From: a virus
Direction: 5' to 3' (one strand)
DNA length: 31,996 nucleotides
IMG/VR virus record: IMGVR_UViG_3300027749_000339
Span: 1 to 31,996 of that record
Shown here: piece by piece, positions 1 through 31,996 of the stretch
Position numbering within the stretch: position 1 is the first letter of the stretch
Layout: every line of letters starts with the position of its first letter
Program-made: the position numbers and the translations under genes
The notes under the pieces: model-generated
The model's database searches: none
Seen by the model: the letters and a program-made list of their open reading frames with translations, nothing else
Told to the model about the DNA's origin: nothing

Positions 1-24
1 GGGGGGGGGGGGGGGGGGGGTAGT
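1..24. repeat. Left copy of terminal G-run plus TAGT
   Basis: The window opens with 20 G followed by TAGT. The last 15 bases of the window are 11 G followed by TAGT, so the two ends share G11TAGT. This is what a circular molecule, or a contig closed on an overlap, would show. A homopolymer at the 5' end cannot be the usual two-colour sequencing artefact, which adds G at read 3' ends and would appear as C at a contig start. The tract length is uncertain. Confidence 0.75.
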
Positions 25-64
25 GCTCGCCATTGCTGCCGCCTTTAGTTTGTGGCCGTTCTAA

Positions 65-95
65 GTGTCGGCACTGTAGACACCAAGTGCGACAC
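65..95. other. Imperfect inverted repeat, candidate attP core
   Basis: GTGTCGGCACT (65-75) and AGTGCGACAC (86-95) are inverted copies apart from one bulged G, around a 10-nt centre. Weaker flanking symmetry (AGTTT near 48, AAACT near 112) extends the dyad to about 70 bp. It starts 20 bp beyond the integrase stop codon. Serine integrases use attP sites of about 50 bp with imperfect dyad symmetry next to int, which fits. The alternative is a weak transcription terminator for int, but no T-run follows on the minus strand. Confidence 0.45.
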
Positions 96-115
96 CTCGC
101 CGAAATGTCAAAAAC

Positions 116-1447
116 TTAGCGAAGCCAGCGCACCTCAACTCGGCTCGGATCGAACGGGCCGCCGCGCCGTTTGGCCGGGTAAACAGTCACGGCGAGCGTG
201 GCGGCGATCCACCTGCGACGGTGCGCGTCGCTCATCGCCGACCATGCCGTGCCGGTGTTTATCGGTGCGAAGTCGTGCGCAGCAGTTCGGTCTCGCAGAG
301 TGTCTAGGCGGCGCACCACTGCGGTGCGCAGTGCCCGCCATTCGACCGGCTCCAGCTCGCCAGCGTCGAGCATGCGGGCGTAGTCGCCGAGCTTCGCCTC
401 GGCCTCGGCGATCTCGTCGGCGAGCTGCTCGGCGTCGCCTGTCTGCGCAGTGGCATGAGAGGCGGTCGTTAGGAACGTGGCAGCGCGCGCCTCGACGATG
501 CGGTCGACTCCATCGCGCGAGACGTAGATATGGCCGCAGCCGCCTGCGGCGGCGTTGCAGCCGTAGAGCCGCATCTTCCCGCGCATGTGGCCCGAGAGGG
601 TATGGCCGCAGGCGCCGCAGATAGCGAGGCCGGAGAGCAGGTAGCGGCCCGAGGTAGCCCGGCGTTTCTCGGTGAGTCGCTCGCGAAGTCGCTCGTAGGT
701 CACTCGGTCCAACACCGGCGGCCAGTCGCCAGTGCCGACGATCTCGCCGTCGTGCATCTGTAGGCCTGCAAGCGATGGTGCCGTAATCATCACGCGCAGC
801 GTGGTCGGGTACCACTTGCCGCCGAACCGAGTCGGCACCTGGCGGGCGATGAAGTCGGCGCAGATATCGGCGAGGCCTTCGCCTGCGAGGATTCGCTCGG
901 CGGTTTCAGTGACGATCGCCGCCCGCTCTGGATTCACGACGCCGCCCGAGTCGTAGGGATAGCCGAGCCGCCCGGTCGGGCGCCCTCGGTCTCTCAGCTC
1001 TGACTGCTTGCGCCTGATCCGGCGCTGCTTGTCTTCGCTTTCCTTGCGGGCCACGGCGCCGGTGATCCTCGCCATGAGTCGGCCCTCGGGCGTGGTGAAG
1101 TCAAGGTCGCCAGCGGTGACGGTGAGCACTCGCACGCCGGTGCGCTCAACGAGCACGACGAAATCCTCCAGCTCGCGCGGTGAGCGGTGCAGGCGGTCGG
1201 GATGGTCGGCGATCAGTGTCGTGATGGCGCCCGAGTCAATCGCCTCGCAGGCGGCGACGTAGCCGGGGCGAGGCTTGCCCGAAAAAGCAGAGAACGAGTT
1301 ATCAACCCAGACGGCCGAGACCTCCAGTCCGAGCCGCTCGGCCAGCGCTCGGGCGTCGGCCTCCTGTCTCGCCACGCCTCGGCCTGCACCCTCCTGGTCG
1401 TCGGAGATCCTGCAATAGATGCCGGTGCTACCTGTAATCCTCGTCAT
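116..1447 (-). CDS. int: Large serine recombinase (phage integrase)
   Basis: Site-specific recombinase expected to integrate the phage between attP and a host attB. The N-terminal resolvase domain has the nucleophile motif YCRIS (Ser15) and a DRLHRS motif near residue 84 that carries catalytic arginines. A recombinase domain follows, then a zinc ribbon with paired cysteines (CGACGH ... GCGH) around residues 275-310, a coiled-coil segment and a short C-terminal tail. At 443 residues it is at the short end of the large serine integrase family. The ATG at 1447 is preceded by AGGGTGG. The gene is read in the same direction as the late operon but lies behind a strong terminator, so it needs its own promoter; none is convincing upstream. 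The sequence supports the family firmly; integrase rather than invertase is inferred from phage context and size. Confidence 0.95.
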   Translation of the reverse strand: MTRITGSTGIYCRISDDQEGAGRGVARQEADARALAERLGLEVSAVWVDNSFSAFSGKPRPGYVAACEAIDSGAITTLIADHPDRLHRSPRELEDFVVLVERTGVRVLTVTAGDLDFTTPEGRLMARITGAVARKESEDKQRRIRRKQSELRDRGRPTGRLGYPYDSGGVVNPERAAIVTETAERILAGEGLADICADFIARQVPTRFGGKWYPTTLRVMITAPSLAGLQMHDGEIVGTGDWPPVLDRVTYERLRERLTEKRRATSGRYLLSGLAICGACGHTLSGHMRGKMRLYGCNAAAGGCGHIYVSRDGVDRIVEARAATFLTTASHATAQTGDAEQLADEIAEAEAKLGDYARMLDAGELEPVEWRALRTAVVRRLDTLRDRTAAHDFAPINTGTAWSAMSDAHRRRWIAATLAVTVYPAKRRGGPFDPSRVEVRWLR

Positions 1448-1534
1448 AGAGCCACCCTAGGCGACATGTGCAGAGAATAGGTGCGGCTTCCCAAGTATCC
1501 GAGGCATACATGCGCACAAGGTCAGCAGAGACGC

Positions 1535-1563
1535 AAAAAAGCCCGGCGCTGCGTGCGCCGGGC
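1535..1563 (-). terminator. Intrinsic terminator of the late operon
   Basis: GCCCGGCGC (1541-1549) pairs perfectly with GCGCCGGGC (1555-1563) across a 5-nt loop. On the minus strand the stem is followed by six T. It sits about 70 bp beyond the last late gene and before the integrase, so it should end late transcription and insulate int. Confidence 0.92.
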
Positions 1564-1631
1564 CTTCCGCTCTGTAATGCCGATTAGCCCCCTCACCAGC
1601 ATCACAACGCAGGACTAGTGCCGGTTATCGG

Positions 1632-1877
1632 TCAGACGGTCGGGTGCCCTCCGTCAACCGAGGCGACATAGGGCGGCGCTGCCGGTGCGCTCGGTGCCGA
1701 GCTGCTTGGCGAGTTCGGCATAAGCACGCCGCCGATGGCACCGGCGGCGGTGCCTGCGAGTGTCCAGAGCGTGGCGGCGTCGTGGCCGCTTGTGGTGAGG
1801 ATCACGCCGCCGATGATGGCGGCGAGGGCGAGCACGCCGAGAACGGCGAGGCCTAGCGGATTGCGAGCTGCGGGCAT
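1632..1877 (-). CDS. Small two-helix membrane protein
   Basis: Not recognised as a family. The 81 residues contain two hydrophobic segments, about residues 8-28 and 35-53, separated by a short polar turn, and then a Ser/Pro/Ala-rich tail. This topology fits a second holin, an antiholin-like partner or an envelope-modifying protein. The start overlaps the end of the acidic peptide gene upstream, and GGAGC precedes the ATG. It is the last gene before the late terminator, so it should be expressed with the structural genes. A lysis role is an inference; the main holin candidate lies next to the endolysin at 5.8-6.1 kb. Confidence 0.7.
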   Translation of the reverse strand: MPAARNPLGLAVLGVLALAAIIGGVILTTSGHDAATLWTLAGTAAGAIGGVLMPNSPSSSAPSAPAAPPYVASVDGGHPTV

Positions 1878-1996
1878 TGATTGCTCCAGTCGTAGGGGAT
1901 CGGGTCGGGATAGGGATCGGGGTCAACGACCTCAAGGTCGTCGTCGTTGTCCTCGTCGTCGGGTGTCCAGGTTGGCGACGGTAGGGTGATGGTCAC
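1853..1996 (-). CDS. Short Asp/Pro-rich acidic protein
   Basis: A 47-residue ORF with a GTG start whose GTGA overlaps the stop of the preceding gene, suggesting translational coupling. The composition is very acidic (runs of Asp/Glu) with Asp-Pro repeats such as DPDPYPDPIP. It has no recognisable domain and is likely disordered. Acidic character could reflect a structural accessory or a DNA-mimic-like peptide, but nothing in the sequence decides this. Confidence 0.6.
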   Translation of the reverse strand: MTITLPSPTWTPDDEDNDDDLEVVDPDPYPDPIPYDWSNQCPQLAIR

Positions 1997-2376
1997 TCTT
2001 CGCCCTCTTCTTCTTCGTCGTCGGGTTCCGGCTCTGGATTGTTGAGCGTCGCCCAGAGTCCGTCGAGGTAGCCGCATGCGTCGGTAATGGAGTCCTGCAC
2101 GCAGCTCGGGTCTTCGTAGGCGGCGCCGGTGTTGAGCATGTGCGCGATTCTTGAAAGCTTCACGCAGACCATGTGCATGATTGACCACTCGGCGCAGGAA
2201 TCGACCGCCTCGCCGTCGTTCAGCGCCGACATCACTGCGGAAACTCGGCGGTAATCCTCCCAGAACGGGCCATAGCTGCTGGCCCGGTCTCCGCTCTGCG
2301 AGTTGGTCAGGGCGAACGCGTTCAGCAGCGTGCTCTCGTACTCGGGCGCCGTGGTCTCGGTTTCCTCGTCGTGCAT
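1993..2376 (-). CDS. DUF6378-like protein (MazG-like fold possible)
   Basis: The 127-residue protein has the pattern of a common phage family: a Ser-Ser-Tyr-Gly segment near residues 33-36, a following FWEDYRRVSAVMSAL helix, then MHMVCVKLSRIAHM and a D-x-x-x-D-A-C-G-Y-L-D-G-L helix near residues 95-107. DUF6378 members are predicted all-alpha proteins related to MazG-type nucleotide pyrophosphohydrolases, though catalysis has not been shown for this one. The C-terminus ends in a run of acidic residues. The ATG at 2376 has AGGAAAGG upstream; a much longer in-frame extension reads through the opposite phase of the glycine-rich gene and is rejected. Confidence 0.75.
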   Translation of the reverse strand: MHDEETETTAPEYESTLLNAFALTNSQSGDRASSYGPFWEDYRRVSAVMSALNDGEAVDSCAEWSIMHMVCVKLSRIAHMLNTGAAYEDPSCVQDSITDACGYLDGLWATLNNPEPEPDDEEEEGEE

Positions 2377-2389
2377 GTCGTGACCTTTC

Positions 2390-3301
2390 CTAGAGTCGCC
2401 AGCGCAGAACGATGATTCCACCGGCGCCAGCGCCACCGGCGCGGTTTGTTCCGATTCCTGCTCCGCCACCACCTGCGCCATAAGCGCTCCCTGCGGTTGG
2501 TGCGGTAGAACTGGTACCACCGGTACCACCGTTTCCACCACCACCGGTGCCGCCAGCGCCTGCGGTGCCTGAGACGTTCGCGCCGCCACCGCCACCACCG
2601 GCGTAGATGGCTGATGAGCCGGTGACCCACGTCGTGGTGTAGCCGGAGCCGCCAGCACCGCCAGCGCGAATAGTTGCTGTTGTGCCTGCGGATGATTGGC
2701 CGCCACCGCCACCACCGGCGCGATCGTTAGCAGTTGCAGATCCGTAGCTACTGCCACCGCTGTTTCCTTGGCCTGACGTACCGGCTGCGCCAGCGACGCT
2801 CGTCGAAGCGTTTGCGCCGCCGCCGCCGCCGCTGCCACCAGTTGTCGGTGGCGATACACTGGTGTAACCACCACCACCACCACCGTTTGCCTGAACGATT
2901 GTGGTGTTCGGGTAATAGGCCAGTCGTGAATACTGGCCCTGTGATCCCGCCGAGGTGATAGCACCAGCCCCACCAGTTGACGCGACGTTCACAGTGATCG
3001 GAGTGGTCGGGCTTATCGTCGTAAAACTGCCGGTGAGGACGCCGCCCGCACCGCCACCGCCACCGGTGACCACAGTGGTAGCTGCACCGCCACCACCACC
3101 GGCACCGATAAGCAGATATTCAAAATATCCGGGGACCGGGGTCGTGAGATTGAGGCCCGAGGCCTCGTTGCTAGACGTAATAACCAAATATCGCCAGCCG
3201 TCAGCGTCGTAGGTGCTGGTCGTCATCCCAGTGCTGGGCAGCACCAGTGACGGGTGCGAGAGGGTCGCGGCGCTCGAAACTATGCCAGCGGTGGAAGGCA
3301 T
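2390..3301 (-). CDS. Glycine-rich tail fibre/appendage protein
   Basis: 303 residues. An N-terminal region of about 60 residues leads to a motif of the type YLLIGAGGGGG and then many poly-Gly and Gly-Gly-x-Gly blocks to the end, finishing with GGIIVLRWRL. This is the pattern of the glycine-rich domain found in phage tail fibres and adhesins, where polyglycine helices can bind receptors. The ATG shares its A with the TAA of the upstream collagen-like gene, so the two are coupled. It is probably a virion surface protein involved in host attachment. The repeats make it prone to length variation. Confidence 0.8.
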   Translation of the reverse strand: MPSTAGIVSSAATLSHPSLVLPSTGMTTSTYDADGWRYLVITSSNEASGLNLTTPVPGYFEYLLIGAGGGGGAATTVVTGGGGGAGGVLTGSFTTISPTTPITVNVASTGGAGAITSAGSQGQYSRLAYYPNTTIVQANGGGGGGYTSVSPPTTGGSGGGGGANASTSVAGAAGTSGQGNSGGSSYGSATANDRAGGGGGGQSSAGTTATIRAGGAGGSGYTTTWVTGSSAIYAGGGGGGANVSGTAGAGGTGGGGNGGTGGTSSTAPTAGSAYGAGGGGAGIGTNRAGGAGAGGIIVLRWRL

Positions 3302-4077
3302 TAGCTAGCCGCCAAGTCGCCGACGAGGACGTAGCTATTTGACGCTACGCAGATGAGCGTTGCTGCCGAGTAGCGCGCGCGAATCGTTGTGGTCGGCGTG
3401 CCGTCGAGCGTCACGCCCGAGCCTTTGGAGATCGTTGGGACGGTTGCGTTCGTGACAAGGAAATCGACGCGCTGCCCGACCGATAGGGCCAGCGACGTGG
3501 TGACCGAGATCGCTGTAGCTGAGTCAACGAGGATCAGATACCCAGCGTCACCGCTCACCAGTGTCGTTGACGATGACCATGTCCGGTTCGGTTGCGCTGC
3601 GCTCCACGAACCTTGCGCGCCGGTTGCACCGGTCGGCAGACCGAGGTTGAGCGTCTGGTTTGGTGCGGTGCCGGTGATCGTTGCGGTGGCCGAGCCGCCA
3701 GCGGCGACCGTAGAAACGGTGCCGATGGCGAGAGTGTTTGGTGATCCTGTCGCACCGGTCGGCAGACCGAGGTTGAGCGTCTGGTTTGGTGCGGTGCCGG
3801 TGACCGACGCGGTCGCTGAACCGCCAGCGGCGACCGTGGACACGGTGCCAATGGCGAGAGTGTTCGCTGGGCCAGCGTCGCCAGTGTTTCCGCGTGGGAT
3901 CGTAAACGCCAGCGACTGCGACGGCGCCGTGCCGGAGACCACTACCGACGCCGAAGTGCCAGCGGCACCCGTCGTGGTGCCGCTGACGCTAAGCGAGTTC
4001 GCAGGGCCAGCAGGCCCCGACACGCCGACGGCGACGATGCGGTCGTCGGAGTAGTTCAGAGTGATAGAGACGCTCAT
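3301..4077 (-). CDS. Collagen-like repeat tail fibre protein
   Basis: 258 residues. After about 20 residues, short collagen-like triplets (GPAGPA, GATGAQG) punctuate three copies of a roughly 42-residue unit; copies two and three are nearly identical and copy one is diverged. The unit ends in a TAPNQTLNLGLPTGATG-type sequence. The C-terminal 100 residues form a separate, beta-rich looking domain (YLILVDSATAISVTT...) suited to trimeric attachment. This architecture is typical of phage fibres or host-recognition proteins. It is translationally linked to neighbouring fibre genes. Function as a receptor-binding fibre is inferred from architecture and context. Confidence 0.82.
   Translation of the reverse strand: MSVSITLNYSDDRIVAVGVSGPAGPANSLSVSGTTTGAAGTSASVVVSGTAPSQSLAFTIPRGNTGDAGPANTLAIGTVSTVAAGGSATASVTGTAPNQTLNLGLPTGATGSPNTLAIGTVSTVAAGGSATATITGTAPNQTLNLGLPTGATGAQGSWSAAQPNRTWSSSTTLVSGDAGYLILVDSATAISVTTSLALSVGQRVDFLVTNATVPTISKGSGVTLDGTPTTTIRARYSAATLICVASNSYVLVGDLAAS
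3626..3877 (-). repeat. Two tandem 126-bp repeats in the fibre gene
   Basis: The block starting at 3626 recurs from 3752 with high identity; the first 50 or so bases of the two units are identical. The unit is 42 codons, so gain or loss of a copy keeps the frame. A third, diverged copy lies upstream in the protein (above 3877). Confidence 0.85.
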
Positions 4078-4412
4078 CGGGTGACGCCTTTCTCAATGAT
4101 GACCGAGCCGCCGAGCAGGCGGGTCACGGTGGCGCCGTTCGTTTCGGCGAGATCCCAGACGCCGCCGCCAGGAGTGAGCGCCGAGGTCGTCGCGGCTGAC
4201 AGTGTGCAGGCGAAGGTGCCAGCGGCTGCGTTCGTGATCGAGCAGGAGAACGTCGCGAGCACGGTTGACGAGTCGGCAGTGGCTCGCACCTGCGCGGTGT
4301 AAGTGCGACCGCTGATGTTGATCGGGGCGCCTGCTGAGTCCTGCAGCGTGACGCTGACTGTCTCGGTGTCGCCGGTGCGCAGGTTCAGTAGGTAGTTCGC
4401 CGGTGATGACAT
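4074..4412 (-). CDS. BppU-like small tail/baseplate protein
   Basis: 112 residues with the pattern of the immunoglobulin-like N-terminal domain of baseplate upper proteins: a Gly-Asp-Thr start to a beta strand, then LQDSAGAPINISGRTYTAQVR, a Ser/Thr-rich strand, AAAGTFACTLSAATT and a closing VWDLAETNGATVTRLLGG. Such domains often link fibres to the tail tip. It ends four bases into the start of the collagen-like gene (ATGA-type overlap) and so belongs to the same fibre module. The ATG at 4412 is preceded by GAAAGG; an upstream extension in the phosphoesterase region has no coding character. The family call rests on pattern only. Confidence 0.65.
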   Translation of the reverse strand: MSSPANYLLNLRTGDTETVSVTLQDSAGAPINISGRTYTAQVRATADSSTVLATFSCSITNAAAGTFACTLSAATTSALTPGGGVWDLAETNGATVTRLLGGSVIIEKGVTR

Positions 4413-4426
4413 GGCGGCGCCTTTCG

Positions 4427-5605
4427 TTAGTTGAGCACGGCGAGGTCGCCCCAGCCGCGAGGGCCGTAGGCGGTGCCGACGCCGAGCGTGAGCATTCCGG
4501 GCGGGGAGTGTTGGCCGGTCGTGGCCGTGAACCACTCCGAGCCGCCGTCCATCGCAGGCACCTGCACGAACGTGCGGCCGGTGGCCTCGCTGACGATCAG
4601 GTGGTGATAGTGGCCCGAGAGCAGCAGCGAGGCGTCAGCGACTGGCTGGCGGCCCATGACCTGACCTCGCCACCAGTTCTCTGCCCGCTGCGCAGGGTGG
4701 CCGCCGCCGCTGCGAACGTGACCATGAGCAAACGCGCACGGCGTGCCTGCGACGTCGAGCACGAGCGTGGCCGAGTCGGCGAGCACGGTGGAGACATGGG
4801 TATATCGGGCAGGGTTAGCGGCGAGCACCTCGGCGACCTGCTCAACGACCGCGAGGTCGTCGTTATCGGTCGTGCGCGTGTACGCCTTGCCGGAGCCGTT
4901 GCGGTTCTCGCCGTGATTACCTGGCACTGCCGCCAGTACCACTCGGGGCACGAGCGGCGCCACGGTGTCAACCGCTCGCAGGATGAGTCGGCGGGCGAGG
5001 CGGAGCTGCTCGCGTCGGTCAAGGTCGGTCGTGAAAGCTTGGGCGGGGTAGTGCCCGCTGCACTGCTCGACGAGGTCGCCGAGGCCGACGAGGTAGACGG
5101 CGCTGATCTCTCGGCCGGAGCGCTTGAGTTCGCGTAGGCGTGCGGGCAGGGCGTCAATCGCTGCGCAGATGCGAGTCGTCGTAGCGGCGCTGCCGCCGCC
5201 TTCGCCTTTGCCGAGCTGCCAGTCGGAAAGCGCCACAAGTAGAGCACGCTCGCCGGTGACGACCGGGGCGACAATTGACCGGCGGCGCATGGCGATGGCG
5301 CAGAGTGCGTCAATATCGGCACGCTCGCCGGTGTTGCTCTTGGCCCGCAGTGCCGCTCGGTAATACTTGAGGCGTCGGCCGTCGTGGGTATCCCATGCCC
5401 GCACCTGAATGCTGCCGGGCACGACCTCGGTCGTAGCCGGGTCTAGTCCCCAATCGGCGACGAGTTCATGCCAGACGCCGCTCGTCGGCTCGGCCTCCAG
5501 CGGCGCCGTAGTAATCGTGCCTGAGTCGCCGGTCCACGCGATGCCCGGCTCCCAGCCCGACGGGTGACGTCGTGACTCTGCGGCCTCTACCTCGTCCGAG
5601 AACAT
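4427..5605 (-). CDS. Calcineurin-like metallophosphoesterase
   Basis: 392 residues with metallophosphoesterase motifs in order: SDWQ (127-130), GLGD (174-177), GNHGE (229-233), AHGH (293-296) and SGHYHH (330-335), which supply the Asp, His and Asn ligands of a two-metal centre. The N-terminal 120 residues are less conserved. Similar phosphoesterases occur in actinophage late regions, where the substrate is unknown; DNA repair, nucleotide or cell-wall phosphodiester cleavage are all possible. The ATG at 5605 has GGGAGG at good spacing; a GTG at 5641 would add 12 residues. Either start overlaps the upstream HTH gene. Presence between holin and fibre genes suggests late expression. Confidence 0.85.
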   Translation of the reverse strand: MFSDEVEAAESRRHPSGWEPGIAWTGDSGTITTAPLEAEPTSGVWHELVADWGLDPATTEVVPGSIQVRAWDTHDGRRLKYYRAALRAKSNTGERADIDALCAIAMRRRSIVAPVVTGERALLVALSDWQLGKGEGGGSAATTTRICAAIDALPARLRELKRSGREISAVYLVGLGDLVEQCSGHYPAQAFTTDLDRREQLRLARRLILRAVDTVAPLVPRVVLAAVPGNHGENRNGSGKAYTRTTDNDDLAVVEQVAEVLAANPARYTHVSTVLADSATLVLDVAGTPCAFAHGHVRSGGGHPAQRAENWWRGQVMGRQPVADASLLLSGHYHHLIVSEATGRTFVQVPAMDGGSEWFTATTGQHSPPGMLTLGVGTAYGPRGWGDLAVLN

Positions 5606-5829
5606 TGGCAGGCCTCCCGCCGGTGTCTGCTCATGGACCACTCAGAAACCTCAACGCCTCGCGCCTTGAGCGCTCGGGCAATTGCGGCAGATGTGTAAGC
5701 CGGGCTGCTGATGGCGGCGACGACCTCGGCACGCAGATCGTCGTCAAGCTGCGCCAGCACCGAGGCCACGGTGCAGATGACGCCAGCGCCTCGGCCCTTT
5801 ACCTGGCGCACCTCGTCGGCGAAACTCAT
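5587..5829 (-). CDS. Small helix-turn-helix protein
   Basis: 80 residues. The second half (about 38-75) reads as a helix-turn-helix: TSAAIARALKARGVEVSEWSMSRHRREACQC, ending in a basic RHRR segment and a Cys-x-Cys. Proteins of this type are recurrent small genes in actinophages and probably bind DNA, but no target is known. The ATGA overlap couples it to the holin gene upstream, and it overlaps the phosphoesterase start downstream. A regulatory role in the late operon is an inference. Confidence 0.7.
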   Translation of the reverse strand: MSFADEVRQVKGRGAGVICTVASVLAQLDDDLRAEVVAAISSPAYTSAAIARALKARGVEVSEWSMSRHRREACQCSRTR

Positions 5830-6077
5830 CGGAACCAGTGGCGCCGGTGCGGAGCCTGCTCGGCAATGTGTCGATCTAGGCGGCTGCCGACCCTGCCGAC
5901 CTCGTCGGCGGTGCGGTCGATCTTGCCCTCAATGCGCTCAAGCTTGGCGGCGTTCTCGCCATGCTCGGCGGTGTTGAGGCTGCGAGTCTTGCGGCTCTGC
6001 CAGACAGTGCCCGCCAGTGCGAGCAGTCCGGCGGTCAGCGCTGCAAGGATCGGGGTCCACTCAATGACGGCGAGCAT
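5826..6077 (-). CDS. Putative holin
   Basis: 83 residues with a single N-terminal transmembrane segment (about residues 8-27, preceded by a short MLAVIEW leader), a basic step (RKTR) and an amphipathic, probably coiled-coil region (about 38-72) with heptad-like Leu/Ile/Val spacing. This topology is found in single-span phage holins or holin-like proteins. Its position four bases after the endolysin gene is the strongest argument. It would form membrane lesions that let the amidase reach the wall. No dual-start (holin/antiholin) motif is obvious. Confidence 0.75.
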   Translation of the reverse strand: MLAVIEWTPILAALTAGLLALAGTVWQSRKTRSLNTAEHGENAAKLERIEGKIDRTADEVGRVGSRLDRHIAEQAPHRRHWFR

Positions 6078-6081
6078 GCCG

Positions 6082-6321
6082 TTACTTCGTAATCGGGATC
6101 GCGCGCAGGAAGTCCGGCGAGACCTTCCACACCTGGCACGGCCCGAGCTGATCGGGCTGCGTATCAGCGGGCGGGGTGAGGACTCGGCCGCCGCCTTGGC
6201 TGATGACGTAGTCGATCGAAGCGACGAGGCTCGGCGTCGGCAAGTGCCAGCGGCCGGAGAGGTTCGCCTGCACGACCCAGACGTCGGGCGAGTTGTTGGC
6301 GCGCATGAGCCATACGTTCAT
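6082..6321 (-). CDS. Possible internally started endolysin C-domain
   Basis: Met189 of the endolysin is preceded by GAGGAGGACACG, a near-perfect Shine-Dalgarno at 5-nt spacing, exactly at the linker between amidase and C-terminal domain. Translation from here would give a free 79-residue C-terminal domain starting MNVWLMRANN. In several endolysins such secondary starts produce a separate wall-binding subunit that assembles with the full-length enzyme. The ribosome binding site is seen; use of it is inferred. The Glu-Glu-Asp it encodes could also be simple linker coding. Confidence 0.5.
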   Translation of the reverse strand: MNVWLMRANNSPDVWVVQANLSGRWHLPTPSLVASIDYVISQGGGRVLTPPADTQPDQLGPCQVWKVSPDFLRAIPITK

Positions 6322-6885
6322 CGTGTCCTCCTCGGACGGTTGCGGGGTAGGGCCGCCGGATAGGCGACGCATGAACTCATCGGCGGGCCAGTTGGGGCCG
6401 GGGTCGGTGTGGTCGGTGCCGATGCCTGCGGCGGTGCAGAGGCCGTGCGTTGAGATGCCCGCCTCGCCTGCTCGCAGCTCGGCGACGCCGAGCCAGCGGC
6501 GCGGTATTCCGTAACGGTCGCAGAGCGAGCCGACGAGGTTCACGAGTAGGTCGAGCTGCTGGAGCGCGATCGGCTCCCACCAGTCGGTTGAATAGGCGTA
6601 GCCGGTCTGCTCGATGCCGATCGACGCGCCGCCTGCGTAGCGGTTGGCGTTGCCGACGTGCCACGCCTCGGCGGGCGGCCTGACGCCGCAGTAAACCTCG
6701 GCAGGGTCAATCATGTAATGCGCAGATGCCTGCGGCGAGGTCGGCCCTGCGAACCACTGCGCCACACTGCTGGCCCTGCCGGTTTCCACCGGGCACTCCA
6801 TCGAATGGATGACGATCAGGCGAGGAGCGCCCGAGGCGGGCGACTGATTGCGGGCGGCGACGTATGGGATGGCGTCAAGGTTCAT
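6082..6885 (-). CDS. Endolysin, N-acetylmuramoyl-L-alanine amidase
   Basis: 267 residues. The N-terminal part (about 20-175) is an Amidase_2 domain that cleaves the amide bond between MurNAc and L-Ala of peptidoglycan. Visible motifs are VIHSMEC with zinc ligand His27, the GGASIGIEQTG strand near 85-95, STHG (His147) and DHTDPGPNWP (His159, Asp161). A Pro/Gly/Gln linker (177-187) leads to a C-terminal domain of about 80 residues, likely the cell-wall binding part; I do not recognise its family. ATG overlaps the preceding tail gene stop (ATGA). No LysB-type esterase is nearby. An internal ribosome binding site precedes the C-terminal domain (separate entry). Confidence 0.93.
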   Translation of the reverse strand: MNLDAIPYVAARNQSPASGAPRLIVIHSMECPVETGRASSVAQWFAGPTSPQASAHYMIDPAEVYCGVRPPAEAWHVGNANRYAGGASIGIEQTGYAYSTDWWEPIALQQLDLLVNLVGSLCDRYGIPRRWLGVAELRAGEAGISTHGLCTAAGIGTDHTDPGPNWPADEFMRRLSGGPTPQPSEEDTMNVWLMRANNSPDVWVVQANLSGRWHLPTPSLVASIDYVISQGGGRVLTPPADTQPDQLGPCQVWKVSPDFLRAIPITK

Positions 6886-7538
6886 CAGACAGGAGCGCCA
6901 GCGGGGCCGATGTCCACGATGCTGAGCAGGTTCGGGATGAACGTCTGGCTACCTGCGGCGTTCCCGATGGCGCCGAACTTCCATGTGAGCGTGCCGCTGC
7001 TCGTGGCGGTGAAGACGAACGCAGTGCTGCGGGTCTCCTGGCTGTTCGTGCTCATGCCGGTGGCCGACTCAAAGGTGGCCCGAATGCCTGCGTAGCTCAC
7101 GGCGACCGGTGGCGATGCGTTCGTGTAAATCGCTGCGGTATCCATGACGCCCAGGGCGGTGCCGTTATTGAACTCGCCGCCGAAGGTGACGAGGTAGTTC
7201 CGGTTATTGACGCTCGTCCAGGTGAAATTGCCCGAGTAGCCAGCAGTTGCCGTAAAGCTGAACGAACTAGGCAGGCCCGAGGTGGCGACGTTGCCCCACG
7301 GAAGATTCCACGGCGCCCGCCAGCTCGCGCCGTTGTAGACGTAGAGGCCGTTCGTCGCGTCGCTCGCGGTCAGGGTCGAGACCATGCCCGCTACGCGCGC
7401 ACTTGTGCCCGTGCTCGGGATCTCGCTTGATCGGTCGGTTGCGTTAGAGAACGGGGTCACGATCTGCTCGCGCACGGTGGTGCCCCATGCGCTCGTGATC
7501 GTCGTACCGTCAACGGGTAGGTCAGGCCGCTGAGCCAT
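6885..7538 (-). CDS. Receptor-binding/tail tip protein
   Basis: 217 residues. The N-terminus (MAQRPDLPVDGTTIT...) is of a type common to phage tail fibre or tip proteins, followed by a segment with NGLYVYNGASW, and a beta-rich C-terminal domain from about residue 90 to the end rich in Thr, Ser, Asn and aromatic residues, resembling C1q/TNF-like or jelly-roll attachment domains in composition. It follows the large minor tail protein by 33 bp and has AAAGGAG before its ATG. It probably attaches to the tail tip and contacts the host. No catalytic motif is visible. Confidence 0.72.
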   Translation of the reverse strand: MAQRPDLPVDGTTITSAWGTTVREQIVTPFSNATDRSSEIPSTGTSARVAGMVSTLTASDATNGLYVYNGASWRAPWNLPWGNVATSGLPSSFSFTATAGYSGNFTWTSVNNRNYLVTFGGEFNNGTALGVMDTAAIYTNASPPVAVSYAGIRATFESATGMSTNSQETRSTAFVFTATSSGTLTWKFGAIGNAAGSQTFIPNLLSIVDIGPAGAPV

Positions 7539-7571
7539 AGTCGGCTCCTTTCATCGTGGGCGAGCCGAGGC

Positions 7572-8888
7572 TCACCATGTCCAGGTGACGTCGCCCCATG
7601 TGCCCTCGTCCCACCGGGAGAAGGCTTGCGGGCGGTAGGCGGTAGCGCTTGAGAACGTGAGCGAGGTCGTCCAGCGGTCGGCCGTGATCGCGTGCGATAT
7701 GCCCTCGATAAAGACGTAGCGGCTGATCGTCGTCTGATTCTGCGGCGTGTATTCAACCAGCGCCCCGAGCCGCAGGGCGATAGAGCTTGTGGCGAGCGCA
7801 TTCCAGAGTCGGCCGTCGGCGTTGTTCGGGTCCAGCGGGTTGAGCCGCACGGACTCGACGCGATGCTCGGGGTCTTTCAGGATCGCTAGGTCACGCCTGG
7901 CGAGCATGAGCACGTCGGCGTCGCTCTCGCTGATGAGGTCGCTACGACTCTCGGCACGAGTGCCGTAGAGCTGCTGCGATGCGGCTGCGGCGACTTGCTG
8001 CTCGTCGCCGCCGGTGCGCTGGTAGGTGATGAGGTTCCGCACCAGGTCGCCGTTGTAGCTCAGCGAGATATCGGCGTAGGTGAGTGTCGACGAGTCGGTC
8101 GGGGCGTCGGAGAAGTGCAGCGCCGGTATGACTCGGCCGTCCTTTTCTACCTGCGAGTTAAAGCCATCGAAGCGGGCCGAGCCGTCGGGAGCGCAGTAGA
8201 AGGCGCCGCCCTCGCTGTCGGCGGTCAGGGCGATGAGGCTCTGCGGCGATCCCTCTAGCGTCGTCGCTTGCATCGTGGTTTCGCCGTCGTCAAGGATCAT
8301 CGGCCAGCGCCAGTCGGCGTCGGTCAAGATGCGCCGAATACGTGCGCCTGCGGTCTCGCCTGCGCCCTGCGGTGAGCGCGCCAGATTGGTGATCGCTGCG
8401 AGCTGCGAGTCGTTGCCGACCAGCTCAACGCTGACGGTGGAGTCCTTGCCGTATTGGGCGAAGTTTTCCGACCATGACTGGATCAGCCCGGTGAACAGTT
8501 TCCAGCCGGTCGTGATTCCGGCGGCGTTCGTGTACCGGGCGCGAATGCGCATCGGGCGCAGGATGCCGATCTTCTGGTAGTTGTCGCCGTCGGTGTTTGT
8601 CGGCGAGTAGTTGCCGCTGCGATTGTCCAGCACGACCGAAGCGCTCGCAGTGTTGTAGCGGTTTGTCTGGCGGCTGAATGCTGCCGAGGTGGAGACGCTG
8701 CGCACGTCGGCGGTGATGTCGGTCCAGGTTGTCGTGATCGGCGGCTGCCAGTAGCTCGTCGCCCAGGTGGCGCTGCCCCACTGTGTTGAGGTTCCGGCGA
8801 CCGGTGCGCCCGAGGTTTCGGAGATCGTCTGAGTGAAGTCGGCCTCGACGTAGAGCGTCACGCTCCCGCCCCAGCCTGTCGTGCCCAT
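7572..8888 (-). CDS. Minor tail protein (tail tip/Tal-like)
   Basis: 438 residues immediately after the tape measure gene (TGATG overlap), the usual place for distal tail and tail-associated proteins. The protein is beta-rich with many Trp/Tyr/Thr residues, includes NRYNTASASVVLDNRSGNYS near residues 80-100, and a central part with alternating helices (ARIRRILTDADWRWP). This pattern is shared by single-gene minor tail proteins of actinophages in which distal-tail and hub functions seem combined. It should form the hub at the tail tip. No peptidase or lysozyme motif was noticed. Confidence 0.82.
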   Translation of the reverse strand: MGTTGWGGSVTLYVEADFTQTISETSGAPVAGTSTQWGSATWATSYWQPPITTTWTDITADVRSVSTSAAFSRQTNRYNTASASVVLDNRSGNYSPTNTDGDNYQKIGILRPMRIRARYTNAAGITTGWKLFTGLIQSWSENFAQYGKDSTVSVELVGNDSQLAAITNLARSPQGAGETAGARIRRILTDADWRWPMILDDGETTMQATTLEGSPQSLIALTADSEGGAFYCAPDGSARFDGFNSQVEKDGRVIPALHFSDAPTDSSTLTYADISLSYNGDLVRNLITYQRTGGDEQQVAAAASQQLYGTRAESRSDLISESDADVLMLARRDLAILKDPEHRVESVRLNPLDPNNADGRLWNALATSSIALRLGALVEYTPQNQTTISRYVFIEGISHAITADRWTTSLTFSSATAYRPQAFSRWDEGTWGDVTWTW

Positions 8889-11083
8889 CAGGCCACCGCG
8901 AGCGGTAGCGGGCCGTTCCTGCGGATGTAGCGCTGCAGCTCGTCAACGAGCTGGTCGCCGTTGGTGACGTTCGGCAGGGCGATGCTCAGGTGCTCAATGT
9001 TCACGCCACCGCCTGCGCCGCCTTGCATGGCGTGGCTGGTGCTGAGCGAGGTCATCACAGTGCCGCTGCTTGACGGCACGAAAAGCTCCGGCCCCATCTC
9101 GCCGACAAGCGTCGGGCGACCTGCGGGCAGGTAGCCGCCGGAGGCTGCATTAGGTATCCAGTTTCCGTTTTCGTCACGATGGTGCGTGCGCAGGAACGGC
9201 GACGAACCTTCGCCGCCTTGGCCGGTGGCGATCATCAGCCCCTGCAGAACGCGGAAACGTTCGATAGTTGCTTTCAGCTCTTCGTCATCTGTGCGCACGC
9301 CGAACGGGTGCGCCTGCAGCCACTTCGTGACATCGTCAGCGGTGGTCTGGATGCCGGTGATGCGTTCGATCATCACGCGCCCGGCCTCGGTTGACGGGTT
9401 GATCCCCAAGATGCGCAGCGAGTCAAGCGCGCCCTCGAATGCTTTAGCGTCGGTGCCAGCGTTCTGATGAGCTACGCCGACTTTCCCGAGAGCGTCAACC
9501 AGCCCCAGCCCTGCGTCGATCTGCGCCTCTAAAGCGCTCTGCACCTCGGGCGAGTCGGCGGCGTGGCCCTGCTCTGCCTCGCGCAGCGCCTTGGTCGCCT
9601 CGTCAAGATCGCGTCGGCCCTTGGTTACTGCGAAGTAAGGGTCAACGCTCGCGCGCAGCGCATCGCTCGCGTTTTTGATTGATTTTTCAAAACCTTCTTG
9701 CGCTGTTTTTGCTTCTTCAGCGCTGACGGTGTTTTCGTCAATCTTGCCGGTGTAGGCGCCAAGTGCCGCAGCGACGGTCGGGAAAACGGTCCCACCTTCG
9801 CGCTGCTTGTTGAGCCACGCAAGCGCTTGATCTGCACTTATGCCGGTGGCATCGGCAAGGGCAAGGGCTTGGTCGATCATCAGTTGCATGGCCTCAGCTG
9901 TGGCCTCTGCCGACTGGCGAGCGCCGTCGGCGTCGTCTCGCTCCCAGAACCATGAGAAGTGAGACCAGCCGTCGCCTTTTTCCTTGAGTGCTGAAGCTTC
10001 GGAGCTAAGTTGCGAGATTGAAGTGCTTAGCGCTCCGATGCCTTGCGCTGCTGCGGTTCCGAATCTGGCGTCGTTGAGTTTATCGGCGGCGGTTTTTGCA
10101 CTGCTCACGCCCTGCTCGTAGATGCTCCAGATGGCTACGCCAGCGGAAACCGCCAGCGACGCAATGCCGAGCAGCTTTGTGGTCATCTGCGCGGTCGCGC
10201 CCATTTCGATATAGGCGGTCTTCGCTTTCTGCACCTGTCCAGCCATGAGCAGAAAAGCGCCGCCAGTGACAAGCACAACGCCGCCCACCACGACGATCGG
10301 GCCGATGATGTCGCGCACGGGTCCGGGGATACCTGTAAGCAGCTCGGTGAACTTGGTCAGAATCGGCAGCATTTGGTTGCCGATTTGCACTTTTGCGCCG
10401 TTGACGGCGGCGGAGAGTTCGCGCTGCGCCACGATGTTTTTCTTTACGGCGTCGACGTTGTCCTGGCTGAGGACTAGGCCCATCTTGTCGGCCTCGTCGC
10501 TTAGCTCCTTGATTCCGTCTCTCCCCTTGAACAGGAACGGCAGCAGGTTGGCACCGGAACGCCCGAACAGGTCAAGCGCTGCGGCCGTGGACTCGGTGCC
10601 CGGTCCCATTTTCCGGAACCGGTCGGCGACGTCGCCAAGCACATCGGACATTTTGCGCAGGTTGCCGTCGCTCGTCTTCGCCTCCACGCCAAACTTGCCG
10701 AGCTTCTCGGGCGTGTTCGCCATCGTCTTAGAAAGCTTGCCGATGCCGACGGCGAGATCGTCGACGCCGACGCCGGACATCTTGGCGGCGTAGGCGAGCT
10801 TGGATGCACTCTCTGCGTTCATGCCGGTATAGCGCTGCAGCTTCATGACCTCGCGCCCGAGATCCGTAGTCGTTGAGGCTGCCGAGATCGCCGTCGCCAG
10901 CAGCCCGGTGCCGACGGCCACCATGCCCGCGCCGATTTTCGTAGCGTTCTGCGAAAACTTGGAGACGTCGCCGCCTGCCTTGCCGAGGTTCTTTTCGGTT
11001 TCGCCTGCGAGTTTCTTCATCTCCGAGATGGCGCCCGAGGCGTCGCCGGTGATGAGGATCATCAGTTTTTCACTGAGCGCCAT
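8888..11083 (-). CDS. Tail tape measure protein
   Basis: 731 residues. The N-terminus (ILITGDASGAISEMKKL, then coiled-coil and a hydrophobic segment GAGMVAVGTGLLATAIS) and the block ALDLFGRSGANLLPFL are typical of siphovirus tape measures (PhageMin_Tail type). Two further hydrophobic stretches lie near residues 262-285 and 305-325, and the C-terminus has the conserved GGYLPAGRPTLVGEMGPELFVPSSSG motif. The protein sets tail length and is ejected with the DNA. At this size a tail of roughly 110 nm would be expected from about 0.15 nm per residue. It lies directly after the frameshifted chaperone pair. Confidence 0.96.
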   Translation of the reverse strand: MALSEKLMILITGDASGAISEMKKLAGETEKNLGKAGGDVSKFSQNATKIGAGMVAVGTGLLATAISAASTTTDLGREVMKLQRYTGMNAESASKLAYAAKMSGVGVDDLAVGIGKLSKTMANTPEKLGKFGVEAKTSDGNLRKMSDVLGDVADRFRKMGPGTESTAAALDLFGRSGANLLPFLFKGRDGIKELSDEADKMGLVLSQDNVDAVKKNIVAQRELSAAVNGAKVQIGNQMLPILTKFTELLTGIPGPVRDIIGPIVVVGGVVLVTGGAFLLMAGQVQKAKTAYIEMGATAQMTTKLLGIASLAVSAGVAIWSIYEQGVSSAKTAADKLNDARFGTAAAQGIGALSTSISQLSSEASALKEKGDGWSHFSWFWERDDADGARQSAEATAEAMQLMIDQALALADATGISADQALAWLNKQREGGTVFPTVAAALGAYTGKIDENTVSAEEAKTAQEGFEKSIKNASDALRASVDPYFAVTKGRRDLDEATKALREAEQGHAADSPEVQSALEAQIDAGLGLVDALGKVGVAHQNAGTDAKAFEGALDSLRILGINPSTEAGRVMIERITGIQTTADDVTKWLQAHPFGVRTDDEELKATIERFRVLQGLMIATGQGGEGSSPFLRTHHRDENGNWIPNAASGGYLPAGRPTLVGEMGPELFVPSSSGTVMTSLSTSHAMQGGAGGGVNIEHLSIALPNVTNGDQLVDELQRYIRRNGPLPLAVA

Positions 11084-11087
11084 AGCG

Positions 11088-11608
11088 TTAGCCCTTCGGT
11101 CGGAGTAGTAGCGCCAGGTCGCCCATGCGCTGACGGCGAGTCACGTCCGGCGGCCAGTGCATGGCGGCGGCGAACTCGCGCAGGTAGTCGTCTAGGGCGC
11201 CTAGTCCAAAGGGACCGGCGTCACCTCGGTGCGGCTGATCGCGTCGACCAGCTCGGAGACAGTGAGCGCGCCGAGGCGCGCCTCAACCTCGGCGTGGCTG
11301 AGGTTGAGGCGAGACTCAAGGCAGACGCCGACGACTGCGCGGCAGTGATTGGCAGAGCGCACCGGGTCTATTTCGGCCCAGTTGCACGCTGCCGCTTTTT
11401 CGATGGCGTAGGCCTCGTTCAGTGTGAGGTCGTCCTCGGTGACGAACAGGTCGCCGAGCTTGAGCTGCCAGCGCATGCCGGTGGCGCTTGACGCGAACCG
11501 GCCCTGGATTGCCTCCAGGACTGGCATCAGGTCGCCGTCGTAATCTCCTGCGGCGATGCGCTGCGCGATGTCCTGCGCCGTGTCTTTTTTCCTCGTCTGC
11601 TGCGTCAC
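11088..11608 (-). CDS. Tail assembly chaperone gpGT by -1 frameshift
   Basis: Near the end of the gpG gene the minus strand reads GTC CCT TTG GAC TAG. C CCT TTG is a canonical X XXY YYZ slippery heptamer (11207-11213). A -1 slip continues as GLGALDDYLREF... and ends RPKG* at 11088, five bases beyond the tape measure start, so the T part overlaps it. The fused product is 173 residues; the 39-residue extension (AAAMHWPPDVTRRQRMGDLA...) has good coding character, with the hydrophobic/basic pattern of T domains, and has no start codon of its own near the junction. The mechanism is conserved in long-tailed phages; use here is inferred. Confidence 0.85.
11201..11608 (-). CDS. Tail assembly chaperone (gpG-like)
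   Basis: 135 residues, GTG start overlapping the previous stop (GTGA). Rich in helices, with DLTLNEAYAIEKAAACNWAEIDP and a C-terminal VSELVDAIS segment, as expected for the short product of the gpG/gpGT pair that binds the tape measure during tail assembly. Position directly between tail-tube genes and tape measure is diagnostic. It ends TPVPLD* just after a slippery heptamer that gives the longer gpGT form (next entry). Confidence 0.88.
   Translation of the reverse strand: MTQQTRKKDTAQDIAQRIAAGDYDGDLMPVLEAIQGRFASSATGMRWQLKLGDLFVTEDDLTLNEAYAIEKAAACNWAEIDPVRSANHCRAVVGVCLESRLNLSHAEVEARLGALTVSELVDAISRTEVTPVPLD
11207..11213 (-). promoter_or_regulatory. Slippery heptamer CCCTTTG
   Basis: The heptamer is in the correct zero-frame phase (C CCT TTG) and lies two codons before the gpG stop. 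The -1 frame is open for 40 codons from here. No strong downstream pseudoknot was identified by eye. Confidence 0.8.
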
Positions 11609-12249
11609 TTGGCTATTGCCTTCCCTAGTCCTGCCGCCTGGCCGAAACCTGCGGCGATTAGTGCCTCTTGCCTTGCGGGTCCGAAACCGTTCGGAGCGAT
11701 GCGTCGGGCGATCGCCTTCTGCTCTTCCCAGACGGTGCGCTCGCCAGGCGTGCCTGGATGGAACGCATACGGCCGCCAGCCGACGCCGGGGATAGCGAGC
11801 GCCTGCGCGCCTTTGCGTTGGTTGACTTTTCCGGAGCGGGTGACCGTGGTCAGCTTCAGCGTGCCGAAGGTGCCCCGAGCGTTACCGCCGAACGCCTGGA
11901 GCGTGCCGAGCTCTTTTGCTCGACGCTTGAACGTGGAGCGATAGCCGAGCAACTGCGCGCCGATGACGTGCGCCTTTGTTGGCATGAAGACGAGATGCAA
12001 GGCGCCGACGAACCAGACGACTGCCGCCACACTGCCGCGGTAGTTTGACCAAGTTCTATCTCGCACGTTCCACTTTCTGCGCTTGACTTTCTGCGCAGGC
12101 GTGAGGCCGTGGCCGGACATGTTGCCGAGCCACGCGAGCTTGACTTGGTAGGCGACCTTGTCGGCTGCCTTCATCTCGGCGTCGTGCATCGTCTTCTCGA
12201 AGTTGGCGGCGCTTTTGAGGAGATGGCTCAGACCATCAACGGCCGCCAC
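11605..12249 (-). CDS. HK97 gp10-like tail/neck protein
   Basis: 214 residues, highly basic. The N-terminal half is helical (LSHLLKSAANFEKTMHDAEMKAADKVAYQVK), the middle has a hydrophobic VVWFVGALHLVFMPTKAHVI strand pair, and near residue 165 there is YAFHPGTPGERTVWEEQK, like the HPGTKGK loop of HK97 gp10-family proteins, which join the head completion or tail ends. It is unusual in lying after the tail-tube genes. The GTG at 12249 has no clear Shine-Dalgarno; a later Met near residue 21 is possible. Assignment is by pattern. Confidence 0.65.
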   Translation of the reverse strand: MAAVDGLSHLLKSAANFEKTMHDAEMKAADKVAYQVKLAWLGNMSGHGLTPAQKVKRRKWNVRDRTWSNYRGSVAAVVWFVGALHLVFMPTKAHVIGAQLLGYRSTFKRRAKELGTLQAFGGNARGTFGTLKLTTVTRSGKVNQRKGAQALAIPGVGWRPYAFHPGTPGERTVWEEQKAIARRIAPNGFGPARQEALIAAGFGQAAGLGKAIAK

Positions 12250-12252
12250 GAC

Positions 12253-12660
12253 TCAGGAGGTGGCGCGAGTCAGTGCGCCCGAGCGCGGCCAAGTGACCGA
12301 GACCATGCTGAGATCGCCGACCTTGCCGCCGAGCTTGTATTGGTTCACGAGGTAGCTCGCCGAGTAGACCGGATTAGTGGCCGAGGTTGCGGCGCTGGTC
12401 GCCTTGACGGTGACGGTCACAAGCGTGCCGCGAGCTGCCCAGATGGTGGCGTCGACGGATGAGGCGGCAAAATCGTTCTGCGCCTCGATTGTGATGCTGC
12501 CATCCTTCAGGCCGCCGACGCGCGTGTGGTTTCCCGAGGTGCCGAAGTTGGTCGTGTCAATGTCAGCGACCGAGTCGTCGAGGCTCACGCTGGTGACATG
12601 ATCGGAGAGGTCTACGCCGTTCACGACGATGACGGGGTTGGTGATTACGAAAGCAGCCAC
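12253..12660 (-). CDS. Major tail (tube) protein, copy 2
   Basis: 135 residues from a GTG with GGAGG upstream. The sequence shows the tail-tube pattern of actinophages: NGVDLSDHVTSVSLDD, then ADIDTTNFGTSGNHTRVGGLKDGSI and a following FAASSVDATIW strand. This family forms the hexameric tube rings of siphovirus tails. It is clearly paralogous to the gene just upstream (12695-13429). Being compact and closest to the canonical pattern, it is the better candidate for the actual tube subunit. Confidence 0.85.
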   Translation of the reverse strand: MAAFVITNPVIVVNGVDLSDHVTSVSLDDSVADIDTTNFGTSGNHTRVGGLKDGSITIEAQNDFAASSVDATIWAARGTLVTVTVKATSAATSATNPVYSASYLVNQYKLGGKVGDLSMVSVTWPRSGALTRATS

Positions 12661-12694
12661 GGGCTGACCTCCTGTGTAGGTGTTTGGGGGTGGG

Positions 12695-13429
12695 TTACTG
12701 AATGGCGACGAATGCGGCGTATGTGACCGAGCCGGTCGTGCCTCCCAAGGCACAAGCGACGCGCCAGTAAGCGTCAGTGGTTACGGTGGCGGACGAACCA
12801 AACGAACCGCCGGTCGTGCTGCGTGAGAGGCTTACTGACGTGGTGTAAGCACCAGCAGTGCCGGGTGTTGTCGGGTTTCGCTGGCAATTGAACGTCGGCG
12901 ACCTGTCGCCGGTTATTGAAAAGACGTGCACGCCGAAATAGACGCTTTGACCGGCGGCCACTGGCCCAAGATTGAAAAGCGCGCTAGTCGGAGTTCCCGC
13001 TGAGACTGTTTGCTTAGGGGCCAAAAGCGTTCCGGCCAGCAGGCCCTCGGCCTGCGCTTCGGGCATTGTGGCGTCAAGCTTGGAAACGTCGCCGACCTTG
13101 AGGGGCTGCTTTGTTGAGGTGAGCAGGCCGCGCAACGCATAGACGCGATCGCCAGCAGTGGCGGTGCCGCCGGTCGGGAACTGCACGGCGGTGAGCAGCT
13201 CAACGGTGCCGGTCTTTGTGCTGAGCGCAGGCTCAACGATCGCCGGGTCGCCGAACGTCATCACGCTGGCGGTGGCGTCCTCAATGCCTGCGATGCGTTC
13301 GTGGTTTCCAGAGCTGCCGAACGTGGTCACGTCAAGATCGGCAAACGATGAATCAACGCTGAACTCGTTAGCGGTGGCGGTGAGGTCTACGCCGCCGTAG
13401 TAGATGACGCAATCGCGAAGGATGGGCAC
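12695..13429 (-). CDS. Tail-tube paralogue with extra C-terminal domain, copy 1
   Basis: 244 residues. Residues 10-60 (YGGVDLTATANEFSVD, ADLDVTTFGSSGNHERIAGIED) align with the start of the next gene product, so the pair arose by tandem duplication. The second half, from about residue 145, adds a Ser/Thr/Gly-rich beta domain (VYFGVHVFSITGD..., SVTYAAFVAIQ) that could project from the tail. AGGAG precedes the ATG. It may be a second tube component, a decoration, or the main tube protein with the other copy minor. Confidence 0.8.
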   Translation of the reverse strand: MPILRDCVIYYGGVDLTATANEFSVDSSFADLDVTTFGSSGNHERIAGIEDATASVMTFGDPAIVEPALSTKTGTVELLTAVQFPTGGTATAGDRVYALRGLLTSTKQPLKVGDVSKLDATMPEAQAEGLLAGTLLAPKQTVSAGTPTSALFNLGPVAAGQSVYFGVHVFSITGDRSPTFNCQRNPTTPGTAGAYTTSVSLSRSTTGGSFGSSATVTTDAYWRVACALGGTTGSVTYAAFVAIQ

Positions 13430-13438
13430 GCAGAACTC

Positions 13439-13852
13439 CTATGGTCGGGCGTAGACGGTGACGGTGAACTCGCCGCCCCAATAGCCGATGCCGCTGACCT
13501 CTTCAGAGGAGAGCGGGCGAAACGATGTGCAGATGAGATCGTCGGCGATGCCGCCGAGAGTGCGATCGGATTCGACCGCTGCGCGCACTGATGTGGGCGA
13601 GCCGGGGTCGGCGTAGGTGTCCAGGTCGATGCCGCTCTGCTCTGAGTCGGCCGACTGCACGAGCACCATGATGCGGAACTCGTAGCGCACAAGTCCGGCG
13701 CTGCTGAAGCTCTGGTGGTAGTCGATGGACGGCGTCACGATGACGGCGCAGGGCACGTTCGCTAGGCCGCCCTCGCGCTCGTACACCTCAACTCCGGGCA
13801 GCGCCTGCAGGTTCGCAGCGAGGCCCTGGCGAATGTCAGCGAGCGAGGTCAT
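13439..13852 (-). CDS. Tail terminator protein
   Basis: 137 residues: an N-terminal helix (LADIRQGLAANLQAL) leads to a strand-turn pattern with PCAVIVTPSIDYHQSF, then YEFRIMVLVQSAD, a helix with SVRAAVESDRTLGGI, and a final GGEFTVTVYARP. This order is typical of the ring protein that caps the tail tube and joins it to the head in siphoviruses. The ATGA overlap couples it to the connector gene. It lies right before the tail-tube genes, as expected. Confidence 0.78.
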   Translation of the reverse strand: MTSLADIRQGLAANLQALPGVEVYEREGGLANVPCAVIVTPSIDYHQSFSSAGLVRYEFRIMVLVQSADSEQSGIDLDTYADPGSPTSVRAAVESDRTLGGIADDLICTSFRPLSSEEVSGIGYWGGEFTVTVYARP

Positions 13853-14457
13853 GCGAGTGACGTCTCATAAAGAGTGAACGGCGCCAGCAGGCGCTCGACC
13901 TGCGGCAGGCTCTTGATTCGCACCGCGCCGTACTGATCGAAACCGGCAACGCCGAAGGGCGCCTCTCGGAGTTTGTAGGTCTCGGCGGCGAGGATGAGTG
14001 CGGCCTGCGTGACCGGCTCGGGAATGGCGGGCCAGCCCCAGCGGGCAGTCACTCGCACGCATGGCCGCGCCGAGGTGATGTCGTTCGGAATGGTGAGGCT
14101 GCCGAGGGTGCGCAGACGAGTCACCGGCCACGCCATGCCGTTAGCGCCAATGCCGTTCAGCGGCTCGGCAAGCCACTCGGTGGCGCCGAGGTCGTAGGCC
14201 CAGGTTCCATCTTGCCCGGTGTCCAGCTCGACGAGCGAGATCGTGCCAACGACTGCGTCGTCAATGGCGACGGTGTGCTCGGTGGAGCGACGGTAGACGC
14301 GCGTGCTTGTCGCAGCGTCGGCATAGAACCGGCGGCGACAGTGGCCGTCAATCTCACGACTGGCCGAGGTGATCGCTGCGGCGACCTGCGGGTCGTTCGC
14401 CGTCACGGTGAGGCCCATGTACGCCTTGAGCGTGGCGGCGGCGACGTAGTCGGTCAC
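13849..14457 (-). CDS. Head-tail connector (HK97 gp6-like adaptor)
   Basis: 202 residues with GTG start overlapping the previous stop (GTGA). Residues 20-45 (DPQVAAAITSASREIDGHCRRRFY) match the hallmark of the gp6/Phage_connect family, in which an alpha-helical adaptor docks on the portal. A long insertion of strands follows and the C-terminal helices (VTQAALILAAETYKLREAPFG) match again. It should bridge portal and tail terminator. A separate head-closure protein is not evident nearby. Confidence 0.82.
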   Translation of the reverse strand: MTDYVAAATLKAYMGLTVTANDPQVAAAITSASREIDGHCRRRFYADAATSTRVYRRSTEHTVAIDDAVVGTISLVELDTGQDGTWAYDLGATEWLAEPLNGIGANGMAWPVTRLRTLGSLTIPNDITSARPCVRVTARWGWPAIPEPVTQAALILAAETYKLREAPFGVAGFDQYGAVRIKSLPQVERLLAPFTLYETSLA

Positions 14458-14642
14458 GACTCGGCGGCGTCAGTCTTGGCAGAGCGGCGCGCCGGACGTG
14501 GCGCTGCGGCGGTCTCGATGCCGTAGGCGTTGAGGATTGCGGTCGCGCGTGCGGTGTCGCCGTTGCGCCAGGCGTACCACGCCTCACGCTCGGCGCCATT
14601 GAGCGCGTCGCACTGTGCTGCTGAGAGCTTGTCAAAGTCCAT
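14454..14642 (-). CDS. Small head-region protein
   Basis: 62 residues; start with a strong AAAGGAG. Contains LSAAQCDALNGAEREAWYAWRNGDTARATAIL, a helix-turn-helix-shaped but not DNA-binding looking segment, and an Ala/Arg/Lys-rich tail. Small proteins of this kind often sit between capsid and connector genes in actinophages; role unknown (possibly head stabilisation). It follows the structured RNA element behind the capsid gene and is coupled to the connector gene by GTGA. Confidence 0.72.
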   Translation of the reverse strand: MDFDKLSAAQCDALNGAEREAWYAWRNGDTARATAILNAYGIETAAAPRPARRSAKTDAAES

Positions 14643-14668
14643 AGCGGACTCCTTTCGGTAGGTGGTGG

Positions 14669-14760
14669 AGAGAGCGACGGCGCGCTGCCGTCTATGGCGA
14701 CGCCCCGACGAGGGGGAAGGGCATCTAGCCGGTGGGAGACGGGCTGCGCCGTCGCTCTCT
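14669..14760 (-). ncRNA. Nested inverted-repeat RNA element behind capsid gene
   Basis: AGAGAGCGACGGCGC (14669-14683) and its perfect complement (14746-14760) form a 15-bp closing stem around 62 nt. Inside, CCGTCT (14687-14692) pairs with AGACGG (14737-14742), and CCCC (14703-14706) with GGGG (14712-14715) across a 5-nt loop. It lies 34 bp beyond the capsid stop codon, before the next gene's ribosome binding site. No T-run follows. It could stabilise capsid mRNA, slow readthrough or act as another RNA signal. Confidence 0.75.
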
Positions 14761-14794
14761 ACTCCGTGGCGCTGACTAGGTCAGCGGTGAGCTA

Positions 14795-16162
14795 TCAGAA
14801 GCTCGGTGTGGCAAGTCCGGTTCCGGACACCACACTCACGCCAGCGGGGTATTTCCCAGCGGTAAACGCTGAGTAGCCAAAGGCCACGAGCTTGATCGTG
14901 AGCTGACCGCCGAGGGTCTGCTCAAATCGAAGCTGCATCGGTGAGCCGGTCTGCTCCCAGAGGCACAGGTCGGGCGAGTAGCAGACGATGATCCGATCCT
15001 CATTGGTTGAGGCGCCGAGGTTGGTCGGCACGTTGGCATCAACCAGCACAGGGATGCCGAGCAGCGAGCCGACGATGCCCGCGCCGACGTTGCCGCCGAC
15101 GCCGTAGGCGTTCATTGGGCCGTTGACGTTCGGCGTCACCAACGGGCGGCTCTGGCCGTCGACTGCAGCCAGGAAGAACGCCCAGCGGCGCGGGTGCATG
15201 ACGATGAGGTCGGCAGGCATGTAGCGGTTGGAGTTCACTCGCTGCACGGCGTCGGCGATCTTCGGGAACAGTTCCGCTGCCGTCGGCGATGCGTCGGTGT
15301 AGGTGACCGAGTTGATGCCGGAGACGGAGAGCACGCCGGTGTGGGTGCCGGATGTTCCGGCGCCGCTGATGATCTGCGAGTCAAGCTGCGTCGCGTATGC
15401 CTGGAGCAGGTCCTGCACGACGACGGTATCGATGCCGGTACCGCGCTCGATGGCCTGACGGCTGACGTCCTGCTGGCCGGAGATGGTGCGCACCGGAACG
15501 GTGAGCAGTGTGTCGTCCATGTCGGTGCTGCTGACTGACGAGTTCTCAGTGGCCTGCGAGGCAGCGGTGCTGCCGGTGGTCACTCGGGAGATGTTGACCG
15601 AGAGGCCTTCAGCGGGGAGCGGGAGCTGGCGAACGGCGTCAGCGAACGGACGGCCCGCACGAGCGAGCGGTGCCACCTGGTCGGTGAGGTACTGCGGAAC
15701 CACGAGGCCGGAGAATGCGCCGGTATCGCTGGCGCGATGCTCGGTAGCCATCTCGACCATGTGGCGCTCGATGCGCTGGCGGGCGGCGTAGTCGCCGCGA
15801 ACCTCGGCAGAGTAGGCGTCACGCAAGAACGAATGCGCGGTGTCTGCCCGGTAGGTCAGCTCTTCGCGACCGACGCGCACGATGGCGGAGTTCGGGGCGA
15901 GTTCCTTGGCGCGTGCTTCGTGATTGGCGCGGGCGGCGTCAATGGCGACGAGTTCAGCGACGCGAGCCTCAAGGGTCTCGATGCTGGAGTCGGCGGCCTT
16001 GACGGCGTCGCGAGCTTCGGCGAATGCGATTGACTCGTCGGAGTTGAGATCGCGAGCCTCGGCCTCGGGGGCGGCGAGGATGGTGTCAAGCTCGGCGGCC
16101 TTAGCGGCCCGAGCTTCGTATGCTGCGGCGAGTTGCGCGCGCAGCGTGTCGATGACCGACAT
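14795..16162 (-). CDS. Major capsid protein, HK97 fold, with delta domain
   Basis: 455 residues. The first 105 or so residues are a charged coiled-coil scaffold (delta) domain; the HK97 capsid core begins near 150 (GAFSGLVVPQYLTDQVAPLARAGRPFADAVRQLPLP) and includes DSQIISGAGTSGTHTGVLSV, YMPADLIVMHPRRWAFFLAAVD and a C-terminal QLTIKLVAFGYSAFT strand. The scaffold should be cut off by the upstream prohead protease. The ATG has AAGGAG at good spacing. It is preceded by the protease and followed by a structured RNA element. Confidence 0.96.
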   Translation of the reverse strand: MSVIDTLRAQLAAAYEARAAKAAELDTILAAPEAEARDLNSDESIAFAEARDAVKAADSSIETLEARVAELVAIDAARANHEARAKELAPNSAIVRVGREELTYRADTAHSFLRDAYSAEVRGDYAARQRIERHMVEMATEHRASDTGAFSGLVVPQYLTDQVAPLARAGRPFADAVRQLPLPAEGLSVNISRVTTGSTAASQATENSSVSSTDMDDTLLTVPVRTISGQQDVSRQAIERGTGIDTVVVQDLLQAYATQLDSQIISGAGTSGTHTGVLSVSGINSVTYTDASPTAAELFPKIADAVQRVNSNRYMPADLIVMHPRRWAFFLAAVDGQSRPLVTPNVNGPMNAYGVGGNVGAGIVGSLLGIPVLVDANVPTNLGASTNEDRIIVCYSPDLCLWEQTGSPMQLRFEQTLGGQLTIKLVAFGYSAFTAGKYPAGVSVVSGTGLATPSF

Positions 16163-16290
16163 GGGGGTCTCCTTGGGGAAGGGGGGGGTGGGTTGGCGTT
16201 GCGCTCAGGTGGTCGGCAGGTGCGGCTCGGGTGCTCGTCTGTGCGAGCGGCGCGAGCTGCGGCGTGGCGTCCGGCGTGAGGTGTTTCGGG
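16163..16290 (-). other. Protease-capsid intergenic region with small hairpin
   Basis: 128 bp without a gene. GCTCG (16233-16237) and CGAGC (16244-16248) form a 5-bp hairpin with a 6-nt loop. The rest is C-rich on the minus strand, ending in the capsid ribosome binding site. No promoter is convincing; it may hold a processing or weak termination signal that lets the capsid be made in excess. Confidence 0.4.
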
Positions 16291-17190
16291 TTACTTGCGA
16301 CCGAGCGCCAGGCGTTCGGCTTGTGCGCGTGCGGTTGCGAGACTCATTGAGCGCCCGACCATCGGGTCGGTCTCGGTTTCCATCTCGGCGGTGCCGGTGG
16401 AGTCTTCGTAGTCGTCGCACTCCTGCCAGTAGTCAAGGTGGCGGGCAATGGCGATCAGCTCGGAGAGTGACATCGTGGCAGGGTTGCCGTCGGCCATCTC
16501 GGCGGCTTCGCCTGCGATGAGCTGAGCGAGCAGCACGCGAATCTGGTCGACGAGTGAAACCTCTGCGGCCTCGGCTGCGGGGTCGATTGCCCGCTGGTCT
16601 AGGGCAATAGCGGTGACCGGGTTAGCGGGGAAACCTACGACGCTCGTGTCATACATGGCGACCTCCTGAATTCGGCGCTCGGTGTAGGTGCTGTCCCACG
16701 TTTGTCTCACGACGCGCATGCTGTGGGACATCTGCGACATGTCACCGCGACGCACTGCGCTGATGACGCTCTGCGCATACGGTGAGGAAGGGTCGAGCGA
16801 AGCATCGGAGAGCAGGCCGACGTCGTCGGTGCTGAGCTTGAGGGTGCCGGACGCCGTGCGGGCGAGTACAAGGCCCTCATGGTCTGCGAGAAAACGCACG
16901 TCACTGCGCTCGGCGAGCGACTTATCGGCGGCGCCGCGTTCGATAATTTCGGTAAAGCCGCCAGCGTCGGGACCGCCTGCAACCTCGTAGGGCACGCCCC
17001 AAGTCATCGCGTAGCCGACGAGATGCGGATCGTTGCCCGCCTCGGCTCGCAGTTCCATCGGGCGCGTGCGGCGCTCAACGGCGACCATGCCACGCTTACC
17101 GGGTCCGGGTGCGTCGGCGAGGATTGACTGGCGCTGCTCGACGCTGAGACGTTCGAGCACTACCTCGGGCAGTGTGAGTCCGTTACGCAT
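16291..17190 (-). CDS. Prohead (HK97 S78-family) protease
   Basis: 299 residues from the ATG at 17190, whose ATGCGTAA overlaps the portal stop. The serine protease domain shows LVGYAMTWGVPYE near 58-70, a catalytic FLADHEG (His104) and GDMSQMSHSM with Ser155, the usual His/Ser pair of the family. The C-terminal third has acidic and helical stretches (YWQECDDYEDSTG) and may act in assembly. It cleaves the capsid delta domain during maturation. Position between portal and capsid is canonical. Confidence 0.92.
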   Translation of the reverse strand: MRNGLTLPEVVLERLSVEQRQSILADAPGPGKRGMVAVERRTRPMELRAEAGNDPHLVGYAMTWGVPYEVAGGPDAGGFTEIIERGAADKSLAERSDVRFLADHEGLVLARTASGTLKLSTDDVGLLSDASLDPSSPYAQSVISAVRRGDMSQMSHSMRVVRQTWDSTYTERRIQEVAMYDTSVVGFPANPVTAIALDQRAIDPAAEAAEVSLVDQIRVLLAQLIAGEAAEMADGNPATMSLSELIAIARHLDYWQECDDYEDSTGTAEMETETDPMVGRSMSLATARAQAERLALGRK

Positions 17191-18406
17191 TGGGCTGCGC
17201 TCCTCCAGCGGCACCGGGTGCCGTGATGTCTGCCTCGCCTGCTACTAGTTCCTTGGTGCCGTATGGCGGCCAGAGCAGACGGTCGCCGCCGTCGACTGGC
17301 GGGCGGTTGTCCTCTCGCCTGAGTTCGTTCTGCGTGCGCAGTCCGGCGCGTATCTGCTCGCTCTGAATGTCGACGCGAGTCTTCGGGTCTACTCGCAGCA
17401 TGTCGTCAACCTTCGCCCGGATGCGCATCGGGCGCACGGTTAGATCGTCGTAGATGTCCTCAAGGCGGCGCAGCCACGGGCGCAGGCCGTAGGTCAGCAG
17501 GTTGAGCGACTTCTGCGAAACGTTGGCATATGTCATTGATGCGGTGGACTCGGCGCCGATTAGCTCGGCGGCTGAGGCGAGGCCGAAGAACTTCGCGATC
17601 GTGAGGCTGTTCGCCTTGATCGTTTCGAGAAACTGTGACTCCTCGGGGTTGATCTGCACCTGCTGCCATTTCAGCCCGAGGCCGAGCACGGCGGGGTCTC
17701 GGCGATTCTGCAGCGCTTCGCGGATGCGTTCCTTTATGACCTCGGCCTGCTCCTTGGTTACTTCGGAGTCGGTTGAGATGATTGAGGTCGGGTGCGCGCC
17801 GTCGCCGAAGAATCGGGCGCCGAACTCCTCGGCGGCGAGGCCGAGGCCGATGGCCTGGCGACCAAACTCAATCGCCGAAAGGCCGACCGGTGAGCCGGGC
17901 ACGGTGTAGGCGGGCGCATGCCAGAGATCGCCGAGCGGGTAGAGCGGCATCTCTTGGCCCATGAGCATGAATCGGAACGGGCCGAGCGGTGTCATGCGCA
18001 TGACCTGCACAAGGTCGGGGTGAATCGGCTCCATGCGCGTGGCGCGTCCGGTGGCGTCGCGTTCGGTCACGAGGCAGTAGGCGTTACCGCGCAGCAGCCA
18101 GGAGACGATGATCTGCCGACGCCAGTCGACCGAGCCGACAACGACCGAGGGCGAGGTGAGGATCTGCGGCGGGCGGGCGGGCTGCAGTTCGCCGTCTGTT
18201 TCGCGCCACGCTTCCCACGGGAACGTAGAGACCATGTCGCTGATGAGGTTCACGGCGGCCCAAACGGTGGCGTGCCGCATGGCTGAGTCGGGCGTGACGG
18301 TCTGGCCCGAGTTTGTCGGGTTGCCGTAGCGCTGCCCGAAGACGCCGAGCAGGGCGTCAAGCGACGCGGTGCGGCGTTCGGGGCCGAGGCGACCGAGCAG
18401 GCTCAT
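17183..18406 (-). CDS. Portal protein (HK97 type)
   Basis: 407 residues. Motifs typical of HK97-like portals are the MRHATVWAAVNLISDMVSTFPW block near residues 43-64, WLLRGNAYCLVTER near 103-116, HAPAYTVPGSPVGLSAIEFGRQAIG near 165-190, FFGDGAHPTSII, and FFGLASAAELIGAESTASMTYANVSQ. It forms the dodecameric DNA channel. The ATGA overlaps the stop of a small membrane-protein gene. The Ala/Pro/Gly-rich C-terminus is probably flexible. Confidence 0.95.
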   Translation of the reverse strand: MSLLGRLGPERRTASLDALLGVFGQRYGNPTNSGQTVTPDSAMRHATVWAAVNLISDMVSTFPWEAWRETDGELQPARPPQILTSPSVVVGSVDWRRQIIVSWLLRGNAYCLVTERDATGRATRMEPIHPDLVQVMRMTPLGPFRFMLMGQEMPLYPLGDLWHAPAYTVPGSPVGLSAIEFGRQAIGLGLAAEEFGARFFGDGAHPTSIISTDSEVTKEQAEVIKERIREALQNRRDPAVLGLGLKWQQVQINPEESQFLETIKANSLTIAKFFGLASAAELIGAESTASMTYANVSQKSLNLLTYGLRPWLRRLEDIYDDLTVRPMRIRAKVDDMLRVDPKTRVDIQSEQIRAGLRTQNELRREDNRPPVDGGDRLLWPPYGTKELVAGEADITAPGAAGGAQPNA

Positions 18407-18594
18407 GCGTCAGCCTTGGCGCTCGGGTCGACGCCCGAGGCGTAGCCGACGACGACGAGCGAGGCACCGGCGGCGATGAGACCGGCGGGCAGGAAGATGA
18501 GGCCGATGCCGACCGCAGCGGCAGCGAGGCCGACAAGCTGGATCAGCGTCGAGATGATGAAACGGCGCTGCACCATGTCGGTGGCTCCTCTCAC
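18403..18594 (-). CDS. Small membrane protein between terminase and portal
   Basis: 63 residues from a GTG overlapping the terminase stop (GTGA); a second start (MVQRRF) lies six residues in. Two hydrophobic helices are separated by a short turn (about 13-34 and 36-52), with a polar C-terminus. Small membrane proteins of unknown function occur at this site in other actinophages. Not recognised further. Confidence 0.72.
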   Translation of the reverse strand: MRGATDMVQRRFIISTLIQLVGLAAAAVGIGLIFLPAGLIAAGASLVVVGYASGVDPSAKADA

Positions 18595-20102
18595 CAGACT
18601 GATGACGTGATGTCACGAGTCGGGGCGGGTCGGGTAGTGGCACGGTCAAGGGCCAGCACTAGGGCAATGCAGGCGTCAATCTTTCGACGGCTGCGGCCCT
18701 TACTGAGTCGCCAGCCGTTGTCGGTGGTGACCTGCGCAGCGGCGAGCACTTGATCGGTGAAAGTTGAGTCGGCGTCGTGGGCGACCTGCGCCGAGGCGAT
18801 CAGCCGGTAGGCGGTGCCGCAGGCGGGCACCATGCGAAGATTATTCTGCGGCATCTCGACCATCGGCAGGCCCTCCTCGGTGAGGAGCTGCGCCGAGCGT
18901 TCAAAGAATCGCGGATCGTAGATGACCTCGGCGAGTGGGTAGGCCACGGCGAGCGCTCGCATGTGCTCCTCAACGGCGGCGAGATCCAGCACCTGCTCGG
19001 GTGTCGGGGTCCAGATGCGGGCCGAGCAGACGAGCCTCTCGCCCTGGCGCTGCACGGCGACCACTGCGGTGGTGTCGTGCTTCAGTGCGACGTCGATCCC
19101 GACGTAGGTCGGGAGTTCGTCATACAACCGAGCGCCAGATACTCGGCACGTCTCCCACTGGCCGGGGCTGATCCATGAATCCTCGGGCGCCTCGCTCGGC
19201 CATCCGAGGAAGTAGCGCCGAGCGTCCTGGTCAGTAGTCGACGGGTCGGTGCATTCCTCGGCGATGCGCTCAAGGTCGACCCAGGGGCAGTCGGCATAGG
19301 CGACTCGCAGGGCGTCCATGAGCACCGGGCGATCGGTGAGGTCGTCGACCCAAGGGCCGCGAGTCTCGGAGTAGAGCAAGCCTGCGGCTTTTTTCTCGGC
19401 GGCCTTCGCCGTGGCCTCGGCGACCGAGTCGTCGCCGCGCCGGTAGGCGTTCGTGATCTCGACCGAGCGGCCGTCGGTCTTGGCGAGGTTGCGCCGGATC
19501 GTGGCGACTAGGTCCACGCCGCCGTTGCCGGGGCGCCAGTATTGGGTTTCTTCCAGCACTGCGAAGGTGACCGGCTGACCTTCACGGCTACCGCTTGAGG
19601 CGGTTACCGGCTCGATGCGGCCAGACTGTCCTCGCAGGAAGATGCGAGTTCGGCCGAGATCCACGCCGTACTCGTCAAGGGCAGGCGAGTCGCGCAGCAT
19701 GTCGTAGAGCTGCTGATAGCAGTTGTCGGTCTGATCCTCGGAGACGGCGGCGATCTGAATCCACGGCGACGGTCGAGGCCTCCCGACCGGCTCGCCTGCA
19801 GCGTTCCAGCCGTCAAAGACGACCGGCAGGCATAACTCGGCGAAAGCGAGCGCTCCGAGAAATGGCGACTTACCGACGCCCTTCGGCATGGATGCCGCCG
19901 CTCGGCGCACGGGCATGCGGCCGGTCTCGGGGTCGATCCGGTAGAGAGCGGCGCCGAGCTGCCACTGCCACTCTGCGAGCTTGAGCGGTTGGCCTGCCAT
20001 CGGGCCACCTGGCACGACCAGCAGCCGCTCTAGCTCGTCGGCGATGAACCCGAAGAGGGTCGGATACTCGGCGTCTTCGGTAGGCCCGCGCCAGCCGGTC
20101 AC
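18591..20102 (-). CDS. terL: Terminase large subunit
   Basis: 503 residues, GTG start overlapping the small subunit stop (GTGA). ATPase: Walker A PKGVGKS (73-79), Walker B VTFAVLEE (178-185). The C-terminal RNase-H-like nuclease starts YVGIDVALKHDTT with Asp337, continues with the ...AEVIYDPRFF strand near 405, and ends with a conserved KIDACIALVLALDRA helix that carries a further Asp. It cleaves and pumps DNA through the portal. The arrangement matches phages with terL families often linked to cohesive ends, but packaging type cannot be read from sequence alone. Confidence 0.96.
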   Translation of the reverse strand: MTGWRGPTEDAEYPTLFGFIADELERLLVVPGGPMAGQPLKLAEWQWQLGAALYRIDPETGRMPVRRAAASMPKGVGKSPFLGALAFAELCLPVVFDGWNAAGEPVGRPRPSPWIQIAAVSEDQTDNCYQQLYDMLRDSPALDEYGVDLGRTRIFLRGQSGRIEPVTASSGSREGQPVTFAVLEETQYWRPGNGGVDLVATIRRNLAKTDGRSVEITNAYRRGDDSVAEATAKAAEKKAAGLLYSETRGPWVDDLTDRPVLMDALRVAYADCPWVDLERIAEECTDPSTTDQDARRYFLGWPSEAPEDSWISPGQWETCRVSGARLYDELPTYVGIDVALKHDTTAVVAVQRQGERLVCSARIWTPTPEQVLDLAAVEEHMRALAVAYPLAEVIYDPRFFERSAQLLTEEGLPMVEMPQNNLRMVPACGTAYRLIASAQVAHDADSTFTDQVLAAAQVTTDNGWRLSKGRSRRKIDACIALVLALDRATTRPAPTRDITSSVW

Positions 20103-20530
20103 CTGATGGCGACGAGGCGGCCACGATTCTGCGAGCTGGAGCTGCGCTGCGGTGCGTTCATGGTTCCCTCGTCGGATATGTCAACAATGCGCCAGCGCAG
20201 ACGCAGCAGCGCGGCGGGGTTCAGGCCGTGGCGGTCCTCGTGCTGGCGCATCTCGGCGGAGATGCTGGCGGTCGCCCGCTCGTCCATCACGAGATCGTGA
20301 TGCAGCGCGGCCCAAGTGTGAAGGGTTCTCCCGGTCTGATCCCACGCCGTCGCCTGCGGCGATGACCACAGGTCAGCCCATGCGGCGCGCGTGGCTTTCG
20401 TCCACGGCCTCAGGCCGGTGGGAAGTTTCGGCGGTTGACCTGGTCGACCGGCGGCGGGGAGTGTTGTCCAGTCGAACGTCGGCGCGTGGCGCGTGACTTT
20501 CTGGCCGTCAACCTTCGGAATGGCGCCCAT
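20099..20530 (-). CDS. terS: Terminase small subunit
   Basis: 143 residues from an ATG with GGAGG upstream. The N-terminal IPKVDGQKVTRH is followed by PTFDWTTLPAAGRPGQPPKLP and by WADLWSSPQATAWDQ, the pattern of actinophage small terminases that recognise the packaging site. The C-terminal helices (ATASISAEMRQHEDRHGLNPAALLRLRWRI) fit the oligomerisation or DNA-binding part. A longer in-frame extension upstream runs through non-coding sequence and is not used. The gene lies directly before terL. Confidence 0.88.
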   Translation of the reverse strand: MGAIPKVDGQKVTRHAPTFDWTTLPAAGRPGQPPKLPTGLRPWTKATRAAWADLWSSPQATAWDQTGRTLHTWAALHHDLVMDERATASISAEMRQHEDRHGLNPAALLRLRWRIVDISDEGTMNAPQRSSSSQNRGRLVAIR

Positions 20531-20699
20531 GGCGGCCTCCAATGCGGTCGGCGTGAATATTTTCGCAATGTCTCGGTTCTGCACACATTCAGAGAAGCGG
20601 ACAGGTGGGCACAGAGGTACCCTCGCTGCCCAAAAACGCGAGGGGGGTCGGGCCGCGGCCTGCATATTCATGCAAGCCCCGATTTCGGCGCCGAATGCC
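20531..20699 (-). other. Candidate cos/pac region before terS
   Basis: 169 bp without a gene between the HNH gene and terS, the standard place of cos in HNH-TerS-TerL phages. It holds a 7-bp stem (CCCTCGC 20620-20626 with GCGAGGG 20638-20644), an adjoining GC-rich run (about 20640-20662) and a small palindrome TGCATattcATGCA (20661-20674). HNH endonucleases at this place are required for cos cleavage with TerL in some phages. Exact termini cannot be read. Confidence 0.45.
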
Positions 20700-21002
20700 T
20701 CAGGTGTAGCGGGTGCGCCCGCCTCGGCTGCTGTTGCAGCTACGGTGCGCAGGCAGCAGAGGCGAGTCGGGATCTCCCGAGCGCACATGGTCGGCAGTCC
20801 ATGGGTCGCCCGATCGAGCAGCTCCACCGCAGAGCCAGCAGGTAACTGCGGCAGCTCGTACCTCGGCGGCACGCTTGCGGTAGTCGCCGGAGTAGTGCGG
20901 TCGTGATGCATGGCGTGCAATGTTGCGCACGCTCTCGCAGCTCTTGCAGCGCGTGGTCGTGACCACTGCGCCGCAGTCAATGCACGGCCGACGTGGCGCC
21001 AT
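20700..21002 (-). CDS. HNH endonuclease (packaging-associated)
   Basis: 100 residues. Two N-terminal CxxC pairs (CIDC, CKSC), then the HNH core: CWLCGG, ADHVRSGD, LLPAHRSCNSSRG, containing His-Asn residues and zinc Cys. HNH proteins next to terminase genes assist terminase cleavage at cos in HK97-like phages. GAGG precedes the ATG. It is the first gene behind the late promoter at 21066-21094. Confidence 0.92.
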   Translation of the reverse strand: MAPRRPCIDCGAVVTTTRCKSCESVRNIARHASRPHYSGDYRKRAAEVRAAAVTCWLCGGAARSGDPWTADHVRSGDPDSPLLPAHRSCNSSRGGRTRYT

Positions 21003-21022
21003 TAGTGACCTCGTAACGCAAA

Positions 21023-21052
21023 CGACGCCCAGCCCTCAGGGCGCAGGCGTCG
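21023..21052 (-). promoter_or_regulatory. Stem-loop in the late leader
   Basis: CGACGCC (21023-21029) pairs with GGCGTCG (21046-21052), with an inner GCCCT/AGGGC pair (21032-21036, 21038-21042). It falls between the late promoter and the HNH start codon, within the expected 5' leader. It may protect the mRNA or modulate translation. It lacks a T-run. Confidence 0.6.
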
Positions 21053-21065
21053 ACATCTAACCGCG

Positions 21066-21094
21066 ACGGTACACCCATACCCTGCGAATGTCAA
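21066..21094 (-). promoter_or_regulatory. Sigma70-like late promoter
   Basis: On the minus strand TTGACA (21089-21094) is followed, after exactly 17 bp, by TACCGT (21066-21071). It lies in the 143-bp gap between early and late genes, oriented toward HNH/terminase. The spacer contains CATTCGC and GGGTATG, resembling the halves of the early-region operator at 31324-31341, which suggests common regulation. Confidence 0.75.
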
Positions 21095-21145
21095 CGATAC
21101 CCATGCGGCGCATGGCATCGCCCTGCGTCCCCATGTCCCCACGCG

Positions 21146-21367
21146 TTAGGACTCAGCGGCGAGGATGTCACGACGCTCAAGCTCTGCTTGCAATCCTGCG
21201 ATCTCAGCTCGCAGACGATCGGTCTCGTCGATCTCCGCTTTGCATTCTTCGCAGCGCTGGTCAATGTAGGCACGCCGACCGAGACGCAGGTCTTCGCCTG
21301 TCGTTACCTCAATCTTGTGGCAGTGCTGGTGCGACTTGTCCTCTGCGTACTCGTAGACGTTGGTCAT
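21146..21367 (-). CDS. Small early protein, Cys/His N-half and coiled C-half
   Basis: 73 residues: an N-terminal part with His-x-His-Cys-His and CEEC that may bind zinc, and a C-terminal helix (DRLRAEIAGLQAELERRDILAAES) with coiled-coil spacing. The last eight residues nearly equal those of the preceding gene product. Two bases separate the two genes. Unknown function; last early gene before the late promoter. Confidence 0.7.
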   Translation of the reverse strand: MTNVYEYAEDKSHQHCHKIEVTTGEDLRLGRRAYIDQRCEECKAEIDETDRLRAEIAGLQAELERRDILAAES

Positions 21368-21369
21368 GC

Positions 21370-21906
21370 TCAGGCCTCCGCTGCAAGGATGTCACGACGC
21401 CGCTCGACGAGCCAGTCGCCGCGATCTCCGATGCCCATCTGCTGCGCTGATCGCTCTTGGTACCGCCGCCATGATTGGCGGCACGCATCGCACAGTCCTG
21501 AGCGCAGGCGGTCGGCCTGAGCGCCCGAGCAGTAGAGACCGCAGGCGACGCAGTCGCCACCACTGCGGGCGCGTGGCTCGTCGGCTGGCAGCACCGGCGT
21601 GGCGAGCCAGCGGTGAGCGACCGAGAGCGCAGAGCGTGAGGCGTTGGCCGCAGCGATGGCGCCCTGGCGCAGAGTGCGCATGTCGTCGGCAGCGGGGTGG
21701 CTCTGCGTGACGAACCGATCCAGTCCGCCCGGCGTGCCGCCTGCCCCGAGTGATGGGGCGCCGCCGCCGCCGGTGTTCGTCGGGTAGCCGGGCAGGCCGT
21801 CGATCAGCTCGGGCCACAGTTCGGGCAGCAGGCGCAGCAGCTCGGTGATCCGGCCGTGAGCGTCAAGCAGCTCGGCGCGGAGTTTGTCGTAGTCGTGTCG
21901 TCGCAT
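21370..21906 (-). CDS. Zinc-ribbon early protein
   Basis: 178 residues; start backed by AGGAG. An N-terminal amphipathic helix (LRAELLDAHGRITELLRLLPEL) precedes a Gly/Pro-rich linker, a helical middle (ADDMRTLRQGAIAAANASRSALSVAHRWL) and a zinc-binding part with CVACGLYC ... CDACRQSWRRYQERSA. It ends VERRRDILAAEA. Not a recognised family; the zinc ribbon and basic tail suggest nucleic acid binding. Next to the replicase gene, it might be a replication accessory. Confidence 0.72.
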   Translation of the reverse strand: MRRHDYDKLRAELLDAHGRITELLRLLPELWPELIDGLPGYPTNTGGGGAPSLGAGGTPGGLDRFVTQSHPAADDMRTLRQGAIAAANASRSALSVAHRWLATPVLPADEPRARSGGDCVACGLYCSGAQADRLRSGLCDACRQSWRRYQERSAQQMGIGDRGDWLVERRRDILAAEA

Positions 21907-21915
21907 GATGATCTC

Positions 21916-24552
21916 CTAAAAGGGTCGGAATGGCTCGGGGTCGGTGCCGGTGGGGGCGAGGTCGTCGGGTGGTGCCTGTGGATAAAGTTGCGCGCCATGC
22001 GTGTCATGCGCGCAGGGTGGCGTTTCCGAGTGTTCAGAGGAAGTAAGTAAGTAATCCTCTGAAATGCCTTTAGGCGCATGGCGCGCATGGCGCGCACCTT
22101 TTGACGTTTTCGCGTCGTTTTTCGCCGAGTTCGTGCGCGCATGGCGCGCATGGCGCGCAACTTCGGGGTGCACCTCCAGAACGGGCGAGGACACACCTCG
22201 ACGCCCAAGCACCGGCGGCCAGTCGTTATCCACAGGCCTGAGCCATCCGCGCTCGACGAGTAGGGAGAGCGGCGGCACGGTGTCGTCGGCCTTCGGGTAG
22301 GTCCGACGCATCGCCGAGTAGACATCTCGCACGGTGAACGTCTCGCGTCCGGCGGCCCATTCCATGATCGCTCGGGCCTTGAGTAGCACCGGGTCGGCGC
22401 CCCACATGTCGTGCACGGCGAAGGCGTGAGCGAGCCAGTAGTCGCCGATCTCAATCGCCCGAGCCATCGGGTCGGCGGTCACGGTGTCATGAAGTCGCCC
22501 GCCATCGGCGAGGTGCAGCAGGCCCGCCACTCGCAGCGTCGTGCTCTCCAGCTTCGTGGACCATTCGGCGATCGGGCGCATGTCTGCACCTGGTAGCCGT
22601 CGCTTCTCCATCGCTTGGCGCCAGCGGTGGAACATCGCCGACGCTTCGGCGTCCAGGGCGAGGATGTTCAGCTCGCCGCGGTGCTCGACGATGGCGGCGA
22701 CCTGCATCATCTGCGCCGAGTACGCCGCAGCGATCGCCGGGTCGGCCTCGGGCTGGTCTATGAAGTTACGGCGCCCGACGGTGTCGACCGGTAGCGCATA
22801 CATGAACCGAGCGGTCAGGCCTCGCCCGGCCAGCTCGGGTCGCTCGGCGAGTGCAGAGATGACCGAGGGCTGAACAGTGACGCCGATCGTCAGAGCGGGC
22901 GACGCCACTGCCGACGGTCCTCGCCCGATGCGGTCGACGGTGATGTCGTCGCCGCCCCACGCCTTCAGGTACACATCAAGGTTTGCCCGATCCGAGTAGC
23001 GCCCGGTCATCAGATCAAAGACGCCGCCCTCGGTGGAGAGCAGGGCGATGCGGCCGTCGTGGTCAGCCAGCAGTGAGGTGAGCGCCTCGGGCGTGGCGTC
23101 GTCGGCGATCATGCGCGGGCTGGCAAGTTTGTCCAGGGCGAGCAGCTCGGTGAGCAGTCGCTGCGCCTCGTGCTCGTCGCCGGACTCCTCGGCTTTCTTG
23201 AGCGCTTTCTCCTTCATGCGGTGCGCCTGCTCGGCCTTGGCGATCTCAACGGTGCGCCGCTCAATCTCGGCCTTCTCGTGGGCCTTGAGCGGGGCCATCA
23301 TGGCGCTGAACGCTGGCGATTTACCGGCGCTCGGTGGCATCGCTACCGCCGTGTAAATGTTGAGCGGTTCATTCCATCCGCCGCGCACCTTGACTCGGGT
23401 CCGCTTGGCGCAGATGGCGGCGAGACATGTCAGCGCCATGATGGCGGGGAGGTCCGGCGGCATCTGCAGCTCGTCGGCGACGGCGTAGACCTGCTCGGCG
23501 ATCCATTCGGGCAGGGTCTCGACGGGGAACTCGGGCAGCTCGTCAGCCATGCCGAGCGGTATCGGGTCCAGCCACTGGCCCGGCGGCTGCGCTACCGATG
23601 ATCGGGTCGCTGCGCTACCGCTGATCGGCACGCTGCACTCCCACTCGTCGACGACTCGCATCTCGGAGCGCTTGAGTTCAGCGGCACAGGCTGACCGGTC
23701 GCCGCCGTGGTGCACCGCAGCGGTGTACCCGAAGCGCGAGTAGGCGCCCTCCGGCAGGGCCGAGATCGCCGAGGTGAACACTCGCAGCACGTCTCGGCCC
23801 TGATAGCCGACGGTCGCGCTCGTGCCGTCTCTGGTTTCCTTGCCGGGTCGGGTCCAGTGTTGGCAGCCGTCGCGGTCGGTATGGCCGAGAGTCCAGCCGT
23901 CGGCGCCGAGCAGCTCGGCCCAGGTGGTGGCGTCGTTGTAGCGCTGCGCCGGGCCATCCTCGCTCGCTCGGTTACCCTGAATAACGTCCGGCGTTATGCA
24001 GGGTTGAGCCTCGGCGGTCAGCATGGCGATGAGCCAGCCGGGCGCCTCGGCGATCGGGATCTCGTCAAGCCCTGCGCCGTCCTCCCACTCATATGCTCGC
24101 CCGCTGGTCGGGTGAATCGTCGGCGGTGCGACGACTTGCCCGCCTTCGCCTCTGATGTCAAGACCGGCGCCGAGCTTGCGCCCGGCGTCGTTGCGGATCT
24201 CCACGCCTACAGGGAGCCGGTAGTAGTGGTGTGCCCCGCCCGAGCCGGTGATGGTTCGCACAGTGTCCGTCAGTGGGCCGTAGGTGTCCTCAAGTTCCCG
24301 CAGCGTCTCGTCGCCCGCCTTACCGTCGGCGACGTCAACGTCGAGCACGAACACTCCCGAGCCTGCGCCGGTGGCGATGCCGACGCCGTGGTCGGAATAG
24401 AGACCGGTCCACCAGAGGCGGATCGTCTCGGGGTCGGTGGTGGCTGCGTCCTGCCATGCCCGCATCGGTGGACGCTTGCCGCCGGGCATGATCGGGAGAA
24501 CTCGCAGACCTCGCTCGGCGTAGTCCAGGGCGGCGGTGAGGTTGTCGCTCAT
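21916..24552 (-). CDS. Prim-pol/DUF3987 replicase (primase-helicase-like)
   Basis: 878 residues. The N-terminal prim-pol domain (about 1-180) has VLDVDV with metal-binding Asp71 and Asp73, SGGAHHYY (105-112) and [14 protein letters not shown] (131-144). From about residue 350 a DUF3987 helicase-like domain begins, with Walker A PSAGKS (407-412) and LSTEGG further on. A winged-helix-like part follows ([20 protein letters not shown]...). The tail contains repeated His-Ala-Arg units and is low-complexity. Such proteins prime and unwind in phages lacking their own replicative polymerase. ATG at 24552 overlaps the previous stop (ATGA). No phage DNA polymerase is present, so host polymerase is probably recruited. 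Confidence 0.92.
22074..22159 (-). repeat. Intragenic GCGCATGGC repeats in replicase gene
   Basis: A 23-bp block made of overlapping GCGCATGGC units occurs exactly at 22074-22096 and again at 22137-22159, 63 bp apart (21 codons). A related inverted form lies at about 21990-22015 (TGCGCGCCATG, CATGCGCGCA). In protein they give His-Ala-Arg-His-Ala-Arg segments. Repeats in this part of phage replicase genes may serve as replication-initiator sites. Confidence 0.75.
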
Positions 24553-25256
24553 GCCGCCGCCTCGTCTGCCATGCGCAGGAACCAATCTCGGAAGCCTGCC
24601 CTTCGGAACTCCATCAGAGCGTTAGTGCGCTCCACACTGTCGGCGAGTCGCCGCAGGACTGCAGGCTGATCTCGCCACGACTTCACGGTGCCGCCGTTAG
24701 CGATGCGCTGCTCAATCGTGTCGGCGAGCAGCCGACCGATCGCAGGATTGTCATGCCATTTGCCGATCGCCCTGTTGCAGTCAGCGCAGTAGAGGGCACG
24801 AACGCACTGCCCGCAGGACCTGCGATTGCGATCCGTGTACGAGCAGCATCGGTGATCGTGATCTATGTCGAGCAGCTTTCCGGTTTCAAGGAGGTAGGTC
24901 GCCTCAACGATTCCGCAACCGGCGCATCGGTGGAGCTGCGACGCAAGCAAAGCGTCTCGCTGCTCAATGGCGATTCCATACCGCAGGCAGCTTCGGCGAA
25001 TCCTGCACGTTAGGCATGTGCTCTGCAGCCATGTGCTGGAAAGGTCTTTACTGCACCTAATGCATAGGCGAGCATTTCGTCGAGCGCAGAGGTAGGAGTT
25101 CTGCTGAACGGTTCTCCACTCCCTCAGGTGCTGCGCGCAATAACTAGAACGCACAGAGCTGGAGTGCACCGACTGCTGGCATCCTTCCCACGCGCAGCGC
25201 CGCAGTGTCATCTCTCCCCAGGTTTCGTCAAGCGCCTCCTGCTTGTGCTCGCTCAT
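24549..25256 (-). CDS. Recombination endonuclease VII-like (HNH)
   Basis: 235 residues. N-terminal cysteine pairs (CAWEGC, CIRC, CLTC) suggest zinc fingers; the catalytic part has CAGC (111-114), LDIDHDH (129-135), [24 protein letters not shown] (148-171), including Asn161, as in T4 endonuclease VII, a Holliday-junction and mismatch resolvase. The C-terminal 60 residues are helical. It could resolve branched DNA before packaging or act in repair. ATGA overlaps the small zinc protein gene upstream. Confidence 0.9.
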
Positions 25257-25405
25257 CGTTTGTACGCCCCGATCTCGGCGATGCAGGTCTCGCATCGGTA
25301 CTTCAGTCGGTCCATCGTTCGGCCGTCGTAGGCGAAGTGGCTCACGGGCAGCTCTTGGCGGCAGCGTGCGCAGCGTTTCGTCGCCTCGGGTTCGTGCTCG
25401 GTCAT
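25253..25405 (-). CDS. Zinc-finger microprotein
   Basis: 50 residues with CARC near 12-15 and CETC near 40-43, a simple zinc ribbon seen in many phage microproteins and N-terminal to phage HNH nucleases (CxxC..LPxSxF..D...Y.CxxC). ATG at 25405 overlaps the previous stop. Its place directly before the endonuclease VII gene hints that the two may act together. Confidence 0.75.
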
Positions 25406-25809
25406 GCCGTTGCCTCGTCGTAGTAGGTGGTTCGGATGTACCAATCGGCGCCCCAGATTGCCGCCGGATGCCAGCCCAGGCGGGTGGCGATCTCGTCAAT
25501 GTCTCGCGCCGGAACTTGGTCGCAGGATCGCCAGCGCAGCACTGTGCGCCGGTCAACTCCGCAGGCCTCGGCGATGGTGTCAACGCCGAGCTGATTGACG
25601 CTGCAGCCAACGTAGGCGCTTACCCTTTGCAGCAATGGGTTGAGCGGCACGGGGTCCGGCCTTGGCTTTCTAATGCCTACATGCTTGCGCCGGTCGTACT
25701 CGCGCCTTGCCGCCGTGCACTGCTCGCAGCGGCAGCCGTTTGAGTAGCCGGTCGTCGTACCGTGCGCCTCGCCTTCCTTGTAGGGAGTCGCCCTGCGGTC
25801 GCGACTCAC
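25402..25809 (-). CDS. DNA-binding protein: GCRC zinc motif plus HTH
   Basis: 135 residues, GTG start in a GTGA overlap. N-terminal [19 protein letters not shown] (about 17-35) is a small zinc motif recurrent in actinophages. The C-terminal half is a helix-turn-helix ([38 protein letters not shown]) ending in AAIWGADWY. The last part resembles that of the protein at 29440-29721. Likely a DNA-binding regulator; target unknown. A longer ORF upstream reads through the preceding gene and is excluded. Confidence 0.8.
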
Positions 25810-26030
25810 AACAGTGCCCGATCGACTCGGGTCGCTGCGCCAGTGGCGATGGTGATGAGGACCGCCACCACTGCGGTGCGGATGACCAGACCGCTGCCGA
25901 TGAGCTGCACGGCGGCGAGCGTGGCGAAGGTGACTCGGATCGCGAGCGCCAAAAGCCCGGCGAGCACGCCGATGCGCCGCTGGCGGCGCCGTGAGCATGC
26001 GGTGAGGTCCGGCGACATTGGGGCAGTCAT
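25806..26030 (-). CDS. Small two-helix membrane protein
   Basis: 74 residues. After a basic N-terminus (RRRQRR), two hydrophobic helices run about 21-43 and 47-64, ending RVDRALL. Unrecognised; early membrane proteins in temperate phages often act in superinfection exclusion, which is only a possibility. Overlaps both neighbours. Confidence 0.68.
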   Translation of the reverse strand: MTAPMSPDLTACSRRRQRRIGVLAGLLALAIRVTFATLAAVQLIGSGLVIRTAVVAVLITIATGAATRVDRALL

Positions 26031-26185
26031 CGCTGCACCTCCGGCATCAGGATGCACTGCGTCCGAGTTTCTTCGTAAGTCCGAACGCACTTCGCGCAGC
26101 GGCAGCCGTTGCGAGTGTCGCCGGAGCTGAGGCTGCTATCGGGTCCGAACCAATAGCAGCGGATCGTGCCGTGCTTGGCGGTCAT
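26027..26185 (-). CDS. GCRC-motif zinc microprotein
   Basis: 52 residues. Starts MTAKHGTIRCYWFGPDSS and carries HGT ... NGCRCAKC, the same motif that opens the protein at 25402-25809, here without the HTH. Ends PEVQR, and the final codons form the ribosome binding site of the next gene. Probably binds zinc and perhaps nucleic acid; unknown role. Confidence 0.7.
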   Translation of the reverse strand: MTAKHGTIRCYWFGPDSSLSSGDTRNGCRCAKCVRTYEETRTQCILMPEVQR

Positions 26186-26361
26186 CGCTGCACCTCGATG
26201 CGTCCGACGCCGGCGTCGTTGACGGTCCAGACGACTGAGCGGTCGTCTATGTCCTCGGCGAGGTACTCCGGCTCGGGCGTGTAGTCGTCGGACTCCTCGA
26301 CCTCGCCGCACTCGCAGCTAATCATCTCGCCCTGGCACTGGCGGCAGTAGTAGGGACTCAT
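26182..26361 (-). CDS. Zinc-ribbon microprotein with acidic middle
   Basis: 59 residues: CRQC and CEC (Cys6, Cys9, Cys16, Cys18), then a very acidic region (EVEESDDYTPEPEYLAEDIDD) and a GRIEVQR end. Such Cys-knuckle plus acidic arrangement is seen in phage host-takeover peptides, but no homologue is recognised. ATGA overlaps with both neighbours. Confidence 0.7.
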   Translation of the reverse strand: MSPYYCRQCQGEMISCECGEVEESDDYTPEPEYLAEDIDDRSVVWTVNDAGVGRIEVQR

Positions 26362-26702
26362 TGCTGCGCCTGCTGCAGTGCGCAACGCCCGGCGCTGGTA
26401 ATGACGTAGGCGGTCTGCGACTGGCCGGTCGGAGTCATGCGGGTGCCGACTCTTTCAATTTTTCCGGCAGCCGCCAGCTCGGAAACTCGTTTCCACCAGC
26501 AATGCCCGCCGCAGCCGAGCACGCCGATATCCCAGGACGTCAGACCTTTGGGGTCGTCGTTCTCGGCGTACGCCTTAAGGACTTCCATCGCTTTAGCCGC
26601 TGCCCAGCGCGCTGCGGACCGACCCGCCTCGCGCGAGGTGTCGGGGTCGGTGTTGCGGTAGTTGCGCCAGTAGGGATCGGGGTCGAACAGTGTCGGCCTC
26701 AT
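26358..26702 (-). CDS. Winged-helix phage protein
   Basis: 114 residues. The N-terminal YRNTDPDTSREAGRSAARWAAAKAMEVLKAY has the TDPDTS-x-EA pattern of a widespread phage family, followed by LTSWDIGVLGCGGHCWWKRVSELAAAGKIERVGTRMTPTGQSQTAYVITSAGR, a winged helix. Likely DNA-binding; used in small phage replication or regulatory regions. ATG at 26702 within an ATGA overlap. Confidence 0.8.
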   Translation of the reverse strand: MRPTLFDPDPYWRNYRNTDPDTSREAGRSAARWAAAKAMEVLKAYAENDDPKGLTSWDIGVLGCGGHCWWKRVSELAAAGKIERVGTRMTPTGQSQTAYVITSAGRCALQQAQQ

Positions 26703-26878
26703 TCGGCGCCGCTCCTGTCTGTGATGGTGATCTGCGTCCACGCACGCACACCTCGAGCCGCCGCTCGGGCGTCCTCAATGGAATAGAACGTGCCCAGCTC
26801 GACCCGATCGGCGCCGTGCGTCGCCTCCAGTAGGTAGGCGTCGCCGTGGCGGCTGATGAGTAGGTGACGCTCGCTCAT
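26699..26878 (-). CDS. Small early protein of unknown function
   Basis: 59 residues, MSERHLLISRHGDAYLLEATHG..., with alternating short strands and a helix (YSIEDARAAARGVRAW) and a closing TQITITD strand; the layout suggests a small alpha/beta domain. Overlaps both neighbours by four bases (ATGA), so it is very likely translated. Not recognised. Confidence 0.75.
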   Translation of the reverse strand: MSERHLLISRHGDAYLLEATHGADRVELGTFYSIEDARAAARGVRAWTQITITDRSGAE

Positions 26879-27126
26879 GGCCGCACCGCCACTGATTCAG
26901 CGATGACCTCGTGCAGGCCGACGGCGTGGGCAAGCGAGTGAGCGATTGACGCCAGCGCCTCGGCCATCGGCAGCAGCACGGTCACGATGGCGGCAGTCTC
27001 GTGCTGGACCATAAGGCCCTCGGTGGCGATGGTGTCCAGCATCTCGCTGGCGCGTTTGGCGTGCTCGTCGGCTGGCTCGGTGTAGAGCCAGCTCAGGTCG
27101 TCGAATACTGTCTGCATGTTTTTCAT
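26875..27126 (-). CDS. Small helical early protein
   Basis: 83 residues, mostly helical (ADEHAKRASEMLDTIATEG; TAAIVTVLLPMAEALASIAHSLAHAVGLHEVIAESV), not obviously membrane-bound. It is the first gene behind a 92-bp gap with a GC hairpin and has the strong Shine-Dalgarno GACGAGGAA. Unknown function; it may head a transcription sub-unit of the early region. Confidence 0.75.
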   Translation of the reverse strand: MKNMQTVFDDLSWLYTEPADEHAKRASEMLDTIATEGLMVQHETAAIVTVLLPMAEALASIAHSLAHAVGLHEVIAESVAVRP

Positions 27127-27132
27127 CTGAGA

Positions 27133-27199
27133 TTCCTCGTCTCTGTGTGATTGATGGGTGAGAGCCGCCCGGCGCCGTCCCGCTAAGTCGGGCGCCGGG
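27133..27199 (-). promoter_or_regulatory. Hairpin plus Shine-Dalgarno leader, copy 1
   Basis: CCCGGCGCC (27168-27176) pairs with GGCGCCGGG (27191-27199). Downstream on the minus strand come CAAT and the 12-mer AGAGACGAGGAA (27133-27144) six bases before the ATG at 27126. The same order is found at 30941-30998. The hairpin alone could end transcription of ssb; the shared 12-mer argues for a leader with a regulatory role. Confidence 0.65.
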
Positions 27200-27218
27200 T
27201 AGCTCAATCCGCTGAGAC

Positions 27219-27641
27219 CTAGAACAGGTCGGCTGCGGTCATGGCGATGACGGCGGGCGGGTTGTACGTCGCTGCCCACTGCTTCGCTGCGGCCTTGCGG
27301 CCGACCGGCTCGGCGTTGCCGGTCCACTTGACGGCGAGAGTGCCGCCGACCTCGGGCGCTGAGTTAGCGGTTCGCAGTGCTTCCTTGACGGCCGAGAGCA
27401 TGTAGCCCTTGGCGAAGATGCGAGTCTCCTCGCCGGTGTCGGGGTCGGTGCCGCCGAACACGAACTGCCACTTCGGGTCGCCGTTGGGCCATGTCAGCGG
27501 CTCGCCGGTGTCAAAGTCGGTCACCTGGCGCTTCTCAACGCTGGAGATCACGACTCGGCGCACGTCGCCGATGGCGTCCCACTTGGCCGTCGGGCCGCCC
27601 GAGCGGGTCAGCTCCTCTGCGATGGATTGGTCGATGCTCAT
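27219..27641 (-). CDS. Putative ssDNA-binding protein (OB-fold type)
   Basis: 140 residues. The order GDVRRVVISSVEKRQVTDFDTGEPLTWPNGDPKWQFVFGG... followed by GGTLAVKWTGN and a C-terminal TAADLF fits a family of actinophage proteins that look like OB-fold ssDNA-binding proteins; the acidic-hydrophobic tip resembles SSB tails that recruit partners. It lies next to the RecB-like exonuclease, a typical pairing for phage recombination and replication. AGAAAGAG precedes the ATG. Assignment by pattern and context. Confidence 0.65.
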   Translation of the reverse strand: MSIDQSIAEELTRSGGPTAKWDAIGDVRRVVISSVEKRQVTDFDTGEPLTWPNGDPKWQFVFGGTDPDTGEETRIFAKGYMLSAVKEALRTANSAPEVGGTLAVKWTGNAEPVGRKAAAKQWAATYNPPAVIAMTAADLF

Positions 27642-27665
27642 ATGTCTGCTCTTTCTCTTGGGTTG

Positions 27666-29261
27666 TCAGGCTGCTAGTGCGGCCTGAATGTCGCCGACGA
27701 TCTCAACTCGGTCCTCGTGCCAGTTGGCAGTGAGGGCCGTGGAGTCGATCGCCTCGGCGAGCTTGTGGAGGCGTTGTGCCTCGTTGATCGTGAGCGCCCC
27801 GACTGCGTCGCCGAGGTCGTGGGCGGGCTGCAGCTCCTCGCCGATGGCGAGCGAGACCAGAGCGCGAGCGAGCTGGTCGTCGGCCATCGGGGCGAGCGTC
27901 ATCAGCGCCGCGCAGATGGTGAGTCGGCGCTGCGTCGGTCGACCGCCGGGGCCGCTAAGGGCGATCGGTCGGTTAGCGGCTTTCGTGGCGCCGAGCATGG
28001 CGCCGAGCCACGCTCGGCCTTCGCCGTCAAGCTGCTCGGCGAGATCGTTCAGCGCTGCGCTCGCAGCGTCGGGGTCGGCGAGGTCGTCGCCCTCGTCGGG
28101 TGCCGGTCGGCGCTCGGCGCTTGGGCGTGGTGCTCGTGGCTCGGGTGCGGTGAATGTCGCAGGAAAGGCGACGCCGTGATTCTTTTCCACTGTTCCCAGG
28201 ACTGCGAGCAGCTCGGAAAGCTGGCCGTGCGTAATCGGGTCGCCGCTCTTGAGCGTCGGAATGTCGGCGGGCCACAAGCGCAGCAGCTCGTCGGCCGCTC
28301 GGCCTGCGTTGGCGGCGACGATGGCGGTCATGCGCTCGCGCAGCGCCGCCCGGTCGTCTTCGCTGATCGCCTCGGCGGTGACGTCAACGGCGCCGGGGAA
28401 CGTCTCGGCGACGACCTCGGCGATCTTGTCCGGCGCAATGTACGGCGTGAGCGGTTTCGCCTTGCGGGCCTCACGGACCTGCATCGCCAGCCCCAGCGCC
28501 TGAGCGCCGACGGTCAGGTCAAGGGCGTGGATATCGCAGTGGGCCGAGCCGGGCTGGCAGTGCAGGATGAACGCCAGCGACTGGCTGACCGCAGGCATCA
28601 GCTCGGTGACGTCCTCGGAGCCATCGGCGGCCGCGCCCTGCGTGTAAAGGCAGTCCGCCTGTGCGTAGATGGTGAGCTGCGTACTGAACCCGAGCGAGCC
28701 GAGCAGGCTGCTGCCGGTCTTTAGGTCTGCGATGTGCAGCGTGCCGGTGGCCCGATCTCGCAGGATCAGGTCGAACGTGCCAGCGATGCGGTGGTGCCAG
28801 TGCACCACCATGCGCTCGGTCATTCCTGCGACGACCTCTAGGCCGTGCGCATCGATGGCGGCGAGGATGGCGTCGACGTCGGCGTCGTAGGGCGCCGGGA
28901 TCTTCGCTGCCGGATCGTTGAGGCGGGCCTCCATGAATCCATGCACGGCGGTGCCGAGGTCGCGGCGCAGTGTGGCGCCGCCTGCGTCGCTGGCCCGCTC
29001 GGCGATGTCGTCGAGCGCTCGCTTATCGGTGGCGTCGGTGGCTGCGGCCAGCGCCACAAGGTCGGGGCGGGTGGCGAGTCCGACGATGACGGTGCGGGCT
29101 TTCCACGCGATGAGGTTTGTCTTGTCGTCAAGGCTGCCCGAAATCGTCGTCGCCCTGGTAAGTCCGACCAGCTTGCCGGTCTCGGGGTCAACGACCTGAT
29201 ACCGGCCCCAGCGGTCTCGCCTTGTCGGGAGCTGGATCAGCTCGCGTGCTGCGTTGTTCAT
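27666..29261 (-). CDS. RecB-like PD-(D/E)XK exonuclease
   Basis: 531 residues. N-terminal nuclease: GTAVHGFME (His107), GTFDLILRD (Asp164), IADLKTGS (Asp179, Lys181), then TQLTIYAQADCLY and a QSLAFILHCQPG strand, the order of PDDEXK_1/RecB-family nucleases. After about residue 300 it has a long Ala/Asp/Glu-rich helical region without clear domain. It probably processes DNA ends in recombination with the neighbouring ssDNA-binding protein. Overlaps the upstream gene (ATGA). Confidence 0.9.
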   Translation of the reverse strand: MNNAARELIQLPTRRDRWGRYQVVDPETGKLVGLTRATTISGSLDDKTNLIAWKARTVIVGLATRPDLVALAAATDATDKRALDDIAERASDAGGATLRRDLGTAVHGFMEARLNDPAAKIPAPYDADVDAILAAIDAHGLEVVAGMTERMVVHWHHRIAGTFDLILRDRATGTLHIADLKTGSSLLGSLGFSTQLTIYAQADCLYTQGAAADGSEDVTELMPAVSQSLAFILHCQPGSAHCDIHALDLTVGAQALGLAMQVREARKAKPLTPYIAPDKIAEVVAETFPGAVDVTAEAISEDDRAALRERMTAIVAANAGRAADELLRLWPADIPTLKSGDPITHGQLSELLAVLGTVEKNHGVAFPATFTAPEPRAPRPSAERRPAPDEGDDLADPDAASAALNDLAEQLDGEGRAWLGAMLGATKAANRPIALSGPGGRPTQRRLTICAALMTLAPMADDQLARALVSLAIGEELQPAHDLGDAVGALTINEAQRLHKLAEAIDSTALTANWHEDRVEIVGDIQAALAA

Positions 29262-29443
29262 TGTTTCCCCTTGTCTGATGTTGTGGTGTTCGGCTTGCGG
29301 CGCTGCACGCCTCGACGCTCAAAGTCGGCGAGGCATTTCTCCGAACAGGCCCAAGTGCGGCCCGCTCGGATGTCTGCGGTCGGGATGAGTGCGTGACGCC
29401 GTCCGCACCAGCACGACGCCAGCAGTGCGTCGGGGCGGCTCAT
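29258..29443 (-). CDS. Zinc microprotein
   Basis: 61 residues: CWCGRRH at 11-17 and CSEKC at about 33-37 form a likely treble-clef-type zinc site; basic tail (RRGVQRRKPN). ATGA overlap at both ends. Function unknown; possibly nucleic acid binding. Confidence 0.72.
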   Translation of the reverse strand: MSRPDALLASCWCGRRHALIPTADIRAGRTWACSEKCLADFERRGVQRRKPNTTTSDKGKQ

Positions 29444-29721
29444 GGCGTCGCTCGCAGCTCGGCGGCGATCGCTGCGAAGGCGAGCGATATGTGGTCTCGG
29501 TAGTGGAACCACTCCGGCCAGACCTCGCTCGGGTGATAGCCGCAGCGCACCGCAGCCCGGTCGGCCTGCCGGTCGGTGAGACCGCCAGCGGCCCGGATCG
29601 CTTTCGGGTGCGTTGAGGCAGCGACGTAGGCGCGGTGCTTGCCGACAAGTTCGGCGAGCGGGGCGATCGGCCAGCGGGTGCCGTCGTCAGGAATGCGGGC
29701 GGAGTCGAACGGGTCGCTCAT
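29440..29721 (-). CDS. Small HTH-like protein with HPxxxWxxW motif
   Basis: 93 residues. LAELVGKHRAYVAASTHPKAIRAAGGLTDRQADRAAVRCGYHPSEVWPEWF reads as a helix-turn-helix with C-terminal HP-x-x-x-W-x-x-W, as in the DNA-binding protein at 25402-25809. The final helix is ISLAFAAIAAELRA. ATG at 29721 with SD-like GGTGCAGC upstream, overlapped by the stop of the neighbour. Confidence 0.72.
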   Translation of the reverse strand: MSDPFDSARIPDDGTRWPIAPLAELVGKHRAYVAASTHPKAIRAAGGLTDRQADRAAVRCGYHPSEVWPEWFHYRDHISLAFAAIAAELRATP

Positions 29722-30014
29722 GGCTGCACCGGCGGGCGCTCGCCAAGTAGCCCGGTGGCGAACCTGATCCACTCACGACGCGACTGGCGGGCCTGTGCGC
29801 ACGAGGCCCGCAGCTCGGCGATCGTCTGCGCATCGAGCACGGCGCGATCTCGCAGCTCGGTGAACTCGGCGAGCAGCTCGGCGATGTTGCGCCGTAGTTG
29901 TGCCCGCTCGGCCTCCAGCGCAGTGATGCGGTTCGCCATCTGGCGAGCGCGCACGGCGGGCAGGCCGAGGGCGCCGACGGTGTCCTCGCTCTCGGCGTTG
30001 CTCTTTTTGCTCAT
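29718..30014 (-). CDS. Coiled-coil early protein
   Basis: 98 residues with a long helix (about 24-82: MANRITALEAERAQLRRNI...) showing heptad Leu/Ile/Ala spacing, a conserved-looking Trp at REWIRF and a Pro-rich end. Likely oligomeric. No family recognised. Overlaps both neighbours. Confidence 0.72.
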   Translation of the reverse strand: MSKKSNAESEDTVGALGLPAVRARQMANRITALEAERAQLRRNIAELLAEFTELRDRAVLDAQTIAELRASCAQARQSRREWIRFATGLLGERPPVQP

Positions 30015-30346
30015 CTCACATACGCCAGTAGTTCGATCATCATGCGGCCCGAGGTGGTCACGAACGCATCAAGCGGCGAGGTCATGCCGCTGCGCTTGTG
30101 CCAGACGAGGCCGACCGGGCGCGCTGCGTGCCGGGCTTGCTCGGTGGCCCGATCGACCCAGGGGCCGAGCGTCGGCGTGCGGTGGTTCTTGGCGTCGATC
30201 GTGATCGGCAGGTGAGGCAGCCAGAGGTCGCCACGGTCAAGCGTGGCGCCCGCCGGAATGCGCTCGGCGACGATCTCGGCGGCCCGCAGGGTCTCCAGCA
30301 CGGCCCGCTCCCACGCTGAGCCCTTGGCCTTCTGCGGGTTGCTCAC
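30011..30346 (-). CDS. Holliday-junction-resolvase-like PD-(D/E)XK nuclease
   Basis: 111 residues, GTG start in a GTGA overlap. Pattern KGSAWERAVLETLR (Glu13), then RGDLWLP (Asp40), TIDAKN (Asp51, Lys53) and GLVWHKR: the fold of small archaeal-Hjc-like or VRR-type nucleases. The second acidic residue is Asp not Glu, still permissible. It probably resolves or trims branched DNA during phage recombination and pairs functionally with the RecB-like nuclease. Confidence 0.82.
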   Translation of the reverse strand: MSNPQKAKGSAWERAVLETLRAAEIVAERIPAGATLDRGDLWLPHLPITIDAKNHRTPTLGPWVDRATEQARHAARPVGLVWHKRSGMTSPLDAFVTTSGRMMIELLAYVR

Positions 30347-30447
30347 TGCCAGCCGCCGAGCACAGAGCCGACGTAGAAAGCGGCGGTGAGCAGTATCGCC
30401 ACGACAGCGGCGAGGGCGAGCCAGTCGCCGAGGTCGTGGCGGTTCAT
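30343..30447 (-). CDS. Single-helix membrane microprotein
   Basis: 34 residues: MNRHDLGDW followed by a hydrophobic helix (LALAAVVAILLTAAFYVGSVLGG). Too small to recognise, but it is bracketed by ATGA/GTGA overlaps on both sides, which supports translation. Possible membrane regulator or exclusion peptide. Confidence 0.68.
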   Translation of the reverse strand: MNRHDLGDWLALAAVVAILLTAAFYVGSVLGGWQ

Positions 30448-30704
30448 CGTGGCGCCCGCTCGTCGTCGCTGCGGCTCAGGTACTCGGTGCGGGTCGGCAG
30501 CCAGTCCTCGTCGGCGGTCTTCGCCATAGCGAGCGAAAAGGCGAGCAGTGCGCCCGAGAATGCGACGACGGCGAAGATGCCGAGCCGGTGCCAGTCCAGG
30601 CGCAGCAGCGCATCAATAAACGCATCGCCAGCGATGCCGACGACGAGCAGCGTCACGAGTCCGAACTTTTCTGCTGCGCTGAGGCCTTGCTTCGGGGCGC
30701 TCAT
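30444..30704 (-). CDS. Two-helix membrane protein
   Basis: 86 residues from the ATG at 30704 (ATGA overlap). Helices at about 15-35 (LVTLLVVGIAGDAFIDALL) and 40-62 (LGIFAVVAFSGALLAFSLAMA); acidic/basic polar tail (EDWLPTRTEYLSRSDDERAPR). Not recognised; early location hints at exclusion or host-envelope modulation. Confidence 0.72.
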   Translation of the reverse strand: MSAPKQGLSAAEKFGLVTLLVVGIAGDAFIDALLRLDWHRLGIFAVVAFSGALLAFSLAMAKTADEDWLPTRTEYLSRSDDERAPR

Positions 30705-30937
30705 GCTGCTGCCTCGTCGGCGAGTAGGTCGGCCAGGTGCTGGCGAGTGTGCTCGGGCATCTCGTCCATCAGCGCAGCGGTGAGCCGCTCGGCGAATAGG
30801 AACAGGTCCAGAAAACTGCCGCTCAGCTCCCAGCTCTCGGCGTCGTCGCTCACGGTGACCCACGCAGTCGGCAGTACCTCGCCGATCCTGCGCACGGTGG
30901 CCGTGGCCCGTTGCGTTACATGCAGCGATGTCCTCAT
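30701..30937 (-). CDS. Small early protein
   Basis: 78 residues, MRTSLHVTQRATATVRRIGEV..., with strands (AWVTVSDDAESWELSGS) and two helices (FLDLFLFAERLTAALMDEM; TRQHLADLLADEAAA). Strong Shine-Dalgarno AGAGACGAGGAA. Its final codons (ADEAAA) include the ribosome binding site of the next gene. Unknown function. Confidence 0.75.
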   Translation of the reverse strand: MRTSLHVTQRATATVRRIGEVLPTAWVTVSDDAESWELSGSFLDLFLFAERLTAALMDEMPEHTRQHLADLLADEAAA

Positions 30938-31152
30938 AAGTTCCTCGTCTCTAGGGTCATTGGTCGGGACGCCGGCGGCGCCCCGGAGCCGCCGCCGGTG
31001 CATTGATCGCCGGGGGTGAGGCGAGACGCTCGACGGCGGCACCGCGATGCCGACGGTGTGCAGGTGTGGACGGACCACGCCACGACGGTGGCGATCTCGT
31101 GGCCCTCGTCGAAGCTCTCGCCGCATCGCACGCAGCGCAGCTCGGCGCTCAT
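30934..31152 (-). CDS. Zinc-finger microprotein with doubtful C-half
   Basis: 72 residues. CVRCGESF (Cys7, Cys10) and HTC near 29-31 form a likely zinc site. The second half (SASRCRRRASRLTPGDQCTGGGSGAPPAS) is low-complexity and overlaps the leader hairpin described separately, so the real protein could be shorter if the reading frame has been disturbed. Translational coupling on both sides (ATGA) supports the gene. Confidence 0.55.
   Translation of the reverse strand: MSAELRCVRCGESFDEGHEIATVVAWSVHTCTPSASRCRRRASRLTPGDQCTGGGSGAPPASRPMTLETRNL
30941..30998 (-). promoter_or_regulatory. Hairpin plus Shine-Dalgarno leader, copy 2
   Basis: CCGGCGGC (30972-30979) pairs with GCCGCCGG (30991-30998). 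About 20 nt downstream on the minus strand comes AGAGACGAGGAA (30941-30952), identical to the element at 27133-27144, again after a CAAT. The ATG follows at 30937. Confidence 0.6.
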
Positions 31153-31307
31153 GCCGCCGACCGATTGACTCGAGGCGAGCGCAGAAAGCTGGCAAGCATC
31201 GCCAGCAGCTCGGGGTCGGTGAGCGTCGGCGGCAGGCCCTGAGCGATGCGCTCGGCGGCTACCTCGTCGGCAGTGATGCCCCAATCGGGCGAGGTCTCTC
31301 GTCTCAT
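31149..31307 (-). CDS. First early gene, small protein
   Basis: 52 residues, MRRETSPDWGITADEVAAERIAQGLPPTLTDPELLAMLASFLRSP..., mostly helical, no recognised family. The ATG at 31307 lies about 10 bases behind the early promoter's probable -10, so the mRNA may be leaderless, as is common in actinobacteria. The stop overlaps the next start (ATGA). Confidence 0.7.
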   Translation of the reverse strand: MRRETSPDWGITADEVAAERIAQGLPPTLTDPELLAMLASFLRSPRVNRSAA

Positions 31308-31315
31308 GGTCGGAG

Positions 31316-31345
31316 AGTCTGCTCATACGCTGCTGCGTATGTCAA
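31316..31345 (-). promoter_or_regulatory. Early leftward promoter with palindromic operator
   Basis: Minus strand TTGACA (31340-31345) with CAGACT (31316-31321) after 18 bp is a plausible promoter pointing at the early genes. The spacer and the end of the -35 are covered by an 18-bp dyad CATACGC-TGCT-GCGTATG (31324-31341), a perfect palindrome of 7-bp arms and a fitting repressor site. The start codon of the first gene is at 31307. Confidence 0.7.
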
Positions 31346-31477
31346 CTGTCACAAACAGCGAAAGTCACGAAAGTGCTACCACGCAGCACCCAATCCGCAA
31401 CCATCCGCAGGCAGAGTCGCCGGATCTGCTATGGAAAAAATGCGGTACAGTTTGACGTCAGGGGGGAGGCGGCACCG

Positions 31478-31849
31478 ATGGAACGAACCAGCACGGACGA
31501 GCAGCGGCGCAGCTTCGCCGAAGCGTTAAAGATGTACCTCCAGCGCGCCAACATGCGCCCGGCCGATCTCATGCGGGCGATGCAGGCGGACGGGTTCGCC
31601 GTTCGGCAGGCGTCAGTCAGCCAATGGACGACTGGCACCAGTGAGCCGAGTCGCCATTTCGTCTATGCGATGGAGCGGCTACTCAATCTGCAGCCGGGCC
31701 TACTGTCCAGGCACCTCGGGTACCTGCCCACCTTCGCCGTCTCCATCTCGCCCGTCGACGTTGAGACTGCGCTCCTCGCCGACGACCGGCTCACTCCCGA
31801 CCAGCGGCAGCTCCTGCTCGCCACTTATCGCACGCTGATCGGCCTCTAG
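31478..31849 (+). CDS. XRE-family regulator (probable repressor)
   Basis: 123 residues from an ATG preceded by GGGGGGAGG at good spacing; a longer ORF upstream lacks coding character. Residues 12-82 form an XRE-type helix-turn-helix domain (MRPADLMRAMQADGFAVRQASVSQWTTG...), and the tail VETALLADDRLTPDQRQLLLATYRTLIG is a helix also seen in actinobacterial XRE regulators. It is the only gene on the plus strand, divergent from the early operon across a palindromic operator. It likely represses the early promoter and maintains lysogeny; a Cro-like role is the main alternative. No self-cleavage (LexA-like) domain is present. Confidence 0.85.
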   Translation: MERTSTDEQRRSFAEALKMYLQRANMRPADLMRAMQADGFAVRQASVSQWTTGTSEPSRHFVYAMERLLNLQPGLLSRHLGYLPTFAVSISPVDVETALLADDRLTPDQRQLLLATYRTLIGL

Positions 31850-31907
31850 CCACGGCCGCAGGTGCTCGCACATAGTCACGACGACAAGCATCTTCTCGCT
31901 CGTGTCG

Positions 31908-31921
31908 GCCATTGCAATGGC
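31908..31921. other. Perfect 14-bp palindrome
   Basis: GCCATTGCAATGGC is a perfect palindrome 58 bp after the regulator stop codon, with partial outer symmetry (TCG/CGA). It may be a protein-binding site. A partial copy GCCATTGC recurs near base 29 on the other side of the presumed circular junction. Confidence 0.5.
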
Positions 31922-31933
31922 GACCGATAAAGC

Positions 31934-31949
31934 GCTGCGCCAGCGCAGC
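31934..31949 (+). terminator. Possible terminator of the regulator gene
   Basis: GCTGCG (31934-31939) pairs with CGCAGC (31944-31949) across a CCAG loop, 85 bp downstream of the regulator. No T-run follows, so termination is doubtful. Confidence 0.35.
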
Positions 31950-31981
31950 ACGTCAAACCCTCTCACCTCGTCAGAATCTGC

Positions 31982-31996
31982 GGGGGGGGGGGTAGT
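31982..31996. repeat. Right copy of terminal G-run plus TAGT
   Basis: Eleven G and TAGT at the very end of the window repeat the window start (bases 10-24). See the left copy. Together they imply a circular junction between the regulator and integrase genes. Confidence 0.75.

Follow-up and report, generated by a model that had tools for sequence, protein, structure and literature searches.

Hairpins resembling terminators are already known behind the capsid genes of HK97, SPP1, and T7, and the element reported here, found in a window comprising a whole IMG/VR record of 31,996 bases, is a U-less and elaborated variant of them. In T7, the terminator T-phi follows gene 10, and segmental mRNA stability is set by the intercistronic hairpin of the Rhodobacter puf operon and by REP stabilizers. 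The name of Mu-gpT-DE suggests a conserved RNA motif that lies behind gpT, a head gene of Mu. This name (Rfam RF03012) is cited in PMC7657543, and a rho-independent terminator has been described after the major capsid gene 13 of SPP1 (PMC6316719). The SPP1 terminator is U-tailed and occupies positions 8775-8815, directly behind gene 13. The HK97 record lists a putative terminator after the capsid gene gp5, and hairpin-forming sequences were found after the capsid genes of phiC31, D3, and Mu; TP901-1 has only a weak post-capsid hairpin and Giles none that is comparable. At the curated threshold, all 4227 Rfam families, including RF03012, gave no match, whether in the window, in 20 relatives, or in 10 reference phage loci (HK97, D3, Mu, and phiC31 among them), and a literature search of mostly non-subscription papers returned no description of a conserved post-capsid element.

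The window represents a temperate phage that encodes a serine integrase; its late genes are located on the minus strand in the order terminase, portal, protease, capsid, 62-aa protein, adaptor, tail terminator, and tail proteins. The major capsid gene (14795-16162, minus strand) encodes a 455-aa protein of the HK97 fold (Pfam PF05065, 1.8e-16; phrog_2263, 8e-58) and ends in tandem stops, i.e., TGA at 14797-14795 followed by an in-frame TAG at 14794-14792. A stop-codon readthrough stimulator was considered and rejected, since this TAG immediately closes the frame. The capsid stop (14795) is separated by 152 nt from the next start codon (ATG at 14642), and the Shine-Dalgarno site of the next gene (AAAGGAG, 14655-14649, minus strand) lies beyond the hairpin and stays free. 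The next gene (14454-14642, minus strand) encodes the 62-aa protein, which has a basic Ala-rich tail, resembles its counterparts in relatives, and matches no Pfam or PHROG family; it overlaps the start of the connector gene. The first well-recognized gene downstream of the hairpin is this head-tail adaptor (13849-14457, minus strand; phrog_442, 2.3e-18), the expression of which must depend on read-through past the hairpin. From the gene order and the absence of promoter-like sites near the element, we infer a polycistronic operon extending across the hairpin. In the window and its relatives, the gene after the hairpin usually encodes 56-89 aa with a basic tail and the common pattern L-[RK]-E-x2-GY-x3-G-x3-R-x2-V; most copies are unnamed, and one Streptomyces copy weakly matches phrog_6852 (head-tail connector). 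Elsewhere in the window, two adjoining minus-strand genes (12253-12753 and 12695-13429) both match major tail protein families (phrog_4574 and phrog_9522), a possible duplication of the tail tube gene, and repeated GCGCGCATGGCGCGCA blocks at 21984-22163 form inverted repeats inside an 889-aa open reading frame (21916-24585, minus strand).

The post-capsid structure reported for the window is confirmed and lies on the minus strand, the sense strand of the capsid gene. As a rod of 92 nt (14669-14760), it fills most of the 152-nt gap as the initial annotation had stated, and it is closed by the perfect 15-bp stem claimed there (AGAGAGCGACGGCGC / GCGCCGTCGCTCTCT), with the 5′ arm at 14760-14746 and the 3′ arm (GCGCCGUCGCUCUCU) at 14683-14669. 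Within it, a predicted middle stem pairs CCGUCU (14742-14737) with AGACGG (14693-14688), and a predicted inner stem pairs 14730-14718 with 14706-14696 around a loop at 14717-14707. On the minus strand, these two stems are stacked in a single rod; a side-by-side arrangement belongs to the plus-strand fold. A small leading hairpin of 7 bp (14786-14770, minus strand; CGCUGAC-CUA-GUCAGCG, i.e., CGCTGAC-CTA-GTCAGCG in the DNA) had been overlooked; it begins 8 nt after the capsid stop, and the main hairpin begins 34 nt after it. The fold prediction proposed as a check bore the structure out: the minimum free energy of the minus strand is -75.9, vs. -53.0 ± 3.9 in shuffles (z = -5.93; as low in 0 of 200), and the plus-strand fold is unremarkable (z = -2.35). 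The raw folding energy of the region is among the top few of 3189 minus-strand windows of 110 nt; ranking windows of 70 nt underrate an element of this length. The T-run reported as missing is indeed absent, and no terminator-like site was found between 14300 and 15100.

The close family numbers nine sequences if the window is counted; its capsids share 88-100% identity, and every pair of the structure is kept in it (100% of 356 cells), with the small leading hairpin invariant throughout. In one relative (L003), the middle-stem pair U14737-A14693 is replaced by G-C, a compensatory double change, and both partners of a closing-stem pair, A14752 and U14677, are deleted. Furthermore, the inner-stem wobble U14723-G14701 corresponds to C-G in relatives, and an additional C/G pair of the inner stem occurs only in the window, L001, and L010. 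Covariation in the close family is thin, as its one double change is matched by 55 of 500 shuffles in a test that ignores paired indels; the indels agree in direction.

More distant relatives were obtained by capsid-profile scans, which yielded 80 viral loci and 23 genome loci, the latter mostly in Streptomyces, Nonomuraea, Frankia, Amycolatopsis, Microbacterium, and Acidimicrobiales; 58 loci remained after dereplication, 53 of them outside the close family. Their capsids, from marine contigs and from Streptomyces and other prophages, are about 38-52% identical. Behind the capsid stop, 50 of the 53 carry a strong hairpin without branches (it is missing in L009, L071, and L120), with sequences unrelated to that of the window. 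In the median case, the family hairpin starts 7 nt past the capsid stop and ends 16 nt before the next start codon; stems span about 12-23 bp, compared with 34 pairs in the rod of the window. Two hairpins are likewise present in an Acidimicrobiales locus (L111), which is the closest cellular homologue. A change of the next gene does not remove the hairpin: it is kept in front of a connector gene in Bipper, a methyltransferase gene in Superphikiman, a glycosyltransferase gene in Baka, and elsewhere the gene of the small basic-tailed protein. It therefore belongs to the capsid 3′ end and not to the control of one next gene.

Among 27 aligned marine loci, double changes occur in 16 of 17 pairs, covariation reaches 0.49 vs. 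0.21 in shuffles (0 of 500 attain it), and in every covariation measure this alignment surpasses each of the 500 shuffles as well as all of the slid controls. Of the 27 AT-rich hairpins, 25 are capped by GNRA loops, almost always GCAA, and some GC-rich hairpins carry UUCG or UCCG loops. Of the two strands, the sense strand gives the more stable fold at 33 loci and the antisense strand at 12 (p = 5e-5). This energy bias was used in place of G-U counts, which gave no strand separation in a fair comparison (55 vs. 40, p = 0.15) and were significant only when hairpins had been picked on the sense strand. The conservation and covariation that the initial annotation asked for are thus both found in relatives, and the hairpin recurs after distant capsid genes. 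A structure that is conserved, covarying, and recurrent in this manner supports selection for RNA structure directly after the capsid stop, as judged from sequence comparison, across phages whose hairpin sequences are unrelated.

The hairpin is also specific to the capsid end. At AT-rich loci, it is present at 27/27 capsid ends and at 0/83 other gene ends (Fisher p = 3e-26), and at GC-rich loci at 22/31 and 4/122, respectively (Fisher p = 1e-15); as the loci are related, these p values are descriptive only, and the 31 GC-rich loci include five close relatives scored as misses because the rod exceeds the 75-nt unbranched-hairpin measure. When capsid genes were sampled via a Pfam model, independently of similarity to the window, a hairpin was found at 19 of 45 capsid ends and 10 of 127 others (p = 9e-7), an enrichment weaker than in the capsid family of the window, yet clear. 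On account of this enrichment, the trait reaches beyond that family, although it is not universal.

Together, these observations suggest that selection maintains the post-capsid hairpin as an RNA device by which the mRNA of the capsid gene stays abundant relative to that of the genes behind it. With a probability of roughly one half, we consider it an element at the 3′ end of the capsid message that blocks 3′-to-5′ decay, to which modest attenuation may add; its position and known precedents point to protection from decay. Within a polycistronic late mRNA, the element would form the structured 3′ end of the capsid cistron. RNA polymerase would mostly pass through the hairpin, the mRNA would be cleaved downstream, and the folded hairpin would then halt 3′-to-5′ exonucleases, whereby the capsid segment would outlast the connector and tail segments. 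This would help to supply hundreds of capsid proteins per virion vs. only about a dozen connector proteins, and the same hairpin may also modestly attenuate transcription. In form and position, the element resembles an intercistronic stabilizer of the puf/REP kind, being a stable U-less hairpin that separates an abundant product from a scarce one. Of the functions first proposed, stability (or attenuation) at the capsid 3′ end fits best; a translation throttle acting on the next gene is less easily reconciled with the free Shine-Dalgarno site and with a hairpin that is kept when the next gene differs, and there is no indication of a regulatory RNA, be it packaged or free.

The main rival to a decay barrier is partial termination, in which an I-shaped intrinsic terminator without a U-tract would release some polymerases and so leave fewer transcripts that extend into the connector and tail genes. 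This is a serious possibility, with a probability well short of even, and it owes its rank to reports, which are disputed, that U-less hairpins may terminate transcription in actinobacteria (PMC12288462, PMC8355165). I-shaped terminators without poly-U have been reported in M. tuberculosis and Streptomyces, while the need for a U-tract in mycobacteria is itself debated. A site just past the stop codon is typical of terminators, the element lies, as a stable hairpin, within the distance of about 50 nt from the stop codon that characterizes the I-shaped class, the putative terminator of HK97 and the U-tailed one of SPP1 occupy the same place, and the hairpins of HK97, D3, and Mu have T-rich 3′ arms or tails. 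By contrast, U-rich tails occur in 0 of 50 family hairpins, including those of genomes with about 36% GC, in which T-runs are cheap; the hairpins are therefore not canonical terminators, and the canonical (L-shaped) form was rejected for the window, which also lacks the U-tract. Moreover, as the roughly 16 nt from the hairpin to the start codon behind it cannot accommodate both a promoter and a leader, efficient termination would cut off the essential connector and tail genes.

The same spacing bears on translation. With median distances of 7 nt from the capsid stop and 16 nt to the next start codon, the hairpin is placed between a terminating and an initiating ribosome. It could serve as an insulator that prevents ribosomes, on completing the very highly translated capsid gene, from sliding onward and initiating again at the gene behind it, and the free Shine-Dalgarno site and the tandem TGA TAG stops of the window are in keeping with such a role. 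We consider it unlikely, as many other gene pairs in the same operons overlap or abut and are hairpin-free, and the next protein varies among phages with no specific need to limit it being evident. It also seems improbable that the hairpin, instead of acting passively, is a dedicated regulatory RNA element recognized by a phage or host protein that tunes the capsid-to-connector ratio; the GCAA loop, which hardly varies among the marine members, could for example provide the handle. Cleavage of the late mRNA by RNase III between the capsid and connector genes is in line with stems that are long and double-stranded with few imperfections (about 12-23 bp among relatives, 34 pairs in the window); however, many of these stems fall below the roughly 20 bp or more of classic RNase III substrates, and a conserved internal loop or cleavage-site pattern was not seen, which leaves a processing site decidedly doubtful. 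Finally, perfect inverted repeats can also be read at the DNA level, but a recombination site, mobile element, or packaging site is scarcely credible here, as no second copy of the repeat was found in the window genome, pattern matches in the collection beyond the family are mostly coding or otherwise unrelated, and stable tetraloops, G-U pairs, and the sense-strand bias favor RNA. Two such matches may be recorded. At 9211-9302 of L016, a tRNA-like sequence (ARAGORN tRNA-??? at 9220-9295) lies within a longer perfect stem that lengthens its acceptor stem by GAGAGCG/CGCTCTC, an incidental find of the stem-pattern scan, and the unrelated contig L012 has a GGAGAGAGCGG...CCGCTCTCTCC stem at 1203-1276, apparently intergenic and probably due to chance.

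How hundreds of capsid subunits and about a dozen connector subunits arise from one late operon is seldom explained for tailed phages, and a U-less hairpin tied to the capsid 3′ end, whether the phages infect marine bacteria or actinobacteria, points to a shared solution at the RNA level; post-capsid hairpins should accordingly not be annotated as terminators by default. Among the known systems, HK97 resembles the window in that its hairpin lies a few nucleotides past the capsid stop and just before the start of the next gene. The HK97 hairpin has a GNRA loop and is short (11 bp), with U's in its 3′ arm, whereas the window has a 92-nt rod and a leading hairpin and no U-run. SPP1 and T7 T-phi likewise place a hairpin directly behind the major capsid gene and upstream of less abundant products, but theirs have U-runs and act, or are predicted to act, as terminators, unlike the element of the window. 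The puf and REP stabilizers share with it a U-less hairpin that, within one operon, separates a product made in abundance from a scarce one, although the genes differ and the stabilizing role in the window is a proposed one. The new findings are how broadly and how specifically the U-less hairpin occurs in the capsid family of the window, its covariation, and the elaborated two-part form that it takes in the window.
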